In this document: positions 1-64,000 of the stretch, one piece after another
Numbering within the stretch: position 1 is the stretch's first letter
Layout: each line of letters starts with the position of its first letter
Assembly: GCF_004364935.1 (NCBI RefSeq)
Contig: NZ_SOBT01000008.1
Span: 747,534-811,533, forward strand
Origin: Panacagrimonas perspica
Lineage (GTDB): Bacteria > Pseudomonadota > Gammaproteobacteria > Nevskiales > Nevskiaceae
Length of the DNA stretch: 64,000 bases
Reading direction: 5' to 3'
Program-made: the position numbers and the translations under genes
The notes under the pieces: generated by a model
The model's database searches: none
What the model saw: only the letters and a program-made list of their open reading frames with translations
What the model was told of the DNA's origin: nothing

Positions 1-1176
1 GACCGAGGGTTCGAGATGCCCGCCACCCGTGATGACGCAGTCCTGGATCCGGACGTCACTTGGCGTCGCCGGCACGAGCTGGCCGCCGACCACCAGAGGT
101 GACGGGCCGTCGAATGCCAGAGCGCTCAGGTGCTGCACGCAGGAAAGGCTCGTCGCATCGATCGCCACTGACACAGGGCGGGCGCTGACGGCCTTCGGGT
201 AGATCGCCTTCGGGGGCACCCGCCCCGCGGCGTCGGAGGCGAGCGTCGGGCCGGACTTGCTTTTCCATGCCGCAATCGTCTCGGCATGTCCGAGCCGGCA
301 GGTCGTCGCCAGCAGGCCGGGCAGCGTGGCGCAGCTGTTGGCATAGGGCACGTACGCATCGGCGGTGCCATGCACGATGAGCGCCGGCCGACGCGCCGGG
401 ACACCGTCCGCCGTTTCGACGCACTCGTCGTTCACGGGTTGCGGATCGACACCGGAGATGGCCGCTATCGCGGCGATGACATCGCCGGCCTCGCGGCCCA
501 GACGCAGCACCATCGTGGCGCCGTTCGACATGCCGTAGGCATACACCCTCGACGTATCGATCTTGTCTCCCATCTGTGCCACCACCGCCTTTGCGAACGC
601 GACGTCATTGGCGGTGGAAAGGTTGTTGACGCGCTCGGCGTCGCAATCGTTCCAGCTTCCGATGGCCTGCGTGCCGCTGCCGAGCCTGGCCGGTGTCGCG
701 CCGTTGAGGAACGCAACGTAGAACGGTCCCGTGGTCGCCATGACCAGACGGTCCGGGACGAGGTTGTCCGCCATCAGCCGCCAGACCTGACCACTGGCGC
801 TATTGGCCATCTGCTGGGCATTCTGGCTGTAGCCGTGGAACACCAGAACCAGCGGCAGCTTCTGGCCTGTAGCGGCTGCCGGGGTGTGCAGCAGGTAGTG
901 ACGGACCGCGGAGCCGTCTGCCGCAACGATGACCTGCTCGGCGACGAGCGCCCCGGCGGGCGGAGGCAGATTGGATTGCGTCCCCAGTACCGGCAGCGGA
1001 GCCAGAGGCGGCAGGGGAGCCAACGGGGGTAGCGGTGTTGGCGGCGGTGCAGGTGCAGGCGTGATGATCGCTGCCACGATCTGCTTGAGCGGCAGCAACG
1101 TTGCCATACCCGGATTGGAAAGCAGCGCCAACGACGCGGCCCCGAGCAGCACGGCCAACGGCCTGAACTGGTTCAT
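1..1176 (-). CDS. PHB-depolymerase-family secreted esterase (3' end cut by window edge)
   Basis: The frame is open for 392 codons from the ATG at 1176 down to base 1, so the stop lies outside the window. The product starts with a hydrophobic signal peptide (about residues 1-25), then a Pro/Ala linker (about 40-75), then an alpha/beta-hydrolase domain of the PHB depolymerase / LpqC / feruloyl esterase type. Visible catalytic elements are the nucleophile elbow GMSNG with Ser217, the acid in HGTADAYVPY (Asp273) and the His in GGGHLE (His387). It is probably an exported serine esterase acting on polyester or feruloyl-type esters; the substrate cannot be read from sequence. The gene stands alone, pointing away from the monooxygenase. 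Confidence 0.85.
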   Translation of the reverse strand, partial: MNQFRPLAVLLGAASLALLSNPGMATLLPLKQIVAAIITPAPAPPPTPLPPLAPLPPLAPLPVLGTQSNLPPPAGALVAEQVIVAADGSAVRHYLLHTPAAATGQKLPLVLVFHGYSQNAQQMANSASGQVWRLMADNLVPDRLVMATTGPFYVAFLNGATPARLGSGTQAIGSWNDCDAERVNNLSTANDVAFAKAVVAQMGDKIDTSRVYAYGMSNGATMVLRLGREAGDVIAAIAAISGVDPQPVNDECVETADGVPARRPALIVHGTADAYVPYANSCATLPGLLATTCRLGHAETIAAWKSKSGPTLASDAAGRVPPKAIYPKAVSARPVSVAIDATSLSCVQHLSALAFDGPSPLVVGGQLVPATPSDVRIQDCVITGGGHLEPSV

Positions 1177-1563
1177 TTCCCATCCTCCCTGTATCGCGGC
1201 CTGTTCCGAACAGGTCGAGTCCCGCAATGAATCCAACGAGGGTGCGACTGGATCAACATATGGAAGCAGTCGGGTACCTTATAAACGAATCTCGAGAGAA
1301 CAAGACTCGTCGCATCCATCGTTCGGATGGCTGATCGGGCTTGGTGGGTGGCGCGCAAGCAGCTCCTGCGCTCCTCGGATCCGAGGGCGTTCCGATGAGC
1401 TGGCGCAAGGGCCGGGCCGCGGAATTCCCCTGGAATTCGTGGGACGCGCTGCGTACCGAGCTCGCAGTGCTGGTGGAAAATTCCCTCGCGCTGTTGCCGT
1501 TCACAGGCCGTGAACCTTGCGGCTGGACCGCTCCAATGACTCACCGGCGGGTCAGTAAATTTA

Positions 1564-1579
1564 TGTGACCAACATCACG
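1564..1579. promoter_or_regulatory. CRP/Clp-like palindromic site
   Basis: TGTGA-N6-TCACG matches the CRP-family half-site pattern TGTGA-N6-TCACA in nine of ten positions. It lies about 390 bp upstream of the esterase start and 550 bp upstream of the monooxygenase start, so the target is unclear. A single site in a long spacer could arise by chance. Confidence 0.3.
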
Positions 1580-1844
1580 TTACGGCGCAGTAATTCGTGG
1601 CGATGCGCTGGCGGAGGCGTCGCCGGTTTCTGATGAGCTGCATCACTTTTTCAGATCCAGGAAGGTCATTTCCGATCGCCCGATCTTGTTGACCGCCCAG
1701 CAGGGATAGCGCTCGCGACAATGGGCTTCGGTGGGTGCGTCCGGGTCCGCGTGACGTTGGCGACGGAAAGAAGTCTGCGACGGTCGGTGGCGCCGTTGGG
1801 GTCGTGAGGATCGAGCGGCCTCAGGACGTCACCGGGCCCAATGG

Positions 1845-1874
1845 AAAAGCGCCCGAGCATCAGCCCGGGCGCTT
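1845..1874 (-). terminator. possible leftward intrinsic terminator
   Basis: A perfect 9-bp stem (1847-1855 with 1866-1874) with a 10-nt loop is followed on the minus strand by TTTT. No leftward gene lies immediately upstream, so it may belong to the gene remnant suspected in this gap. Confidence 0.35.
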
Positions 1875-2132
1875 CAGATCCAGGTCCTGGCTGGCATCGC
1901 TGGCCTGTCCTTGCGGAAGGTGACAATCGCGGGCGCGAACGCTGTGGCGGGGTCGCCGGAAGCTCCGCAGCGGCTTGAGCCCGACATTCGAAGGTGGTGG
2001 CAGGCAGGGCGTGGCACTGGCGAACGGCGTTGGGCGCAAGCCCCCCTATGCAGCCCCCCGCCGAAGGGGTTCCGTCGCGTTTGCGACGATGCCTATCATC
2101 GGGGTCTTATCAATATTCCTTGCCCGCCACCC

Positions 2133-3767
2133 ATGTCAGCTTCGTCCAAGTCCTCTGCCGCTCCCGCTGTCCAGGTTGATGCCGTCGTCGTCGGCGCCGG
2201 CATCGCCGGCATGTACCAGCTCCATCGCCTGCGCGAGCTGGGGCTCAAGGTCCAGGGTGTGGAGGCTGGGAGCGATGTCGGCGGTACCTGGTACTGGAAC
2301 CGTTATCCAGGCGCCCGGCTCGATTCGCAGGGCGAGGTCTACCAGTACTGGTTCTCCGAAGACCTCTACAAGGACTGGCCGGTGCGCGAGCGTTTCTCGG
2401 CGCAGGCCGATGTCGAAGCCTGGCTCCACTACGTGGCTGACAAGCTGGACCTGCGCCCGCATTTCCGTTTCAACACGCGCGTGGAGTCTGCTCGTTTCGA
2501 CGAGTCGACCCAGCGCTGGAAGGTGACGACGGACGCCGGCGATGAATTCGACGCACAGTTTCTGGTGACCTGCGCCGGAATGCTCTCGGCGCCGCTGGCC
2601 GATCTCTTCCCGGGGCAGAAGACCTTCAAGGGCCGTGTGTTCCACACCGCGCGCTGGCCCAAGGAGAAGATCGACTTCAAGGGCAAGCGCGTCGGTGTGG
2701 TCGGCATTGGCGCCACGGGCATCCAGGTGATCCAGACGCTGGCGCCCGAGGTTGCGCACATGAAGGTGTTCGTGCGCACACCGCAGTACACCATCCGCAT
2801 GAAGAACCCGTCCTACAGCGACGCCGATCGCGCCGAGTTCAATCGACGCTTCGGCGAGTTCAAGGAGACCGTCCAGGACACCTTTGGCGGTTTTCATTAC
2901 AACTTCGACAACGGCAGCTGGCACGACGCCACTCCTGAGCAGCGGCAAGCGGTCTACGAGCGCTGCTGGAACGAGGGTTCGCTACGTCTGTGGCTCGCCG
3001 CCTACCCGGAGATCTTCAGCGAGCAGGCCGCCAGCGACGAAATATCCGAGTTCGCGCGCGAGAAGCTTCGCGCACAACTCAAGCACGATCCGAAGCTGTG
3101 CGATCTGCTGGTGCCCAAGGACTACGGCTTCGGCACGCACCGCGTGCCGCTGGAGAACGGATACCTTGAAGCCTTCCTGCGGCCCAATGTCGAGGCGGTC
3201 GACGTCAAGAAGAACAAGATCGTCGAGGTCGTCCCCGAAGGTGTGAAGCTCGCCGACGGCACCGTGCACGAGATTGATGTCCTGATCCTTGCGACCGGTT
3301 TCGACGCCGGCACCGGGGCACTGACACGCATAGACATCCAGGGGCGCGCGGGCCGCAAGCTCGCCGACGACTGGGGCCGCGACATCCGCACGACGATGGG
3401 GCTGCAGGTTCACGGCTACCCCAATCTGTTCACCGTCGGTGCGCCGCTCGCACCTGCGGCCGCCCTGTGCAACATGACCACGTGCTTGCAGCAGCAGGCG
3501 GGTTGGATCGCCGATGCGATCGGCTACGTGCGAGCCAAGGGTCTCAAGGTCATGGAACCTACGGCGGAGAAGGAGGCGCAGTGGGTGCAGCACCACGATG
3601 ACGTTGCCAATGCCACGCTGCTGACCAAGACGGATTCCTGGTACATGGGCTCCAACATCCCGGGTAAGCCGCGCCGGCTGCTCAGTTACGCAGGCGGTGT
3701 GAACATCTACAAGCAAGCCTGTGAGGACGTGAAGTCGAGCGGGTACGCGGGATTCGACCTGGCCTGA
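2133..3767 (+). CDS. Baeyer-Villiger / flavin-containing monooxygenase
   Basis: This 544-residue protein has the layout of a type I Baeyer-Villiger monooxygenase, which uses FAD and NADPH to insert oxygen next to a ketone. It has an N-terminal FAD Rossmann motif (G21-x-G23-xx-G26), the family fingerprint F165-x-G167-xxx-H171-xxx-W175, a second NADPH Rossmann motif (G191-x-G193-xx-G196) and a late ATGFDAGTG motif. I start at 2133 because the conserved fold begins 15 residues later; the frame is open further upstream to 1911, but that part looks non-coding. Related enzymes act on cyclic or steroid ketones; the substrate here is unknown. The gene is monocistronic and ends at a GC-rich hairpin. 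Confidence 0.9.
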   Translation: MSASSKSSAAPAVQVDAVVVGAGIAGMYQLHRLRELGLKVQGVEAGSDVGGTWYWNRYPGARLDSQGEVYQYWFSEDLYKDWPVRERFSAQADVEAWLHYVADKLDLRPHFRFNTRVESARFDESTQRWKVTTDAGDEFDAQFLVTCAGMLSAPLADLFPGQKTFKGRVFHTARWPKEKIDFKGKRVGVVGIGATGIQVIQTLAPEVAHMKVFVRTPQYTIRMKNPSYSDADRAEFNRRFGEFKETVQDTFGGFHYNFDNGSWHDATPEQRQAVYERCWNEGSLRLWLAAYPEIFSEQAASDEISEFAREKLRAQLKHDPKLCDLLVPKDYGFGTHRVPLENGYLEAFLRPNVEAVDVKKNKIVEVVPEGVKLADGTVHEIDVLILATGFDAGTGALTRIDIQGRAGRKLADDWGRDIRTTMGLQVHGYPNLFTVGAPLAPAAALCNMTTCLQQQAGWIADAIGYVRAKGLKVMEPTAEKEAQWVQHHDDVANATLLTKTDSWYMGSNIPGKPRRLLSYAGGVNIYKQACEDVKSSGYAGFDLA

Positions 3768-3778
3768 AAAGCCTGCGG

Positions 3779-3803
3779 TGCAGCGCGATGGGATCGCGCT
3801 GCA
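3779..3803 (+). terminator. hairpin at the 3' end of the monooxygenase gene
   Basis: A perfect 11-bp stem (3779-3789 with 3793-3803) with a GGG loop starts 12 bp after the stop codon. There is no T-run after it, so it may stabilise the 3' end rather than act as a classical intrinsic terminator. Confidence 0.4.
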
Positions 3804-3822
3804 GCCCAGCGATGGCCGCGCC

Positions 3823-3960
3823 GGGCGGGAGCGCCACAAAGCGTGGGTCGATCAGTTCGTGACGGGCTTTCTACCCGTGAAGCCGTTCGATAGCGATCCT
3901 GAAGACTGGAAGCCCGCGCCACCGTTCTGGATGCGCCATGGGCGAGTGCCGCGGAAGTAA
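3823..3960 (+). pseudogene. 3' fragment of a gene related to the one at 14123-14425
   Basis: The last 45 or so codons closely match the C-terminus of the 100-residue protein at 14123-14425: both share KAWV-x-QFVTGF, VKP-x-DSDPE and PPFWMR, and the DNA stays similar just past the stop. The N-terminal half is missing. It lies 157 bp left of the left attachment repeat, just as the intact gene lies 133 bp left of the right repeat. This suggests it is the surviving right end of an earlier related element inserted at the same tRNA gene. Confidence 0.6.
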
Positions 3961-4117
3961 CGCGCGCGGTGAGCCGGGTAGGGGCTGGGTGATCGTGGAC
4001 CGCATCGATCGCCCATTGATCAACGCGAAGGACGTTCCATCGCCGGGACGGAGCCGGATGACCGGAGGCAGGACGGACACAGGATCCCGGTTATCCCCGT
4101 GAATCCTGCAACACCTC

Positions 4118-4172
4118 GATCTAATGGTGGCCGGGGACGGAATCGAACCGCCGACACGGGGATTTTCAATCC
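4118..4172. other. attL: 55-bp direct repeat with duplicated tRNA-Phe 3' end
   Basis: Identical base for base to 14559-14613. Bases 4125-4172 read on the minus strand as the anticodon-to-CCA half of tRNA-Phe, but the sequence beyond 4172 does not restore the 5' half, so this is an attachment site and not a tRNA gene. Confidence 0.9.
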
Positions 4173-4285
4173 TAAGCAGGCCGCCCTTCTGAGTTTGACG
4201 ACGTCCTACACAGTTTGATGAGTCGCTATAAAACATGGTGTTACGTCGGTTTATCGTCCTATTGTCTTTGACGGTGTTTGCTGCA

Positions 4286-4309
4286 TACTGCCTACATAGT
4301 GCCTACACG
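4286..4309 (+). repeat. putative integrase arm-type site, left copy
   Basis: This 24-bp sequence recurs exactly, in the same orientation, at 14499-14522 near the other end. It contains two copies of TGCCTAC 11 bp apart, as expected for tandem arm-type integrase binding sites. It lies just upstream of the integrase start, so integrase may repress its own gene; a weak promoter (TTGTCT, 16-bp spacer, CATACT) overlaps it. Confidence 0.65.
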
Positions 4310-4328
4310 GGACTTTGGAGCGCAGGGA

Positions 4329-5558
4329 ATGCCGGTCATTTCTATCAGCAAAAAGTCGGTTGAGAAGGAGCTGTTTTCGGCGAAGCCGAGGCTGCTTTAC
4401 GACGAAGACCTGAAGGGTTTTGGCGTCCGGATCACTGCGACGAACAAGGCGTATTTCGCCGAGGCGAGGGTCGGAGGAAAGACCCGACGCGTGAAGCTGG
4501 GCAATCACGGTTCCATTGCCGCCGAGCAAGCCCGCAGACAGGCCAAGGTGCAGCTTGGGCTGATGGCAAAGGGCGAAGACCCCGCCATCAAGCGCCTGCG
4601 TGAGAAGGCCCTTGCCGTGACCGTGGAAGACGCCTTTGATGCGTTCCTGGCCGAGCGCCGGAACCTAAAGCCAACGACCGTGGACGACATGCGCAAGGCC
4701 CTGCGCACGCTCGCTTGGGATTCCAAGCGCATCGCCACGATCACCCCGGATATGTGTCTCAAGCGCCACGGCGAACTCGGAAAGGCTTCGCCGGCCCGCG
4801 CCAACCTCGCGTTCCGATATCTGCGCGCCATCCTGAACTTCGCCGCCGAGAAGTACCTGCAATCGGACGGCACGCCAGTGCTCGCTCACAACCCGGTGCG
4901 CAGCCTTTCAAAGCGGAAGGCGTGGTACGAGGTCAGCCGACGCCGGACGCTGATCGCCGATCCTGACCTGCGCGCCTGGTTCGGTGCCGTCGACGGCCTG
5001 CAGAACCGAGACGCGCGCGATTACCTGCTGCTGGTGCTGCTCACCGGACTGCGGCGGACCGAGGCGCTAGACCTGACCTGGAATGACGTGGATCTGCGCG
5101 GCGGGACGCTGACCATTCCTGACCCGAAGAATCGTCGCCCCCATCAGTTGCCGCTGTCCGACTACGTGCTCGAGATCCTGAAGGCACGCGATAAGGCGAA
5201 GGCCAGCGAGTTCGTATTCGGCACAGCACGCGGTCGGCTGTCCAATCTCCGGTATGCGTTGGCCGAGGTGGAGAAGGGTGCAGGCGTGGAGTTCTGCGTC
5301 CATGACCTGCGACGCACTTTCGCGACTGTGGCCGAGAAGATCGACACTCCCGGCTATGCCCTGAAGCGTCTGCTGAATCACAAGAACGCGGGCGACGTGA
5401 CGGAGGGCTACATCGGCCTCGACGTCGAGCGCCTGCGGAAGCCCATGCAGGCCGTTACGGATTACATCCTGTCTGCGGCGGGCGTGAAGCCGCGCGGGAC
5501 TGTCGTCGGCATACAGACTGGCAAGGGCCGAAAGAGCATGAAGCAAACGGCTGCCTGA
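4329..5558 (+). CDS. int: tyrosine-recombinase integrase
   Basis: This 409-residue site-specific recombinase should catalyse insertion into and excision from tRNA-Phe. The N-terminus is a DUF4102-like arm-binding domain, followed by a core-binding domain and a C-terminal catalytic domain with R242 (TGLRRTE), H325-x-x-R328 (HDLRRT), H351 (LLNH) and the nucleophile Y361 (EGYIG). This is the P4-type arrangement. I start at 4329 because the family N-terminus MPVISISKK begins there and a GGAG-containing stretch precedes it. The gene reads inward from attL. No separate excisionase is adjacent; the AlpA-like proteins further in could serve. Confidence 0.93.
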   Translation: MPVISISKKSVEKELFSAKPRLLYDEDLKGFGVRITATNKAYFAEARVGGKTRRVKLGNHGSIAAEQARRQAKVQLGLMAKGEDPAIKRLREKALAVTVEDAFDAFLAERRNLKPTTVDDMRKALRTLAWDSKRIATITPDMCLKRHGELGKASPARANLAFRYLRAILNFAAEKYLQSDGTPVLAHNPVRSLSKRKAWYEVSRRRTLIADPDLRAWFGAVDGLQNRDARDYLLLVLLTGLRRTEALDLTWNDVDLRGGTLTIPDPKNRRPHQLPLSDYVLEILKARDKAKASEFVFGTARGRLSNLRYALAEVEKGAGVEFCVHDLRRTFATVAEKIDTPGYALKRLLNHKNAGDVTEGYIGLDVERLRKPMQAVTDYILSAAGVKPRGTVVGIQTGKGRKSMKQTAA

Positions 5559-5639
5559 CCGTCTCAGGCAAAGCGCCGGACCCGGGTGTTAGTGGCACCC
5601 GGACCGGCTAACCATCAACGACCTGATTGGAGATCACCA

Positions 5640-6116
5640 ATGGCTGGAAGGAGTTTAGTACCCCAAAAGATTCGTCCTGCAAAACGTCGGCCCGGCAGCG
5701 CCTTGGTCAAGCCGAGTCGCCCTGAGGCTGTCCCAGGGACATTCGATTTTCGCGCCATCGTGCACACCGGAAACAGCACACTGGTGGATCCGCTCCCGGA
5801 GGCCGTGCAGTCCGCCATTGATCGCCGAGCCTGGGATTTGTCGCGCGAAGCATACGAGGCGTGCAGGACCTTCCTAGCGCGACGCGTGGCCTATCAAGCG
5901 GTTTGCGGCAATCCGCGAGTTGTGCAGCCCAAACGGGCCATTCAGGTCATCGCGCATACGACGCTCAATCAGGCCATGGGACCGGTCCACGCGAATGCTC
6001 TTGGACAGATGGAGACGTTTATCCAGATGGTCGCGACTACCGCAGCAGACACCGCCGCTGCGATTCGTCGCGAGCTGGGTCGAGGGGATGCGACGCCGGA
6101 GGTGTCAAATGGATAA
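5640..6116 (+). CDS. unknown element protein (158 aa)
   Basis: I do not recognise a family. A GGAG ribosome site 7 bp upstream sets the start at 5640. The first 45 residues are basic and proline-rich; the rest is predicted mostly helical and Ala-rich, without membrane segments or cysteine motifs. It overlaps the next gene by 8 bp, which in turn overlaps the third, so these three form one translationally coupled unit ending at the terminator near 6790. Position directly after the integrase suggests an accessory role in the satellite life cycle, but no function can be assigned. Confidence 0.65.
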   Translation: MAGRSLVPQKIRPAKRRPGSALVKPSRPEAVPGTFDFRAIVHTGNSTLVDPLPEAVQSAIDRRAWDLSREAYEACRTFLARRVAYQAVCGNPRVVQPKRAIQVIAHTTLNQAMGPVHANALGQMETFIQMVATTAADTAAAIRRELGRGDATPEVSNG

Positions 6117-6576
6117 GTCATCGGATGAAATGGTCATGGCGTGGAATGGGAAAACGAACGTGCCCACGCCCGCGCGTGACGTTGTACAGATCCGGCACGC
6201 GGGAATCGCGATCGATATGGATCACGGAACCCTCGTCACCCCACGACTGCAAAGGGCGCTTTTCTGCCAAGGCGTCGATCGGCTGCCGTGCAAACTTCTG
6301 AAGATCGAGCCCCCCGGCACTCTGCGGCTGAAGACCGTTCTCAAGGAACGTCCGGACGGGACCCGGTTCTACGCCGAGGAGCTTGTCCCACTGAAGCACT
6401 GGCACTTGGAGCTTGAGTATCCGGAGCCGTGCATCAGAACGCTGGCAGGCCCGGTCTCGGTCTGGCCGGTCGCAGTGGTGAACGAGTCGGACGCGCGCGA
6501 TCCGTACTTCGCGGATCTGCCCGTAGCTGACCGCGAAGCAATCCTGGCCGCAGTCGCAGGAGGCGCTAATGGCTAG
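6109..6576 (+). CDS. unknown element protein (155 aa)
   Basis: Begins with ATG inside the end of the upstream gene (8-bp overlap) and overlaps the next gene by 8 bp. The protein has about 50% charged or polar residues, several prolines and predicted beta-strands in the middle, and two isolated cysteines; there is no signal peptide or membrane segment. I recognise no domain. Coupling to both neighbours is the main evidence that it is expressed. Confidence 0.65.
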   Translation: MDKSSDEMVMAWNGKTNVPTPARDVVQIRHAGIAIDMDHGTLVTPRLQRALFCQGVDRLPCKLLKIEPPGTLRLKTVLKERPDGTRFYAEELVPLKHWHLELEYPEPCIRTLAGPVSVWPVAVVNESDARDPYFADLPVADREAILAAVAGGANG

Positions 6577-6775
6577 GGGAACGAAGGCCCCGCTGTATCT
6601 CCGGCCGGCACGGGGTCTTGCCCCGCCGGGGTACGCATGGACAGAGATGGTCTGCGCCGACGAGCGCGCAGCGACACGGGAGTTTGAAGAGTTCTCGAAT
6701 ATGGCCCTCGCCTACCAGAGCCTTCTACGGGCACAAGTCGCCATCGAAATGGCTCGCGAGAACACCGCAGCGTAA
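6569..6775 (+). CDS. unknown small element protein (68 aa)
   Basis: A short basic-then-helical protein that overlaps the preceding gene by 8 bp and ends directly before an intrinsic terminator, so it is the last gene of the three-gene unit. The C-terminal half (about residues 27-65) is likely one long amphipathic helix. No family recognised. Confidence 0.6.
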   Translation: MARGTKAPLYLRPARGLAPPGYAWTEMVCADERAATREFEEFSNMALAYQSLLRAQVAIEMARENTAA

Positions 6776-6782
6776 CCACTAC

Positions 6783-6809
6783 GCCCCGTCAGCAATGGCG
6801 GGGCTTTCT
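6783..6809 (+). terminator. intrinsic terminator closing the first element operon
   Basis: The stem GCCCCG/CGGGGC (6783-6788 with 6799-6804) with a 10-nt loop is followed by TTTCT, 7 bp after the stop of the 68-aa gene. Confidence 0.75.
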
Positions 6810-6901
6810 CGTTGTACCGCTACACCTAGGCTGATCCCCGAAAAGACCGATCCTTCACGGTCCTGGTGCGGCGTCTGTTGAAGGGCGCAGGAAGGTGCGC
6901 T

Positions 6902-7624
6902 ATGTCCGATTCTTCCCCCAGCTTTTCTCCAATTCGAAACTTTCCCGTCCTACCGCGAGACTGGGACGTCGTCGAGGCAGTGCCAGCGTTATGGACTATG
7001 TGGGTCGAGGCTGCGCTGCTTTTTGCCCCTGATATGAAGGAGCGTGATCCTGACCATTTCGTTGCGGCAAGGGTCGCGGAAGCAGATTTCTCGGAAGCAT
7101 TAGATCTTCTTAATGCTCTGTCACGAGAGACCGAACCTGACGATGTCGTGCACAACGGAGTCAACCTCATAGATCGTCTCGATCGCAAGTACGATTCGGA
7201 ACCAGACGATGTGTTGACGCTATCAACGAAGAGCGGACGAAAACTCGGAATGGTAGAGCTCTACAGCGTTATGGCAATGACGACCGTCGATAGTGCCGCC
7301 GATTGTTATCTCCAGTCCGATATGGACGGCATCGTGCGCCATCTAACCGATGCTTCAAAGATTATGACTTTGCGTGAGGTCGAGTTGTCGCTTGAGATGG
7401 GAAACGATGAGATGAAGAAGCTAGCGCGCTTGCGGCACTCAAAGGACCCGAAGCAAGTCGATAAGAAAAAGGTTAGAGAGTGCTGGGAACTTTGGAAAGC
7501 AGACTCCTCGCGATACAAAGGTAAAGCAGAGTTTGCCCGCGACATGCTCCAGAAATTCGATTCTCTCAAGAGCGCTAGAGTCATCGAGGATTGGTGCAGA
7601 GAGTGGGAGTCATCCGCCAAGTAA
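6902..7624 (+). CDS. unknown element protein with charged C-terminal domain (240 aa)
   Basis: Start at 6902, preceded by AGGAAGG at good spacing. The gene is visibly more A/T-rich than its neighbours and uses more AT-ending codons, which suggests a separate origin. The N-terminal 160 residues are acidic and probably helical. The last 60 residues (KKVRECWELW through KAEFARDMLQKF to the end) form a basic, helical module of the kind seen at the C-terminus of assorted phage and island proteins, perhaps nucleic-acid binding. No enzyme motif is visible. It stands alone between a terminator and the operator-like repeat that precedes the regulator gene, so it may be separately regulated cargo. Confidence 0.65.
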   Translation: MSDSSPSFSPIRNFPVLPRDWDVVEAVPALWTMWVEAALLFAPDMKERDPDHFVAARVAEADFSEALDLLNALSRETEPDDVVHNGVNLIDRLDRKYDSEPDDVLTLSTKSGRKLGMVELYSVMAMTTVDSAADCYLQSDMDGIVRHLTDASKIMTLREVELSLEMGNDEMKKLARLRHSKDPKQVDKKKVRECWELWKADSSRYKGKAEFARDMLQKFDSLKSARVIEDWCREWESSAK

Positions 7625-7626
7625 TT

Positions 7627-7663
7627 GGAACCCTGCGCGCAGACTTCGGAACCTTGCGCGCAG
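7627..7663. promoter_or_regulatory. tandem 16-bp operator-like repeat
   Basis: GGAACC-Y-TGCGCGCAG occurs twice, at 7627-7642 and 7648-7663, exactly 21 bp (two helical turns) apart. The first copy holds the perfect palindrome CTGCGCGCAG. It lies 78 bp upstream of the AlpA-like gene, the position expected for that regulator's binding sites. Confidence 0.6.
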
Positions 7664-7740
7664 GCTGCGGATGAGGGGTGGACCCAACGATTTTCGTGCT
7701 ACAGCATGCAGGCCGTCACAACCACAGCATGGACGGCAGC

Positions 7741-7965
7741 ATGGAATCCCAGCAGCACAAAGGCCCCGCCACGCGGGTGCTCAATACTCCTGAAGCGGCG
7801 TCGTATCTGAAGCTTCGAACCCCGACCCTTGAGACATGGCGGTCGCGTGGTGGCGGTCCCCGGTTCTCGAAACTCGGATCGCGCGTCGTCTACCGGATCG
7901 AAGATCTCGACGCATTCCTCGAGGCAGGGTCGCGGACGTCTACGTCTGATCGGGCGGCGGCATGA
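7741..7965 (+). CDS. AlpA/MerR-type helix-turn-helix regulator or excisionase
   Basis: About 74 residues; an in-frame ATG at 7729 is the alternative start. The core TPEAASYLKLRTPTLETW, then GGGPRFSKLGSRVVYR and EDLDAFLEAG is the winged-helix signature of AlpA/excisionase-type proteins. P4-like AlpA activates integrase or acts as a recombination directionality factor; here it may also control the downstream genes. It heads a run of four overlapping genes (4-bp ATGA overlaps) leading to the replication-like gene. Confidence 0.8.
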   Translation: MESQQHKGPATRVLNTPEAASYLKLRTPTLETWRSRGGGPRFSKLGSRVVYRIEDLDAFLEAGSRTSTSDRAAA

Positions 7966-8150
7966 ACGGCGAACGCACAGCCCGGCGCGAGTTCAATGCA
8001 ACCGTGCGCGACAGACGCGATAAGGCGTCTCGCGATGCTCATGCGCTAAGGCTTCAGCAGGCCGATGTTCTGATGATTGAGCTTGGCTTCGTGAAGCGCA
8101 CCAATCCTGATGGAACCGTGTACTTCGTTCGCGTCGGAGTCGAGCCATGA
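7962..8150 (+). CDS. unknown small element protein (62 aa)
   Basis: Overlaps the AlpA-like gene and the next gene by 4 bp each, so translation is coupled. The N-terminal 40 residues are strongly basic and helical (RRE, RDRRDK, SRDAHALRLQ) and the C-terminus looks like a short beta-hairpin. No family recognised. Confidence 0.6.
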   Translation: MNGERTARREFNATVRDRRDKASRDAHALRLQQADVLMIELGFVKRTNPDGTVYFVRVGVEP

Positions 8151-8335
8151 GCGCTGACTCCGCACAGGCGCTCTCACAGCGCCGCCGGGACTTCGAAGAC
8201 GCGATGCGCGCTCTAGGCATCCCCGATCACCACAAGCTCGCATTGCGGGCCGCTGCAAGCGCCTTGGCGAAGGCGTACACCATTGACGCGCTGCGCACCT
8301 TCGCTCAGTCCGTCAAAGGTTCGGCGGCGCGCTAG
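8147..8335 (+). CDS. unknown small element protein (62 aa)
   Basis: A short, probably all-helical protein coupled by a 4-bp overlap upstream and by a stop/start overlap with the GTG of the next gene. The pattern of two helical segments around HHKLALRAAASALAKAY is unremarkable and no family is recognised. Its conserved position in the operon is the main reason to call it. Confidence 0.6.
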   Translation: MSADSAQALSQRRRDFEDAMRALGIPDHHKLALRAAASALAKAYTIDALRTFAQSVKGSAAR

Positions 8336-9000
8336 TGTCTCGCACGCGCGTCAAAGAGAAGGGCCGCGCCGACGATGGCGGCAAATCCAAGTTCGTGAAG
8401 CTCGAGCATTGGATGATGGACACGGCCGCATGGAAGGATCTCGATCCGGTGGCTCGGTGCGCGTACATCGAAGTCCGCCGGATCTACCGAGGACCTGGCA
8501 GCAACAACGGACGAATTGGCGTCGGCGTCCGCAATCTCTCGGACAACCTGGGCGTATCCAAAGACACCGCCGCTCGCGCTCTCAGGAGCCTTCAGGAGCA
8601 CGGATTCCTGGTGGCGACGACGAAGGGATCGTTCAGCAGAAAGATTCGCCACGCGACCGAATACAGACTCACGGACGAGGGGTGCGACGTAACGAACGCC
8701 CTTGCCACCAAAGAATTTGCCCGTTGGAAAAAAAACACGGTCCCTGTGGTGAGACTGACAGTCCCTGTAGTCGGACCGATCGGTCCCTGTGGTGAGACAA
8801 GGGTGCCCTCGGAACCACCCCAAAACACCCCTTACGGTCCCTCAGATCGGACCGTCACCGACTCTATCGGTCCCTCTCCTGATACACATATAGGTTTGCC
8901 ATCCCCAGCGTCTTCCGCTGTTGCTGTTGCCTCTGCTGGAAGCTTCAGAGGTAAGCGGCCCAAATTGGGCGCAGACGGGAAGGTGGCTCATGTTCGGTGA
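8335..9000 (+). CDS. winged-helix replication-initiator-like protein
   Basis: This 221-residue protein starts at a GTG that shares a base with the upstream stop. Residues of about 20-115 look like a replication-type winged helix: KFVKLEHWMMDTAAWKDL, then LSDNLGVSKDTAARALRSLQEHGFL, then a wing and ATEYRLTD. The remainder is low-complexity, rich in Pro, Gly, Ser and Thr, and is encoded by the iteron-like repeats at 8739-8875. Known phage initiators such as lambda O carry their origin inside their own gene, and I infer the same here. No helicase or primase motif is present, so host factors or a helper would be needed. A plain transcription regulator is the alternative. Confidence 0.65.
   Translation: MSRTRVKEKGRADDGGKSKFVKLEHWMMDTAAWKDLDPVARCAYIEVRRIYRGPGSNNGRIGVGVRNLSDNLGVSKDTAARALRSLQEHGFLVATTKGSFSRKIRHATEYRLTDEGCDVTNALATKEFARWKKNTVPVVRLTVPVVGPIGPCGETRVPSEPPQNTPYGPSDRTVTDSIGPSPDTHIGLPSPASSAVAVASAGSFRGKRPKLGADGKVAHVR
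8739..8875 (+). repeat. iteron-like repeats, candidate replication origin
   Basis: GGTCCCTGTGGTGAGAC is present exactly at 8739-8755 and 8782-8798, with a degenerate copy (AGTCCCTGTAGT) from 8760 between them, so three units are spaced 21-22 bp. Further GGTCCCT cores are at 8836 and 8869 and an inverted core (CGGACCG) at 8848. A run of eight A residues precedes the set. Regular two-turn spacing next to an A-tract within a replication-like gene is typical of iteron origins. Confidence 0.6.
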
Positions 9001-9163
9001 GCGAACTGTGCTGCAAGCATGCGATCTGCATCGGGCTAGCACCGGGCTGACCCCCTTGAGGCGTCCGTCCCACGGGGGGCCATCAGCATCTGCGAGGCGT
9101 TGCCGCAGACAGCCGCGCTCGAAACCGTTCTTTGCTACCCGGCAACAATCTCACGAGGACCCA

Positions 9164-9586
9164 ATGCCTAGACGTTCCGTTGCATCCCTGACCACCCCTG
9201 GCGCGCTCCCCATCCGGAGGCGCCTCGAACCGCCCGACCACCTGACTGTCGACCAGTCGCTGCGGTGGACCGTTATCACCGCGACCAAGCCCTCAGATTG
9301 GTTTACGGAGGACTCTTTGGGGCTGCTCACCGAACTGGTGAGAGCGGAGTCGGAATCGGCGCGGATCGCTGACGAACTGACGATGCTGCAGTCGGCTGAC
9401 CTCCGAACGCGGGAAGGCATGAGCCGCTACACGCAGCTCGCGAAGAATGCGGACCTCTGGAGCAAGGCGCAGGTGAACCTCTGTCGCGCGCTCCGGTTGA
9501 CGCCCCACTCGCAGATCGGTCCTAAGTCTGCTGCGACATCAAGCCGGCGGGCGGGCGGCGCGAAGCCTTGGGACTTCACTGCCTGA
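9164..9586 (+). CDS. phage terminase small-subunit-like protein (P27 type)
   Basis: About 140 residues, starting at 9164 behind a GAGG ribosome site. The helical pattern with W..........LL.ELV.......A, an extended middle helix, and a C-terminal LCRALRLTPHSQIG segment resembles P27-family small terminases, which recognise packaging sites and recruit the large subunit. No large terminase gene follows, so the protein would redirect a helper phage motor, as satellite TerS proteins do. A 420-bp gene-free segment with strong dyad symmetry comes right after, which could be its target. Confidence 0.6.
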   Translation: MPRRSVASLTTPGALPIRRRLEPPDHLTVDQSLRWTVITATKPSDWFTEDSLGLLTELVRAESESARIADELTMLQSADLRTREGMSRYTQLAKNADLWSKAQVNLCRALRLTPHSQIGPKSAATSSRRAGGAKPWDFTA

Positions 9587-10010
9587 GAGGCTGCGGCCGA
9601 TGCCCTGCGCTCACTGCCCGCATTGCCAATCTCAGACCGCTGCAGATCCGGGGGCGGACGTGCGTCGCTCGTGCTACGAGGCTGCCCGTCGTGTGGCCTT
9701 CCAGACCGACCCCTCCCCGCCCTGGGATGGGGGGCGGTGGTTCCGATCTGGCGATGCGTCGCCTTGTAGACCGTCCTCCAAGGCTTTTTCGTGTTTCCGC
9801 AGAATTCCGTTTCTCGGGACCGCGAAAGGAATTCTGGAGAGATGCGAAAAAGGTTGGGAGAACGGTCTACAGCGACGCGTCTCAAGGTTTGGTGGATGCC
9901 CGCCCCGGGGGGCGGTTCCAGCCTCAAAGGGAAGTGCAATCCCTGACCACGGTCCATCTCACGCACAGATTTTTTTCCCTTTTTGAATTAATCAAATTTC
10001 AAATCAGCAA
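9587..10010. other. gene-free segment after the TerS-like gene
   Basis: Frames crossing this segment are low-complexity and none has a credible start and ribosome site. It contains paired GC-rich motifs (CCCCGCCC...GGGGGGCGG near 9716-9737 and GCCCGCCCCGGGGGGCGG near 9899-9916) flanking a long central inverted repeat, and a T-rich stretch near 9968-9980 just before the next gene. Confidence 0.6.
9756..9878. repeat. long imperfect inverted repeat (about 123 bp)
   Basis: Arms pair in nested blocks: GCGTCGC 9756-9762 with 9872-9878; TGTAGACCGT 9765-9774 with 9862-9871; a CTTTTTCG/CGAAAAAG block; and CAGAATTCC with GGAATTCTG inside, leaving a loop of about 20 nt. As RNA or single-stranded DNA it would form one long hairpin. 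Its position suggests a packaging or nicking site, a structured RNA, or an inserted miniature element. Confidence 0.65.
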
Positions 10011-10277
10011 ATGATCGACCGCGAATCCCGCGTTGCCGCAACCAGGGCACGGCTCTACGAGGCGTCTATCTCGCTGGGGTGCTGGATGTCCGGCGATGGC
10101 CGAGTCGGTGAAGGAGATCTCGCTCAGATCATCGGTTGGTCGCCCGACAGTCTCCGGAACGCTAGGGCCGAAGGTAAAGGCCCTACTTGGTATCGGCTCG
10201 GCGGCGCCGGGCACAAGGTGACTTACCTGCTCGCCGATGTCGCGTTGTGGATCGAGACCCACTGCGAAAGTCACTGA
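10011..10277 (+). CDS. second AlpA-like helix-turn-helix protein
   Basis: The 88-residue protein has an N-terminal helix and then the winged-helix pattern GDLAQIIGWSPDSLRNARAEG, KGPTWYRLGG, HKVTYLLADVALWIE, clearly related in layout to the AlpA-like protein at 7741. It probably binds DNA. The triplicate 10-bp repeat immediately after its stop and 60 bp before the capsid gene could be its operator, making it a candidate regulator of capsid expression. A role in DNA packaging is possible but not indicated. Confidence 0.7.
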   Translation: MIDRESRVAATRARLYEASISLGCWMSGDGRVGEGDLAQIIGWSPDSLRNARAEGKGPTWYRLGGAGHKVTYLLADVALWIETHCESH

Positions 10278-10279
10278 AC

Positions 10280-10309
10280 CCAACCGCATCCAACCGCACC
10301 TAACCCCAT
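10280..10309. promoter_or_regulatory. three phased 10-bp repeats before the capsid gene
   Basis: CCAACCGCAT, CCAACCGCAC and CTAACCCCAT follow each other head to tail with exact 10-bp (one helical turn) period, in the 85-bp gap between the HTH gene and the capsid gene. Such phasing suits cooperative protein binding to one face of DNA. Confidence 0.5.
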
Positions 10310-10362
10310 GGTTCGGGCGACCGAGTAAATCCAATCTGCAGACTCACACACCGGAGTCTCAG

Positions 10363-11427
10363 ATGTCAGTTTCCCTACTTCCCCGCGGCACCACGTTTGC
10401 CCGCTACTGCGCGTCGATAGCACGGTGCGGTGGCAACATTCAGAAGGCCGCAGGCGACGCTGGCAGCCGCTACGGCGACAACTCTGCACCCGCGATGATC
10501 TTGCGCGGCGCTGTCGGCGCCGGCAGCACCCGGCCGGATGGCTCTTGGGGATCGGCGCTCGCCGATTTCAACCTGGCAGCCGCGGAGTTCTTCGGGCTGG
10601 TCCGCGAATCCTCGCTGCTCGGCCGCATGTCCGGTCTGCGTCGCATGCCGCTGGGGGTCCAGGTGTTGCGGTCCACTGCAGGCGCGTCTGCATACTGGGT
10701 CGCGTCCGGCAAATCGAAGCCAGTGACGCGCATGTCGTTCGCTCGAGACGCTCTGCCGCCCCTGAAGATCGCTTCACTGAGCGTGCTGACGAAGGAGCTG
10801 CTCTTCAACGCCGATCCGGCGTCGGAGCGATACATCCTGGCGGACATGGTCGCAGCTGCTCGCGAGGTGCAGGACCTTGCCTTCGTCGATCCCGCGAACT
10901 CCGGCGTCGCTGAGGAAAGACCCGCTAGCGTCACCAATGGCGCCACGACAATTGCTGCGACGGGAGATCCTGCCGCTGACATTGCCGCGCTGATCGCTGC
11001 GTTTCCCGGAGACCTCGCGAGCGCCTATTTCGTGATGCATCCGACCACGGCAGCCGGCATCGGCCTGTCGCGGGATTCCGGCGGCTCGTTCCAATTCGCC
11101 GACGTCGGACCGCGCGGTGGCGCGATCTTGGGGATTCCCGTCCTTACATCGCGCATGGTCCCGATCGACAGCAATGGCGGAATCATTGCGCTGATCGATG
11201 CGTCTGGCATCGCCTTCGGTGAGGGCGGCTCAGAGGTTCGCAGTTCGGACCAAGCCTCTATCGAGATGAGCGACACACCGGGCGGCGATTCAGTGACGCC
11301 AACGGGTTCCTCGATGGTTTCTCTTTACCAAACGAATTCGACGGCGCTGCTCATCGAGTTCGAAACAAACTGGGACCGCGTTCGCCCGGGCAGCGTCGCG
11401 CTGATCGAGGGAGCGGCCTACGCGTGA
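10363..11427 (+). CDS. HK97-type phage major capsid protein
   Basis: This 354-residue protein starts at 10363 behind GGAG. It lacks a long delta domain. The order of N-arm, the PVTRMSF / PLKIASLSVLTKELL segment, the helical spine around AAAREVQDLAFVDP, a region ending PGDLASAYFVMHPTTA, then GAILGIPVLTSRMVP and a C-terminal TALLIEFETNWDRVRPGSVA is the usual arrangement of HK97-fold capsid proteins. It would form the satellite's own shell or one that accepts helper DNA machinery. Its stop overlaps the GTG start of the prohead protease by 4 bp, so the two are coupled; the order capsid-then-protease is the reverse of the common phage order. Confidence 0.85.
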   Translation: MSVSLLPRGTTFARYCASIARCGGNIQKAAGDAGSRYGDNSAPAMILRGAVGAGSTRPDGSWGSALADFNLAAAEFFGLVRESSLLGRMSGLRRMPLGVQVLRSTAGASAYWVASGKSKPVTRMSFARDALPPLKIASLSVLTKELLFNADPASERYILADMVAAAREVQDLAFVDPANSGVAEERPASVTNGATTIAATGDPAADIAALIAAFPGDLASAYFVMHPTTAAGIGLSRDSGGSFQFADVGPRGGAILGIPVLTSRMVPIDSNGGIIALIDASGIAFGEGGSEVRSSDQASIEMSDTPGGDSVTPTGSSMVSLYQTNSTALLIEFETNWDRVRPGSVALIEGAAYA

Positions 11428-12266
11428 GCACCAGCGGACACCTTGTTGTAAAGCTGCTGGCGGCTCCCACAGACGGCAAGCGAATCATTACCGGGTGGGC
11501 GTCGACAGATGACGTCGACCTCGTCGGAGATATCTGCGAACCCGCTGGATGCATCGCGAAGACCCCTCTTCCGTTGCTATTCGGGCACAACCACGAGTCG
11601 ATCATTGGCAGCGTGACGTCGGTTGTCATCGAAGCCACGCGCGTCCGCATCGAGGCCACGATTGTCGAGGGAACGGCCAAGGCGGACGAAGCTTGGACGC
11701 TGATACGCGCGGGCGCGCTGACATCCTTCAGCGTGGGATTTATTGGGCACAAGTCGACGGCGATCAGTACAGGCGGGCGCAGATGGACGTCGTGGACCCT
11801 GACCGAGGTTTCTGCAGTGGCGGTGCCTGCAAATCCCTTCGCAAAAATCACAGGGTCGAGCAACGCGAAGGAGCTAGCGAGTCCGCATGCTGCAACGCGC
11901 GAGATTCTCCAGCAGAACTTGGCCACCGCGCGGTCCCTGGCCAATAAGCGCGCCGTCAAGAAAGGGCTTTCGAAAGTCCGGGAGTCCAGCGTTTCATGGA
12001 CGTTCCACCAACTGAATTTCGTTTCTGCCATGAAGCGCATTGCGTCTCTGGAACGACGACTGGCGGACAGTCCGAAGTATTTGGGCATCTTCAATCGCAC
12101 TGCGGTCTACAGCCGCGGCGATGTTGTGAGCCACGGAGGAAGCGCCTTCTATTGCGTGCGCGATGGCGTATCCAGTGCACCAACGCATGAGGGGTCAGAC
12201 GCGGTTTCGGCGGATTGGCAGATCTTTGTGCGGCGCGGCCGCGATGCGCGAGGTGACTCACGATGA
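11424..12266 (+). CDS. HK97-family prohead protease with C-terminal extra module
   Basis: The 280-residue protein starts at a GTG overlapping the capsid stop. The first 140 residues carry the protease signature: His55 in LLFGHNH, Ser103 in ALTSFSVGF and an acidic residue, Glu128, in LTEVSAVAVPANP. It should trim scaffold or the capsid N-arm during head maturation. A helical linker (about 150-215) is followed by a module of about 60 residues (YLGIF, YSRGDVVSHGGSAFYC, DWQIFVRRGRD) that resembles the sugar-binding-like repeats found in phage tail and decoration proteins. Such a fusion could decorate the head. It overlaps the next gene by 4 bp. Confidence 0.82.
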   Translation: MSTSGHLVVKLLAAPTDGKRIITGWASTDDVDLVGDICEPAGCIAKTPLPLLFGHNHESIIGSVTSVVIEATRVRIEATIVEGTAKADEAWTLIRAGALTSFSVGFIGHKSTAISTGGRRWTSWTLTEVSAVAVPANPFAKITGSSNAKELASPHAATREILQQNLATARSLANKRAVKKGLSKVRESSVSWTFHQLNFVSAMKRIASLERRLADSPKYLGIFNRTAVYSRGDVVSHGGSAFYCVRDGVSSAPTHEGSDAVSADWQIFVRRGRDARGDSR

Positions 12267-12481
12267 ACGATGAACTCCGAGATCAATTGCGCGCGGCAGC
12301 CGCACGACGCGAGCCCGCATTGTTGTGCAGAGAGACCGTTGCTGCCCTGGGCCTGAACAGCGACAACGTCGTTTTGGACGTGGAAGCCGGCCTGATCTAT
12401 TTCGAGCTCGATGGCGGCTCGTGGTCTGTCTCGCGCGTCAGTGCCGAGGGCTTGGCCGCATTGGGAATGAAGGTGCACTGA
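12263..12481 (+). CDS. unknown small element protein (72 aa)
   Basis: Translationally coupled to the protease gene (4-bp overlap). An N-terminal helix (residues 1-25) is followed by a likely beta-hairpin (VVLDVEAGLIYFELDGGSW) and another short helix. Position suggests a head-associated accessory protein, but no family is recognised. Confidence 0.6.
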   Translation: MNDELRDQLRAAAARREPALLCRETVAALGLNSDNVVLDVEAGLIYFELDGGSWSVSRVSAEGLAALGMKVH

Positions 12482-12482
12482 T

Positions 12483-12617
12483 ATGCCGAAACTACGACAG
12501 CAGCCGACCGTCCCGACCGCGAAGGCCCGCAAGCACCTTCGAGATCTTCAACGTCTGCGCGAGCAGGCTGCAGGGCGCAGTCGGTGGAATAGTCCGCTGC
12601 GGTCCGAAACGCAGTGA
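12483..12617 (+). CDS. small basic protein (44 aa)
   Basis: An ATG lies one base after the stop of the previous gene, and the frame encodes 44 residues with about 25% Arg/Lys and a helical centre (KARKHLRDLQRLREQ). The tight spacing supports expression; the sequence itself gives no function. It may bind nucleic acid. Confidence 0.5.
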   Translation: MPKLRQQPTVPTAKARKHLRDLQRLREQAAGRSRWNSPLRSETQ

Positions 12618-12643
12618 CCACGTAACTTACTCAGGAGATCAAA

Positions 12644-12817
12644 ATGTCTGGAACATTTCAGCTCGCCGGAACGATCATCGGCAGCCAGTTCGGGCCGATT
12701 GGCATGTACATCGGAAGTCAGGTCGGTGCCTGCATTGGGCCGGAAATCTTCGGAGCATCGGCCGAGGCTGCCGTCGAGTCGCCCATGGTCGAGCCCTCGG
12801 AGGATGATGCGTCGTGA
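12644..12817 (+). CDS. small glycine-zipper-like protein (57 aa)
   Basis: A strong ribosome site (AGGAG, 7 bp upstream) precedes the ATG at 12644. Residues 7-37 repeat small residues at close to every fourth position (AGTIIGSQFGPIGMYIGSQVG), typical of glycine-zipper membrane hairpins, and the tail is acidic. It could be a holin-like or other membrane-inserting peptide, but there is no lysis enzyme nearby. Its stop overlaps the GTG of the next gene. Confidence 0.55.
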   Translation: MSGTFQLAGTIIGSQFGPIGMYIGSQVGACIGPEIFGASAEAAVESPMVEPSEDDAS

Positions 12818-13422
12818 CAATCTTGAACTGGCACTGCAGCAAGACTTCAGCGATTGTCCTTGCGGACACGATGGGCAAATTCCCTGACGGTAAATTGTCG
12901 CCGATAAGCAAGGTGCTCTACCTGCCGCATTCCAACCTGGTCGTTGGCGGCAGGGGCATATCGGAACTGCAGCAGCACGTCGGGAACAAGCTGAGCTGGG
13001 CTGCGCAGGACTACGACGAGGCGCTCACCATTCTGCCAACGGTGATCGCCGAGGTCGTCACCCAGTTCAGGCAGTTGCCCGCGTGGCAAGACAATGAGCA
13101 TTTGCGCGCCGAGCCGACGGCCGTCGTTGTCATCGGCTACTCGCAGAAGGATTCGAGATTCCGTGCGACCTTCGCGAAAGCCGACAGCCTCGAGAGTCCA
13201 TTCTCATTTCGCGTCGAGGACAGCTGCACCGCGCCGCCGCAGGACGATACCGGTTCGCCCCCGGAGGTGAACGGAGACACGCCCTCGAAGATGTTGTCCA
13301 TCGCCCGCCGCCAGTACGCTCGGGCGTCCGAGAAATATCCAGGCGAGTCGTTCGGCGGTCAGTTCATCGTCGCGGAGATGACCGTAAACGGAACGCGGTT
13401 CTCGCGACGGCCTATCGCCTGA
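12814..13422 (+). CDS. proteasome/HslV-like Ntn-hydrolase candidate
   Basis: This 202-residue protein starts at a GTG overlapping the upstream stop. The N-terminus begins Met-Thr-Ile, followed by a strand pair ending AIVLADT, a turn, SKVLYLPHSNLVVGGRG and a long helix. HslV and proteasome beta subunits show the same order (Thr2 after Met, an A-D turn, K-hydrophobic-strand, then G-rich strand and helix). A late FGGQFIVAEMT fits the closing strands. If correct, removal of Met would expose Thr2 as the nucleophile. The central insert rich in Pro and Asp is unlike HslV. It is the last gene of the capsid operon. The fold call is inferred from pattern only. Confidence 0.45.
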   Translation: MTILNWHCSKTSAIVLADTMGKFPDGKLSPISKVLYLPHSNLVVGGRGISELQQHVGNKLSWAAQDYDEALTILPTVIAEVVTQFRQLPAWQDNEHLRAEPTAVVVIGYSQKDSRFRATFAKADSLESPFSFRVEDSCTAPPQDDTGSPPEVNGDTPSKMLSIARRQYARASEKYPGESFGGQFIVAEMTVNGTRFSRRPIA

Positions 13423-13444
13423 GACCAACGGTTTTTCGACCGGA

Positions 13445-13978
13445 TTAGTTGCATGTCTCGAAGCCGTCGAAGATCGCGCAATTCATCCGTCCTCGGGGGT
13501 ACCACTCTCCCTCCTCGACCTCCAAGCCGGTCGGCGCTATGTATTTCTTTCTTACCGGCTTCGGAACAGGCTGTTTGTACCCTCGCTGATCACATACGAA
13601 GCTCACCTTCTTACGTCGTTGCGATTCGACGCGCCACTGATGCTCGCAAGTTTGATAGCGCCTTCGATCCTCCGCATCGTTCGAACGGTCTGAAGCAGAA
13701 CTTCCAGAATTATCGTCTCTTCGCTGTGCGTCTCGGCTCTTGGCCTCAACGCCCTGGCGCGCGGGAGGTGACTGGCTCTGCGGCGGCGGCGCGTTTAAAT
13801 CGGCTGTCGAATTGTCATAGACCCTCGGAGCAATCCGAGTCGACTTCTGCTCTCCGCTGCACGGTCGATCCTGATAATTGACGGCGCCGTCGGCGTCGGT
13901 GCACTTGAATAACCCTGCGTGAACTTGGGCGACGAAAAGAAATAGCGGAGCCACGCAAAGTTTCGCCGTGCCTCTCAT
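13445..13978 (-). CDS. exported DUF4124-type protein
   Basis: A 177-residue protein; the start at 13978 has GAGG 7 bp upstream and yields a clean signal peptide (about residues 1-21). The mature N-terminus GLFKCTDADGAVNYQDRPC is the DUF4124 motif found in many proteobacterial envelope proteins. The middle is disordered and charged, and the C-terminus holds four more cysteines, probably in disulphides. It runs against all other genes of the element and ends 22 bp from the capsid operon, so it is probably cargo (morons are often inverted). A LexA box sits 73 bp upstream and is shared with the divergent gene. Confidence 0.75.
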   Translation of the reverse strand: MRGTAKLCVAPLFLFVAQVHAGLFKCTDADGAVNYQDRPCSGEQKSTRIAPRVYDNSTADLNAPPPQSQSPPARQGVEAKSRDAQRRDDNSGSSASDRSNDAEDRRRYQTCEHQWRVESQRRKKVSFVCDQRGYKQPVPKPVRKKYIAPTGLEVEEGEWYPRGRMNCAIFDGFETCN

Positions 13979-14050
13979 CGGATGACCTCGCGAACAGCGA
14001 CGTGAATCGGGGGCTGCCATCATGTCTCTCTTGACCATACAGTGCCTCCA

Positions 14051-14070
14051 TACTGTACGTTCATACAGTA
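14051..14070. promoter_or_regulatory. LexA operator (SOS box)
   Basis: TACTGTACGTTCATACAGTA is a near-perfect 20-bp SOS box: CTGT-N8-ACAG with TA at both ends, 16 of 20 positions as in the E. coli consensus. It lies 53 bp before the start of the gene at 14123 and 73 bp before the divergent DUF4124 gene, so DNA damage may induce one or both. Confidence 0.8.
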
Positions 14071-14122
14071 CATGGCCCACCATCGAGACTATCCCAGCAC
14101 GGCAAGCGAGGAGCGCAACCTC

Positions 14123-14425
14123 ATGGCCGACGCGTATGTGCTGATCGAGCGGTACACCCTGCGGAACGATCCCACGCGCGCGCTCACTGCGGAGCAGCGG
14201 AAAGCTTGGGCCGCGGAGGCGGCAACGGTGCTCGGCGCGCTTCGCACAGCTCTGTCACGTCGGCTGGAGCCAAACGACGACCGAGCCGAGAGGGAGCGGC
14301 GCAAAGCATGGGTCCATCAGTTCGTGACGGGGTTCCGTCCAGTGAAGCCGCTGGATAGCGACCCCGAGTCGTGGAGGCCCGAGCCACCGTTCTGGATGCG
14401 CAACGGGCGAGAGCCGAAGAAGTAG
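14123..14425 (+). CDS. LexA-controlled small protein (100 aa)
   Basis: I choose ATG 14123 because GGAG lies 10 bp upstream; the earlier in-frame ATG at 14072 sits directly on the LexA box with no room for a ribosome site. The N-terminal 55 residues are helical and Ala-rich; the C-terminus is basic and proline-rich with KAWVHQFVTGF and PPFWMR motifs. That tail is duplicated as the broken gene at 3823-3960. It is the last gene before attR. An SOS-controlled gene at the element end could link excision or helper interaction to DNA damage, but the biochemical role is unknown. Confidence 0.65.
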   Translation: MADAYVLIERYTLRNDPTRALTAEQRKAWAAEAATVLGALRTALSRRLEPNDDRAERERRKAWVHQFVTGFRPVKPLDSDPESWRPEPPFWMRNGREPKK

Positions 14426-14498
14426 CGCGAAGGATTGCCGGCGGTTATCGCCGGGTGCCCGTGACGAAGAATTCGCCTATGAGCAGTGTAGGGCGCTC

Positions 14499-14522
14499 TA
14501 CTGCCTACATAGTGCCTACACG
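14499..14522 (+). repeat. putative integrase arm-type site, right copy
   Basis: Exact repeat of 4286-4309 in the same orientation, 36 bp inside the right attachment repeat. Paired sites inside both ends match the P and P' arms of tRNA-targeting phage attachment regions. Confidence 0.65.
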
Positions 14523-14556
14523 AGTTAGACGACGTTTTGATTCAGCGTCTAACTCG
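14521..14556. repeat. 11-bp inverted repeat beside attR
   Basis: CGAGTTAGACG (14521-14531) pairs with CGTCTAACTCG (14546-14556) across a 14-nt loop, ending two bases from the attachment repeat. GAGTTTGACGACGT on the left side (about 4190-4203) resembles the first arm, so this may be another recombination-protein site rather than a terminator. Confidence 0.5.
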
Positions 14557-14558
14557 TT

Positions 14559-14613
14559 GATCTAATGGTGGCCGGGGACGGAATCGAACCGCCGACACGG
14601 GGATTTTCAATCC
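14559..14613. other. attR: 55-bp direct repeat inside tRNA-Phe
   Basis: Identical to 4118-4172. It spans the anticodon loop to the CCA end of tRNA-Phe plus seven bases beyond. Recombination with the left copy would excise the element and leave the tRNA intact. Confidence 0.9.
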
Positions 14614-14641
14614 CCTGCTCTACCGACTGAGCTACCCGGCC
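14566..14641 (-). tRNA. tRNA-Phe (GAA)
   Basis: On the minus strand a full 76-nt cloverleaf with encoded CCA: acceptor stem GGCCGGG/CCCGGCC, D-arm AGCTCAGTCGGTAGAGC, anticodon loop TTGAAAA with GAA, and T-arm GTTCGATTC. It lies downstream of yggX, an order I recall from other gammaproteobacteria. It is the integration target of the element on its 3' side. Confidence 0.97.
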
Positions 14642-14711
14642 ACGGGTGCAGCGGCGAATAACATCCAAGGCCGCGTGAGGCCGCGCATTAGAGCCGCGGC
14701 AAGGAGGAGTG

Positions 14712-14996
14712 TCAAGAATCCAGAGCGTTCTTCGGAGGTGTGTACGAGGTCTGCGCGAGTTCGCCGCCTCCGAAGAAGAATTTCTCCATCTCGGCCGCGA
14801 GGAATTTGCGCGCACTGGCGTCCGAAAGCGCGAGACGGTACTCGTTGATCAGTCGCGTCTGGTGCTGGAGCCAGAGCTGCCAGGCTTCCTTCGAGACGTT
14901 GTCGAAGAGGCGCTGGCCGAGCGCGCCGGGGTAGGGCGCGCGGTCGAGCCCTTCGGCTTGCTTGTCGAGCTTGACGCAGTGGAGGGTGCGGGACAT
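14712..14996 (-). CDS. yggX: YggX-type iron-trafficking / oxidative damage protection protein
   Basis: The 94-residue product begins [10 protein letters not shown] and contains [20 protein letters not shown], the conserved YggX core with its single N-terminal cysteine (Cys7). The family limits oxidative damage to labile Fe-S clusters and the cytoplasmic iron pool. It is the last protein gene of the AsmA/SRPBCC/mutY/yggX operon. Its first 148 bp are also covered by the mutY frame. Confidence 0.93.
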
Positions 14997-16099
14997 GGCG
15001 ACGTTTCTTGGGAAGAGTTCTTTGCGGAGTCCGGAAGGCCGGTCGGCGGGTCCAGGCTTTCGAGAAGTTTTCGGACCGGTGCGGGCAGGCCGGGCCAGGA
15101 GCCGGGGTCGGAGAGCTTAATCCACACGCGCTCGTCGCTCTCGGCGATGCCGGGTTTCGCAGCCTGCCCATCGGCATCCAGCAGCAGCGGCTGCAATTCC
15201 AGATCGAAGTGCGTGAACGCGTGGTGGATCGGCGGAAGGCCCTGCGCCGTTTGCGGGCGCCCGCCCGCGTCGTCGATGGCGGTTTCGAGCGAGTCACCCT
15301 CGGCAACCAGCGGCGGACAGTACAGGCCGCCCCAGATCCCCACCGGCGGGCGTCGCCGGACGAGGATCTGCCCCTGGGCATCACGGATCAGCAGGATCTG
15401 CGTGCTGCGCTGCTTGCGCGCTCGGGTGGGCTTGGGCGAAGGCAGGGCCGAGACAAGATCCTCGCGCCGCGCAACGCAGTCTTCGCCGACCGGGCAGAGC
15501 AGGCACAGCGGCGCGCGCGATCGGCACACCGAATTTCCCAAATCCATCGTCGCCTGCGTGTAGTCCGCCAGCCGCAGCTGCGGCAGGTGCTGCTCGGCGA
15601 TGTCCCAGAGTTGCGCCTGCACGCGTGGCTGGCCCGGCCAGCCCGCGATGCCGGCGTGGCGCGCCAGCACGCGGCGCACGTTGCCGTCGAGAATCGCGAT
15701 GCGCTGTCCGTGTGCCTGCGCCAGGATCGCTCCCGCGGTGGAACGACCGATACCGGGCAGCTCGCTGACGGCGTCGTAGTGATCCGGGAACCTGCCGCCG
15801 TGCTGCGTAGCGATCTGCTTGGCGGCCGCGTGGAGATTGCGTGCACGCGCGTAGTAGCCGAGTCCCGCCCAGTGGCGCAGCACCTCGTCCTGCGGTGCTT
15901 CGGCGAGGCTCGTGACCGTCGGGAAGCGCGCCATGAAGCGCTCGAAGTAGGGGATCACCGTGGCGACCTGCGTCTGCTGCAGCATCACTTCGCTGATCCA
16001 CACGCGATAGGCCTCGCGCGGGTGCTGCCACGGCAGATCATGACGGCCATGGCGGTCGAACCAGTCGAGCAGGCGGTCGGCGAAAGGGAGCGTGGTCAC
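14849..16099 (-). CDS. mutY: A/G-specific adenine DNA glycosylase
   Basis: MutY removes adenine opposite 8-oxoguanine. Visible are Glu37 in [11 protein letters not shown], the helix-hairpin-helix [14 protein letters not shown], catalytic Asp138 in AILDGNV, the [4Fe-4S] ligand set C-x6-C-x2-C-x5-C ([17 protein letters not shown]) and a C-terminal Nudix-like MutT domain recognising oxoG. Length is 416 residues, longer than the usual 350 or so: the final 49 residues are Ser/Thr/Arg-rich and lie in the antiphase frame of yggX, which suggests loss of the ancestral stop. It overlaps the upstream SRPBCC gene by 4 bp. The pairing with YggX couples two oxidative-damage functions. Confidence 0.95.
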
Positions 16100-16677
16100 G
16101 GCACGATGCTGGGGGCGCGCGCCAGTCTTTCGAGGCCCTTGCTGGTTTCGACGGCTTCTTCGTGCAGCTTGCGCTTGATCAGCCAGGGGCCGATCAGCGG
16201 CGGCACCCAGAACGCAGGCTCGAGCTCCGCATCGAAGTCCAGGCAGGTGCGGCCTTCGCAGTCGCGAAAATCCCAGTTCGCATCGCCGTATCGAAAGTCG
16301 CTGCGCTCCGGCAGCACCTGCGCGCGGACGCGTCCACCGTTGCCGCGCGGCTCGAAACGCATGTCCTGCACCTGCTTCAAGTGACGGCAGTAGAGGCTGA
16401 CGCAGGCGCGTACTTCGGTGAAGACGCGCCGCGCATCGTTGGGCAATGCCTCCAGCACGCGCACCTCGCGCACGGCCGGATTGACCTCGCGAAGGCGCGG
16501 CAGGTCGGCGAAGACCGCGTAGGTCGCGGCCGCGGGGGCGTCGAGCGTCACCCGCATCGAGATGCGGTAACGCGCCTGGTCATGCTGCACGTCGACCGAA
16601 TGGATCTCGACGGCCTGGCTCGTCGTGGCGGCGAACGTCGTCGCCAGCGCCAGCGCGAGACCTGCGAATCGACTCAA
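16096..16677 (-). CDS. exported SRPBCC (START-like) family protein
   Basis: A 193-residue protein with a signal peptide (about 1-22) followed by a START/polyketide-cyclase-like fold: the LDAPAAATYAVFADLPRLREVNPAV segment, alternating strands and the long C-terminal helix KRKLHEEAVETSKGLERLA. Four cysteines, in two nearby pairs (CVSLYC and CEGRTC), may be disulphide-bonded in the periplasm. Such domains bind lipids or other hydrophobic ligands. Overlaps both the AsmA-like gene and mutY by 4 bp, so it is co-translated with them. Confidence 0.8.
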   Translation of the reverse strand: MSRFAGLALALATTFAATTSQAVEIHSVDVQHDQARYRISMRVTLDAPAAATYAVFADLPRLREVNPAVREVRVLEALPNDARRVFTEVRACVSLYCRHLKQVQDMRFEPRGNGGRVRAQVLPERSDFRYGDANWDFRDCEGRTCLDFDAELEPAFWVPPLIGPWLIKRKLHEEAVETSKGLERLARAPSIVP

Positions 16678-19253
16678 GGCGTGGCGGGTTCTGCGGGTGC
16701 GGCTTCTGCCGGGGCCGTCGGCGCCGGGGCGGCTTCCGCAGGCGCGGCTTCGGTGCTCGGCTCGGCGGCGGGCTGCTCTTTCTTCTTCTTGCCGCCGAAC
16801 AGCTTGTCGAGGCCGCGGCCGATTTCCTTGTTGAGCTTCTCGCCGGCCTTCTGCTTGACCTCGGCGTCGGTCATCGGCGCGCTGCTGTCGCCGCCGAGCA
16901 CCTTGTCGGCCAGCTTGCCGCGCAGCTCGTCGCCAGCCTTCTGCTTGAGTGCGGTCTGCAGGTCGATCTTGTACTTGGGTGCGTAGAGGCTGCCGGTCAG
17001 GCGGATCGGAAGCGTCAGGCCGGAGAGTTCTTCCAGGCCCTTGCCGCCCTGGCCCTTGCTGGTGGCCACGACGGTGGGCGACACGAGGTAGTTGAGCGTC
17101 TCGTCCACCAGGTTGATCTGGCCGCTGCCGCCGAGCCGGAACAGCGGGCTCAGCGCGTTGAGCTGGTCGGACTTCAGGATGCCGTCGACGATCTTCGCGG
17201 CAAACGTGATGGTCGTGAAGTCGGTCTGCTTGGGTTCGTTGTCCGTGACCGTCGTGCCCTTGAGCAGGGCCTGGCCCTGGCGGACGATCTGCGCGAGGTT
17301 GAAGCCTTTGACGGCGCCGTTCTCGAAACTCAGCGAAATATCGCCGTTGAGCGACTGGCGCACGTCGCCGACGGTCTTGCCGCCGGAGGTCAGGTTCAGC
17401 TTGATGTTGCCCAGGCCGGACACGATGTCCTTGCCCCAGAAGTTCTGCAGCATCGGCGCGAGCTGCATCGTGTTGAGGGATGTGTTGAGCGCGTAGTCGG
17501 GCCGGGCGCCGGGCACGATGCGCGTGTTGGTGGAGACCTGCCCGCCGTAGGCGTTGGCGTCGAGCTTCACGACCTTGGGCGAGCCTTTCGGGCCGTCGAT
17601 CTTCAACTGCACGTTCTTGAGCGTGGCGCCCTTGAGCTTGAGCTCGCCGGCGTCGAGCGTGCCGCTGGCGTTGAGCTTCTCGAGCGCGTCGATGGGCAGC
17701 TCGGTGGCGTTGAGCTGCTGCGTGCTGCCCGCCGCGGCGGGCTTGGCAACCGGCTTCTCGGCGGGCGCCATGTAGCGGTCCGCGTCGATGCGATCGAGCT
17801 TGAGCGCGAACTCGATGGCCTGCGTGGCGAAGTCGCGCACCGCCAACGTGCCGGTGATGTTGCTCTCGTCCAGCTGCAGTTTCAGGTCCTCGAAGCGCGC
17901 CGACTTGAAGCTGCCGCTGTAGCGCGTCGACAGGCTGGCCGTGCTCAGGACTTTCGGATCGGTGGTCTTGACGTCGGCCTGACCCAGCGTCTTGAGCAGG
18001 CTGCGCGGATTGAACGGCGCAATCGAGATCGGGCCGGAGAGGCGCGGCGAATCGCCCGAGAGGCCTTCGCCGGCAATGGCCGTCGTGATCGCCAGACCGG
18101 CTGCGTCGATCTTGCCGTTCGTGAAATTCATCGACCCCTTGGCGCCGTCGTAGGCGAGGTTGCCGGTGAGCTTCACGTTCTGCTTGCCGCCGGGCAGATC
18201 CTTGCCCGAAGCATCCGCGGTCAGGCTCAGGCCGGAGACCTTGTATTGCTTGGACTCGAGCGCGGCCTGCAGCTTGCCGGACACGACGCCCTGCGCCCCG
18301 ATCGTCGGTGTCTTTGCCTTGTAGTCGAGCTTGAGTCCTTCGACATCCACCGTCTGCTTGGCCCCCATGTCGGCCAGCACCTTGCCCACGAGCTTGCCCT
18401 CGGCGCTGAGGTCCTTCATCGCGGTCTTGAAGTCGAGCGTCAGGCCTTCGACGCTGACCACCTTGGTCTGCAGATTGGCGGCGATGTCGCCCGCGAGCTT
18501 GACCGCGGCGTCGAGGCCTTCGCCCTTGGCCTTGACGTCGAGCTTGAGCTTGTCGACGGTGGCCTTCTGCGCGACGAGATCGGCCAGCACCGTGGCGGAG
18601 AACGACAGATCCGCCGACATCTTCTTCACGTCGTCGAACGCCGACAGCGAGGCTTCGATATCGGTGGGTTTGCCGGGCTTGAGCGTGCCGGTCTCGAGAT
18701 TGACCTTCTCGAGGCGATAGCTCTGCTTGGCCTGCGCGTCGCGGTAGGTGATGAAGGCGTCGCGCAACGTCACGCCGGCGATGTCGATGCTCTCGACCTT
18801 GAAGCCTTCGCCATCCTTGGGCTTGGCTTCGGCGGTGTTTTCGCCCTTGGGCTTGATCAGATCATCCCAGTTGGTCTTGCCGCTGGCGTCCTTGGCGAGG
18901 TCCAGCTTCAGGCCATCGAGCGTCACCGTGCTCACCTGGACCTGACGATCGAGCAGCAGCGGCAGCAGCTGCACGCCGACCTGCGCTTCCTTGACCTGCG
19001 CCATGGGGCCATCACCGAAACCCGGCGCATTGCTGAAGCTGACGTCGGCGAGGCGCACCTTCAGCCAGGGGAAGACGTTGAGCTTGATGTCGCCCAGCGT
19101 CAGGGTCCGGCCGGTCTGCTTCTTGACCGTCTCGGTGATCTTGTCGCGATAGTCGTTGGGATCGAACAGGGCCGCTGCAGCGAACACCGCCACCACGACC
19201 ACCAGCAGCAGGACGCCGATGACGGCAAGAACGATCTTGATCGGCTTGGCCAT
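16674..19253 (-). CDS. AsmA family inner-membrane/periplasmic protein
   Basis: An 859-residue protein with one N-terminal membrane helix (about 5-28) and a large periplasmic repeat-rich beta domain. FDPNDYRDKI close to the helix and the C-terminal block with ALSPLFRLGGSGQINLVDETLNY are AsmA signatures. Members of the AsmA/YhdP/TamB group are thought to help move phospholipids between membranes. The last 90 residues are low-complexity (KKKKEQ then Ala/Pro/Glu repeats). It is the first gene of the operon ending in yggX. Confidence 0.88.
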   Translation of the reverse strand: MAKPIKIVLAVIGVLLLVVVVAVFAAAALFDPNDYRDKITETVKKQTGRTLTLGDIKLNVFPWLKVRLADVSFSNAPGFGDGPMAQVKEAQVGVQLLPLLLDRQVQVSTVTLDGLKLDLAKDASGKTNWDDLIKPKGENTAEAKPKDGEGFKVESIDIAGVTLRDAFITYRDAQAKQSYRLEKVNLETGTLKPGKPTDIEASLSAFDDVKKMSADLSFSATVLADLVAQKATVDKLKLDVKAKGEGLDAAVKLAGDIAANLQTKVVSVEGLTLDFKTAMKDLSAEGKLVGKVLADMGAKQTVDVEGLKLDYKAKTPTIGAQGVVSGKLQAALESKQYKVSGLSLTADASGKDLPGGKQNVKLTGNLAYDGAKGSMNFTNGKIDAAGLAITTAIAGEGLSGDSPRLSGPISIAPFNPRSLLKTLGQADVKTTDPKVLSTASLSTRYSGSFKSARFEDLKLQLDESNITGTLAVRDFATQAIEFALKLDRIDADRYMAPAEKPVAKPAAAGSTQQLNATELPIDALEKLNASGTLDAGELKLKGATLKNVQLKIDGPKGSPKVVKLDANAYGGQVSTNTRIVPGARPDYALNTSLNTMQLAPMLQNFWGKDIVSGLGNIKLNLTSGGKTVGDVRQSLNGDISLSFENGAVKGFNLAQIVRQGQALLKGTTVTDNEPKQTDFTTITFAAKIVDGILKSDQLNALSPLFRLGGSGQINLVDETLNYLVSPTVVATSKGQGGKGLEELSGLTLPIRLTGSLYAPKYKIDLQTALKQKAGDELRGKLADKVLGGDSSAPMTDAEVKQKAGEKLNKEIGRGLDKLFGGKKKKEQPAAEPSTEAAPAEAAPAPTAPAEAAPAEPATP

Positions 19254-19342
19254 GAGAAACGAACTCGTAGAAGGACGCCGGGCGAGTTTAACGGCTGGGG
19301 CTGAACGTCAAGCGACTGAGGGGCGCATCGAAGGACCCCAGC

Positions 19343-20887
19343 TCAGCCGCTACCGGGATGCCGGTCCAGCAGCCCGTCGAGGTTCAGCGCCAGCAGCGGC
19401 AACACCTGGCGCAGGAACTCTTCCTCGCGCGAATCGAGCAGGCGCAGGAACGCCAGTTCGAGGACGCCCACGGTCCGTCCATGGACCCAGAGGGGCAGGA
19501 CACGAAGGTCCGCGGGCGGACCGTCGCCCAGTCCGGCGCTGACGTCGAGATAACCGGGGGGCGGCGGGCGCATGCGCTGTTCCTCGCGCGTGCGGATCGA
19601 TTCGCCGACCAGTCCCTCGCCCGGTGCGAACTCGCGCAGTTCGAAGCGATCCGGCAGGCCGAATCCGGCGATGGGCCGTGCGCGCCCGTCCTGCAATGCG
19701 TAGACGCAGGCCGCCGCCAGATTCAGCGTCGGCGCCAGTTCGGCGAGCAGCGCCGTGCCGAAGCTCTTCAGATCGCGGGCTGCGTGGATCTTCAGGCTGA
19801 GCTGGTAGATGTGATCCTGGATCCACGAACGCAGCTCGTTGGACGAGGAGCGTTCTTCGAGCAAGGTGCGCTCGCGGCGTTCGGCGGCGGCGGAACGCAG
19901 GCGGGTTTGTGCCAGCAGCGCGCTGCCGATCGCGGAGATCAGCAGGATCACGACCATCGGCAGCCACAACTCGACGGGCAGACGGGAGGGCAGCAGTTCG
20001 GCGGGCGTGCGCGACACCAGATCGAATACCGGGCTGGGGCTCACCAGACCTTCGGCCGCCAGCTTGCGGAGAGGCTCGATGCGACGATGCACGTACAGCG
20101 ATCCATCGACCATCAGCACGCCCGGGCCGTGCTCGAGTTCCGCGGCCAGCGCGGGCAGGCGCTGCTTCACGTTCCGCGAGGGGTCGAGCTGCCGGCCCCA
20201 GGCCATGCGCGGGTCCGGATGCATCAGCCAGTAGCCGTCGATGTCCAGCAGCCAGACTTCACCTTCGGAAGTGGAGACGAAATCCCGCAATCCCTTGAGA
20301 ACGACCGCGCCGCGCAGGCTGGCCACCAGCGCGTAATCCACGTGCTGCTGTCCGGCGCTGACGCGCATGGCCAGGCGCAGCACCGGCCGGTGCGGCACTT
20401 CCACCACGTCGTGCTCGATGTTGAGCTCCATGCGGGACACCCAGGTCTGGCGTGCCAGCAGATTCAAGGTCTCGACGGCGTCGCCGCGTCCGCTCTTGTC
20501 CTGCAGCGCTTCGACCGGAATCGCCTGCGCGCCTTCGGGCGCGCGGTTCACGCGCACGCGCTCCATGCCTTTGCTGTCGAGCAGGCGCAGCTGATCGTAG
20601 GCCCAGTCTTCGCGAACGTAGGAAGCGAACAGCGCCTCGGCATTGGCGCGCGACTGCGGCTGCCCGGGATCGAAGTCCCGGATGGCCGGTGCGCTGGAGA
20701 TCACGCGCAGGTCCACGACCGCGTCGGTGAAGGTCTCGACCAGTCGCTGGCCCGCCATTCGCAGGCGCACCTGCTCGGCCTCGATCAGCGCGTCCATCTG
20801 ATGCTGTGATTCGACCCTCGCGTAGAACGCGAACACCGCGACCACGATCGCGGCGATTGGCAGGAAGATCCTGGCCCAGGCCCTCAT
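19343..20887 (-). CDS. Cache-like sensor with C-terminal GAF domain, no output domain
   Basis: A 514-residue inner-membrane protein: first membrane helix at about 5-23, a periplasmic domain of about 280 residues in the style of dCache/YkuI sensors (RVRMAG, then LLDIDGYWLMHPDPRMAWG), a second helix at about 300-325, a short coiled coil (AAERRERTLLEERSSS) and a GAF-like domain. No kinase, GGDEF, EAL, HAMP-MCP or phosphatase motif follows; it ends shortly after the GAF domain. It may signal through a partner. It starts 7 bp after the hydrolase gene, at the end of the Nudix operon. Confidence 0.7.
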   Translation of the reverse strand: MRAWARIFLPIAAIVVAVFAFYARVESQHQMDALIEAEQVRLRMAGQRLVETFTDAVVDLRVISSAPAIRDFDPGQPQSRANAEALFASYVREDWAYDQLRLLDSKGMERVRVNRAPEGAQAIPVEALQDKSGRGDAVETLNLLARQTWVSRMELNIEHDVVEVPHRPVLRLAMRVSAGQQHVDYALVASLRGAVVLKGLRDFVSTSEGEVWLLDIDGYWLMHPDPRMAWGRQLDPSRNVKQRLPALAAELEHGPGVLMVDGSLYVHRRIEPLRKLAAEGLVSPSPVFDLVSRTPAELLPSRLPVELWLPMVVILLISAIGSALLAQTRLRSAAAERRERTLLEERSSSNELRSWIQDHIYQLSLKIHAARDLKSFGTALLAELAPTLNLAAACVYALQDGRARPIAGFGLPDRFELREFAPGEGLVGESIRTREEQRMRPPPPGYLDVSAGLGDGPPADLRVLPLWVHGRTVGVLELAFLRLLDSREEEFLRQVLPLLALNLDGLLDRHPGSG

Positions 20888-20894
20888 CGGCGCC

Positions 20895-21833
20895 TCAGAG
20901 CCGGTAGTGCTTGCGGAACGCGAGGTAGTCGAGCGCGGTTTCCTTGGGTGCCTCGAGCATCGGCATGTGGCCGATGCCCGGGAGGATGGTGCGGTCCGAC
21001 TGCGGCAGCAGGCCCATCAGCACGTCGACCGACTGCACGTGTACCGCACGATCGATTTCGCCCCAGAGCACGTGCGTCGGAATCGGCAGACCGCTGAGCC
21101 GTTCCTCCAGCGTCGAAGCCTCGCGCACGATCTGGGAGAACTGCCTGGCGCGCAGATCGTGGACGGCCACGGCGCGTGCGGCCATCACGTCGATCACGCC
21201 CGCAGGAATCCACGGCGGGCGCGCCATCACCCAGGGCATCAGCTCGCGATACTCCTCGACGGTGGCGGGGACCAGCGCATTCTTTCCGGTATCCGCGATG
21301 CGTTGGCGCAGTTCGCTCGGCGGTGCGCGATTCATGCCGGAATTGGCCACCAGCCAGAGGCTGCCGACCTCGTTTGGATACTTCGCGGCGTAAGTGGCCA
21401 CGACGTTGCCGCCCATCGAGTGGCCGCCAAGGCTCACATGCGTGAGCCCGAGCTTCTGGATGAAGGCATGCAGGCGCTCGACCTGTTCGGCGATCGTGTA
21501 CACGCCATCGGGCGGAGAATCGCTTTCACCGAATCCGGGCAGGTCCAGCGCGATCACGCGCAGCGAGCCGTGCAGGTAGCGGGCCGTACGCGTCCAGTTG
21601 TCCTTGTCGCCGCCAAATCCGTGGACCAGGACCAGCGGGGCGCCGGTGCCGCCGCTGTCGAGATAGACGATGTGGAATCCGCTCGCATCGATCTCGTGGC
21701 GTTGCAGCCCGGAGGCCCAGCGTTCGGTTGCGATCGCACCGCGCACGAACAGCGGGGGCGCCAGCAGATAGGTGCCGAGGATGGCGATCACCGCGAGCAC
21801 CGCAGCCAGCGACAGGACCTTGAGGATTCTCAT
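20895..21833 (-). CDS. membrane-anchored alpha/beta hydrolase
   Basis: A 312-residue protein with an N-terminal membrane anchor (about 5-27), the oxyanion motif LVHGFGGD, nucleophile elbow GHSMGG, and late acid/His elements (LWGEIDRAVHV and PGIGHMPMLEAP). It resembles lipases and meta-cleavage hydrolases of the alpha/beta fold; the substrate cannot be told. It sits between the SRPBCC gene (25 bp upstream) and the GAF sensor (7 bp downstream), so it is part of one operon. Confidence 0.88.
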   Translation of the reverse strand: MRILKVLSLAAVLAVIAILGTYLLAPPLFVRGAIATERWASGLQRHEIDASGFHIVYLDSGGTGAPLVLVHGFGGDKDNWTRTARYLHGSLRVIALDLPGFGESDSPPDGVYTIAEQVERLHAFIQKLGLTHVSLGGHSMGGNVVATYAAKYPNEVGSLWLVANSGMNRAPPSELRQRIADTGKNALVPATVEEYRELMPWVMARPPWIPAGVIDVMAARAVAVHDLRARQFSQIVREASTLEERLSGLPIPTHVLWGEIDRAVHVQSVDVLMGLLPQSDRTILPGIGHMPMLEAPKETALDYLAFRKHYRL

Positions 21834-21858
21834 GCAGGAGGTGAGCGCAGGCGCTGGA

Positions 21859-22299
21859 TCAGGAACCGGAGATGGCCTCGACCGCGCGCGACACGCTGCG
21901 GCGCCACGAGGCGCACAGCGAGCCGGCCACGAGATTCCCGGCGAACGGAATGCGCGATTCGAAGGTGATCGTGTAGTCGAGCCGGGTGCCGCCGGCGACC
22001 GACTCGAAGCTCAGGCGTCCCAGGTGATTGCGCACCGGCCAGCCCTGGGTCACGCGGTACTCGATGCAGCCTGGCCGCTCGAAGCGCGTGACCGTCTCTT
22101 CCAGCCGCACGAGTCCGATCCTGACTTCGCGTACCGAGCCCAGACCGTTCGGATCGGTGGGATCTTTCGAATCGCGGATGCGCCGCACCCGACCCGGGAA
22201 CAGCTTTTCGAAATTCTCGTGCCGCGAGAACCACGTGAACACCTGCTCGCGCGGTGCGGCAAAGAACTGCTCGAAGCGGACGGATTGCGGTGTCGTCAC
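21859..22299 (-). CDS. cytoplasmic SRPBCC family protein
   Basis: 146 residues without signal peptide. The opening FEQFFAAPREQVFTWFSRHENFEKLFPG, the strand ladder through RIGLVRLEETVTRFE and the closing helix (SLCASWRRSVSRAVEAI) are those of the polyketide cyclase/START superfamily. It probably binds a hydrophobic ligand. It lies 33 bp after the Nudix gene in the same direction. Confidence 0.82.
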   Translation of the reverse strand: MTTPQSVRFEQFFAAPREQVFTWFSRHENFEKLFPGRVRRIRDSKDPTDPNGLGSVREVRIGLVRLEETVTRFERPGCIEYRVTQGWPVRNHLGRLSFESVAGGTRLDYTITFESRIPFAGNLVAGSLCASWRRSVSRAVEAISGS

Positions 22300-22331
22300 G
22301 ATTGCACGCTACACGCCGTCGCCAACGAGGG

Positions 22332-22940
22332 CTATTCGACCGGCTGGCCGGGCAGCGGATCGCCTTCGCTCACTTCGCGATCCCGCGGGCGACGCGGCTT
22401 TGAACTCAGGTCGAGCGTGTGGATGCGCGCGACCCCCTCGGCACGATCGGCGTAGAAGAACCGCAGGCTGTGCAGCACCGTGGGGAACGCGATCTCGTCC
22501 CACGGGATTTCCGATTCGGTCATCAGGCGGGTCTCGCTGCTCTCGGGCGTGGGCCCGTGATGCGGCGTTCGCATACGCCCTCGGTGCACAACGTATAGCT
22601 GAGAGACGTAAGGCACGTTGATCATGGCGAGCAGCTCGCCGACTTCGACATCGGCCTGCGACTCTTCCATGGACTCGCGCGCCGCACCCTGGCCGCTGGT
22701 TTCGCCCAGTTCCATGAAGCCCGCCGGGAAGGTCCACAGGCCCAGGCGCGGCTCGATGTTGCGACGGCACATCAGGATGCGGCCGTCCTCCCATTCGGGA
22801 ATGCAGCCCACGATCACGCGCGGATTGAAGTACTGGATGTTGTCGCAGCGCGGGCAGATGTGCCGCGGCAGGTGGTCGCCCGCCGGCACGCGGTACTCCA
22901 CCTGCGCGCCGCAGGCATTGCAGTATTTGACCTCGTTCAT
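22332..22940 (-). CDS. zinc-ribbon Nudix hydrolase
   Basis: About 202 residues from the ATG at 22940, which places the zinc ribbon (CNACG ... CPRCD) at the very N-terminus as in NudC-related enzymes; an adjacent upstream ATG at 22943 is equally usable. The Nudix box reads G-x5-E-x7-R-E-x2-E-E with Ser in place of the usual Gly after the glutamates. It should hydrolyse a nucleoside-diphosphate derivative. It is the first gene of the leftward operon Nudix, SRPBCC, hydrolase, sensor. Confidence 0.88.
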   Translation of the reverse strand: MNEVKYCNACGAQVEYRVPAGDHLPRHICPRCDNIQYFNPRVIVGCIPEWEDGRILMCRRNIEPRLGLWTFPAGFMELGETSGQGAARESMEESQADVEVGELLAMINVPYVSQLYVVHRGRMRTPHHGPTPESSETRLMTESEIPWDEIAFPTVLHSLRFFYADRAEGVARIHTLDLSSKPRRPRDREVSEGDPLPGQPVE

Positions 22941-23082
22941 CATGTGCCGGGAAAAGGTGTGCGGCGATGTGGCAAAGCTTACGCGCAATGAGTGGCGGTG
23001 CTGCAATCAGCATCGGCCCTCGGGGCTCATTACAATCGGTTGCCGGCGGGCTCGACCGGAACAATATTAGGGAGAGAGAACA

Positions 23083-23934
23083 ATGAAGAATCGGATGGCG
23101 TGGGTCTGGTTGCTTGCGTTCATGGCGCTCCCCGCTGCGGCCCAGGACGAGGCAGCTCCCGCCGAAGCGGCCGCCCCCGCGGCCGAGGAAGCCGCCCCGG
23201 CAACCGATGAAGCCGCTCCCGTTGCTGAAGAAGCCGCCGCTCCCGCCGATGCCGGCACCGGCGACACGGCCGCCGCAGCCGACAGCGGTTCGGGCTCCGA
23301 GGCCAGCAGCGACGCGAGCGCGGCCGAGGCGATCACGGGCGGTGATTCGGCGACCGATACGTCGTCCGCCGATGCAGCACCGGCCGAGGACACCGCCAGC
23401 GCCGACGACAGCTCGGACTCGTCGGGTGATTCGGATTCGGGAGAGGGCCTCAAGCTGTATGTGGGCCTGGAGTACGACCAGACCACGATCGACATCAACG
23501 ACGACGCCAAGGAAGCGGCGCTGGGCCGTCACCGTTTCGATTCGGATTTCTACAAGCTGCGTCTGGGCGTGCGCGTGTTCGAAGCCGTGGCCGTGGAATT
23601 CCACGCCGGCTTCCCGGCCAACAAGAGCAGCGACAACGAGCTGGAGACCAAGCAGTTCTATGGTCTCTACCTGGTCCCGACCGGTGTCCTGCTCGACACC
23701 ATCGAGGTCTCCGCGCGGCTGGGCTATGCCTACACCGAGGTGAAGGCCGATGGCGGCGCCAAGGAAGATCAGGACGGAGCCTCGTTCGGTCTGGCCTTCG
23801 AACTGCCGCTGCGCCTGTTCGGCGAGAGCATGCCCAACCTGCGCATCGGCGCCGGTGGTACGGTCTACCAGGAAGAGCGCGAGAGCCGCATCTTCGGCTG
23901 GCACGGCGGCATCCGCTACGACTTCACCCTCTGA
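23083..23934 (+). CDS. outer-membrane beta-barrel protein with Ala/Glu-rich N-terminus
   Basis: A 283-residue protein with a signal peptide (about 1-20), a 100-residue low-complexity segment of Ala, Pro, Glu, then Ser and Asp, and a C-terminal domain of about 165 residues with alternating amphipathic strands ending in Phe-Thr-Leu, like OmpW/OprF-type 8-strand barrels. The acidic segment could span the periplasm or bind cations. A strong ribosome site (GGGAGAG) precedes the ATG and an intrinsic terminator follows, so it is transcribed alone. Confidence 0.8.
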   Translation: MKNRMAWVWLLAFMALPAAAQDEAAPAEAAAPAAEEAAPATDEAAPVAEEAAAPADAGTGDTAAAADSGSGSEASSDASAAEAITGGDSATDTSSADAAPAEDTASADDSSDSSGDSDSGEGLKLYVGLEYDQTTIDINDDAKEAALGRHRFDSDFYKLRLGVRVFEAVAVEFHAGFPANKSSDNELETKQFYGLYLVPTGVLLDTIEVSARLGYAYTEVKADGGAKEDQDGASFGLAFELPLRLFGESMPNLRIGAGGTVYQEERESRIFGWHGGIRYDFTL

Positions 23935-23959
23935 TCCCGCCGGGTCGACGTCACGACAA

Positions 23960-23989
23960 GGGGCGGCCTCGTGCCGCCCTTTTCTTTTT
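23960..23989 (+). terminator. intrinsic terminator after the outer-membrane protein gene
   Basis: GGGCGGC (23961-23967), loop CTCGT, GCCGCCC (23973-23979), then TTTTCTTTTT. Confidence 0.9.
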
Positions 23990-24001
23990 GCGAGCACCAC
24001 G

Positions 24002-24604
24002 ATGCACGACAAGCCCTTTTCACCGAGTTCCGAGCGCAACCGCGAGCCGATCCTGGCGATCCTGCGAGACGCGTTCTCGGACCGTCAGCGCGTGCTCGAG
24101 ATCGGCAGCGGCACCGGACAGCACGCCGTGCACTTCGCGGGCGCACTCCCGCACCTGAGCTGGCAGACCTCGGACCGCGTCGAGAATCACGACGGCATCC
24201 AGGCCTGGCTGGCTGACGCGGCGCTGCCGAACACGCTGCCACCGCTGACGCTCGACGTGAACCAGACCCGCTGGCCGCGTGCGCGCTTCGACGCCGTGTT
24301 CACCGCCAACACGCTGCACATCATGGGTTGGGAAGAGGTTCAGACCCTGTTCCGCCGACTGCCCGAGGTGCTCGAAGACGAGGCTTGCCTGGCCGTCTAT
24401 GGTCCCTTCAACTACGGCGGCAAGTTCACCAGCGACAGCAACGCCGCGTTCGATCTGAGGCTCAAGGGAGATGATCCCAGGCGCGGCATCCGCGATTTCG
24501 AGGCGGTGGATGCGCTGGCGCGGGGGATCGGATTTGCGCTGGCTGCCGATCACCAGATGCCGGCCAACAACCGCTGCCTGGTCTGGCATCGGACCACGCC
24601 GTAG
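24002..24604 (+). CDS. DUF938 SAM-dependent methyltransferase-like protein
   Basis: 200 residues. The class I methyltransferase motif I (VLEIGSGTGQHAVHFA) is followed by DRVENHDGIQAWL and FTANTLHIM, the signatures of the DUF938 family. The substrate is unknown. The stop codon TAG is part of a REP-like hairpin (the hairpin starts one base before it). Confidence 0.88.
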   Translation: MHDKPFSPSSERNREPILAILRDAFSDRQRVLEIGSGTGQHAVHFAGALPHLSWQTSDRVENHDGIQAWLADAALPNTLPPLTLDVNQTRWPRARFDAVFTANTLHIMGWEEVQTLFRRLPEVLEDEACLAVYGPFNYGGKFTSDSNAAFDLRLKGDDPRRGIRDFEAVDALARGIGFALAADHQMPANNRCLVWHRTTP

Positions 24605-24667
24605 CCCGGGTGAAACCCGGGATCGCGCTCCGTAAGCGAGGGGATTCCCGGGTTTCACCCGGGCTAC
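24601..24667. repeat. REP-like inverted repeat, copy A (variant core)
   Basis: Two perfect 22-bp arms, 24601-24622 and 24646-24667, starting GTAGCCCGGG. The outer GTAGCCCGG is shared with the copies at 40758, 43303 and 46670, while the inner part differs (GTGAAAC in place of ACGAAGT). It lies between the methyltransferase gene and tRNA-Leu. Confidence 0.85.
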
Positions 24668-24737
24668 GCGAGGCACCGGATCAAACCTCGTTCCGGCCCA
24701 CCCAATCCGCGATCGCCTCCGTATAATCGCGCCCCGC

Positions 24738-24825
24738 GCCTGAGTGGCGGAATCGGTAGACGCAGGGGACTCAAAATCCCCCGAGGCAACCCCTCGTGAA
24801 GGTTCGAGTCCTTTCTCAGGCACCA
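24738..24825 (+). tRNA. tRNA-Leu (CAA)
   Basis: 88 nt with acceptor GCCTGAG/CTCAGGC, long variable arm typical of class II tRNAs, anticodon loop CTCAAAA with CAA, T-arm GGTTCGAGTCC and encoded CCA. It lies directly upstream of queA. Confidence 0.95.
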
Positions 24826-24869
24826 CCGTTGTAAGAATTGCCGGGCCACCGCCAGGCCTGGTTTTTCGC

Positions 24870-25895
24870 ATGAAGACCTCGGACTTCCACTACGAGCTGC
24901 CGCCCGAACTGATCGCGCAGCTTCCCGCGGCCGAGCGCAGCGCGAGCCGGTTGCTGCACGTCGGCAGCGAGTTGCGCGATCTGCGGATGACGCAGCTTCC
25001 GGACCTGCTGCGTGCCGGCGACCTGCTGGTCTTCAACGATACGCGCGTGCTCAAGGCGCGCCTGCAGGGGCGCAAGGACACCGGCGGACGCGTCGAGATC
25101 CTCGTCGAACGCGTGCTCGGCGAGCGCGAGATGCGGGCCCAGCTCGGCGTGTCGAAGACACCGAAGCCCGGCGCGTTCCTGCATGTCGACGGGGAGGCCG
25201 GCCGGCTCGAGGTACTGGGTCGCGACGAGTCCTTTTTCCATCTGCGGCTGGAGGGAGACGGGACACTGCACGAACTGCTCGAGCGCGCAGGTCGCCTTCC
25301 GCTGCCGCCCTACATCCGCCACGACCCGGATGCCGACGACGCCGAGCGCTACCAGACGGTGTTCGCGCGCGAGCCCGGCGCCGTCGCGGCACCGACGGCG
25401 GGGCTGCATTTCGACACACCGTTGCTGGCCGCCCTCGAGCATCGAGGGGTCCGGACGGCAACGCTGACGCTTCACGTGGGCGCCGGAACCTTCCAGCCGG
25501 TGCGCGTGGACGACCTGTCCGAGCACCGGATGCACGCCGAGCGCTACCGGATCGGGCAGGACCTGGCGACGCGCATCGCGGATACGCGCGCCGTCGGTGG
25601 CCGCATCGTGGCAGTGGGCACCACCAGCGTGCGCGCGCTCGAATCCGCCGCCGAAGCGGACGGAAGCCTGCGGGTGGGCGAGGGCGAAACGCGCATTTTC
25701 ATCACGCCGGGCTACCGCTTCAGGGCCGTGGACGCACTGGTGACCAACTTCCACCTGCCCGAGAGCACGCTGCTGATGCTGGTCAGCGCCTTCGGCGGCA
25801 TTGAGCGGATGCGGGCGGCCTATCGCCACGCCGTGGAACAGCGCTATCGCTTCTTCAGCTATGGCGATGCGATGCTCATCGAGCCCTCGGCCTGA
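24870..25895 (+). CDS. queA: tRNA preQ1(34) S-adenosylmethionine ribosyltransferase-isomerase
   Basis: This 341-residue enzyme converts preQ1 in tRNA to epoxyqueuosine using SAM as ribosyl donor. [25 protein letters not shown] at the N-terminus, [47 protein letters not shown] and [13 protein letters not shown] are the family's conserved blocks, all in order. The start is 44 bp after tRNA-Leu. The usual partner tgt is not adjacent here. Confidence 0.97.
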
Positions 25896-26007
25896 GGCTC
25901 GTCGCGCAGTCCGGACCCGCAGTGCGGAGGCGAACGGACGAGGCGGGTGAGGGCGGACGGACGCGCGGGGCCGTAGAATTCGCGCCCAGATCTTCGCCGA
26001 GCGCGAT

Positions 26008-27579
26008 GTGAACATCCACGCCGACCGCATCCTCATCCTCGACTTCGGGTCCCAGTACACCCAGTTGATCGCGCGCCGCGTGCGCGAACTGGGCGTGTAC
26101 TGCGAGCTCTACCCCTGGGACGTCGACGAAAAGCACATCGCGGACTTCGCGCCGCGCGGCGTGATCCTGTCCGGTGGCCCCGAATCGGTGATCGAGGCCG
26201 GGTCGCCGCGCGCCCCGGAACTCGTCTGGAAGCTCGGCGTGCCGGTGCTGGGCATCTGCTACGGCATGCAGACGATGGCGCACCAGTTCGGCGGCAAGGT
26301 GGAGGCGCACGCGAGCAAGGAGTTCGGTTACGCCGAGGTGCGCGCGCGCAATCACTCCACCTTGCTGATCAACATCGACGACCGCGTCAACGCCGACGGT
26401 CATGGCCTGCTCGACGTCTGGATGAGCCACGGTGACCGCGTCACCGCGCTGCCCGAGGGCTTCAAGCTGATCGCCTCGACCAGCGACGTGCCGATTGCCG
26501 GCATGGGTGACGAGGAGCGCCACTACTACGGCCTGCAGTTCCATCCCGAGGTCACGCACACGCCGCAGGGCACGCGCATCTACGAGCGCTTCGTGCACGA
26601 GATCTGCGGCTGCGGCCGTGCGTGGACGCCGGTCAACATCATCGAGGACGCCGCCGAGCGCGTGCGCGAGCAGGTCGGCGATGCTCATGTGCTGCTGGGT
26701 CTGTCCGGCGGCGTCGATTCCTCGGTGGTCGCGGCGCTGCTGCATCGCGCGATCGGATCGCGCCTGACCTGCGTGTTCGTCGACACCGGCCTGCTGCGCC
26801 TCGAAGAGGGCGATCAGGTGATGCGCGTGTTCGACAAGCACCTGGGCGTGCGCGTGATCCGCGTGAACGCCGAGCAGCGCTTTCTCGATGCGCTCGCCGG
26901 TGTCGCGGACCCGGAGGCCAAGCGCAAGGTCATCGGCCGGCTGTTCGTGGAGGTCTTCGACGAGGAGGCTTCGAAGCTGTCGAACGTGCGCTTCCTGGCA
27001 CAGGGGACGATCTATCCCGACGTCATCGAATCGGCCGGCGCGAAGACGGGCAAGGCGCATGTCATCAAGAGTCACCACAACGTCGGCGGCCTGCCCGAGC
27101 ACATGAAGCTCAAGCTGGTGGAGCCGCTGCGCGAGCTGTTCAAGGACGAAGTGCGCGCCATCGGTCTGGAGCTGGGCCTGCCGCGCGAGATGGTGTTCCG
27201 CCACCCGTTCCCTGGTCCGGGCCTGGGCGTTCGTATCCTCGGCGAGGTCACCAAGACGGCCGCCGACACGCTGCGCCGCGCCGATCACATCTTCATCGAG
27301 GAACTGCGACGTGCCGGCTGGTACGACCAGACCTCGCAGGCCTTCGCGGTGTTCCTGCCGGTCAAGAGCGTCGGCGTCACCGGCGACGGCCGCCGCTATG
27401 AACCCGTCATCGCGTTGCGCGCCGTGCAGACCATCGACTTCATGACGGCGCGCTGGGCGCACCTGCCGTACGAACTGCTCGACGTGGTGTCGCGCCGGAT
27501 CTGCAACGAGATCTCGGGTGTGTCGCGCGTCGTCTACGACGTCTCCGGAAAGCCGCCGGCGACGATCGAGTGGGAGTAG
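26008..27579 (+). CDS. guaA: GMP synthase (glutamine-hydrolysing)
   Basis: 523 residues, starting with GTG. The class I glutamine amidotransferase domain has [17 protein letters not shown], catalytic Cys in GICYGMQ and His/Glu in FHPEVTHT; the ATP pyrophosphatase domain has the P-loop [10 protein letters not shown], and the C-terminal dimerisation domain ends in TIEWE. The enzyme aminates XMP to GMP. guaB is not upstream, so the usual guaBA operon is split here. Confidence 0.97.
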
Positions 27580-27798
27580 TCGCCGTTCGGGCGCCCGCGT
27601 TCGAGTAACGCGGACCGCGCGTTTTGCGCGCGGAGTCGGCCCCCAGCGGCACTGCGATCCCTCGCACGCCACGGCTCGAGGCCTGAGGTTGAGCCGCAAG
27701 CCCGTCGCGTGGATGATCGGCGCAGGGGCGAGGGGCGCCGCATCAGCACGATGTTGACGGATGCCGGGCGCGGGTGGATCGAAGGGGAGCACCGGACG

Positions 27799-28344
27799 AT
27801 GGGATGGCTAGTCACCGCCGTTGTCGTGGCCGCGGCCGGTCTGGGCGTATGGCTGTTCAATCGCCTGGTCAGCGATCGCAACCAGGTCGGGGCCTCGTGG
27901 AGCGATGTCGATGTGCAGCTCCAGCGGCGCCACGATCTGATCCCGAATCTCGTCGAGATCGTGAAGGGCTATGCCGGGCATGAACGCACGGTGCTCGAGC
28001 GGGTGGTGGCCGAGCGAAACGCGATGCACGAGGCCCAGCGCATCACCGACAAGGGCGCGCACGAGCCGGCGTTGAAGAAGTCGCTTTCGGGACTGGTGGC
28101 GCTCGCCGAGGCCTACCCCGACCTCAAGGCGAGTACCCATTTCATGCAGCTCTCCGCGCAGCTCGCGGAGGTGGAGAACAATCTCCAGTACGCGCGGCGC
28201 TTCTACAACGGGTCGGTGCGGCAGTACAACACGCGTCGCGACCAGTTCCCCGACCTGTTGGTCGCGCGTCTGTTCTCGTTCCAGCAGGGCGAGTTCTTCG
28301 CCGCGGAGGCGGATTCGCGCAGCGCACCGGGGGTGATGCGGTGA
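27799..28344 (+). CDS. lemA: LemA family protein (first copy)
   Basis: 181 residues; start chosen at 27799 because it places the membrane helix (about 3-22) at the N-terminus with GGAG upstream. The LemA core is clear: NRLVSDRNQVGASWSDVDVQLQRRHDLIPNLVEIVKGYAGHE, then YPDLKA and the segment VENNLQYARRFYN. A helical periplasmic or outward domain follows the helix. It overlaps the DUF2207 gene by 4 bp. Confidence 0.93.
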   Translation: MGWLVTAVVVAAAGLGVWLFNRLVSDRNQVGASWSDVDVQLQRRHDLIPNLVEIVKGYAGHERTVLERVVAERNAMHEAQRITDKGAHEPALKKSLSGLVALAEAYPDLKASTHFMQLSAQLAEVENNLQYARRFYNGSVRQYNTRRDQFPDLLVARLFSFQQGEFFAAEADSRSAPGVMR

Positions 28345-30281
28345 TTCTCCTGCAGCGCTTCCTGCTGCTCTGGCTGTGGTGTGCGCTGGCAGGCGGCGTG
28401 GCGCACGCCGAGGAGCACATCCTGTCGTACGACGCGCAGGTGGCGATCGCGCAGGACGGCAGCCTGGATGTGGTCGAGACCATCCGGGTTCGCGCCGAGG
28501 GCGACCGGATCCGGCGCGGCATCTATCGCGACTTTCCCACCGACTATCACGACGCGAGCGGGCATCGCTATCGCGTCGGATTCACGCTCGTCGGCATCAG
28601 CCGCGACGGCCAGCCCGAGCCGTATCACACGGAATCGATGCCCAACGGCGTGCGCATCTATATCGGCAGCGCCGACGTGTTCCTCGAGCCCGGCGAGTAC
28701 GCGTACGAGCTGCATTACCGCACGACCCGGCAGCTCGGGTTCTTCGCCGATCACGACGAGCTCTACTGGAATGTCACCGGCAATGGCTGGGTCTTTCCGA
28801 TCTCGTCGGCGCGCGCGACGCTGCGATTGCCGGCTGCCGTGCCGATCGCCCAGTTGCGGGCATCCGGTTTCACCGGATCGCAAGGTTCGATGCAACGGGA
28901 TCTGACGGCGAGACCCTTCGACGGTGGCGCCACCTACGGCACGACGCACATGCTGGAGCCCAATGAAGGTCTGAGCGTGGTGCTGGAATTTCCGAAAGGT
29001 GTGATTCGCGCACCCGATGCAAAGCAGAAGCTCGTGTGGTTCCTGGGCGACAACCTCCACCTGGTCATCGGTCTGTGCGGTCTTGTGCTGCTGTGGGGGT
29101 TCTACCTGTACCGCTGGCACGTGCTCGGGCGCGATCCGGACCGTGGAGTGCGCATCCCGCTCTACCAGCCGCCGGCCGGTTACTCGGCTGCATCGCTGCG
29201 TTTCGTGCGCCGCATGGGTTACGACGACGAATGCCTCGCGGTGGCGATGCTGGACCTCGCGTCCAGGGGCGCGCTGAAAATCCGGCGCGACGACGAGAAG
29301 ACCTTCACGCTCATGCGGCCCGCGACGGGGTTTGCCGCGCTGGGGCAAAGCGCGCCTGCGTCGAACGCCGATGTCACGCCGGGCGAAGCCGCGCTGATTC
29401 AAGCTCTGTTCCCGGGCAGCTCGACGTCCTTCACGATGAAGTCGAGTGCGTCGACGGCTTCGCGGATGAGCGCCGCCAAGATGGCCCTGCAGCGGTCGCT
29501 GATACGAGATTACGAGAAGAAATATTTCGTGACCAACGGCCAGACCGTAACCGTTGGCGTCGGCCTTTCGCTGGTCACTCAGATCGCGGCCTCGCTGGCG
29601 GCGCCAGGCGATCCGGTCGCGGTGCTGGTCATGTCGGTCTTCATGAGCGCGACGGCCTTCCTGACCTATGCGCTGGCGGTGCTGGCCACGAATTCGCGGA
29701 TCGTGTCGCGGATCATCGCGCTGTTCGTCGCGATCTTTCCGGTGATGCTGGCGGGAGGCGTGGCGTCCGTCGCCGGCATAGGCATGCCCATCGTCATCGG
29801 CGCGCTGCTGGCGACGAACATCGCATTCTACCACTGGATGAAGGCGCCGACGCGCGACGGTGCGCGCCTGCTCGGCCAGATCGACGGATTCCGCTGGTAC
29901 CTGGGCGTCGCCGAGAAGCAGGAACTCGACAGCCGTTACAAGCCGGAGTCGAGGCCAGAAGTGTTCGCGCAGTTCCTTCCCTATGCGCTGGCGCTGGACG
30001 TCGAGCAGGCCTGGGCCAAGCGTTTCGCGGACGCGCTTCCACCCGATCAGTTCGAGCGCGCGCAGCCGGATTGGTACCGGAGTTCGGCGATGGGCTCGGG
30101 CGGACGATCGTCATTCTCGCCAGGCGACTTCGCAGGCAGCTTCACCCGTTCCATCTCGTCGGCATCGGTTGCGCCCGGGTCGAGTTCGGGTGGAAGTTCG
30201 GGGAGCGGGAGCAGCGGCGGATCGGGAGGTGGCGGCGGATCCGGGGGAGGCGGCGGTGGCGGTGGGGGTGGCGGCTGGTAG
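28341..30281 (+). CDS. DUF2207 membrane protein
   Basis: 646 residues, GTG start overlapping the lemA stop. The N-terminal signal (1-24) is followed by a beta-rich exported domain of about 200 residues (ILSYDAQVAIAQDGSLDVVETI and RGIYRDFPT are DUF2207 hallmarks), a membrane helix near 235-255, a cytoplasmic region, two more helices near 415-495, and a very Gly-rich tail ending in Trp. DUF2207 genes commonly accompany lemA; the function is unknown and a role in envelope maintenance is inferred. Confidence 0.9.
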   Translation: MILLQRFLLLWLWCALAGGVAHAEEHILSYDAQVAIAQDGSLDVVETIRVRAEGDRIRRGIYRDFPTDYHDASGHRYRVGFTLVGISRDGQPEPYHTESMPNGVRIYIGSADVFLEPGEYAYELHYRTTRQLGFFADHDELYWNVTGNGWVFPISSARATLRLPAAVPIAQLRASGFTGSQGSMQRDLTARPFDGGATYGTTHMLEPNEGLSVVLEFPKGVIRAPDAKQKLVWFLGDNLHLVIGLCGLVLLWGFYLYRWHVLGRDPDRGVRIPLYQPPAGYSAASLRFVRRMGYDDECLAVAMLDLASRGALKIRRDDEKTFTLMRPATGFAALGQSAPASNADVTPGEAALIQALFPGSSTSFTMKSSASTASRMSAAKMALQRSLIRDYEKKYFVTNGQTVTVGVGLSLVTQIAASLAAPGDPVAVLVMSVFMSATAFLTYALAVLATNSRIVSRIIALFVAIFPVMLAGGVASVAGIGMPIVIGALLATNIAFYHWMKAPTRDGARLLGQIDGFRWYLGVAEKQELDSRYKPESRPEVFAQFLPYALALDVEQAWAKRFADALPPDQFERAQPDWYRSSAMGSGGRSSFSPGDFAGSFTRSISSASVAPGSSSGGSSGSGSSGGSGGGGGSGGGGGGGGGGGW

Positions 30282-30311
30282 TTTGCGGCGGCCGTCGTTC
30301 TGGTAGCGGCG

Positions 30312-30923
30312 ATGGATGTGAACGGAGAAATCGGAATGCTGGGACTGACCCTGTTGGGCGTGTTCGTCGTCGTGGGGCTCTGGCTCATGACCGTCTACAA
30401 CCGGCTCGTTGCGAGCCGCAACGGCTACAAGAACGCGTTCTCGCAGATCGACGTGCAGTTGCAGCGCCGGCATGACCTGATTCCGAATCTGGTGGAAACG
30501 GCCAAGAGCTACATGAAGCATGAGCGCGAGACGCTGGAGGCGGTGATCGCCGCCAGGAATTCCGCGTCCGGTGCGCTGCGCGCCGTGCAGGCCGACCCGA
30601 CCCATCCGGCCGGGATGCAGAAGCTCAATGCCGCCGAAGGCGTGCTGGGCGGCTTGATGAGCCGGTTCATGGCGACGGTCGAGGCCTATCCCGATCTGAA
30701 AGCCAACCAGAACATGATCCAGCTCTCGTCCGAACTCTCGCAGACCGAGGACCAGATCGCAGGGGCGCGTCTGACCTACAACGACGCGGTCCTGAGCTAC
30801 AACAATCTGCGCGAGGTGTTCCCGAACAACCTGGTGGCCGGAGCCTTCTCGTTCTCCGGTGCGGAGTTCCTGAAACTGGACGACGAGGCGGCGCGCAAGC
30901 CGGTGAAGGTCAGCTTCAACTGA
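30312..30923 (+). CDS. lemA: LemA family protein (second copy)
   Basis: 203 residues with a membrane helix (about 10-27) and the same LemA core as the gene at 27799 (VQLQRRHDLIPNLVE is identical over 15 residues), ending in the fuller family tail (LREVFPNNLVAGAFSF, then DDEAARKPVKVSF). The two copies differ mainly in the central segment and the tail. A start at 30345 (next Met) would also fit. It follows the DUF2207 gene by 30 bp. Confidence 0.93.
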   Translation: MDVNGEIGMLGLTLLGVFVVVGLWLMTVYNRLVASRNGYKNAFSQIDVQLQRRHDLIPNLVETAKSYMKHERETLEAVIAARNSASGALRAVQADPTHPAGMQKLNAAEGVLGGLMSRFMATVEAYPDLKANQNMIQLSSELSQTEDQIAGARLTYNDAVLSYNNLREVFPNNLVAGAFSFSGAEFLKLDDEAARKPVKVSFN

Positions 30924-30974
30924 GCGGCGCGCCACCGCGGCGGATGGGACGGCGGCAGCCGGTACGCAGCCGCA

Positions 30975-32012
30975 TCAACGCGCCCGCAAGCGATCGCGCA
31001 CGACCTGCGCGAGTTGAACCGCCGACAACGGAGCCGAGCCTTCGGCCTTGTTGCCCAGCGTGACGTAGGCCGGATAGCAGGCATCGGTCGTCGCCGCGAT
31101 GACCTTGGCCAGCGCTGCGTGGGTCTCCGGATCGGCATCGACGATGCGATCGAACGCGCCATACAACCGTTTGGCCTCCTCGTAGCCATAGGCGCCGTGG
31201 CGCCGATGCAGGTTCCAGCGGCACACGAGCGGTCCGGGCCACAGCGCGCGCAGCATCGGAAGCTGTTCCTCGATCGGCGGCATCTTCGCGTGCAGGCCCA
31301 GGCAGTAGGTCGCGCCGCATTCGCGCAGCATCCGGGCGAACGCGGGAGTCAGGAACGCGGCGTCGCGGACCTCCACGGCGATCACGCCGTCCGGCGCGGT
31401 CGGCTGCAGCGAGGGCAGGGCGCGCAGCATCGCGCCGATCCGGCGAATGATCTGCGGGATGTCGGCGAGCATCGGCGCCGGCAGCGGGCTGAGCTGGAAC
31501 ACGAGCGCGCCGACCCGGTGCCGCAGACCTTCCAGCGCGGGCTGCGCGAAGGTGCGAAGCGCGAGGTCGGGGTCGAGGAACATCGCGTTCGGTTCCATGC
31601 CGCGCCCGTTCTCGCTGCGCACCATCGCGTCGGCGCCCAGGCTCGGTGCCTTGACCACGAAGCGGAAGTCGTCGGGCACCTGCGCGGCATAGGCCGCGTA
31701 TTGCTCGACGCTCAGCGGCCGGTAGAACGCGCGATCCAGGCTCACCGTGCGGAACAGCGGATGCCGGGCGTAGGCGCTCAGGCCCTGCTTCGAGAGCTTT
31801 GTTTCCGGGTAGTCGCGATCCCAGACCAAACCGGCCCAGCCCGGATAGTTCCAGGACGAGGTCCCCACGCGCAGCCTCGGCGGAAGCGCGCGGGCCAACG
31901 CAACGAGCGCGTCGTCCGTCGAGGCGGGCTGGACGCCCTTGGCACGACGCGCGCGCGGTGCCTCGGGGATGGGCTCCGGCTCGTCGGCGTCGCTGAAGAG
32001 CGTGTCCTGCAT
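30975..32012 (-). CDS. DUF72 family TIM-barrel-like protein
   Basis: 345 residues. GTSSWNYPGWAGLVWDRDYPETKLSKQGLSAYARHPLFRTVSLDRAFYRP is the DUF72 (YecE) signature, followed by DFRFVVKAP, LGALVFQLSP-type and VAVEVRD blocks. The fold is a TIM barrel; the reaction is unknown. I start at Met 32012 because residues upstream in the frame look non-coding. It converges with the second lemA gene. Confidence 0.85.
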   Translation of the reverse strand: MQDTLFSDADEPEPIPEAPRARRAKGVQPASTDDALVALARALPPRLRVGTSSWNYPGWAGLVWDRDYPETKLSKQGLSAYARHPLFRTVSLDRAFYRPLSVEQYAAYAAQVPDDFRFVVKAPSLGADAMVRSENGRGMEPNAMFLDPDLALRTFAQPALEGLRHRVGALVFQLSPLPAPMLADIPQIIRRIGAMLRALPSLQPTAPDGVIAVEVRDAAFLTPAFARMLRECGATYCLGLHAKMPPIEEQLPMLRALWPGPLVCRWNLHRRHGAYGYEEAKRLYGAFDRIVDADPETHAALAKVIAATTDACYPAYVTLGNKAEGSAPLSAVQLAQVVRDRLRAR

Positions 32013-32211
32013 GTGACGAAGGAGGCGGGCTTGCCGGTGACCGTAGCGGCCGGCACGGGGAACTGGCAAGCGCTCGGTGAGGGCGCGACCGGCTGGTCGG
32101 CAACGCGTGCGAAAATGGGATCCCTTCGCAGCGTTTGCGGCTCCTGCCCGACATGGATTGGAACATCTTCGCCACGGTCTCCGGCACCGTCATTCCGACC
32201 GGGCTCGCGGC

Positions 32212-32676
32212 ATGAGCGCCGTCCCGCTCCCGGACGACGAACGCTTCATGACGCAGGCGATCGGCCTGGCGCGGCAGGCTGCCGACGCGGGCGAGGTGCC
32301 GGTGGGCGCCATCCTGGTCAGGGACGGGCAGATCATCGGGCAGGGCTGGAATCGGCCGATCGGGACGCACGATCCCAGCGCGCACGCCGAAATGATCGCG
32401 CTGCGCGAAGCGGCCACGCACAGTGCCAACTACCGCCTTCCGGGCACGACGCTCTACGTCACGCTCGAGCCCTGTGCGATGTGTGCCGGCGCCATCATCC
32501 ACGCGCGGGTGCAGCGGCTCGTGTTCGGCGCCGCCGATCCGAAGGCCGGCGCCGTGCATTCGCTGTACGACCTGATCTCGCTGCCTCGCCTCAACCACGC
32601 CGTCGCCTGGCAGGGCGGTGTCCTGGAAGCCGAATGCGGCGAGCTGCTGCGCGCCTTCTTTCGCGCGCGCCGCTGA
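32212..32676 (+). CDS. tadA: tRNA(adenosine34) deaminase
   Basis: 154 residues. TadA deaminates A34 of tRNA-Arg(ACG) to inosine. The zinc deaminase motif is complete: H58-A-E60 in SAHAEMIAL and P87-C88-x-x-C91 in EPCAMC, with the TadA-specific GAVHSLYDL segment in the second half. The ATG sits just before MSAVPLPDDERFM; a 20-codon frame starting at 32153 ends over it and may couple translation. Confidence 0.95.
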   Translation: MSAVPLPDDERFMTQAIGLARQAADAGEVPVGAILVRDGQIIGQGWNRPIGTHDPSAHAEMIALREAATHSANYRLPGTTLYVTLEPCAMCAGAIIHARVQRLVFGAADPKAGAVHSLYDLISLPRLNHAVAWQGGVLEAECGELLRAFFRARR

Positions 32677-32712
32677 CAGGCCCTGATCCCCCGTTCTTCC
32701 CGGAGCTGTTTC

Positions 32713-33162
32713 ATGAGCCGTTTGTATTTCGAAGACTTCCATCCCGGCCAGGTCATCGAGCTGGGTACGCGCACCGTCACCGAGGCCGAGATTCTGGATT
32801 TCGCGCGGCAGTTCGACCCGCAGCTGTTCCATGTCGATCGCGATGCCGCCGCGGCGTCGCATTTCGGGGGGATCGTCGCCAGCGGTTGGCACACCTGCTC
32901 GCTGCTGATGCGCCAGATCGTCGACGAACTGCTGTCCCGATCGGTCAGCCACGGCTCGCCGGGCGTGGACGAGATCCGCTGGCTCAAGCCGGTGCGGCCG
33001 GGCGACACGCTGCGCATGTCGATGCGCGTGACCGAGGCGATTCCGTCGAAATCCAGGCCGGATCGCGGGGTATTGAAGTGCGAGTACCAGGGCGTGAACC
33101 AGCACGGCGAGGCGGTGGTGACGATGAAGACACTCGGGATGTTCGGCCGCCGCCCGCAATAG
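32713..33162 (+). CDS. MaoC-like hydratase/dehydratase
   Basis: 149 residues with a hot-dog fold: FEDFHPGQVIELGTRTVTEAEILDFARQFDPQLFHVDRDAA contains the MaoC active-site pair (Asp and His in the D-x4-H arrangement), followed by FGGIVASGWHT and IRWLKPVRPGDTL. Members hydrate enoyl-CoA or similar thioesters. It lies 36 bp after tadA in the same direction. Confidence 0.9.
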   Translation: MSRLYFEDFHPGQVIELGTRTVTEAEILDFARQFDPQLFHVDRDAAAASHFGGIVASGWHTCSLLMRQIVDELLSRSVSHGSPGVDEIRWLKPVRPGDTLRMSMRVTEAIPSKSRPDRGVLKCEYQGVNQHGEAVVTMKTLGMFGRRPQ

Positions 33163-33252
33163 GCCGGTCACGGAAGCCCCGAGGCGCAAGTCGAGGAATT
33201 GACGACCCTCATACCCGGTCACTACCATGCGCGCCCCTGTTTCACGGGGCAC

Positions 33253-33327
33253 GGATGGTTAGCTCAGCGGTAGAGCATCGCCTTCACACGGCGGGGGCCA
33301 CAGGTTCGATCCCTGTACCATCCACCA
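33253..33327 (+). tRNA. tRNA-Val (CAC)
   Basis: 75 nt: acceptor GGATGGT/ACCATCC, D-arm AGCTCAGCGGTAGAGC, anticodon loop TTCACAC with CAC, T-arm AGGTTCGATCCCT, and encoded CCA. A terminator follows 10 bp later. Confidence 0.95.
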
Positions 33328-33337
33328 ATCGCTCCCC

Positions 33338-33366
33338 AAGGCCCGGCTGTCGCCGGGCCTTCTCGT
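33338..33366 (+). terminator. hairpin terminator after tRNA-Val
   Basis: AAGGCCCGGC (33338-33347), loop TGTC, GCCGGGCCTT (33352-33361), then CTCGTT. The stem is perfect but the T-run is weak. Confidence 0.7.
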
Positions 33367-33609
33367 TCCGGGGACCGGCCTGCGAAGCTGCCGGAACACT
33401 GCTCGTAGGGCTCCTGAAGCGCGTTAGACAAACGCGCAAAGGTGGGCTAACGTGCGGCCCGCAGTCGTTTCAAGCAGTGCTTGCTCCGCGATCTTCTGTG
33501 CCCCGTTACACCTCCCGGGGACGCTCCAGCTCCCCGGCAACGTTTCTTGAACGGATGCACCGTGCGGGTGGTTTACTCGCATTTCATCAACTGTTCAGAG
33601 GAACGTTTC

Positions 33610-33822
33610 ATGTCGAATGTATCGACCGGTGTGGTCAAGTGGTTCAATGACGCCAAGGGCTTTGGATTCATCACGCCGGAAGGCGGCGGTGAAGACCTTT
33701 TCGCCCATTTCAAGGAAATCCAGGGCACCGGCTTCAAGACCCTCAAGGAAGGCCAGCGCGTGCAGTACATCGCTCAGCGCGGTCAGAAGGGTATGCAGGC
33801 CACCCAGATCAAGGCGCTCTGA
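33610..33822 (+). CDS. CspA-family cold-shock protein
   Basis: 70 residues with the OB-fold cold-shock domain: [16 protein letters not shown] carries RNP1, and DLFAHFKEI the RNP2 equivalent. It binds single-stranded RNA/DNA as a chaperone. A spacer of about 240 bp separates it from the tRNA-Val terminator, compatible with the long 5' leader typical of csp mRNAs. A strong terminator follows. Confidence 0.95.
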
Positions 33823-33850
33823 TCGACCCTTATTCGATGTTGCAGTAATC

Positions 33851-33886
33851 GAAAGCCGCGACCATTTGGTCGCGGCTTTCTTTTTT
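33851..33886 (+). terminator. intrinsic terminator of the cold-shock gene
   Basis: A perfect 13-bp stem GAAAGCCGCGACC / GGTCGCGGCTTTC (33851-33863 with 33868-33880) with an ATTT loop and a run of six T. Confidence 0.95.
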
Positions 33887-33932
33887 GTACGCTATCCCCA
33901 TCTTCTCTCTCAACGTCATTTCCAGCACGTCG

Positions 33933-35099
33933 ATGAGCAATCAGTCCGCTGACCCTTCCACGACGGCGCAAGCGCCGATCAACGTTCCCGCGGCTGTCCT
34001 TTTCTCGATCAGTACCTTGATGGTGCTGACGGTGTTCCCCCTCTACGCATGGCACCACGATTTCTCCGGTGCGGCGTGGCTGTGGTTCTTCATCTTCCTG
34101 TTCGCCAGCGGCCTGTCGATCACCGGCGGTTATCACCGCCTGTGGGCGCATCGCGCCTACGAGGCACGTCTGCCACTGCGCATCTTCTACATGCTGTTCG
34201 GCGCCCAGTCGCTGGAAAACAGCATCCTGGTGTGGTGCTCGATGCATCGCGTGCACCACAAGAACGTGGATCACGTCGACGACGATCCGTACTCGATCAA
34301 GCGTGGCTTCTGGTACGCCCACATGGGCTGGATGCTGCGGGACCGTCCCTGCCATGCGGTCGATCTGTCCAACGTGCAGGACCTGCAGCGCGATCCGGTC
34401 GTGATGTTCCAGCACAAGCACTACCTGGGGCTGGCGCTGTTCATGAACATCGGCCTGCCGGGTCTCATCGGCATGCTCTACGGCGAGCCGGGCGCTTTCC
34501 TGATGCTGGCCGGCCTGCTGCGTCTGGTGGTGAACCACCACTTCACGTTCTTCATCAACTCGCTCGCGCACATGTGGGGTCGCCGTCCCTACACCGAGGA
34601 GAACACCGCGCGGGACAACGACCTGATCGCGCTGTTCACCTACGGCGAGGGCTATCACAACTACCACCACCTGTTCTCCTGGGACTATCGCAACGGCGTG
34701 CGCTGGTGGAACGTCGATCTGACGAAGTGGTGGATCGCGATGTTGTCGTGGGTGGGCCAGTCGCACAGCCTGCGCCGCGTGCCCGAGTTCAAGATCCGCC
34801 GCGCGATGATCGAGCGCCAGTTCGCGCGCGCGCAGCAGAAACTCGCCAGCGCAGCACCGACGACGCGCCTCGAGCACGTCAAGCAGCTGCTGGAGCATGA
34901 GATGGAGGCCTTCAAGGCGACCGTCAACGAGTGGACGCGCCTGCAGACCGAGAAGATCGAGGCGGCCAAGAAGCAGGTCATGGACCGTGTCGCCGAGCGC
35001 TGGGAACACAGCGAAGCTCGCCGCCAGCTGCAGGTCCTCGAAGAGGCGCTGCATCTCCAGTACCGGCGCGTCCGGCTGCTGCATATGCAGACGGCCTGA
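33933..35099 (+). CDS. acyl-CoA/fatty-acid desaturase with C-terminal coiled coil
   Basis: 388 residues from ATG 33933. The three histidine boxes of delta-9-type desaturases are present: H68-x4-H73 (HRLWAH), H105-x2-HH (HRVHH, 105-109) and H242-x2-HH (HNYHH, 242-246), which bind the di-iron centre, with four predicted membrane helices between. Family members end soon after the third box plus about 40 residues; here about 100 more residues (roughly 290-388) form a charged coiled coil. It would introduce a double bond into membrane acyl chains. A terminator on each side shows independent transcription; proximity to the cold-shock gene fits a role in cold adaptation. Confidence 0.9.
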   Translation: MSNQSADPSTTAQAPINVPAAVLFSISTLMVLTVFPLYAWHHDFSGAAWLWFFIFLFASGLSITGGYHRLWAHRAYEARLPLRIFYMLFGAQSLENSILVWCSMHRVHHKNVDHVDDDPYSIKRGFWYAHMGWMLRDRPCHAVDLSNVQDLQRDPVVMFQHKHYLGLALFMNIGLPGLIGMLYGEPGAFLMLAGLLRLVVNHHFTFFINSLAHMWGRRPYTEENTARDNDLIALFTYGEGYHNYHHLFSWDYRNGVRWWNVDLTKWWIAMLSWVGQSHSLRRVPEFKIRRAMIERQFARAQQKLASAAPTTRLEHVKQLLEHEMEAFKATVNEWTRLQTEKIEAAKKQVMDRVAERWEHSEARRQLQVLEEALHLQYRRVRLLHMQTA

Positions 35100-35151
35100 C
35101 AGCAAAGCGGTCGGCCCTTCGACGGGGTCGACAGCCACGACCGTATCCGGG

Positions 35152-35186
35152 AATGCCGGCAGGCCCACCTGCCGGCATTTTTATTT
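35152..35186 (+). terminator. intrinsic terminator of the desaturase gene
   Basis: AATGCCGGCAGG (35152-35163), loop CCCA, CCTGCCGGCATT (35168-35179), then TTTATTT. Confidence 0.95.
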
Positions 35187-35257
35187 CGAGGCGAGGTTGA
35201 ACGCGGCGGCCGGCCGGCGTTCCAATGCGCCGATCGCCATCACGCAGCGTTCCCGCC

Positions 35258-35743
35258 ATGAAGACCGCCCTGACGCCGTTTGCCCTGCTCCTGCTGGCTG
35301 CCACCCTGCTCGCCGGTTGCGGCAGCGCGCCGCTGGTGCCGTCGGCCGAAAGCTTCGAGGGACGGCCCGAGAAGGCGGCACTGGCCGTCCTTCGCAACGT
35401 GGAGGCCAATGACGAGCAGCGCGCGAAGATCCTCGCGGCGTTCGACCGCGACAATCCGAAGATGCTCAAGCTGGACCAGGAGTGGGAAGAGATCACGCGG
35501 CAGTGGAAGGAACTCAACCGCGCCGATCCCAAGTTCCTGGCCGATGCCGAGGCCTTGTCGGCGCGCCGCATGGACGTGGCCAAGCAGCAGATCGTCGTCG
35601 GTGCCGCGTTCGAGCACGAAGTGGCGTCGGTGCTCACGCCGGATCAGTGGAAGGACTGGAAGGAGCTGTGGGCGCTCGTCGGAGAGGGCAACGCCTGCGG
35701 GCCCGGTTGGCGCGGCGGCGGTGGCGGTGGCCATCGCCGATAG
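35258..35743 (+). CDS. lipoprotein with Spy/CpxP-like LTxxQ motif
   Basis: 161 residues with a lipoprotein signal peptide (lipobox LAGC). The mature part is helical and charged, with FDRDNPKM and a late VLTPDQWKDWKEL resembling the LTxxQ repeats of Spy/CpxP-type periplasmic chaperones; it ends in a Gly/Arg/His tail. Family assignment is tentative. Start at 35258 because it begins the signal peptide. Confidence 0.65.
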   Translation: MKTALTPFALLLLAATLLAGCGSAPLVPSAESFEGRPEKAALAVLRNVEANDEQRAKILAAFDRDNPKMLKLDQEWEEITRQWKELNRADPKFLADAEALSARRMDVAKQQIVVGAAFEHEVASVLTPDQWKDWKELWALVGEGNACGPGWRGGGGGGHRR

Positions 35744-35791
35744 TCTCGTGCTGTGCGCCAACTCCGGCGCCTGAACGCGCTCGACGCCCGC

Positions 35792-37957
35792 TCAGGCGGC
35801 CAGCCGCTCCACGACGACCTCGACGCCGCTCAACGAGGCATTCCCCGACAGCGTATCGACGAGGAATTCGTCGGTGAGATCGTTGACGCTCACGCCGGCA
35901 TGCGCGTTGGCGACACGCAGGTTCACGCCCTCGCGCGCATGACCCCAGCCATGCGGCAGCGACACCACGCCCGGCATCATTTCGTCGGTGAGATGCACGG
36001 TGACCTCGAGTGCGCCGACGCGCGAACGCACCGTCGCCATCGTGCCGTCCGCGAGGCTGCGGGCCGAGCCGTCGCCGGGATTCATCAACAGCAGGCAGCG
36101 GTCCTTGCCCTTCACCAGCCGCTCGGAATTGTGCATCCACGAGTTGTTGCTGCGGACATGGCGACGGCCGATCAGCCGTAGGCCCTCGGCCGCACCGATG
36201 CCGATCTGCCGGCGCGCACGTTCGACGTCGCCGATCAGCTCCGGGATATCGCAGCGGATGCGCTTGCCCGGGGTGAACAGGCGCTGCGGCAGGCAAGGCT
36301 GCAGCGGCCCCAGATCGATACCGTGCGGATGCTGCTTGAGCTTGCGCAGGGTCAGGCCCTCGCGCTTGCGCTTCCACGAGCCGTAAGGCCCCAGGCGCAG
36401 TCCCAGGTCGATCAGCTGGTCCGGACGCAGGTGCTGCCTGGCCAGGCCCGGCAGCTTGCGCAGGCGTGCGCCCAGCGGCTGCGGGCGATCGCCCTCGACA
36501 CGTTCGCGATAGGCGCGGGCGAGGCCGTTGAAGATCTCCCAGTCGTGCCGCGTGCCCTCGGGCTTGTCGACCAGCGGAGCGGACCACCGCGCGGTGTTGC
36601 GCACCGCGAAGTGATGGAAGATCAGGTCGTAGTGGTCGTGCTCGACACCGCAGGTGGGCGGCAGGATCAGGTGCGCGTGCCGCGTGGTCTCGTTGACGTA
36701 GAAGTCGATCGACACCATGAAGTCCAGCGAGGCCAGCGCGCGATCGAGTTGCTGGCCGTTGGGCGTGGACAGCACCGGGTTGCCGGCGATCGTCACCAGC
36801 GCGCGGACCTGGCCCTCGCCGGGCGTCAGGATCTCCTCGGCGAGCGCCACGACCGGAAGTTCGCCGCCGAACTCCGGAAGGCCGCGCACGCGGCTCTGCC
36901 AGGCGTTGTAGTGGCCGGCCTTCGACTGGCCCTGCAGCAGATCCACCGCGGGTAGCGGAAACATCGCGCCGCCCGGCGCATCGAGCCGTCCCGTGAGCAG
37001 GTTCAGCAGGTTGATGGCCCATTGGCAGATGCTGCCGAAGGCCTGCGTGGAGACGCCCATGCGCCCGTAGGCGACGGCGGCTGTCGCGTCCGCGAAGTCG
37101 AGGGCTAGGCGGCGGATCGTGGCGGCGTCGATGCCGGTCACGCTCGCGGCCGCCTCGGCCGTGAACGGCGCCACCGCATCACGCACGCCGTCGACGCCAT
37201 CGACGAATGCCGTCGCCGCACCCAGGTTCACGCGGTCCTCGTCGAACAGCACGTGGATCATCGCCAGCAGCAGCGCCGCGTCGGTGCCGGGGCGGATGAA
37301 ATGATGCTCGTCCGCGACGTCCGCGGTCTCGCTGCGGCGTGGGTCGATCACGACCATCCTGCCGCCGCGCGCCTTGAGCTCCTTCAGGCGCCCGCGGAAA
37401 TCCGGCACTGTCATCAGGCTTCCGTTGGAGGCCATCGGATTGGCGCCCAGCACGAGGAAATACTGCGTGCGATCGATGTCCGGGATCGGCAGCAGCAGCT
37501 GGTGTCCGAACATCCAGTACGCGACGAGCTGGTGGGGAAGCTGGTCCACCGAGGTCGCGGAAAAACGATTGCGGCTCTTGAGCTGCCCGAGGAAGTTCTG
37601 GCCGTGCGTGAGATTGCCGTAGTTGTGGACGCTCGGATTGCCCTGGTAGACCGCCACGCTGTTGGTGCCGTGGGCCTTGCGTAGCGCCACCAGGCGATCC
37701 GCGACCTCCGCATACGCCTGGTCCCAGCCGATCTCCTGCCAGCCGTTCGCGGTACGCCGCGCCGGCTTGCGCAGGCGGTCCGGGTCCTCGTGCAGGTCCT
37801 TGAGCGCCACGGCCTTGGGGCAGACATGGCCGCGCGAGAACGGATCGGCATCGTCCCCACGCACCGACAGGATGTGGCCGTCCTGCACCTTGAATTCGAG
37901 GCCGCAGATCGCCTCGCAAAGATTGCAGGCGCCGTAGTGCGTGCTGGGTTCGCCCAT
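35792..37957 (-). CDS. molybdopterin-dependent oxidoreductase (DMSO-reductase family)
   Basis: 721 residues from ATG 37957. The N-terminal iron-sulphur motif C11-x2-C14-x3-C18-x27-C46 is intact, followed by Mo-bisMGD domains (VAVYQGNPSVHNYG, FLVLGANPMASNG, VVIDPRRSETA) and a C-terminal beta-barrel with MNPGDGSARSLADGTMATVRS and SLPHGWGH. No Tat signal is visible, so it is probably cytoplasmic, like formate dehydrogenase or assimilatory nitrate-reductase relatives. The substrate is unknown. It diverges from the thioesterase gene. Confidence 0.9.
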   Translation of the reverse strand: MGEPSTHYGACNLCEAICGLEFKVQDGHILSVRGDDADPFSRGHVCPKAVALKDLHEDPDRLRKPARRTANGWQEIGWDQAYAEVADRLVALRKAHGTNSVAVYQGNPSVHNYGNLTHGQNFLGQLKSRNRFSATSVDQLPHQLVAYWMFGHQLLLPIPDIDRTQYFLVLGANPMASNGSLMTVPDFRGRLKELKARGGRMVVIDPRRSETADVADEHHFIRPGTDAALLLAMIHVLFDEDRVNLGAATAFVDGVDGVRDAVAPFTAEAAASVTGIDAATIRRLALDFADATAAVAYGRMGVSTQAFGSICQWAINLLNLLTGRLDAPGGAMFPLPAVDLLQGQSKAGHYNAWQSRVRGLPEFGGELPVVALAEEILTPGEGQVRALVTIAGNPVLSTPNGQQLDRALASLDFMVSIDFYVNETTRHAHLILPPTCGVEHDHYDLIFHHFAVRNTARWSAPLVDKPEGTRHDWEIFNGLARAYRERVEGDRPQPLGARLRKLPGLARQHLRPDQLIDLGLRLGPYGSWKRKREGLTLRKLKQHPHGIDLGPLQPCLPQRLFTPGKRIRCDIPELIGDVERARRQIGIGAAEGLRLIGRRHVRSNNSWMHNSERLVKGKDRCLLLMNPGDGSARSLADGTMATVRSRVGALEVTVHLTDEMMPGVVSLPHGWGHAREGVNLRVANAHAGVSVNDLTDEFLVDTLSGNASLSGVEVVVERLAA

Positions 37958-38027
37958 CGTGTTCGTCCCTGGCTTTGGCTGCGATGCTACGCGCCGGGGT
38001 TTGGTCTCACAATGACGCATCCACCCC

Positions 38028-38492
38028 ATGCCTTCGACGCCGATGAGCCAGCCGTTCCGCTATTACCTGCGCGTCCGTTACGGCGAGTGCGATGCGCAGA
38101 AAGTCGTGTTCAACGCCCGCTACGGCGAGTACATCGACTTGGCCATCACCGAGTTCCTGCGGGCGCTTGGCTACGGCGAGCAGATGGTGACCGCGGAACT
38201 GGATTTCCAGCTCGTGCGCCAGACGACGCAATGGCGTGCCCCGGCCCGCTACGACAACGTGCTGGAAGGCTCGGTCACGACGATGGGGATCGGCAATACC
38301 TCGTTCACGCTGCGCGTCGAATTCCGGGTCGCCGGCAACCCGATGGTGATCTGTGAATCGGAGACGGTCTACGTACTGGTCGATCACGCCACGCTGACCA
38401 AGCGTCCGGTTGCCGCGGATATGCGCGAACGGCTCGAGCGTGGTGCGCCCGGACGGATGATCGATCACGCGGGCTATTTGTCAGCCGCGTGA
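38028..38492 (+). CDS. 4HBT-family acyl-CoA thioesterase
   Basis: 154 residues (149 if the second in-frame ATG at 38043 is used). YYLRVRYGECDAQKVVFNARYGEYID is the hot-dog thioesterase signature of the YbgC/FcbC type, with the catalytic Asp in the GECD segment. It probably hydrolyses an acyl-CoA. It is divergent from the molybdoenzyme gene 70 bp away and convergent with the SET gene. Confidence 0.88.
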   Translation: MPSTPMSQPFRYYLRVRYGECDAQKVVFNARYGEYIDLAITEFLRALGYGEQMVTAELDFQLVRQTTQWRAPARYDNVLEGSVTTMGIGNTSFTLRVEFRVAGNPMVICESETVYVLVDHATLTKRPVAADMRERLERGAPGRMIDHAGYLSAA

Positions 38493-38522
38493 TCACCGCG
38501 CAGGGCTGGCCGTTGTTCGAAC

Positions 38523-38993
38523 CTAGCGGCCCTTGGGCTTCAGCATCGTCCCGATGCAGCTGGTCATGCCGCAGCGGCAGGCCCACAGCTTGCGCATGCG
38601 CGCGGTGTGCCGCACGTCCAGTTTGATGCCGTAGTCGTACGTCAGCTCTTCACCCTTGCGGATCGGGCGGCGCGCCTCGATGAAGATGCGGTCGCGGGCC
38701 GTGCCGTGGGTCTTGGCCTCGTAGATCACGGCCTCGCAGTTCGGATCGCAACTGTGATTGATCCACTTGGCGTCGTTGCCACGACGATTGGCATCGATGA
38801 TGTAGTCGTCGTTGAGCGTGAACAGGAACGTGTGTCCGGTTTCCGCGGTTCCTGCGTAGATGTCGTCGGCTTCGTCGTGCGTGCAGAGGCGGCCGCGATA
38901 TTCGATGACGGTGTGTCCGGCGGGCAGATTGCGGGCCGCGAAAACGCCGTTGCCGTGGATGGGCGAGCGACGTACGGTGATGGTGCGAACCAT
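38523..38993 (-). CDS. SET-domain protein methyltransferase-like protein
   Basis: 156 residues. RRSPIHGNGVFAARNLPAGHTVIEYRG is the SET N-terminus; AKWINHSCDPNCEAVI and EELTYDYGIKL contain the NHSC and pseudoknot motifs that bind SAM and lysine, and a post-SET-like Cys cluster (CRCGMTSC) follows. It should methylate lysine in a protein. Such proteins are widespread but poorly understood in bacteria. Confidence 0.9.
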   Translation of the reverse strand: MVRTITVRRSPIHGNGVFAARNLPAGHTVIEYRGRLCTHDEADDIYAGTAETGHTFLFTLNDDYIIDANRRGNDAKWINHSCDPNCEAVIYEAKTHGTARDRIFIEARRPIRKGEELTYDYGIKLDVRHTARMRKLWACRCGMTSCIGTMLKPKGR

Positions 38994-39078
38994 GGATCTT
39001 CGTTGCAGCGGTGTCTGAGGGGACGCGATTGTCCAGCACTCCGCGTGCCAGTGCACACGAAGGCGGGCAACGCGGTGC

Positions 39079-39537
39079 TCAGAACACGCCGAAGGCGATG
39101 CCGGCCGCGAGTGTCTGCCCGAGTTCGCGTGCGGCCGCCAGGGCCTCGTCGTCGAGTTCGCCCTTGTGCACCAGCGGCTCGCTGACGCGCTTCCACTGGT
39201 AGCCGGCGGCGATGCGGTCGAGCGCCCGCACCGCGCCGCTGCCGTCGTTGCCGGTCGAGACCAGCATCGCGTAGGCAAGGCCGATGGTCTTGCCCTCGGC
39301 CGGGTAGTAGGTGCGGTCCAGGAAGTCCTTCACGGCGCCCGAGAGATAGCCGAAATTCTCGGGTGAACCGATCAGCAGGCCGTCCGCCCACAGCAGGTCG
39401 TCGAGGCCGGCATCGCCGGCGCGCAGCGTGCGCACCTCGACCTCGTCGGCGAGTTCCAGCGCACCCTCGCGGGCGGCCATCACGAGCTGGCGCGTGCGTC
39501 CGGTCTGGGTGCTGTAGACGATGAGCAGATGTTTCAT
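39079..39537 (-). CDS. flavodoxin-like / NAD(P)H oxidoreductase protein
   Basis: 152 residues starting MKHLLIVYSTQTGRTRQL, the FMN phosphate-binding loop of flavodoxins; GSPENFGYLSGAVKDFLDRTYY and AYAMLVSTGNDGSGAVR are the later FMN-contacting loops. It may shuttle electrons or act as a small flavin reductase. It lies 85 bp upstream of the SET gene in the same direction. Confidence 0.88.
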   Translation of the reverse strand: MKHLLIVYSTQTGRTRQLVMAAREGALELADEVEVRTLRAGDAGLDDLLWADGLLIGSPENFGYLSGAVKDFLDRTYYPAEGKTIGLAYAMLVSTGNDGSGAVRALDRIAAGYQWKRVSEPLVHKGELDDEALAAARELGQTLAAGIAFGVF

Positions 39538-39664
39538 GCGCGGGTCCGGCCGCATCGCAGTGTGCGTGCCGCCTCACGCCCTGGGGCGCTGGTCTTGCCG
39601 GGCAGAATGACAGACTCCGCCGCTATACACTCGCGGCCCGTTCCGCAGACTTCGCGACGCCGAC

Positions 39665-40747
39665 ATGCCTGTCCTTTCCGAAGAATCCCTCCGCCAGGCG
39701 CTGGCCGCCTACGTCGATCCCGTGCTCGGCTGCGGCCTGATCGAGGCCGACGTGGTGCGCGAGGTCTCGGTGCGCAATGGCCGCGCGCAGGTCGGCATCG
39801 AACTGGGTTTCCCCTGCGACGGCTACAAGAACGAGTTCGCCGCCAACCTGAAGGCCGCGCTGCGAAAGTCCCTGGATGCCGACGTCGATGTCGCCGTCGG
39901 CTGGGTCGTGCGCAGCCACGCGGTGCAGGCCAAGCTCGCCGCGCTGCCCAACGTGAAGAACATCATCGCCGTGGCCTCGGGCAAGGGCGGCGTGGGCAAG
40001 TCGACGGTGGCCGTGAACCTGGCGCTGGCGCTGCGCGCGGAGGGCGCGAGCGTCGGCGTGCTCGACGCCGACATCTACGGCCCGAGCCAGCCGCGCATGC
40101 TCGGAACCAGCGAGAAGCCGACGTCGCCCGACGGCAAGAGCATGAACCCGATCGAGGCGCTGGGCCTGCAGGCGATGAGCATCGGATTCCTGATCGACGA
40201 GGATCAGCCGATGGTCTGGCGCGGCCCGATGGCGACGCAGGCGCTGATGCAGTTGCTCAACGAGACACACTGGAAGGCGCTGGACTACCTGGTCATCGAT
40301 CTGCCACCGGGCACCGGTGACATCCAGCTCACGCTGTCGCAGCGCATTCCGGTGTCGGGCGCCGTCGTCGTGACCACGCCGCAGGACATCGCGCTGATCG
40401 ATGCGAAGAAGGGCCTGCAGATGTTCCGCAAGGTCGAGGTGCCCATCCTCGGCCTGATCGAGAACATGAGCTTCTACTGCTGTCCGAACTGCGGACACCG
40501 TGCCGAGATCTTCGGGTCGGGTGGTGGCGAGCGCATGAGCGAACAGTTCGACGTGGCCTTGCTGGGCCGCATTCCGCTGGATGCGCGCATCCGCGCGCAG
40601 GCCGACGGCGGCAAGCCCACCGTGGCGGCGGACCCGGAGTCGGATCTGGCGAAGATCTACCGCGACATCGCGCGCCGCGCGGCGGCGCGCCTCGCGCATG
40701 GCGGGCTGGAATCGGATTTCCCCGATATCCAGGTCAGCGACGATTGA
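39665..40747 (+). CDS. apbC: Mrp/ApbC iron-sulphur cluster carrier ATPase
   Basis: 360 residues: N-terminal DUF59-like domain (about 1-90), deviant Walker A SGKGGVGKST (around 105-114), Walker B VIDLPPGTGD, and the cluster-binding CPNC. Members bind and deliver [4Fe-4S] clusters to apo-proteins. It stands alone and ends just before a REP-like hairpin. Confidence 0.95.
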   Translation: MPVLSEESLRQALAAYVDPVLGCGLIEADVVREVSVRNGRAQVGIELGFPCDGYKNEFAANLKAALRKSLDADVDVAVGWVVRSHAVQAKLAALPNVKNIIAVASGKGGVGKSTVAVNLALALRAEGASVGVLDADIYGPSQPRMLGTSEKPTSPDGKSMNPIEALGLQAMSIGFLIDEDQPMVWRGPMATQALMQLLNETHWKALDYLVIDLPPGTGDIQLTLSQRIPVSGAVVVTTPQDIALIDAKKGLQMFRKVEVPILGLIENMSFYCCPNCGHRAEIFGSGGGERMSEQFDVALLGRIPLDARIRAQADGGKPTVAADPESDLAKIYRDIARRAAARLAHGGLESDFPDIQVSDD

Positions 40748-40757
40748 ATTGCTCGAC

Positions 40758-40826
40758 GTAGCCCGGACGAAGTCCGGGAGGGCACCCGAATCAACGCAGC
40801 GTCGTCCCGGACTTCGTCCGGGCTAC
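40758..40826. repeat. REP-like inverted repeat, copy B
   Basis: Two 22-bp arms (40758-40779 and 40805-40826), GTAGCCCGGACGAAGTCCGGGA and its complement, around a 25-bp centre. It lies between convergent genes ending at 40747 and 40834. Confidence 0.9.
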
Positions 40827-40833
40827 GGACAGC

Positions 40834-41655
40834 TCACTTCTGCACGCACCGCTGCAGCGCCGCGACATCGCCTTTCGCATTCTTGACGCAAGCCATCTGC
40901 GCGAACGCATCGGCGAGGGCTGGGTCGTACGCAGGCGCAGCCGGAGCCTGATCCGCCTGGGCCGACGGCATCGGCGTATGCGGCAGCCGCGCCAGGTTGC
41001 AGGCCGGAACGCCGGGCGAGGTCGAGAAGCTGTCGAGGCGGCACAGTCCGCGGCCGTCGATCGCCATCGCGTACATCGCGCCCTGCGGATCCTGCTGGCC
41101 TCGCGTGGCGAAACTGAGACGCCACGCCAGGCCCGCTTCGCCGAACGAGGGCTCGAGCCTGGCGCTGACGAAGCGGGCGGCGCGATCGGCGCGGGCGAGC
41201 GCTTCGGCCAGCCGCTCGGGCTGGACCTGATCGATGTCGAAAGGGATCCATCCGGAGATGTCTTCGTACAGGGCCTGGCGGATGTCGCGGAGCGGCTCGC
41301 CACGGCGCCCGGTACGCACGAAGCGCTCGCGAGGGACGCCGATGCCGGTCTTGCCGGTCGGGAGCGCAATCGAGACCTCGCCCCAGCGGTTGATGCCGAC
41401 GCCAACGACGGGTGCGTCGCGATCCGCGCTGCGGCGAAACGCTTCGAGCGCCGCGGCCAGCGCCGTGCCGTCGAGGGCAGCCGCGCGTTCGGATGCGCCG
41501 GGCTCGGGCCGGGGCTTGCAGCTGTTGCGCGTCGTGCCCGACCCGTACGCACAGGCGCTTCGCAGAGTGCCGCTCGAGAACAGCCAGAACAGCGTGCCCG
41601 CCGCCGCCGTCACGACGAGCAGGCAGACGGCGAGAATCAGGGCGCGGGTCGGCAT
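40834..41655 (-). CDS. membrane-anchored protein of unknown function
   Basis: 273 residues from ATG 41655 (the frame is open further upstream but looks non-coding). An N-terminal membrane helix (about 5-28) precedes a domain with strand-rich segments (VVGVGINRWGEVSIALPTG and LAWRLSFATRGQ) and a short Pro/Ala linker to a C-terminal helix ending CVKNAKGDVAALQRCVQ. Five cysteines may form disulphides in the periplasm. I recognise no family. Confidence 0.7.
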   Translation of the reverse strand: MPTRALILAVCLLVVTAAAGTLFWLFSSGTLRSACAYGSGTTRNSCKPRPEPGASERAAALDGTALAAALEAFRRSADRDAPVVGVGINRWGEVSIALPTGKTGIGVPRERFVRTGRRGEPLRDIRQALYEDISGWIPFDIDQVQPERLAEALARADRAARFVSARLEPSFGEAGLAWRLSFATRGQQDPQGAMYAMAIDGRGLCRLDSFSTSPGVPACNLARLPHTPMPSAQADQAPAAPAYDPALADAFAQMACVKNAKGDVAALQRCVQK

Positions 41656-41771
41656 CGCGGCATCCTGGGGTTGCGCCTCGTCGGTCGCAAGCACCGGTGC
41701 CGCCCCCGCAATGATGCGAAAATCACCGGCTACGACGGGCGGGAACGGCGACAGGGAATCCAAGGCACTCG

Positions 41772-42263
41772 ATGGTCCTGCTGAATTGGCTGACGGCCAC
41801 GTATTACGTGCGCATCTGTGCCGACCGCGTGCGCATCCGCGACGTCGGGCGTGGGCACTCGCTGGACGCGCCCGCGGTGGTCGCCATCGAGGACGACGGC
41901 AGGCGCCGGCAGGTGATCGCGGTCGGGCAGGGGGCGCTCGGTGCGCCCGCCCGTCCGGGCCTCGTGCTGGCGCATCCGTTCCGGCATCCGCGCGTGCCGG
42001 TCGGGGATTTCGTCGTGGCGGACGCCCTTCTTGCCGGTCTGGTGCGAAGCTTCGCCAAGAGCATTCACGGATTTCCGCGGCCGCTGCTGCGGGTGCTGAT
42101 TCATCCACAGCACGAGCTCGAAGGCGGATTGACGCCGATCGAGCGGCGCGCCTTCGAGGAACTCGCGAACAATTGCGGGGCCCGGAGGATCGCGGTCTAC
42201 GAAGGACCCGAGCTCGCCGACCGTGACATCAACGACGCGCTTTTCAGCAAATTGAGAAACTGA
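41772..42263 (+). CDS. truncated MreB-like protein
   Basis: 163 residues. The pattern [36 protein letters not shown], then the [10 protein letters not shown] ... [30 protein letters not shown] segment aligns in order with the N-terminal half of MreB (phosphate 1 region and the VIRREA..GAR.V..I stretch). MreB is about 345 residues, so this covers one half only and lacks the second actin subdomain. A regulatory or partner role is inferred. It ends 5 bp before dcd. Confidence 0.6.
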
Positions 42264-42268
42264 TCTTC

Positions 42269-42835
42269 ATGAGCATCAAGTCCGACAAGTGGATCCGCCG
42301 CATGGCGGCGCAGGGAATGATCGAACCGTTCGAGCCGGGGCAGGTGCGCGTCGCGCCGGACGGGCACCGGATCGTCAGCTACGGAACGTCCAGCTACGGC
42401 TACGACGTGCGCTGCGCCGACGAGTTCAAGATCTTCACGAACATCAATTCGACGATCGTCGATCCGAAGAACTTCGACGCGCGCAGCTTCGTCGACGTGA
42501 AATCGGACGTCTGCATCATTCCGCCGAATTCCTTCGCACTCGCGCGCACCGTCGAATACTTCCGCATTCCGCGTTCGACGCTGGTGATCTGCCTGGGCAA
42601 GAGCACCTACGCCCGCTGCGGCATCATCGTCAACGTCACGCCGCTGGAACCGGAGTGGGAAGGACACGTCACGCTCGAGTTCTCCAACACGACGCCGCTG
42701 CCGGCGAAGATCTACGCCAACGAGGGCGTCGCACAGATGCTGTTCTACGAATCCGACGAAGTCTGCGAGACCTCGTACAAGGACCGGGGCGGCAAGTACC
42801 AGGGGCAGAAGGGCGTGACGCTGCCCAAGACCTGA
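42269..42835 (+). CDS. dcd: dCTP deaminase
   Basis: 188 residues. It converts dCTP to dUTP in the thymidylate pathway. The conserved [58 protein letters not shown] and GVAQMLF blocks are present with the catalytic Glu in EWEGH. It follows the MreB-like gene by 5 bp and is probably co-transcribed with it. Confidence 0.96.
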
Positions 42836-42912
42836 GCGGCGTGACCCGGCGCACAGCGCATGCCGGGGCGGTCGGAGTAACCTAGGTCCCAAGTCTCGAA
42901 CCAGATTCCGTC

Positions 42913-43296
42913 ATGAAAGCCTCGCTCATTGTCCTGTCGGTACTCGTGCTCGGCCTCGCCGGGTGTGCCAACAACCAGGTGATCGTCGATACCAAGGGCG
43001 TGGACATGTCGCGGTATCAGCAGGACCGTCGCGAGTGCGAGGGTTATGTCGAACAGGTGTCCTCGGGCGGCACCATCGCCAAGAGTGCTGGCCTGGGCGC
43101 TGTGATCGGTGCGGTCGTCGGCGGCGCAGCCGGCGCGATCTTCGGAGACAGCACGGCAGCAGCGCGCGGTGCGGCTGTCGGTGGCGTCACCGGCGGCGCA
43201 CAGGGCAGCGTGAGCGGCATCGCGAAGGGCGAGAACAGCAAGGAACAGGTGCTGCGCAACTGCCTGAGCGGTCGCGGTTACCGGGTGCTGAATTAG
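42913..43296 (+). CDS. glycine-zipper lipoprotein
   Basis: 127 residues; lipobox LAGC near residue 18. The middle (AGLGAVIGAVVGGAAGAIFG and AAVGGVTGGAQG) is a glycine-zipper domain as in Rick_17kDa-like outer-membrane lipoproteins. Charged C-terminus with a single Cys. It may anchor in the outer membrane and affect envelope integrity; the function is unknown. Confidence 0.85.
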   Translation: MKASLIVLSVLVLGLAGCANNQVIVDTKGVDMSRYQQDRRECEGYVEQVSSGGTIAKSAGLGAVIGAVVGGAAGAIFGDSTAAARGAAVGGVTGGAQGSVSGIAKGENSKEQVLRNCLSGRGYRVLN

Positions 43297-43302
43297 CAAA
43301 CC

Positions 43303-43369
43303 GTAGCCCGGACGAAGTCCGGGTTTCCGGCGAACAACGAAGCAGGATCCCGGACTTCGTCCGGGCTAC
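43303..43369. repeat. REP-like inverted repeat, copy C
   Basis: Arms at 43303-43324 and 43348-43369 are nearly identical to copy B (one terminal T in place of A on the left arm). Lies between convergent genes ending at 43296 and 43384. Confidence 0.9.
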
Positions 43370-43383
43370 GGTGGCGTCGCGGT

Positions 43384-44313
43384 TCAGGCGCCGCCATCGG
43401 GCCATAGCCGTGCTGCACCCCGCACGCCGCTCGAATCGCCATGCAGCGCCGGCACCAGCCGCGTGTCGACGCGATCGCTGAACACCCACGACGGCCACAA
43501 CGCCGGGACGTTTCGGTAAAGCCGCTCGATGCGGGACAGCCCGCCGCCGAGCACGATGACATCGGGATCGATCAGGTTGATCACCGTCGCCAGCGCGCGG
43601 GCCAGCCGGTCCTCGTAACGATCCAGCGTGGCGGCGCAGGCCGTGTCGCCGCCCAGGGCTCTGTCGACGACCGCCTCGCCCGCGAGCTCGGCACCCGTGA
43701 CGCGCAGGTGATCGGCCGCCAGGCCCGGCCCCGACAGCCAGGCTTCGATCGGCCCGTGGCGTCCGTCCCAGTGCAGCGGGCCCGGTATTTCGCCCCAGTC
43801 GGGCCGTGGCCAGGGCAGGGGGTTGTGGCCCCATTCGCCGGCGATCGCGTTGGGTCCGGCGAGCAGCCGGCCGCCGATGCAGATGCCGCCGCCGACGCCG
43901 GTGCCCAGGATCACGGCGAAGACGCAGGACGCACCGGCTGCCGCGCCGTCCGACTGCTCGCTGGCGGCCAGGCAATCGGCGTCGTTGGCCATGCGCACCG
44001 GCCGGTCCAGCATCGCTTCCACGTCGGCCTGCAGCGGCCGTCCGTTGAGACAGACGGAGTTCGCGTTCTTGATCAGCCCCGTGGCGGGCGACACGGCGCC
44101 CGGATGTCCGATGCCGACGCGCAGGCCGCTGTGTCCGCTATCGCGTTCCAGCTGCGCGACCAGATCCGCGATGGCGCGGACCTGGCCGGCATAGTCGCCG
44201 CGCGGTGTGGCGACGCGCAGCCGGTGCGAGATCCGCGATCCCGGCTGCATGACGATGCCTTCGATCTTGGTGCCGCCAAGGTCGATGCCGATCCGGGGCT
44301 CGTGCGCGGTCAT
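43384..44313 (-). CDS. ROK-family sugar kinase lacking the zinc cysteine motif
   Basis: 309 residues. GIDLGGTKIEGIV, NDADCLAASEQ, VFAVILGTGVGGGI and EWGHNPL are the ROK ATP-binding and active-site segments (NDAD Asp as base). ROK proteins usually carry C-x-C-G-x2-G-C-x-E, binding zinc; here the matching place reads LHWDGRHGPIEAW with the Cys residues replaced. It probably phosphorylates a hexose such as fructose or N-acetylglucosamine; specificity is unknown. Confidence 0.88.
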   Translation of the reverse strand: MTAHEPRIGIDLGGTKIEGIVMQPGSRISHRLRVATPRGDYAGQVRAIADLVAQLERDSGHSGLRVGIGHPGAVSPATGLIKNANSVCLNGRPLQADVEAMLDRPVRMANDADCLAASEQSDGAAAGASCVFAVILGTGVGGGICIGGRLLAGPNAIAGEWGHNPLPWPRPDWGEIPGPLHWDGRHGPIEAWLSGPGLAADHLRVTGAELAGEAVVDRALGGDTACAATLDRYEDRLARALATVINLIDPDVIVLGGGLSRIERLYRNVPALWPSWVFSDRVDTRLVPALHGDSSGVRGAARLWPDGGA

Positions 44314-44368
44314 GTCGAAGCAGGTGGAGGACGGGCCTCCATTCTGGCTCGTCGCCCATTTCCAGCCG

Positions 44369-45118
44369 CTACTTTGCCGCCGCTACCGCCGATACGAGCA
44401 CGGGTTTGGCCCGGTACGCCTCCGGAAATACGCGCCGCAACTCGGCGACCTTGGGCAGGTCGTGAATCACGATGTACGGGTGGCTCGGATTGCGGGCCAG
44501 GAAATCCTGGTGATAGGCCTCGGCCGGGTAGAAGGTCTTGCCCGGCTCGATGCGCGTCGCGATAGGAGCGCCGTAGACGTGCGCCTGGTTGAGTTGCGCG
44601 ATGTAGCCCTTTGCGATCTGGCCCTGCTCCTGGGTTGTCGGAAAGATCGCCGAGCGGTACTGCGTGCCGCGATCCGGACCCTGGCGGTTGACCTGTGTCG
44701 GATCGTGGGCGACCGAAAAATAGATCTGCAGCAAGCGGCCGTAGGTGATGCGCTGGGGGTCGTAGGTGATCTGCACGGCTTCCGCATGCCCGGTGTTGCC
44801 AGAGCCCACGTCATCGTAGTGCGCCGATGAAGCCGCGCCGCCGGCGTAGCCGGACACCGCGTTGAGCACGCCGTCGACGTGCTGGAAGACGCCCTGGACA
44901 CCCCAGAAGCATCCGCCGGCGAATACGGCCGTCGCGCTTGGCCCCTCGAGCCCGGTCTCGTCCGCGGCCGGCGCGGGGATGACGGGGGCGGGCTCCGCCC
45001 GGAGCTGCGGCAGCGTCAGGATCAGGGCGGCCAGCACGGCGAGGGCGGCGAGCACGCGCAGTCCGGGACGGCGTACGGCGGAGGACCCGATGTGTGCGGC
45101 GAGGGGCGGTCGATTCAT
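44369..45118 (-). CDS. msrA: exported peptide-methionine (S)-S-oxide reductase
   Basis: 249 residues from ATG 45118: a membrane helix (about 22-45) and then the MsrA domain with VFAGGCFWGVQGVF (the catalytic Cys), SGYAGG, GHAEAVQITYDP, DPTQVNRQGPDRGTQYRS, FYPAEAYHQDF. I see only the catalytic cysteine, so it would need an external reductant. The N-terminal signal or anchor places it in the periplasm, protecting envelope proteins from oxidation. Confidence 0.92.
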   Translation of the reverse strand: MNRPPLAAHIGSSAVRRPGLRVLAALAVLAALILTLPQLRAEPAPVIPAPAADETGLEGPSATAVFAGGCFWGVQGVFQHVDGVLNAVSGYAGGAASSAHYDDVGSGNTGHAEAVQITYDPQRITYGRLLQIYFSVAHDPTQVNRQGPDRGTQYRSAIFPTTQEQGQIAKGYIAQLNQAHVYGAPIATRIEPGKTFYPAEAYHQDFLARNPSHPYIVIHDLPKVAELRRVFPEAYRAKPVLVSAVAAAK

Positions 45119-45451
45119 TTCGCGAGGCTCCGGTTCAACGAAAACGGCGAAAGCAGCCAGGCAGGTACCAGCAAATCCAGTGGCGCGAGCACGCCGCAAC
45201 GGAACGTCGGACAGAGGCGCAGCCTGCGCTCGCGGTTCCGGGCCCGGTATCTCCCTGCATCCGGACCTTGTGACGCTTCGTTCGCGGAATAGTGCCCACG
45301 GAGGTGTCGATCCGGATCCGGAGCTCACGTCATTCGACGCTGCACCCCCGGGGTTGCCCCACGTTCCGTATCCGACCGCGGAATACCGTGATCGCTACAA
45401 TGTCCATTCAAAGAAAGAACGACGAGGCGGTTCCAGGCAGCTCCTGGTCGA
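45119..45451. other. intergenic region between msrA and the diguanylate cyclase gene
   Basis: A 333-bp divergent spacer. Frames crossing it from both sides look like extensions of the flanking genes, not separate genes. It should hold the two promoters, but I see no clear operator or RNA structure. Confidence 0.5.
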
Positions 45452-46663
45452 ATGTCGGACCCCAACCTGCCGTCTCTGAGCTCGGAAGTCCGCGCTGCCC
45501 ACGAGCTGGCGAGACTCCGCTTTGCCCACGACGAGGAAGCGCAGTTCCGGATCGACTACGAGGCGGCGGCCGTCTCGCCGCGGATGACGTTGTGCATGCT
45601 CGGCGTCGTGATGGTGGGAATGACGCCGCTCTACGACGGTGTTCTGCTGCGGATGCCCGAGAGCTTTGCCGGCTTCGCGCGAGCGATGCAGTTCGGCGTG
45701 CAGATCCCGGCGATCCTGCTCGCAATGCTGATGACCTGGGCGTACCGGCTGCGCCGCTGGTCCGCGCCCGCGACCGTTCTTGCGATGATGCTCACGGTCA
45801 TGGGGCTGACGTTCCAGCAGGTGATCGGACCGGCCCACGGGTTTCATGTCCCGCACGACTTCGCCGTGCTCGCCATCTCGGGAACCTGCCTGCTCGGTCG
45901 TTTGCGATTGAGTTATCTGCTGCCCTGGGCGACGTCGCTGATGCTGATCGTCAGCCTGATGCAGCTGCACGGATTCGGGTACAGCTCCGGTGCGCTGTAC
46001 GACGTGATCTCGATGTGGATGTTGTTCGTGCTGTCCACCATCGCGACCTACATGCTCGAGTACTCGGCGCGCGAGAACTGGCGGCAGCGGCGCAAGCTCG
46101 AGGAGCAGGCGGCACATGACGCGCTGACCGGCCTGCCGAACCGCCGCTACTTCGATGCGATGTTCGTGCACCTGATCCGGCAGGCGGCACGCGAGCGCAA
46201 GAACATCGCGCTGATGATCCTGGATGTGGATCACTTCAAGTACTACAACGATCGCTACGGACACCCTGCTGGCGACGACTGCCTGCGCCGCGTCGGCCAC
46301 TGGCTCAAGGAGGCGATGCGGCGCCCGCAGGACTTCTGCGCGCGCATCGGCGGCGAGGAATTCGCGGCGGTCTGGTTCGATGCGCAGATCGCGGTGGGTC
46401 CGTCGCTGGCGGAGAAGGTCCGCGGCGGCATCAGCGAGCTTCGGATTCCCCACGCCGCGTCGCCGACGAGTGCCGTGGTCAGCGCATCGGGCGGGTTGGT
46501 CCAGCTCGCCTGTCCTTCGCAGGAAGATGCGTCGACCGAGATCGCCACCGACATGATTCTTCGCGCGGACCGCGCCCTGTACCAGGCCAAGCGCAGCGGA
46601 CGCGACCGGCTGATCGACGCGGACGATTCGCGGCTCTCGATTCCGGTGATGCCGCCGATCTGA
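45452..46663 (+). CDS. membrane diguanylate cyclase (GGDEF) with I-site
   Basis: 403 residues. About six membrane helices fill residues 45-205, then a short linker and a GGDEF domain (DALTGLPNRRYFD onward). The active-site loop is GGEEF (300-304) and the inhibitory site R-x-x-D (R291-P-Q-D294) lies five residues before it, so c-di-GMP synthesis with product feedback is expected. Asp258 and Asp260 in ILDVDHFK are metal ligands. It ends 7 bp before REP copy D. Confidence 0.93.
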   Translation: MSDPNLPSLSSEVRAAHELARLRFAHDEEAQFRIDYEAAAVSPRMTLCMLGVVMVGMTPLYDGVLLRMPESFAGFARAMQFGVQIPAILLAMLMTWAYRLRRWSAPATVLAMMLTVMGLTFQQVIGPAHGFHVPHDFAVLAISGTCLLGRLRLSYLLPWATSLMLIVSLMQLHGFGYSSGALYDVISMWMLFVLSTIATYMLEYSARENWRQRRKLEEQAAHDALTGLPNRRYFDAMFVHLIRQAARERKNIALMILDVDHFKYYNDRYGHPAGDDCLRRVGHWLKEAMRRPQDFCARIGGEEFAAVWFDAQIAVGPSLAEKVRGGISELRIPHAASPTSAVVSASGGLVQLACPSQEDASTEIATDMILRADRALYQAKRSGRDRLIDADDSRLSIPVMPPI

Positions 46664-46669
46664 CCCGAT

Positions 46670-46737
46670 GTAGCCCGGACGAAGTCCTGGGATTTCTCCC
46701 GTCAACAAAGCGGGATCCCGGACTTCGTCCGGGCTAC
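46670..46737. repeat. REP-like inverted repeat, copy D
   Basis: Left arm 46670-46692 (with one inserted T relative to copy B) and right arm 46716-46737, identical on the right. Lies between convergent genes ending at 46663 and 46744. Confidence 0.9.
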
Positions 46738-46743
46738 GGCGAG

Positions 46744-47427
46744 CTAGCGGTACGTCAGGAACTTCGCGTGCGCGCCTTCGAAGTGACCGTGCTCGTTGAG
46801 CGTCGCCAGAAAGCGGCCGCTCTTGCCGCACACGATCTTGCTGATCCCGGCGTTCGCCAGGCGCCAGTTGAACGGCGCGTAACGTGATTGCGGAAAATCG
46901 AGCAGGCTCTGCGCGATCGCCGCGATGACACCCCCGGACGTGAACACCAGGGCCGTCTGCGAGCCCGACAGTGCGGTCTCGACCCGGTCCAGCGCAGCCA
47001 GGCAGCGGTCGCGGTAGGCCGACCAGGTCTCGCGGTATTCACCGTCGTAGGCGCCGGACTGCCAGCGGTTCATGCCCTGCGAGAACAGGTCCTCGAACGC
47101 GCGCATGCGATCGGACGCGGCGTTCAGCGCCGCGCCCATCGCCGCGCGGTCCATGAAGCGATCGACGATGTCGACGTGATCGTATTCGTCGAAGCCGCCA
47201 TCCCCGAGCAAGGTCTGCTCGGGGAATCCCATGGCGTCGAGGCACACGCGGGCCGTATGCGTCTGCCGTTGCATGTTGCCGCTGATCACGGCGTGCACGA
47301 CCGGCACGCGCGTGCGCAGCGCCTCGCCGGCGATCCGCGCCTGCTCGATGCCCAGCGGCGAGAGCCGGTCGTAATCCGCCGAGCCGAAGTTCGCCTGGCC
47401 GTGGCGGACGAGATAGATCGCGCTCAT
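46744..47427 (-). CDS. histidine phosphatase family protein
   Basis: 227 residues. IYLVRHGQANFGSADYDRLSPLGIEQA is the RHG motif of phosphoglycerate-mutase-like phosphatases; ISGNMQRQTHTAR provides the second Arg, and VFTSGGVIAAI is where the second His is usual (here Ser-Gly-Gly), so catalysis may be altered. It starts 11 bp after the acyl-CoA dehydrogenase gene in one operon. Confidence 0.88.
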   Translation of the reverse strand: MSAIYLVRHGQANFGSADYDRLSPLGIEQARIAGEALRTRVPVVHAVISGNMQRQTHTARVCLDAMGFPEQTLLGDGGFDEYDHVDIVDRFMDRAAMGAALNAASDRMRAFEDLFSQGMNRWQSGAYDGEYRETWSAYRDRCLAALDRVETALSGSQTALVFTSGGVIAAIAQSLLDFPQSRYAPFNWRLANAGISKIVCGKSGRFLATLNEHGHFEGAHAKFLTYR

Positions 47428-47438
47428 GGGCCTGGCTT

Positions 47439-48668
47439 TCAGCCGGCCCTGCGCTTGGCCATCTCGATGCGCGCGATGACGGCGCGATGCACCTCGTCCG
47501 GTCCGTCGGCCAGGCGCAGCATGCGCGCCTGTGCGAAGAAGCCGGACAGCGCGAAGTCACGCGACACGCCGCCGGCGCCGTGGATCTGCATCGCCATGTC
47601 GACGACCTGTTGCAGCATCAGCGGCGCGGCGACCTTGATCGTCGAGATCTCGGTCATCGCGGCCAGCGCGCCGACCTTGTCCATCTTCCAGGCCGCGTAC
47701 AGCGTCAACAGCCGGCACTGGTCGATCGCGATGCGCGCGTCGGCGATGCGTTCGCGGTTGCCGCCCAGGTCGATCAGCGGCTTGCCGAACGCCACGCGCC
47801 TGGTGCCGCGGTCGATCGCCAGATCAAGCGACTGCTCGGCCGCGCCGATGGCGCGCATGCAGTGATGAATGCGCCCCGGCCCCAGACGCCCCTGCGCGAT
47901 CTCGAAGCCCATGCCCGGGCCCTTGACGATGGCGGACAACGGCAGCCGCACGTTCTTGAAGTGGACTTCGCCGTGGCCGTGCGGCTCGTCGAAATCACCG
48001 AGCACCGGCAGCATGCGCTGGATCTCCACGCCCGGCGTGTCGAGCGGCACGAGGACCTGCGAGTGCTGGTGCTTGCGGTCGCGGTTGGCGTCCTCGGTGC
48101 GTCCCATGAAGATCGCGACTTTGCAGCGCGGATCGCCGATGCCGCTGCTCCACCACTTCTTGCCGTTGAGGACGACCGTGTCGCCCTCGACGGTGGCGGT
48201 GGCCTGCATGTTGGTGGCGTCGCTCGAGGCCACGTCCGGCTCGGTCATGCAGAAGACGGAGCGGATCTCGCCTTCGAGCAGCGGCTTGAGCCAGCGCTGC
48301 TTCTGTTCGTCGGAGCCGTAGCGCCAGATCACTTCCATGTTGCCGGTGTCGGGCGCCGAGCAGTTGAAGATCTCGGGCGCCATCAGGCTGCGGCCGGTTT
48401 CCTCGGCGACCTGCGCGTACTCGAGGATCGACAGGCCGGCGCCCCATTCGGCATCCGGCAGGAACATGTTCCACAGACCCTGTGCCTTGGCTTTGGCCTT
48501 GAGCGCCTCCACGCGGGGCGGAATCTTCCACTCGCGCCAGTCGCCGCCGTGGCGGGCGTCGTGGATCTCGGCCCAGTGCTGTTTCTCCACCGGGAAGATG
48601 TGTTCCTGCATGAAGGCGCGGACGCGCTTCACGTAATCCTTGGCGCGCGGGCTGGGTTCGAAATCCAT
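47439..48668 (-). CDS. acyl-CoA dehydrogenase
   Basis: 409 residues, flavin enzyme introducing a double bond in acyl-CoA. SILEYAQVAEETGRS, FCMTEPDVASSDATNMQ and KWWSSGIGDPRC form the FAD-binding middle domain; QIHGAGGVSRDFALSGFFAQARMLRLADGPDEVHR is the C-terminal helical domain. The divergent LysR gene suggests regulation by substrate or pathway intermediates. Operon with the phosphatase gene. Confidence 0.93.
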   Translation of the reverse strand: MDFEPSPRAKDYVKRVRAFMQEHIFPVEKQHWAEIHDARHGGDWREWKIPPRVEALKAKAKAQGLWNMFLPDAEWGAGLSILEYAQVAEETGRSLMAPEIFNCSAPDTGNMEVIWRYGSDEQKQRWLKPLLEGEIRSVFCMTEPDVASSDATNMQATATVEGDTVVLNGKKWWSSGIGDPRCKVAIFMGRTEDANRDRKHQHSQVLVPLDTPGVEIQRMLPVLGDFDEPHGHGEVHFKNVRLPLSAIVKGPGMGFEIAQGRLGPGRIHHCMRAIGAAEQSLDLAIDRGTRRVAFGKPLIDLGGNRERIADARIAIDQCRLLTLYAAWKMDKVGALAAMTEISTIKVAAPLMLQQVVDMAMQIHGAGGVSRDFALSGFFAQARMLRLADGPDEVHRAVIARIEMAKRRAG

Positions 48669-48717
48669 GGTCGTTCTCCTGGTGAGACCGACATCCTACG
48701 GGGGCCGGTACAATTCA

Positions 48718-48732
48718 AGAACTGATTGTTCT
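48718..48732. promoter_or_regulatory. operator-like palindrome between acyl-CoA dehydrogenase and lysR
   Basis: AGAAC-TGATT-GTTCT is a perfect 5-5-5 inverted repeat in the 70-bp divergent promoter region, ending 6 bp before the lysR start. Such a position fits autorepression by the LysR protein. Confidence 0.5.
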
Positions 48733-48738
48733 GCATCC

Positions 48739-49656
48739 ATGACCATGAGCCGAATTCATGATGGGCATGCGCTTCGGCGCACCGACCTGAGCCTGCTGGC
48801 GGTGTTCGACGTGATCTACCGTGAGCGCAATCTCACGCGTGCCGCGCAGCTGCTGGCGCTGTCCCAGTCCGCCGTCAGCCATTCGCTGGCGAGGCTGCGG
48901 GTGCGCATGGACGACCCGCTGTTCGTGCGCAAGGGACGCGGCGTGGTGCCGACGCCGCGGGCCGAACAGCTGGCGCCCGGCGTGCAGAACGCGCTCGCAC
49001 GGCTCGAGGAGGCCTTGCGGCCGGGCGTGGCCTTCGATCCGGCCCGCGACCTGCGGCGCGTGACGCTGGCGATGCCCGACGAGCTCGAACCGATGGTCCT
49101 GCCGGCATTGGCGCGCGCGCTGCGGGAGACCGCGCCGCAGGCCTTGCTGGCGAGCGTGCGGCTGGATCGTGCGGCGCTGAGGACGGACCTGGCCGCCGGC
49201 CGCATCGACTTGTGCATCGACGTGGCGCGGCCCACGGAGGCCGACGTCGTGCACGAACCCTGGCGGCAGCATCGCCTGTGCGTGGTGTCGTCGAAGGCGC
49301 GGCGCCTGAGCATGGCCAGTTACATGGCCGCGGATCACGTCGCCGTGTCGTCGCGCAGGACGGGACCGACGATGGAGGAATTCCTGCTCGGGCGCCTGGG
49401 CCTGCAGCGGCGCGTGGCGCTGCGCTGCCAGAACTACGAGGCCGCGTGCCGCGTCGTGGCGGAAACCGAGATGCTGCTGACGATGCCGCGCGAGCACGCC
49501 CAGCTGCTGCGGCCCGCACTGGGTTTCCGGATCCTGTCGCTACCGATGGAACTGCCGCCCATCGACCTGCACCTGTACTGGCATCGCCAGGGTCAGGATC
49601 TGCCCGTGCAGCGATGGCTGCGCGAGCGGCTGCAGGGAGACGTCACTCGGATGTGA
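48739..49656 (+). CDS. LysR-family transcriptional regulator
   Basis: 305 residues from ATG 48739. The winged helix-turn-helix is LLAVFDVIYRERNLTRAAQLLALSQSAVSHSLARLRVRMDDPLFVR, followed by the PTPRAEQL linker and a periplasmic-binding-like effector domain. It diverges from the acyl-CoA dehydrogenase operon and presumably controls it. Confidence 0.93.
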   Translation: MTMSRIHDGHALRRTDLSLLAVFDVIYRERNLTRAAQLLALSQSAVSHSLARLRVRMDDPLFVRKGRGVVPTPRAEQLAPGVQNALARLEEALRPGVAFDPARDLRRVTLAMPDELEPMVLPALARALRETAPQALLASVRLDRAALRTDLAAGRIDLCIDVARPTEADVVHEPWRQHRLCVVSSKARRLSMASYMAADHVAVSSRRTGPTMEEFLLGRLGLQRRVALRCQNYEAACRVVAETEMLLTMPREHAQLLRPALGFRILSLPMELPPIDLHLYWHRQGQDLPVQRWLRERLQGDVTRM

Positions 49657-49804
49657 GCGCGCGCTTCGACGCGGTGCGCGGCGTGCGGCTGCTGGTGCGA
49701 CCGGACGAGGGCAGGGGAATGAGCACCGGGATTGCGCAGAGCACCAGGATGGCAATGACGCGCACCGCGGTGTCGAGAAACGGAAACAGCATTGGATCGG
49801 GCAT
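49643..49804 (-). CDS. small membrane protein (53 aa)
   Basis: A leftward frame from ATG 49804 with AGGAG 5 bp upstream encodes one strong hydrophobic helix (about 12-30, VRVIAILVLCAIPVLIPLP) and a Ser/Thr/Arg-rich tail. Its last 14 bp overlap the 3' end of lysR. The good ribosome site and clear membrane helix argue for a real gene despite the short length. No family recognised. Confidence 0.5.
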   Translation of the reverse strand: MPDPMLFPFLDTAVRVIAILVLCAIPVLIPLPSSGRTSSRTPRTASKRALTSE

Positions 49805-50012
49805 GTCGGCTCCTGAAACTTCATCTGATCAGGGCGGACAGCAGTGGCCGCGGGGAGCGGGGTCGGCGCAGACCCTCGCAGGGATCAAAGGGCAATGTTC
49901 GTGCCGCTGAAAAGACGGCGGCGCACCGGAATCGGAAAGTCGATTCCTGGGTGCACCGCCGTCCTGCAGCGTCGTTGTGTCGCGCTACGCGACGCGCGGG
50001 CCCGATACCGGG

Positions 50013-50315
50013 TCAGGGCGCATCAAGTCGGTGCGAATCGACTTCCCTGACACCGTCCACATTGCGCGCCGTTTCGACGGCGCGGTAGACCATCGAAGCG
50101 GACTCGGCTTCGCCGATAAGCTCGACGACGCCGGCACGCGTGCGCACTTGCAGCGGCTCACGCACCTGCAGACGCTTGTCGGCTGCCAGCGCCGCCTGCA
50201 CGTTGGCAGTGATCGTCTCGTCGGTGGACGCACCGCCTTCAGCGGCAAGGCTCGGAGCGGCGGCGAACAGGGACAGGGCCGCCAACGGAATCAACAGAAC
50301 GCGATCGAGTTTCAT
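50013..50315 (-). CDS. exported BON-domain protein
   Basis: 100 residues: signal peptide (about 1-25) followed by one BON domain (DETITANVQAALAADKRL, VRTRAGVVELIGEAES, VDGVREVDSHRL), the OsmY-like fold that binds membranes or phospholipid in the periplasm. Usually stress-induced. It stands alone. Confidence 0.88.
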   Translation of the reverse strand: MKLDRVLLIPLAALSLFAAAPSLAAEGGASTDETITANVQAALAADKRLQVREPLQVRTRAGVVELIGEAESASMVYRAVETARNVDGVREVDSHRLDAP

Positions 50316-50514
50316 GGGGCACTCCTAGGGTGGGAAACGATCCGCTTTGCGGAGGGCCGGCAACATTGCCGGGGTCCGGCACTACCGGACCGAGTCGAGA
50401 AGCGCCGTTGGTTCCCTGCTCGTGCACTACTTTACGCCGGCTCTGCCCCTTTGGATTCGCGTCAGCCCTGTTGCAGTGCACCAGAATCAGGCCCGTGAAG
50501 GGACCCATAAATAG

Positions 50515-50545
50515 AAAAGGCCCGCCAGCGGGAAGCTGGCGGGCC
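50515..50545 (-). terminator. intrinsic terminator of the OmpA-cupredoxin gene
   Basis: On the minus strand GGCCCGCCAGC, loop TTCCC, GCTGGCGGGCC (50545-50535 with 50529-50519), then TTTT. It lies 43 bp after the stop of the leftward porin gene. Confidence 0.9.
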
Positions 50546-50588
50546 AAGGGAGGCCCTCTAGGAGAGGGAGAGAAACGTTTCAGCGCAT

Positions 50589-52028
50589 CTACTGCACGAC
50601 AATGGTTCCGGTCATGGAGGGATGGATGCTGCATTCGTACGTGTAGCTGCCGGCTGCGGTGAAGGTGCGGGTGTAGGTCGCGCCCTTCTTCAACCGCTCG
50701 CTACCCGCATCGGTGAACTTCACGAAGTGATTCGAGCCGTCCTGGTTCGTCCACGTCACCGTCGTGCCGACCGCAACCGTGAGCGTCGCCGGCGAGAATG
50801 CGAAGTTCTCGATGACCACCGAACTGCCGCCGGCTGCTGCCGCCGATTCCGGTGCAGGCGCATCAGCGGCCGGAGGCGGTGCGACTGTCGCGTCCACGGG
50901 CACCGGAGGCGCAACCGACACACCGCCACCCGAAGACTCGGTCACCTTGAGCTCGACACGACGGTTCAGCTCGCGTCCTTCGTCGGTGTCGTTGGTCGCC
51001 ACGGGCATCGACTCGCCGTAACCCTTCGTGGTCATGCGCGACGTCGCGATGCCCTTCTTGGTCAGGTAATCCTTGACCGACTTCGAACGACGATCCGACA
51101 GCGCCTCGTTGTACGAGTCGGAGCCCTTGCCGTCGGTGTGTCCGCCGAGCTCGACCTTGATGTCGGGACGCGATTCGAGCGCCGTCGCAACCCCGTCGAG
51201 GATGCTCTTGGCGTTGACGGTGAGCGTGGCCTTGTCGAAGTCGAAGTTCACGCCGCGCAGCACGATGACGTCGCCGACGCCGCAACCGTCGAGGCTGATC
51301 GCCTGGCCCGGAATCGGCGGTGCGCACTTCGGTGCCGGATCGGTTTCATCGCCGTCGTCGGCCGAACTGCATCCCTTGTCCGCCGGGAAATCGATGAGGC
51401 CGTCGCCGTCGTTGTCCAGGCCGTCGCTGCAGACCGGCGGCGGCGGTGGTTCCGCGACCACTGCCATCACCGGGGCCGGAGCCGGCGGCTCGGGCGCCTT
51501 TCCGAACGGAATACGCAGGCCCAGGTTGAACAGCGGCTCCTTGTACTCGTCGTGGCTGTCGTCCGTGGAGTTGGACTGCGAGTGATACAGCGCCTCGGCG
51601 CGGATTCCGAACGCGTTCTTGAACAGGAAATCCCAGCCCAGGCCCACGTTGAACAGCGTCTCGTCCCCGCCCATCACGTCCAGGTGCAGGTAGGGACCGC
51701 CGGATCCCTTCAGGAAGGCATTTGCACCAAAGCCGACGCCCTTGATCTTGCTGCTCTCGCCGTCGTCGTCGCCCTTGTACTTGAGATACGTGCCACGCAG
51801 CTCGAACTCCACGCTCTTCGACAGCCGCGTGCCGAGCGCCAGCGTGCCGCCGAGCGCATCGTCCGCATCGCGATCCTTGTCCGACAGCACGTACGTCGCC
51901 ATCGGCGCGATGTAGAACCGGTTGTCGTCCTGCGCGAGCGCGGTACCGGATCCGAAAGTTGCGAGAACCGCCAGCGCCATCAGGCCTGGTCGAAATCCCG
52001 AGCGGACCCCTATTCCGAAATTGTTCAT
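50589..52028 (-). CDS. OmpA-like porin fused to a C-terminal cupredoxin domain
   Basis: 479 residues: signal peptide (about 1-32), an OmpA/OprF-type barrel (about 33-175), a Pro-rich linker with a thrombospondin type-3-like Ca-binding repeat (SDGLDNDGDGLIDFPAD), the OmpA peptidoglycan-binding domain (FDFDKATL, ELGGHTDGKGSDSYNEALSDRRSKSV, RELNRRVEL), a Pro/Ala linker, and a plastocyanin-type domain of about 80 residues. That domain retains a full type 1 copper ligand set: His434, Cys466, His469, Met472 (C-x2-H-x2-M). It probably carries copper and electrons close to the peptidoglycan. It faces the flavin operon across a structured spacer. Confidence 0.9.
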   Translation of the reverse strand: MNNFGIGVRSGFRPGLMALAVLATFGSGTALAQDDNRFYIAPMATYVLSDKDRDADDALGGTLALGTRLSKSVEFELRGTYLKYKGDDDGESSKIKGVGFGANAFLKGSGGPYLHLDVMGGDETLFNVGLGWDFLFKNAFGIRAEALYHSQSNSTDDSHDEYKEPLFNLGLRIPFGKAPEPPAPAPVMAVVAEPPPPPVCSDGLDNDGDGLIDFPADKGCSSADDGDETDPAPKCAPPIPGQAISLDGCGVGDVIVLRGVNFDFDKATLTVNAKSILDGVATALESRPDIKVELGGHTDGKGSDSYNEALSDRRSKSVKDYLTKKGIATSRMTTKGYGESMPVATNDTDEGRELNRRVELKVTESSGGGVSVAPPVPVDATVAPPPAADAPAPESAAAAGGSSVVIENFAFSPATLTVAVGTTVTWTNQDGSNHFVKFTDAGSERLKKGATYTRTFTAAGSYTYECSIHPSMTGTIVVQ

Positions 52029-52087
52029 GAATTCCCTTTATGAGTTCTTGAGGAAAACTTGCTACGCACCGCGACGAATCGCGGGAC

Positions 52088-52121
52088 AAAAAAAATCCAC
52101 CCGCTCCTGCGAGCGGATGGA
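52088..52121 (-). terminator. leftward intrinsic terminator inside the porin-gene leader
   Basis: Minus-strand RNA would form an 11-bp stem (52121-52111 with 52106-52096), with one G.U pair, a 4-nt loop and eight U residues, a textbook terminator. It is 60 bp upstream of the porin start and oriented with it. It therefore either attenuates the porin gene or ends a small RNA made from the spacer. The U-run belongs to the minus strand only. Confidence 0.85.
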
Positions 52122-52430
52122 CGTCGATGTCCTGCGGGTTGGCAAGGCGACTCTGACTCGCTGCACCCACCGCTCCGAAATACACGGGAACGGCATGCGC
52201 CAAAGGCAGCAACACCCATGCCAATCGAGATCTTCCGGAGGGGCTGTGTCCCGAGAGAACGCTGCTGCCCTGTGTTGGAACTGCGGCACTGAAACGGGGC
52301 GAAGGGCAGGGCCGGCAACCCCCAGATAAAACGAACCGCCCGCGCGCGCTCGTGATCCTTATGGTGGGTCACCTCCGGTAGCGACGACTCCGATTGCTGC
52401 GACAGGCCTCTTCGGGGTTCATGCGGTGCT
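52122..52430. other. core of the divergent spacer between porin and flavin operon
   Basis: No coding frame is convincing. It must hold the promoters for both directions, since each outward side carries its own terminator. A 6-bp palindromic pair GGCATG/CATGCC (52192 and 52217) and several GC-rich repeats could add structure. I could not match it to known FMN, cobalamin or other riboswitch consensus motifs by eye. Confidence 0.5.
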
Positions 52431-52584
52431 GCAGCAAAGTTGGCATAGCGTTTGCTGCCACTGTTCCGTGATTCCGCACAGGGGGATCACGGCGGTAACC
52501 GATCCAGCAGTGTTGCCGGATCAGCCGGACACCAACGTCCACGTTGTTGGCTTGAAACAGGCCAATGCGTGGACGTTTTTTTTT
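52431..52584 (+). ncRNA. four-hairpin structured leader ending in an intrinsic terminator
   Basis: Four consecutive hairpins: GCAGCAAA/TTTGCTGC (52431-52458), CCGTGAT/ATCACGG (52466-52492), a GATCC/GGATC hairpin (about 52501-52522), and a terminator with AACGTCCACG/CGTGGACGTT (52534-52543 with 52568-52577), an inner TTGGC/GCCAA stem and nine T. The last T is 105 bp before the DUF3034 start. It is a candidate cis-regulatory attenuator or riboswitch, or a discrete small RNA. Confidence 0.65.
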
Positions 52585-52689
52585 GATTTTTTCGCGCGCC
52601 TGACAAGGGAGTCAGTCGATCTGCTCGCGGAAGGGTTGAAGTGCTTTTCTTTTCTACTTCTAGAGATCTAAGACCAAGGAGTTGGGGCG

Positions 52690-53781
52690 ATGAAACGTAA
52701 CGAGCGAGCGGCACGAACCGGAAGCTTCCTGAAGGCTGCGGCGATCCTCGCTGCAGGCCTGTTCAGCGGGAACGCTGCGGCGGGTTTCTACAACGACGGC
52801 AAGGTGCTGCTGACGGGTGGCGTAGCCACGATCGATGGCGCGGGCGGTGGCGGTATCACCCCCTGGGCCGTGATCAACGGCTATGGCACGCGTGACGGCA
52901 TCAACGGCAGCTTGCACTACACCTACGCGTATCTGCCCAACTACAGCCTCAATTCCTACGGCGCTTCGGTTGGCCTTTACGATCGTCTCGAGCTGTCGTT
53001 CACGCGCAGCACGCTGCCCACCGGCAGTACGTTCGACACCGTCGGCCTGATCGCGGGTATTTTGCCAGGCGTCGTGGGGGACACCGGTATCGAGCCGTTC
53101 AACACGACGATCGAGATGGACGTGTTCGGCGCCAAGCTTCGCCTGTTCGGCGATGCGGTCTACACCTCCGACAGCCTGATTCCGCAGGTGTCGATCGGCG
53201 GCTTCTACAAGGACAACAAGAACAAGGATCTGTTGACCACGCTGCAGGCCGCGAAGAGGAAGGACTGGGAAGCCTATGTCAGCGTCACGAAGGTCTACTT
53301 TCCGTTCAGCACGCTGGTCAACCTGACCGGTCGCTACACCTCGGCCAACCAGACGGGTCTGACGGGCTTTGGCTACAAGGACCGAACGAACGGCGGAAGC
53401 GGCAAGAAGGATGACAAGAAGGAGATGCGTCTCGAGGTGTCCATCGCAACCCTGGTGGCGAAGAACACTGCCTTTGGTGCGGAGTACGCGCAGCACGGAA
53501 CGAGTCTGGACAACGTCGGCGTCAACCTCAACGGCATCGGCACCGGTCAGCTCGTGGGTGCCATCACCGACGCTCTGGGTCCGGTGACGGACGTCGCAGG
53601 AGTCAGCCTCGACCACCTCGACGACACGCTCACGCAGCACGAGGACGACTGGTACGACCTGTTCTTCGCCTACGCACCGAACAAGCGCATCTCGTTCGTC
53701 GTGGCCTACGCGATGCTCGGGAACATCACGCTGACGCCTGACCAGCACGGCTTCTACCTGTCGACCCACCTCACGTTCTAA
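52690..53781 (+). CDS. DUF3034 outer-membrane protein
   Basis: 363 residues with a signal peptide (about 1-31) and DUF3034 hallmarks: GKVLLTGGVATIDGAGGGGITPWAVINGYGTRD, YGASVGLYDRLELS, SLIPQVSIGGFYK and a C-terminal FYLSTHLTF, the last an outer-membrane-type ending. It is likely a beta-barrel of unknown role. An AAGGAG ribosome site precedes the ATG. It is the first gene of the flavin/haemoglobin operon and follows the structured leader. Confidence 0.85.
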   Translation: MKRNERAARTGSFLKAAAILAAGLFSGNAAAGFYNDGKVLLTGGVATIDGAGGGGITPWAVINGYGTRDGINGSLHYTYAYLPNYSLNSYGASVGLYDRLELSFTRSTLPTGSTFDTVGLIAGILPGVVGDTGIEPFNTTIEMDVFGAKLRLFGDAVYTSDSLIPQVSIGGFYKDNKNKDLLTTLQAAKRKDWEAYVSVTKVYFPFSTLVNLTGRYTSANQTGLTGFGYKDRTNGGSGKKDDKKEMRLEVSIATLVAKNTAFGAEYAQHGTSLDNVGVNLNGIGTGQLVGAITDALGPVTDVAGVSLDHLDDTLTQHEDDWYDLFFAYAPNKRISFVVAYAMLGNITLTPDQHGFYLSTHLTF

Positions 53782-53845
53782 GTCGGACATGAGGCCGGAT
53801 CCCCGATCACGCTGCACGGCTGTAACACCACCACGGAGAGTCACA

Positions 53846-54316
53846 ATGAATCGCAAGAGTGTCACCGCAACCCTTCTGGCTGCCGCCCTGTTGTCGGGCG
53901 TGGCCATGCAGTCGGCTTTCGCGGCCGAAGAGAAAACCAACCCGATCCCGGGCATTCCTTCCAATTCGCTCGAGATGTGGGGCGGAAAGGACGGCGTGCA
54001 CGAGTGGGCTGTCGCGCTGTTCCACTACATCATGCTCGACACGCGCATCAACTTCCTGTTCAAGGAATTCGGCAATCCCGAGCGCCAGATTTTCCTCAAC
54101 ACGCAGCTCGAAACGATGGTCCTCGGCGGTCCCAACGAGTACCAGGGCGCCAGCATGACGGCCGCCCATGCCGACTTGAACATCAACATGGAGCAGTTCA
54201 ACGCGGTCGTGGAAGCGGCGTACAACGCGTGCGAGCGCATCAACCTGCATTACTGGGCGTGCAACCAGGTGATCGCGGCACTCGCGCCGTTCACCGACGA
54301 CATCGTCACGCGTTAA
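53846..54316 (+). CDS. exported group I truncated haemoglobin
   Basis: 156 residues: signal peptide (1-26, cut AFA/AEE) and a 2-on-2 globin. DTRINFLFKEFGNPERQIFLNTQLETMVLGGPNEYQGASMTAAHADLNI is the group I pattern with proximal His108, and the C-terminal helix ends ALAPFTDDIV. Globins bind O2, NO or sulphide through haem; export to the periplasm is unusual for this group. Its setting suggests electron transfer or gas detoxification linked to the flavoproteins that follow. Confidence 0.88.
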   Translation: MNRKSVTATLLAAALLSGVAMQSAFAAEEKTNPIPGIPSNSLEMWGGKDGVHEWAVALFHYIMLDTRINFLFKEFGNPERQIFLNTQLETMVLGGPNEYQGASMTAAHADLNINMEQFNAVVEAAYNACERINLHYWACNQVIAALAPFTDDIVTR

Positions 54317-54505
54317 GCGTCCGTTGAGCAGGCTTCACCCATAACGACGTCGGTGGGACCAGCGTGAAATCCGGAGCTCCAGGGAACACAGGGATGGCGG
54401 TTGCGTCGCCGTGCCTCTGGAGCTTCGTTTCAGCGTGGCGCGCGAGATTGCGCAGTCAGGCCCTTATCCGACGCGAACAGGCCCAAACGAGAGAATCCAA
54501 TAAAC

Positions 54506-55138
54506 ATGAAGACGAAATCGAACAGCTTTCGCCCCGATCTGGATGTTGAGGTGGATGCGGGGTACACGAATCGCGCTGAAATGAACGCTCCCGAATCGCA
54601 CATCGTGCGTAGCACCTCCAGGCGCTCGGTATTGCGCGCACTGATGATGCTTCCCTTCGGTGCATTCGCCGGCCGCAGTGCGGCCGCAGGACTCGAGCAG
54701 TTCTACAAATTCAACATCAAGCCTGAAGTCTTCCTCGAGGAAGTCTTCGGCGCTGAAGTTCCGGTCGCCCAATCGGTCGCCGTGGGTGCTGCACCGGTTC
54801 AGCTCATCCAGCCGCTGCCGCAGCGCATGCGCTATTGGCGTGCGAACGGCAAGACGGTGTGGATCTTCGACGAATTGGGCAAGGACGGCTATCTGCCGAC
54901 GACCTGCGCATTCGTCGTCAAGGATGCATCGATCGAACGCGCCAAGGTGCTCATCTATCGCGAGTCGCGCGGTGAGCAGATCGGGCAGCCGTCGTTCCTG
55001 CAGCAGCTCGTGGGTGCCAAGGCGGCCGGTGCCGGTATCGACAAAAACGTCGACAACATCTCGGGCGCCACGTACTCGGTGAAGATGATGCAGCGCATGG
55101 CGCGGACCGCGCTGGCGCTCGACCAGCTTGCGGTGTGA
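54506..55138 (+). CDS. Tat-exported covalent FMN-binding protein
   Basis: 210 residues from ATG 54506. The N-terminus has a twin-arginine motif, STSRRSVLRAL (Arg39-Arg40), with a hydrophobic stretch and cleavage-like site. The FMN-binding domain ends in DNISGATYS, where Thr189 in S-G-A-T is the site that ApbE-type transferases modify with FMN in NqrC, RnfG and related proteins. The ApbE gene lies 1.3 kb downstream in the same cluster. It overlaps the PepSY gene by 4 bp. Confidence 0.9.
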   Translation: MKTKSNSFRPDLDVEVDAGYTNRAEMNAPESHIVRSTSRRSVLRALMMLPFGAFAGRSAAAGLEQFYKFNIKPEVFLEEVFGAEVPVAQSVAVGAAPVQLIQPLPQRMRYWRANGKTVWIFDELGKDGYLPTTCAFVVKDASIERAKVLIYRESRGEQIGQPSFLQQLVGAKAAGAGIDKNVDNISGATYSVKMMQRMARTALALDQLAV

Positions 55139-56004
55139 GTCCGGTGGGCGACTCCAATCCGCTGCTGGCAAAGGCGGGCGCCATGGAGGCGGGACCCGTG
55201 GCGGCCGTCAAGCCGGCGCCGCGCCAGTCCCCGTTGCCGGTCAAGCCGCGCCGTAATCTCACGATCTTCCTGCGTGACTGGCACAAGCGCGCAGGACTGT
55301 TCGCTTTCGTGTTCATGGGATGGCTGGGATTCAGTGGAATCCTGATCAACCAGAGCCCGAGCTGGGGTTACGACACGGATCGCATCTACTGGGCTCCGGT
55401 GATGTGGCTGTACGGGCTCAAACCGGAACCGCCGGAATCGGGTTTCGGTGCCAATGGCCACTGGCTGGCCGTGACACCCGAAGGAACGGTACTCGACGCC
55501 AAACCGGTGCTGCCGCCCGTCAAGGCTCCGCTGGGTCTGGTCGCTGGCGGAACCGAAAAGGAGCCGCTGCTGTTCCTGGCCAACCAGGAGCACGTAGCGG
55601 TCGTCACGCTGGACGGCAAGCGCTACGACGAGTTGCGCTCTCCGATTCTTCCGATCAGCGAAGTGCGCCGTATCGGTACCGTCAAGGACGTGCCCGGCAG
55701 CATTGCCGTGCAGGAACTCGATGCGTTCCAGAGCAGCGACGGCGGCACGAGCTGGAAGCCGGTGGATCCGGCGCAGGTGGAGTGGTCGACGGCAACCGAG
55801 TTGCCGGCGCCCGAACGCGACAAGCTGATGCCGTTCTCGCGTCCGTACGTGACCCTCGAGCATGTCCTGGTGGATGCGCACAGCGGCGCAATCTTCGGAC
55901 GGGGGGGCGTGTACGTGATCAACACGGTCGGACTCGCGGCGATCTTCCTCGCGATCAGCGGCGTATGGATGTGGTGGCGGACCAGCCGCAAGCGCAGGTC
56001 CTGA
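55135..56004 (+). CDS. PepSY-type membrane protein
   Basis: 289 residues, GTG start overlapping the FMN-binding gene. A membrane helix at about 56-76 (DWHKRAGLFAFVFMGWLGFSGIL, starting with the PepSY-associated W-H-R type motif) and another at about 262-284 flank a periplasmic domain. PepSY-associated membrane proteins often reside next to flavinylated proteins and are thought to pass electrons through the inner membrane, with His residues as possible haem ligands (HKRAG). This one has few His residues inside the helices, so its carrier is uncertain. Confidence 0.8.
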   Translation: MSPVGDSNPLLAKAGAMEAGPVAAVKPAPRQSPLPVKPRRNLTIFLRDWHKRAGLFAFVFMGWLGFSGILINQSPSWGYDTDRIYWAPVMWLYGLKPEPPESGFGANGHWLAVTPEGTVLDAKPVLPPVKAPLGLVAGGTEKEPLLFLANQEHVAVVTLDGKRYDELRSPILPISEVRRIGTVKDVPGSIAVQELDAFQSSDGGTSWKPVDPAQVEWSTATELPAPERDKLMPFSRPYVTLEHVLVDAHSGAIFGRGGVYVINTVGLAAIFLAISGVWMWWRTSRKRRS

Positions 56005-56068
56005 GCGGGTGGCAGGCGCGGCTGTGATGTTTTTCAGGGGTGATTTTCATTCTTCCAGGAGTCTGACG

Positions 56069-56341
56069 ATGAACAGCTTCAAATTTAAAGGGGCGTCGAC
56101 GTTTCTGATCGCGGTGGCCATGACGGTTGTGGCCGGCACCGTGGTTGCGCAGGACAGCGAGACGACGTACTCCGGCGGGGACGACAAGTCGCGCGTCAAG
56201 GTGCCGGCGGTCGACAAGAATGGTGACGGCTGCATCGACAAGACCGAAGTGACGCCGGGTGGCCAGCTCGAGAAGCGTTTCGCGACGCGCGACGCCAATG
56301 GCGATGGCAAATTGTGCAAGGACGAGTACTACACGCCCTGA
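56069..56341 (+). CDS. exported EF-hand protein
   Basis: 90 residues: signal peptide (about 1-28) and two EF-hand loops, DKNGDGCIDKTE and DANGDGKLCKDE, each with Asp/Asn/Asp ligands. The two cysteines (in each loop) may pair. It probably binds Ca2+ in the periplasm. It sits between PepSY and ApbE genes with spacing that suits one operon. Confidence 0.85.
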   Translation: MNSFKFKGASTFLIAVAMTVVAGTVVAQDSETTYSGGDDKSRVKVPAVDKNGDGCIDKTEVTPGGQLEKRFATRDANGDGKLCKDEYYTP

Positions 56342-56432
56342 ATACGGTTTTGAGGTAATGCTGTCCCTGCGCGCCACGTTGGTCGCGCCCCGCACCGCCG
56401 CGGGTTCTGCGAAACCGCTGCGAGAACTCGCG

Positions 56433-57434
56433 ATGAAGATGTGGCGTACGCGCCTGTCGCCCCTGGTGAAGTTGGGTTTCTTCGCCATGGGTACACAGGT
56501 TTCCATCACGGTGTCGGCCGCAGGCCATCGGGGCCGGCGGGAAGATGCCGTGGCGGCAATTGCCGACGTCGAACGCCTGATGCAGGAGTTCGGCAGGCAC
56601 TGGTGGGCGTGGGGCGACGGGGCACTGGCGTCCATCAACGCGCAGCTCGCCGCAGGGCGGGTCGCGGAGATTCCGCCCCCGATGCGGGCCTTGTTCGCCC
56701 GCGCATGGGCGGTTCGGCAGGCGACGGGTGGGTTGTTCGACCCCAGAGTGGCATCACTGGTGAAGCTCTGGGGTTTTCATGACATGGCGGCATTGCGGGA
56801 CGAGCCGCCGCCGCCCGAGAAAGTCGAAATGGCCTTGCGCGCCATGCGCAACGCGCCGAACTACGACGGCGGCGGCGCTTATGGCCCGGCTCCCGGCGTG
56901 GGCTGGGATTTCGGGGGTATCGGCAAGGGCTGGATCGTCGACATCTGCCTGGAACGTTTGCGTGCGCTGGGTTTCCCCGACGCGATCGTGGATGCCGGTG
57001 GAAACCTTGCGGTACGCGGTGCGCGTGGCGACCGGCCCTGGCGCATCGGCATCCGGAATCCTCGGAGCACCGAAGAGCAGCCCAACCTGCTGGCGTCGAT
57101 GGTGGCGCGCGACGAAGCCGTGAACACGCACGGCGACGACCAGCGATTTTTCGAACACGACGGGCAGCGCTACTCGCACATTCTCGACCCTGCCGTCGGC
57201 TGGCCCGCACAGGGACTGCGATCGATCACCATCGTTCACCCGGACGGCACGCTGGCCGAGGCCGGTGGTGCAGCGCTCTACGTCGCCGGACGCGATGGCT
57301 GGCGGCGCCTGGCACGCAAGCTCGGTCTCAACCAGGTGATGGTGGTGACCGCGGACGGCGAGGTTCAGGCCACGGCGGCGCTGGCGGCGCGCATCAAGCC
57401 GGAAGGTGACGTTGCGGTGAAGATCGTCAACTGA
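56433..57434 (+). CDS. apbE: ApbE family FAD:protein FMN transferase
   Basis: 333 residues from ATG 56433 (GAGAA upstream; the frame continues to 56259 but that part is not ApbE-like). AMGTQVSITVS, FDPRVASLVKLWGFHD, WDFGGIGKGWIVD, VDAGGNLAVRG, SHILDPAVGWPAQGL and TLAEAGGAAL are the family blocks binding FAD and Mg2+. The enzyme attaches FMN to Thr of S/T-G-A-T sites, and the FMN-binding gene three places upstream provides the substrate. A signal peptide is not clear. Confidence 0.92.
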   Translation: MKMWRTRLSPLVKLGFFAMGTQVSITVSAAGHRGRREDAVAAIADVERLMQEFGRHWWAWGDGALASINAQLAAGRVAEIPPPMRALFARAWAVRQATGGLFDPRVASLVKLWGFHDMAALRDEPPPPEKVEMALRAMRNAPNYDGGGAYGPAPGVGWDFGGIGKGWIVDICLERLRALGFPDAIVDAGGNLAVRGARGDRPWRIGIRNPRSTEEQPNLLASMVARDEAVNTHGDDQRFFEHDGQRYSHILDPAVGWPAQGLRSITIVHPDGTLAEAGGAALYVAGRDGWRRLARKLGLNQVMVVTADGEVQATAALAARIKPEGDVAVKIVN

Positions 57435-57655
57435 GTCCGCGGTGCGGATTCGCTTGCTCGCGCCGGTAGCGCAGACCCGCTTTCATGCAAACCCGATGAG
57501 GCGTGGAGCGCTGCTCATGGCCGGCGCCCGCGCGTGACGGCCCGTGGCGTGTCGAGGCCAGGAACCGTGCAGCCCCGATCACACGACAGGACTCACCACG
57601 GCACGAGCCGTGGCAAGGCACTCCGGATGAAAGGAACGCAGGCGGTGAGCCGCGG

Positions 57656-57958
57656 CTATTCCGACGGCTTGGCAGAAGCCGGCACCGGGCCGCCCTCGGC
57701 GCGTTCCAGGTAGATCACTTCGCGCGTTCCATCGAAGAACGCGACCTGGATCATCCGCCAACCGTCCATGTAGAGCTGCGCGAGCGTGGCGTCGAACAAT
57801 CCGTTCTTCCACTCGCAGTTGATCGGATCCGTCGGCGTGATCGCCGCTTTCTCCTTGGTTCCGCAGGCGAGGATGTCGACACCCCCGGCCGCGTGGGCCG
57901 AGCCGGCGGTCGCGAGGAACAGCAGGAAACCGGCAACGCGTCTGGAAGTGGATCGCAT
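57656..57958 (-). CDS. small exported protein of unknown function (100 aa)
   Basis: Signal peptide (about 1-24), then a short domain with two cysteines (ILACGTKEKA and NCEWKN) and an ending that could be a beta-hairpin (GWRMIQVAFFDGTREVIYLERAEGG). I recognise no family. It is 80 bp after the next gene of the leftward TPR cluster. Confidence 0.65.
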   Translation of the reverse strand: MRSTSRRVAGFLLFLATAGSAHAAGGVDILACGTKEKAAITPTDPINCEWKNGLFDATLAQLYMDGWRMIQVAFFDGTREVIYLERAEGGPVPASAKPSE

Positions 57959-58038
57959 GGGTCGCTTTATGGTTTGGAGTGATTTAGCGGAAAGGAAGCT
58001 CGGCACGATCCGTCGCGCCGCAAATGGAATGAGCAGGC

Positions 58039-58353
58039 TCAGCGATTGCGCTGCAGGCGTTCGGCGCGATAGGCGCGACCGGTCTGGTAATACGTGGTGG
58101 TACGGGCGAAGCCGTCCGGATCCACCGGGGCAAGGCCAGGATCCTGCAGGCCGGGCGGGCGTCCGAGATCGGCGCGCTCTTCTTCCTTCCACGGCGCCAG
58201 GAACAGGCCGAGCGCCGAATCGCGATCGCCCATGATCGTGACACCGGCCTGCGGCTGCACCGGCGCGACGTCCGCGGCGTGAACGGCCGGCGACGACAGC
58301 AGGACGCACGCCGGAATCGAAACGGCGATCAGCTTGCGGGCCAGGTGTTTCAC
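58039..58353 (-). CDS. small exported protein of unknown function (104 aa)
   Basis: Starts with a GTG that overlaps the stop of the TPR lipoprotein gene by 4 bp. Signal peptide (about 1-26), then a Pro-rich domain without cysteines. The frame continues upstream with non-coding character, so GTG 58353 is my choice. The function is unknown; co-translation with the TPR lipoprotein suggests a shared complex. Confidence 0.6.
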   Translation of the reverse strand: MKHLARKLIAVSIPACVLLSSPAVHAADVAPVQPQAGVTIMGDRDSALGLFLAPWKEEERADLGRPPGLQDPGLAPVDPDGFARTTTYYQTGRAYRAERLQRNR

Positions 58354-59030
58354 GGCATCCGTCCTTCGACGGCGGCCGTGCGCACCGGCGCTTCCTGCGG
58401 CTGCATCCGCGATTCGAGATCGCGAATCCACGCGGCGACGATCAGGTCATCCGCCCCCATCAGGCGCTGATAGTCGCGATAGGAGGCCACGGCTTCGCGC
58501 GGACGGTGCAGCGCGACGTCGTAGAGGATCGCCAGATTCAGATGCGCCTGCGCGTAGTTGGGCCGGGCCTCGATGGCCTTGCGATACGACTGCTCGGCAC
58601 GGACGAAATCGCCGGCCTCGCGGTGCAAGGTGCCCAGCCAGTTGTGCGCGATGGCGTTCCCGGGATTCGCGTTGACCGCGCGGGTCAGGCTCGCCACCGC
58701 CAGTTCGCGCTGGTGGCTCTGCGCGTACAGGATGCCCAGGTCCGTCAGCGGGCCGGAGAACGTCGGGTAGTCGCGCGACAACGCGATGAACGCCGCCTGC
58801 GCTTCGGGAAACTTGCGCGCCTTCATCAGCGCCAGCGCTTCCTGGAAGCGTTGATCCGGGTCGCCTTTCGACGCGCTGTCGCTGCTCGTCTCGGCGGCCG
58901 TCGTGCTGCTGACGGCGCCGCCGCTGCGGATCGTCGGCTTGCGCGGGGAGGGCGATCCGCAGGCCGCCAGCGTGAGGACCAGCAGTCCGAGCAGCGCCGC
59001 ACGCGGCGCAGAAAAATCAGTGAAGTTCAT
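58350..59030 (-). CDS. TPR lipoprotein
   Basis: 226 residues; lipoprotein signal with LAAC near residue 24. About four tetratricopeptide repeats (A-L-x-L-M, F-I-A-L, G-I-L-Y-A, G-T-L-H-R-E-A-G-D) fill residues 60-190. Such proteins scaffold envelope complexes, with the lipid placing it on the outer membrane. Overlaps the upstream TPR gene by 14 bp. Confidence 0.88.
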   Translation of the reverse strand: MNFTDFSAPRAALLGLLVLTLAACGSPSPRKPTIRSGGAVSSTTAAETSSDSASKGDPDQRFQEALALMKARKFPEAQAAFIALSRDYPTFSGPLTDLGILYAQSHQRELAVASLTRAVNANPGNAIAHNWLGTLHREAGDFVRAEQSYRKAIEARPNYAQAHLNLAILYDVALHRPREAVASYRDYQRLMGADDLIVAAWIRDLESRMQPQEAPVRTAAVEGRMP

Positions 59031-61863
59031 CGTAGGTTGCCTCGCGTTTTTCCTGCTTGCCGTATTTGCCGGGGGACAGCTCGCCGAGCGCCGTGACGCT
59101 GCGGCTGATGCCGTCGTTCCAGATGCCGCTGCGCAGGCGGCCCAGATTGATCTCGTGCGCCTTGATCGCCTTTTCCTCGAACGGGAAGGCCTGCTCTTCG
59201 AGCAGCAACCCGTATTGTTCGAGCGCTTCGCCAGACAACTTGGCCGGCCGCTCCGATCGCATCAGCGCGTTGCCCAGGTCGGCGTAGACCGCCGCCAGCT
59301 CGTAGGTCGCGGCGCTCGTGATGTCGGCATAGCCGTAGGCCGCGGCACGTTCCAGCGCCGCCACCGAGACTTCGGTCGCACCGCGGCGGCGCGCCAGGCT
59401 CTGCTCGAGCGGCGCGTCGATCCGCATCGTGCGTGCGGTCATCGCGTCCATGCGGCCGACGTCGAGGCTCGCCTGCGCGGCCAGACGCTTCGAGACTTCG
59501 CTGCGGCTGTTGCCGGCGGCGCGGTCGGCGGCGACGATCTCGTCGAGCCAGTGACGCTGCGCCGCAGGATCCTTCTGCACCGAGATCGCCATGTCGGCCA
59601 GTCGCTGGCGGGCCTGCATCGCCGGATCGAGCGGCTGCGGATACGTGGAGACGTAGTACATCAGCGCGCGACGGCTCTGCTCCGGCTGCTTGGCCTTGTC
59701 GTAGAGCTCGGCGGACGTCCATGCCGCGACGCGACGCGTCTCGGACGCTTCGCCTTCGCGAATCGCCACGCGCGAGAGCACCTCGGCGGCGCGTGCGGGC
59801 TGGTCGCCCTTCTCGTAGGCCAGCGCCAGTTTCTTGTCCGCGTCCGGCACCAGCTTGTGATCCGGATGCATGCGGCGGAAGGCTTCGAGCGCCGGTGCGG
59901 CGCGCGTCCAGTCCTCGAGCGTGAACAGCGCCGAGGCGCCGTCGTAGTCGGCCGACGTGCGGATCTCCGATTGCGGCGCGACGCGCGCGACGCGCTCGAA
60001 GTGCGAGGCGGCGAGCTTCAGGTCGCCGGCTTCGCGTGCGGCTTCGGCCTGCCGATAGACGCTGGTGGCGAGCTGTTCGATGGCGAGCCGGCGCTTCTCC
60101 TCGCTCGGCGCCGGCAACTGCACCAGTTGCTGGTACGCGACCTCGGCGTCGGCGTAACGCTTCTGCGCATAGCGCGCATCGGCGATGACGCCCAGCGCAC
60201 CGCGGAGCAATTCGGCGTTGGGGTTGGACGCCAATACGCGCTCGGCCGAGGCGACGGCGGTGTCGAGATCGCCCAGCTCGTACTGATCCTCTGCCGCCGC
60301 CATCAGCACCTGCGTGCGCTGCGGATGCGCAGGAAAGGTGTCGCCGAGTTTCAGCGCGGCGGCGATCGACGCGCGCTGCGCATCGGTCTTCACCGTGCCG
60401 GCGCTGTCGCGCTTGAGCCGCTGCCAGGCCTGGACGGCCGCGAGCGCGGCGACCGGCGATCCGGCGTGCTGCGGAATGTCGTACGCGGTCAGTTCGTATT
60501 CCTGCGCCGCTTCACGAACCTTGCCGCCTTCGAGCAGCGCATCGGCGTACAGCAGATGCGTTCGGGGAGCGGCGGCGTCCTGCGGGAACAGGTCGAGCGT
60601 GCGCTTGTACCAGGTCGACGCCACCAGATAGCCGGCACGGCGCGTCGCCGGATCGGCGCTGCCCTGTGCGCCGGCCTGATGGAAGCGCGCCAGCTCGTCG
60701 AGATGCTTGCGCACTTCGGCCATCACGATCGGATCGGCGGTGCGGGTCTTCCAGTAATTGGAATCCGGCGCATAGCTCGCCACATAGGCTTCCTGCGCTT
60801 TCATCGCCTGATCGGCGAAGCCGCCGCGACGCAGCGCTTCGATCGCGCGCGTCGAGAATTCCGGCGCACGCACGTGATCAGGGTGCCGGTCGACCAGCGC
60901 CGTGTAGGTGCCTGCGGCTTCGGTGTAGCGCTCCTTCTCGAGCAGCGCGGAGCCGAGCGCCGCGTACATCAGGGTTTCCATGCGCGACGCCTGCGGAGCG
61001 CGGGCGAAGTGATCGCTCAGCGCCTTGCCGCCGCCGAGCGAGGCGAACGACAGCGCGGCCACGCGAATCGATTCCCGCGCGCGTTCGGCCTTGTCGCGCT
61101 TGACGCCGGCGAGCGCCTCGTCGGCGTCCTGCAGCGTGCCCGCCGGCAGATCGCGGTCGAGAATCGCGAGGAACACCGTCGCCGCCTCGTCGTACGAGGC
61201 CTGCTTGTACAGCGACCAGCCGTACTTGTACTGCGCGTACTCGTAGTAGGGCGCTTCGGGACCCTGCGCCAGCAGGCCCGCGTAGGCCGGAGCGGCCTCG
61301 TCGAAGCGGCCGCGCGCGAACAGCATTTCGCCGGCGCGGAAATTCGCGTCGGCCGCGCGGGCCGACTGCGGATAATCCTTGCCCAGTTCACGCAGCGCGG
61401 CGATGGCCGGATCGGTTTCGTCGACCAGCTGATGGGCGCGCGCGAGCTGGTAGAGCACGCGGTCGTTGTTGACGTGACCCGGGTAGTCGGCGAGCACGCG
61501 GCGGTAGCCGGCGATCGCGCGTCGGACGTCACCGACGTTGAGCGCCTCGCCGGTGGAGCTCGCCGCGTCGGCAAGCTGGACGCGCAGATCCGCTGCGCGA
61601 CGCAGGGATTCGGCGCGCGTGGCGGCGTCCGGGTTCAGCGCGAGCAGGCGATCGTACTGGTCGATCGCGGCTCTCGGGTTGGGCGGTATCGCATCCCAGG
61701 TTTCGATCTTCAGGACTGTGGGCGTGCGCACCTGCAGGTAGCCGTTTTCCGAAAGGCCGTTGCTCGCTGCGACGCTGCCGACGGTGGGCGGCTGGTTGTT
61801 CGCCGCCTGCGCGGCGCAGCAGGCCAGTGCAGCGGCGAGCGCGAACGTGAGGCGGCCGTTCAT
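59017..61863 (-). CDS. large exported TPR protein
   Basis: 948 residues from ATG 61863: signal peptide (about 1-21) and at least ten TPR-like repeats throughout. The strand/helix pattern and repeat spacing resemble periplasmic gliding-motility/Tol-associated TPR scaffolds such as GltE-type proteins, but no specific family motif is visible. It overlaps the next upstream gene by 4 bp. A role in a membrane-spanning complex is inferred. Confidence 0.85.
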   Translation of the reverse strand: MNGRLTFALAAALACCAAQAANNQPPTVGSVAASNGLSENGYLQVRTPTVLKIETWDAIPPNPRAAIDQYDRLLALNPDAATRAESLRRAADLRVQLADAASSTGEALNVGDVRRAIAGYRRVLADYPGHVNNDRVLYQLARAHQLVDETDPAIAALRELGKDYPQSARAADANFRAGEMLFARGRFDEAAPAYAGLLAQGPEAPYYEYAQYKYGWSLYKQASYDEAATVFLAILDRDLPAGTLQDADEALAGVKRDKAERARESIRVAALSFASLGGGKALSDHFARAPQASRMETLMYAALGSALLEKERYTEAAGTYTALVDRHPDHVRAPEFSTRAIEALRRGGFADQAMKAQEAYVASYAPDSNYWKTRTADPIVMAEVRKHLDELARFHQAGAQGSADPATRRAGYLVASTWYKRTLDLFPQDAAAPRTHLLYADALLEGGKVREAAQEYELTAYDIPQHAGSPVAALAAVQAWQRLKRDSAGTVKTDAQRASIAAALKLGDTFPAHPQRTQVLMAAAEDQYELGDLDTAVASAERVLASNPNAELLRGALGVIADARYAQKRYADAEVAYQQLVQLPAPSEEKRRLAIEQLATSVYRQAEAAREAGDLKLAASHFERVARVAPQSEIRTSADYDGASALFTLEDWTRAAPALEAFRRMHPDHKLVPDADKKLALAYEKGDQPARAAEVLSRVAIREGEASETRRVAAWTSAELYDKAKQPEQSRRALMYYVSTYPQPLDPAMQARQRLADMAISVQKDPAAQRHWLDEIVAADRAAGNSRSEVSKRLAAQASLDVGRMDAMTARTMRIDAPLEQSLARRRGATEVSVAALERAAAYGYADITSAATYELAAVYADLGNALMRSERPAKLSGEALEQYGLLLEEQAFPFEEKAIKAHEINLGRLRSGIWNDGISRSVTALGELSPGKYGKQEKREATYDELH

Positions 61864-63626
61864 GACGGGTCTCCGTTCGACGACGAGCCGCGCTTGAGTT
61901 CGGTCTCCGGCGGCGGCGCGCTGTCGTAGTGACGGGCGATCGCGAAGCGTGCTTCGACCAGATAACGCTCCGTCTGCAGCCGGCGCGCGCGCAGCAGGTC
62001 CAGCGCACGGCGCTCGAAGGCCATGCGCGACACTTTCTCGGAGGCCTGCGCGCGAACCATCGCGGCCTGTACCGCGCTCGACAGCGCCTCGCTGGCCGGC
62101 ACGGCCTCGAGACGCTTCTCGCAACGGGCGAGTTCGTCGCTGAGCAGGCGTGCGCTGCGGTACTGATCGAGCACGGCGACGAAGCCGTCGTCGGCGAGCA
62201 GGTACTTCAGATAGCCGGTGTCGTCGGCGTAGGGCAGGTCGGCCAGCCATACGCGCCAGCCGCTGGAATCGTCGTTCTGGCCGGTGGCCACGGCATTCGC
62301 GGCGCGTCCGCTGCCGACATGCGCCATCGCTTCCTCGAGCTGGGCGCGGGCGAGTTCGAGCTGCTTGGCCGCACGTTCGTAGTACGTGTGCGCCTGGGCG
62401 CCGGTGCCGAGCTGGTCGAGCGCCCAGGCCAGCGCAAGGGCGCCTTCCTGCGCGTCGATGTCCAGCGGATCGCGACCGATCAGTTCGGTCCACGGCACGA
62501 GTGCGCGCTCGAGCGCCTTCTTGCGATCCTTGTCCGGCCCCTTGTTGATGACGCGACGTTCGATCGCCGTGATGAAGACCGGGCGGCCGTCGAACGCGGG
62601 TGACATCGGGCGCGTTCCGGTCGGGGCGCCGGACTCGGGAACCAGGAAGGACCAGCCGAAGCCGAGCAGAGCGGCATTACCGTAGGGGCCCGGGCTGCGC
62701 ACGCGGGAGAACGCATCGATCGCCGACGGGCCGTTGCCGCCGCGCAGATACGCGTAGCCGAGCAGCAGGTTGGCGTGATCGCGCATCGTCCAGTCGGCCG
62801 GCGTCTTGGCCTTCTGCTGCCCGATGGCTTCGAGAGCGACCAGATTCTGGCCGTCGCCGGATCCGCCGACGGCGGCGTTGAAGCTGGCCAGCGACGCAGC
62901 GGGAATCGAGGTGCTGACGCCTTGTCCGGAGAGTCGCGCGAGGCTTTCGGAGAGCAGCCCCCCGCCGTCCTGCGAGCCGTAACCGCGAGACTGCAGGCGA
63001 GTGAGCAGCCGCGCCGCGGCATAAGGGCGATCGGCGTCGAGCCAGAACCGCGCCGCGCGCTGCCACATGCCCGAGCCGTCGGCGCCGTTGACCTGGCGCA
63101 CGCCCAGCGAACTCTTGCCGAAGCGCTGCTGCGCCATCGTGATTTCCATCAGCGTCTGGCCGGCCGGAATCTCGATGGCCTGGTCCAGACGCTCGACGGC
63201 ACGCGGGTCGGTGGGGCCGGCATCGAGGGTGCGGGCAAACAGTTCGAGCCGCAGACGATGCGTGCCGGGTTCGAGCGGCGCCAGCAGGGCAGGGTGCAGG
63301 CCGCCGGTGGCGATGGCGTTCCACTCGGCCTCGCCATATTCGTAGATCGTGGGTTCGTGATCGTCGATCCGCAGCGAGACCTTGCGAAGACGAAGTTCGT
63401 TGGGCTCGCTGCCGATGAAGATGCCGAGTTCGGCGGCAGGTCCTTCGTTGCGCTCGATCTGACTGATCTGGGAATCGAGCGAGAGCACCTGCATCGGCAG
63501 CAGCGCATCGGCTGCAACCGTCGGGCGGGCGCTGAGCAGGGAGAGCAGGATGAGGGCAGCGACGCCGGAGTTCCTGGCGATGCGCTTGCGTGACGACAAC
63601 CAGAGCATGGAGATTCGGTTCTTCAT
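61860..63626 (-). CDS. exported TPR-like protein of unknown function (588 aa)
   Basis: Start at 63626 places a signal peptide (about 10-39) at the N-terminus. The first 170 residues form a beta-domain (LRLRKVSLRIDDHEPTIYEYGEAEWNAIATGGLHP), then helical repeats (LLGYAYLRGGNGPSAIDAFSRV) as in TPR proteins, and a helical C-terminus. It is the first visible gene of the TPR operon. The function is unknown. Confidence 0.8.
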   Translation of the reverse strand: MKNRISMLWLSSRKRIARNSGVAALILLSLLSARPTVAADALLPMQVLSLDSQISQIERNEGPAAELGIFIGSEPNELRLRKVSLRIDDHEPTIYEYGEAEWNAIATGGLHPALLAPLEPGTHRLRLELFARTLDAGPTDPRAVERLDQAIEIPAGQTLMEITMAQQRFGKSSLGVRQVNGADGSGMWQRAARFWLDADRPYAAARLLTRLQSRGYGSQDGGGLLSESLARLSGQGVSTSIPAASLASFNAAVGGSGDGQNLVALEAIGQQKAKTPADWTMRDHANLLLGYAYLRGGNGPSAIDAFSRVRSPGPYGNAALLGFGWSFLVPESGAPTGTRPMSPAFDGRPVFITAIERRVINKGPDKDRKKALERALVPWTELIGRDPLDIDAQEGALALAWALDQLGTGAQAHTYYERAAKQLELARAQLEEAMAHVGSGRAANAVATGQNDDSSGWRVWLADLPYADDTGYLKYLLADDGFVAVLDQYRSARLLSDELARCEKRLEAVPASEALSSAVQAAMVRAQASEKVSRMAFERRALDLLRARRLQTERYLVEARFAIARHYDSAPPPETELKRGSSSNGDPS

Positions 63627-63861
63627 CGAACGGCCGGGAGGACAGGGCGGTTCGTGCGACAGGGACGTGTGTCGTTCGTCCCCGGCGTACGGACTGCCGG
63701 GATGCGGACGACCTTGGCCGCGGTGTAGAGGGTCAGCGCTGACCCCGACACGATCGAGGCAAGCCTCGTGCCATTGCAGTCTCCGAATGGTGCGTCCCGC
63801 ACCGTATTGAGGAATCCGGAAGAACGGGCTCGTGCGCGATGAGCCGCGCATGAGCCTGTTT

Positions 63862-64000
63862 TCAGCCTGAAATCACGGCTTGCGCCACGTCGGCGAGCCA
63901 TCCGCGTGACGTGAGGTAGGCGGCGGGATTCTCCGGATCGAGTTGCTCGCCGGAGATGAAACGTGACTCGATGGTCGTCCCGTCGAGGCCCAACTCGACC
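63862..64000 (-). CDS. 3' end of an unidentified gene
   Basis: A leftward frame enters from the right edge and stops at 63862-63864, giving 45 final residues ending GWLADVAQAVISG. Codon usage is typical of the region. Too short to assign. It precedes the TPR operon by 235 bp in which I see no terminator. Confidence 0.55.
   Translation of the reverse strand, partial: VELGLDGTTIESRFISGEQLDPENPAAYLTSRGWLADVAQAVISG

Follow-up and report, generated by a model that had tools for sequence, protein, structure and literature searches.

A stretch of 64,000 nucleotides from the chromosome of Panacagrimonas perspica, here called the window, contains a candidate satellite element of ~10.4 kb (positions 4118-14613), which, judging from its sequence, is a phage satellite integrated together with part of a capsid module. 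Its most likely products are chimeric helper/satellite capsids, a reading to which we assign a probability of roughly 0.55.

The element is flanked by an exact 55-nt direct repeat that includes the 3' part of a tRNA-Phe gene, and a 40-mer from this repeat occurs twice in the window, against 0.00 occurrences expected. With its tRNA-borne att pair, its arm-like repeats, an int-alpA RNA and open frames, the element looks like an intact integration unit. The set of integrase, AlpA-like, replication, TerS, HK97-type capsid and protease genes recognized in an earlier note on this DNA is real according to Pfam and PHROGs matches. Of the 18 genes called, 16 were scanned with Pfam and/or PHROGs, all but two ORFs of 62 aa that start at 7962 and 8147. 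The features are as follows.

4118-4172, plus strand: attL core, 55 nt, exact-repeat copy of the tRNA-Phe 3' part
4286-4309, plus strand: left copy of a 24-nt arm-like repeat with two TGCCTACA boxes, just inside the left end, a candidate integrase arm site by inferred function
4329-5558, plus strand: tyrosine integrase (PF00589, 1.5e-16; PF13356, 2.7e-10)
5640-6775, plus strand: three small ORFs (5640-6116, 6109-6576, 6569-6775), nothing above cut-off in the scans
6819-6885, plus strand: int-alpA RNA (RF02996) between int and alpA (44.6 bits, gathering 35.8, E 9.6e-7)
6902-7624, plus strand: 240-aa protein with no function assigned by the Pfam/PHROGs scans
7729-7965, plus strand: AlpA-like HTH_17 regulator/excisionase (PF12728, 5.4e-10), named AlpA by family likeness
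8335-9000, plus strand: winged-helix replication initiator/helicase loader (phrog_270, 1.5e-6; phrog_186, 3.9e-4)
9164-9586, plus strand: terminase small subunit, TerS (phrog_12559, 8.3e-15)
9764-9872, no strand: long imperfect hairpin (z -9.9 against 200 shuffles)
10011-10277, plus strand: small HTH protein directly upstream of the MCP gene, by likeness to HTH genes of two relatives
10363-11427, plus strand: stand-alone HK97-type major capsid protein, MCP (PF05065, 2e-18; phrog_617, 2.1e-35)
11424-12266, plus strand: prohead protease (S78), overlapping the MCP stop (PF04586, 1.1e-10; phrog_617 N-half, 4.6e-34)
12263-12481, plus strand: 72-aa ORF with no function assigned by the PHROGs/Pfam scans
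12644-12817, plus strand: 57-aa Gly-zipper-like ORF (phrog_6922, 5e-4; Gly-zipper, 0.14; not significant)
12814-13422, plus strand: 202-aa protein with no assigned function (phrog_13702, 7e-4)
13445-14083, minus strand: DUF4124 protein, possible cargo (PF13511, 3.1e-8)
14072-14425, plus strand: 117-aa protein; the 3' part of its gene is repeated outside attL (80% identity over 167 nt, 3798-3964)
14499-14522, plus strand: right copy of the 24-nt arm-like repeat, just inside the right end
14559-14613, plus strand: attR core, exact repeat, extending into tRNA-Phe (14566-14641, minus strand)

The hairpin, which lies within the 424-nt gap between the TerS and HTH genes, may be a site for packaging or replication, or else a small transposable repeat. 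Promoter and terminator counts were no different from those of shuffles. The 57-aa ORF also matches tape-measure families weakly and not significantly (0.034-0.045; phrog_167, 0.034), and the 202-aa protein has no match among PDB sequences.

The window TerS has no Pfam match, and its sole match among phages (2 records) is the Pseudomonas phage PAJU2 (Detrevirus), whose TerS is 33% identical (2e-12). The likeness to PAJU2 extends to the MCP (33% identical, 79% of the MCP covered) and the protease (41% identical over 134 aa); however, PAJU2 is a full phage in which protease, scaffold segment and MCP form one 667-aa protein. PAJU2 gp05 was compared with the 72-aa ORF, gp07 with the 202-aa ORF and gp04 with the gene that follows the MCP in the relative L148, and no likeness was found in any of these pairs. 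In a structure search with Foldseek, the window MCP matched the Bxb1, D3 and HK97 capsids (best 3.8e-16), and the EcCI2 capsid was a distant fold match with 16% identity.

Whole-protein matches to TerL, portal, tail tube, holin and endolysin number zero among the 16 of 18 element genes scanned, which agrees with the absence of these parts reported earlier and separates the element from a complete temperate phage with its TerL, portal and tail genes. A few partial or weak matches are contrary to this: the 202-aa product matches a "terminase large subunit" family, phrog_13702, as listed above, although the PAJU2 TerL has 505 aa; the protease C-terminus resembles the end of the portal family phrog_1289 (6.5e-7), with further weak matches to tail-fibre families (0.012, 0.048); and the 57-aa ORF has the tape-measure likeness given above. 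The protease C-terminus also has a CBM_5_12-like domain below cut-off (Pfam 0.014). The whole host genome has no match to the TerL family phrog_2 or the portal family phrog_12, the two families searched, in a search for which phrog_2 was matched in 11 and phrog_12 in 4 of 14 control genomes. That the host genome has no match to these two families and no PAJU2-like TerL, and so offers no candidate helper by these searches, weighs against the mixed-capsid reading.

The element is not a lone remnant, as its stand-alone-MCP plan recurs. In ten further elements or fragments the MCP stands alone and none of the scanned ORFs is a TerL, giving 11 with the window element; this is a lower bound that leaves out G598 (331-aa frame, locus L151), the frames of 35 genome_contigs loci and 30 of 80 IMG/VR loci, and of 54 further new loci, ORFs were listed for L154, L155 and L188 only. 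The relatives occur in the same family (L011/G004), the same class (L149/G579, L014/G300) and the same phylum (L148, L150/G483), as well as on IMG/VR contigs. A single-protein MCP scan of viral_contigs gave no match, nor did the two-row profile A1 in either collection; the four-row profile A3 did find relatives. Among the 369 genomes of the class, MCP BLAST returned two distant matches plus the element's own, and profile A10 returned one, G300. Two candidates were set aside on reading their ORFs: L012 (G073), whose TerL-like and portal-like ORFs suggest an ordinary phage, and L155 (41% MCP), in which a fused protease-MCP of 651 aa follows an ORF of 502 aa and precedes one of 449 aa, as in phages.

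The MCP is universal among the 11 elements by selection. An HTH gene lies immediately 5' of it in eight of them, that of the window matching L148 7858-8211 at 39% (3e-13) and L011 8874-9170 at 33% (8e-8), with a Pfam HTH_17 match of merely 0.037. In all four elements that have a protease, the window element included, the MCP gene comes first, which is the reverse of the order in the phage loci compared and a point absent from the earlier note. Among the ORFs scanned, a tape measure is present in 6/11, TerS in 4/11, protease in 4/11, portal in 2/11 and TerL in 0/11, and five elements (L011, L148, L149, L150 and L014) have neither protease nor portal. On these counts, the supposition that relatives always contain portal or TerL, under which the element would have been a mere deletion remnant, does not hold. 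The synteny proposed at the same time was borne out in part: relatives with a stand-alone MCP exist, but the exact integrase-AlpA-rep-TerS-capsid-protease set is not conserved.

Att pairs were found in the window element, L011 (by eye) and L148 (a 57-nt repeat). In L148 the MCP is the only recognised structural gene, and L011 has the order TerS-HTH-MCP-tape measure. The window and L011 TerS proteins are alignable over 26 residues only (0.005), and therefore TerS genes differ between relatives; moreover, the phrog_12559 TerS is not a family marker, because it occurs in one of 85 genomes of the order, namely its own. Ten of the 11 stand-alone MCPs fall in one clade (support 100/99) of a tree made without L009/G300 (open frame 381 aa), in which L188 is represented by its C-terminal 204 aa only and the 19 "phage-type" rows are not all fused, L080 and L035 having a stop within 150 codons upstream.

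Scaffold segments from two phages were found in 3/3 control phage loci (1.8e-9 to 4.3e-26) and had no match in the window or L148 loci at E up to 10; the MCP halves of the same phages match window and L148 at 4.1e-67 to 3.4e-40. The window and L148 MCPs are thus without the coiled scaffold segment of their phage relatives, which is suggestive of MCPs that may be unable to form shells alone. The comparison covers these two elements, the MCP starts of the other relatives having been read only, and the N-termini of the L148, L154 and L150 MCPs differ from that of the window. In the predicted MCP model there are helices in the first ~50 residues, which leave room for self-assembly and weigh against mixed capsids. 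An unlikely alternative is that the satellite MCP and its own protease build a whole small shell, with portal, motor and tail from the helper, as in a stripped-down capsid-forming PICI (cf-PICI). The overlap of the protease and MCP genes, the HK97 fold predicted for the MCP and the portal of two relatives would suit such a shell, but the scaffold segment is absent in both elements tested and 5/11 elements have neither protease nor portal among the ORFs scanned, so that a shell of own parts is not general.

P4-like satellites are not known to have their own MCP, and the Sid and Psu proteins of these satellites act on the helper capsid, whereas the window element has an MCP. Gram-negative PICIs, as described in PMC10111431 and PMC6092414, are like the window element in size (10-20 kb) and layout: the integrase and AlpA genes take up one end, the replication genes follow and the late gene(s) come last. 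An int that points inward from the att end, a feature of these PICIs (PMC10111431), is also present in the window element. The earlier suggestion that an MCP without a motor marks a distinct satellite type is not supported, since of 29 Gram-negative PICIs used as reference, 21 are already reported to have an MCP gene (PMC10111431), EcCICFT073 and PmCI172 have capsid genes (PMC6092414) and SaPIbov5 encodes Ccm, a capsid-protein homologue that resizes capsids (PMC8569155). The idea of a capsid-carrying satellite is already known, and we read the window element as a variant of it without a motor.

There are also differences from the Gram-negative PICIs. Their replication zone is described as primase/SSB/DUF5906 (PMC10111431), whereas that of the window has the winged-helix initiator (phrog_270) only; the MCP of 11capE belongs to the lambda gpE family (PMC10111431), whereas that of the window is HK97-type and nearest to protease-capsid fusion phages; and the protease found beside the window MCP has no mentioned equivalent in the available text of PMC10111431 and PMC6092414. 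The primase zone is not an absolute PICI feature, because L148 and L014 have primase-like genes and one primase-less tRNA-Phe group is named among Gram-negative PICIs (PMC10111431). No Bro-like match was found among the window ORFs scanned with Pfam/PHROGs, several ORFs being without assigned function.

An E. coli model of these PICIs is packaged in the form of concatemers of phage length, and capsid genes of PICIs are reported to be dispensable for helper-assisted transfer (PMC10111431), the latter weighing against mixed capsids. Both observations would suit an MCP that acts as an interference factor, poisoning helper capsid assembly while helper heads of normal size carry the satellite DNA, which may be concatemeric; we consider this still less likely than a self-built shell, since recurrent protease, TerS, portal or tape measure would seem to suit building over poisoning. 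A decayed prophage, a deletion remnant in which MCP, protease and TerS happened to survive, is highly improbable: these phage-like genes, the interrupted MCP frame of L188 and the remnant-like repeat outside attL are consistent with it, but the att pair is intact, the window frames are open and the motor-less plan recurs in the MCP clade along with a common HTH-MCP pair and a gene order opposite to that of phages, a pattern hardly explained by random deletions in parallel.

Other satellites show parts of the same design. Ccm sits at pentamers and cannot form shells alone (PMC8569155); it is encoded by the satellite, is homologous to the MCP of the helper and is without a long N-terminal arm (PMC8569155). 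The window MCP, which is homologous to those of PAJU2-like phages, may be its counterpart. Carrying the pentamer position over to the window MCP is analogy only, which weighs against mixed capsids. SaPIbov5 is staphylococcal and has no identified protease (PMC8569155), whereas the window has a protease and its relatives a tape measure or portal. Cf-PICIs also have their own MCP, but are described as encoding all capsid-formation and packaging proteins (PMC12409344), whereas the window is without TerL and portal matches. PLEs of Vibrio cholerae form chimeric tails, and their tape measure enters PLE virions (PMC12987554); the window's relatives also have their own tape measure. However, PLE11 virions hold ICP1 capsid proteins (PMC12987554), whereas the stand-alone-MCP elements have their own MCP, and the window is without a significant tape-measure match.

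The mixed-capsid reading, which we prefer, is supported by the intact att pair, the PAJU2-like MCP, protease and TerS and the absence of TerL and portal matches among the genes scanned, and further by the relatives with att pairs, the single MCP clade, the absent scaffold segment and the Ccm precedent. In this mechanism, the helper would be a phage whose head is related and PAJU2-like, built from a protease-capsid fusion; it would induce the element or infect, Int and AlpA would excise it and the initiator would replicate it. Satellite TerS would then steer helper TerL to satellite DNA, while the scaffold-less satellite MCP would, much like Ccm, join the helper's capsid protein in assembly around the helper portal and favour shells with room for about 10 kb. 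The mixed shell would be matured by the satellite protease, and motor, portal and tail would come from the helper.

In relatives that also have a tape measure or portal, this part substitution probably reaches to neck and tail. It is possible, though on balance doubtful, that the elements form a family of "part-substituting" satellites whose virions are chimeric at both ends: a scaffold-less MCP resizes the head, a satellite tape measure (joined in some elements by a portal or tail gene) swaps single helper parts in neck and tail, and the motor is always the helper's. According to a 2026 description, no satellites before PLEs were known to contribute tail parts of their own to chimeric tails (PMC12987554), and with this precedent, head-and-tail chimerism is directly testable in elements with both their own MCP and their own tape measure.

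Overall, the element extends capsid-carrying satellites to a host of the family Nevskiaceae and, with its relatives, to other Pseudomonadota. It also offers a natural experiment, in which one MCP clade stands alone with no protease fused to it and, in window and L148, the two tested, no scaffold segment. Stand-alone-MCP elements are thereby a route to asking which segments of HK97 capsids set shell size.

Eighteen called genes cover 86% of the span between the 55-nt repeats that end the element, and its GC content (60.8%) is lower than that of the left (64.7%) and right (66.6%) flanks. From left to right, the element carries an integrase, three small ORFs of unknown function, an int-alpA RNA, a gene for a 240-aa unknown protein, an AlpA-like HTH_17 gene, a pair of 62-aa ORFs, a replication initiator of winged-helix type, the terminase small subunit (TerS), a 424-nt gap with a very strong hairpin, a small helix-turn-helix (HTH) protein, an HK97-type major capsid protein (MCP), a protease, three further ORFs that are small or unknown, a reverse-strand DUF4124 gene, and a 117-aa protein.

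Features of the element
4118-4172 and 14559-14613: att repeat, exact, at the element ends; the right copy extends into tRNA-Phe
6819-6885: int-alpA RNA (curated RNA family RF02996, E 9.6e-7, above gathering score)
9764-9872: near-palindromic hairpin of 109 nt between TerS and the HTH gene (z -9.9)
13445-14083, minus strand: DUF4124 gene (PF13511, 3.1e-8)
14566-14641, minus strand: tRNA-Phe

The DUF4124 gene is possibly cargo. The hairpin may mark a site of packaging or replication, or represent a small transposable repeat; when the end of one arm served as query, the window gave no second full copy. Just outside attL, 3798-3964 is an 80% copy (167 nt) of the right end inside attR (14263-14429) and looks like the leftover of a previous element that used this tRNA-Phe site. 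A same-genus genome (L213, G029:C6) has the same tRNA-Phe (1938-2013) and flanking DNA with other genes there, one of them HNH-like by eye, so the site is variable; no direct repeat of at least 24 nt was found within 7.5 kb of that tRNA-Phe.

The earlier note's description of a capsid-carrying element without a motor proved correct. Of the 18 element genes, 16 were scanned, and none matched portal or the terminase large subunit (TerL) as a whole protein; the longest ORF between the repeats is 426 aa, as against 505 aa for the TerL of Pseudomonas phage PAJU2. In the whole genome, the TerL family phrog_2 and the portal family phrog_12 have no match, with matches in 11/14 and 4/14 control genomes, respectively, and no PAJU2-like TerL was found in it, as against two of the 58 family genomes, a total that counts this genome; no candidate helper of those families is therefore resident.

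A search of 398 genomes of the phylum with a four-row MCP profile (cut-off 1e-10) matched 14, and many IMG/VR contigs matched too. Of 80 IMG/VR records, 50 were selected for a look at the open frame that holds the MCP: 47 of these frames span 424-889 aa, some of them truncated where the contig ends, and the other three (L068, L069, L086) span 362-390 aa. Two further loci (L154, L188) were reached with a profile of stand-alone MCPs, that is, MCPs in their own frame and not fused to a protease. The expectation that copies exist elsewhere was thus borne out, with ten further elements or fragments carrying a stand-alone MCP, eleven in total. Such elements are rare among the genomes sampled: at 1e-15, the stand-alone profile matched one of 369 class genomes besides that of the window. 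Pairs of att sites are seen only in the window, L148 and, by eye, L011, and a repeat search found none in L086, L149 or L150; the other loci are contig pieces or unbounded, and gene absences there are weaker evidence.

Gene content of the eleven elements and fragments, among the ORFs scanned
Window: integrase, rep, TerS, HTH, MCP, protease
L011 (same family): integrase, rep, TerS, HTH, MCP, coiled protein, tape measure
L148 (same phylum): integrase, primase-like, HTH, MCP, coil + CBM-like protein
L150 (same phylum): integrase, rep, HTH, MCP; scan excluded several 330-836 aa ORFs of the fetched stretch
L069: rep, MCP, protease, tape measure, AlpA- or TerS-like protein, integrase
L086: integrase, rep, HTH, MCP, protease, tail assembly protein phrog_32
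L154: integrase, weak TerS (phrog_83, 2.4e-5), HTH, MCP, portal, weak tail chaperone, tape measure
L068: rep, HNH, HTH, MCP, portal, tape measure, tail protein, DNA ligase
L149 (same class): rep, HTH-like (by eye; no PHROG match), MCP, coil + CBM-like protein, tape measure
L188: weak rep-like, interrupted MCP, protease, tape measure
L014 (same class): primase, helicase, MCP, TerS

Among the ORFs scanned, TerL occurs in 0/11, portal in 2/11, tape measure in 6/11, protease in 4/11 and TerS in 4/11, the last count leaving out HTH-like proteins that match the TerS family phrog_57 in L069 (1.4e-4) and L150 (0.0085). Five of the eleven have neither a protease nor a portal. An HTH gene lies immediately upstream of the MCP in eight, the exceptions being L069, L188 and L014. 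The gene directly after the MCP encodes a coiled segment and a CBM_5_12-like domain in the window (11424-12266, at the C-terminus), L148 (9335-9679) and L149 (4692-5168), and its product could be a head decoration or a trans-acting scaffold. One genome (G483) holds two such elements, L148 in tRNA-Lys and L150 near tRNA-Ser; downstream of the MCP, both encode a phrog_12540 protein.

In PAJU2 and a phage-order locus (L155), protease, a coiled segment of about 100 aa and MCP form a single protein. The protease precedes the MCP in the five phage loci examined (PAJU2, L155, L075 and L203, one frame; L130, separate frame) and follows it in all four satellites having one (window, L069, L086, L188). 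The MCP halves of PAJU2 and L155 match both the window element and L148; their coiled segments, matched in 3/3 control phage loci, have no match in either at E up to 10. By eye, a G-x-x-F-x-R box lies a few residues after the MCP start in the window, L069 and L068 and, from presumed internal starts, in L086 and L148; L011 has a variant, the box is not plain in L154, L149 or L150, and the L188 MCP is broken. The AlphaFold2 model of the window MCP (mean pLDDT 82.2) matches the capsids of Bxb1, D3 and HK97 (lowest E 3.8e-16; TM about 0.5).

In phage assembly, TerS and an MCP without a motor need TerL, portal and tail from elsewhere, so that this element must depend on a helper phage, which would supply all three. 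Because the coiled scaffold segment is absent, the satellite MCP is more likely to enter a shell driven by the helper than to form one itself. For this proposed role, the nearest case that has been tested is Ccm of SaPIbov5, which occupies pentamer positions and is unable to form shells alone (PMC8569155).

A maximum-likelihood tree of 29 MCPs separates ten stand-alone MCPs from 19 phage-type rows by one branch (support 100/99), with long branches for L150 and L011; as the stand-alone rows were recruited by likeness to the window MCP, it shows their grouping and not the frequency of such elements. The stand-alone MCP of G300 (L014), left out of this tree, falls outside the ten in another, where it was entered as fused-type, and a second stand-alone lineage is therefore likely.

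That satellites without a motor can carry MCP genes is established for Gram-negative PICIs (PMC10111431, PMC6092414). Satellite tape measures have been shown in virions for PLEs, and putative ones noted in capsid-forming PICIs (cf-PICIs) (PMC12987554). The Pseudomonas satellite AH14b has homologues of tail assembly protein I and no terminase (PMC4936722); L086 resembles it in the tail assembly protein only. Literature searches listed no title or abstract opening on the stand-alone MCP clade; this does not prove that the clade is unpublished, and some relatives could already be listed in the primary cf-PICI or SatelliteFinder papers. PMC12409344 describes cf-PICIs as encoding all that capsid formation and packaging require, and the element is not filed among them because it has no TerL or portal. 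It is only PICI-like because the window is without a primase zone, which is not an absolute feature of Gram-negative PICIs (PMC10111431). Overall, the element is best filed as a capsid-carrying, PICI-like satellite of variant form.
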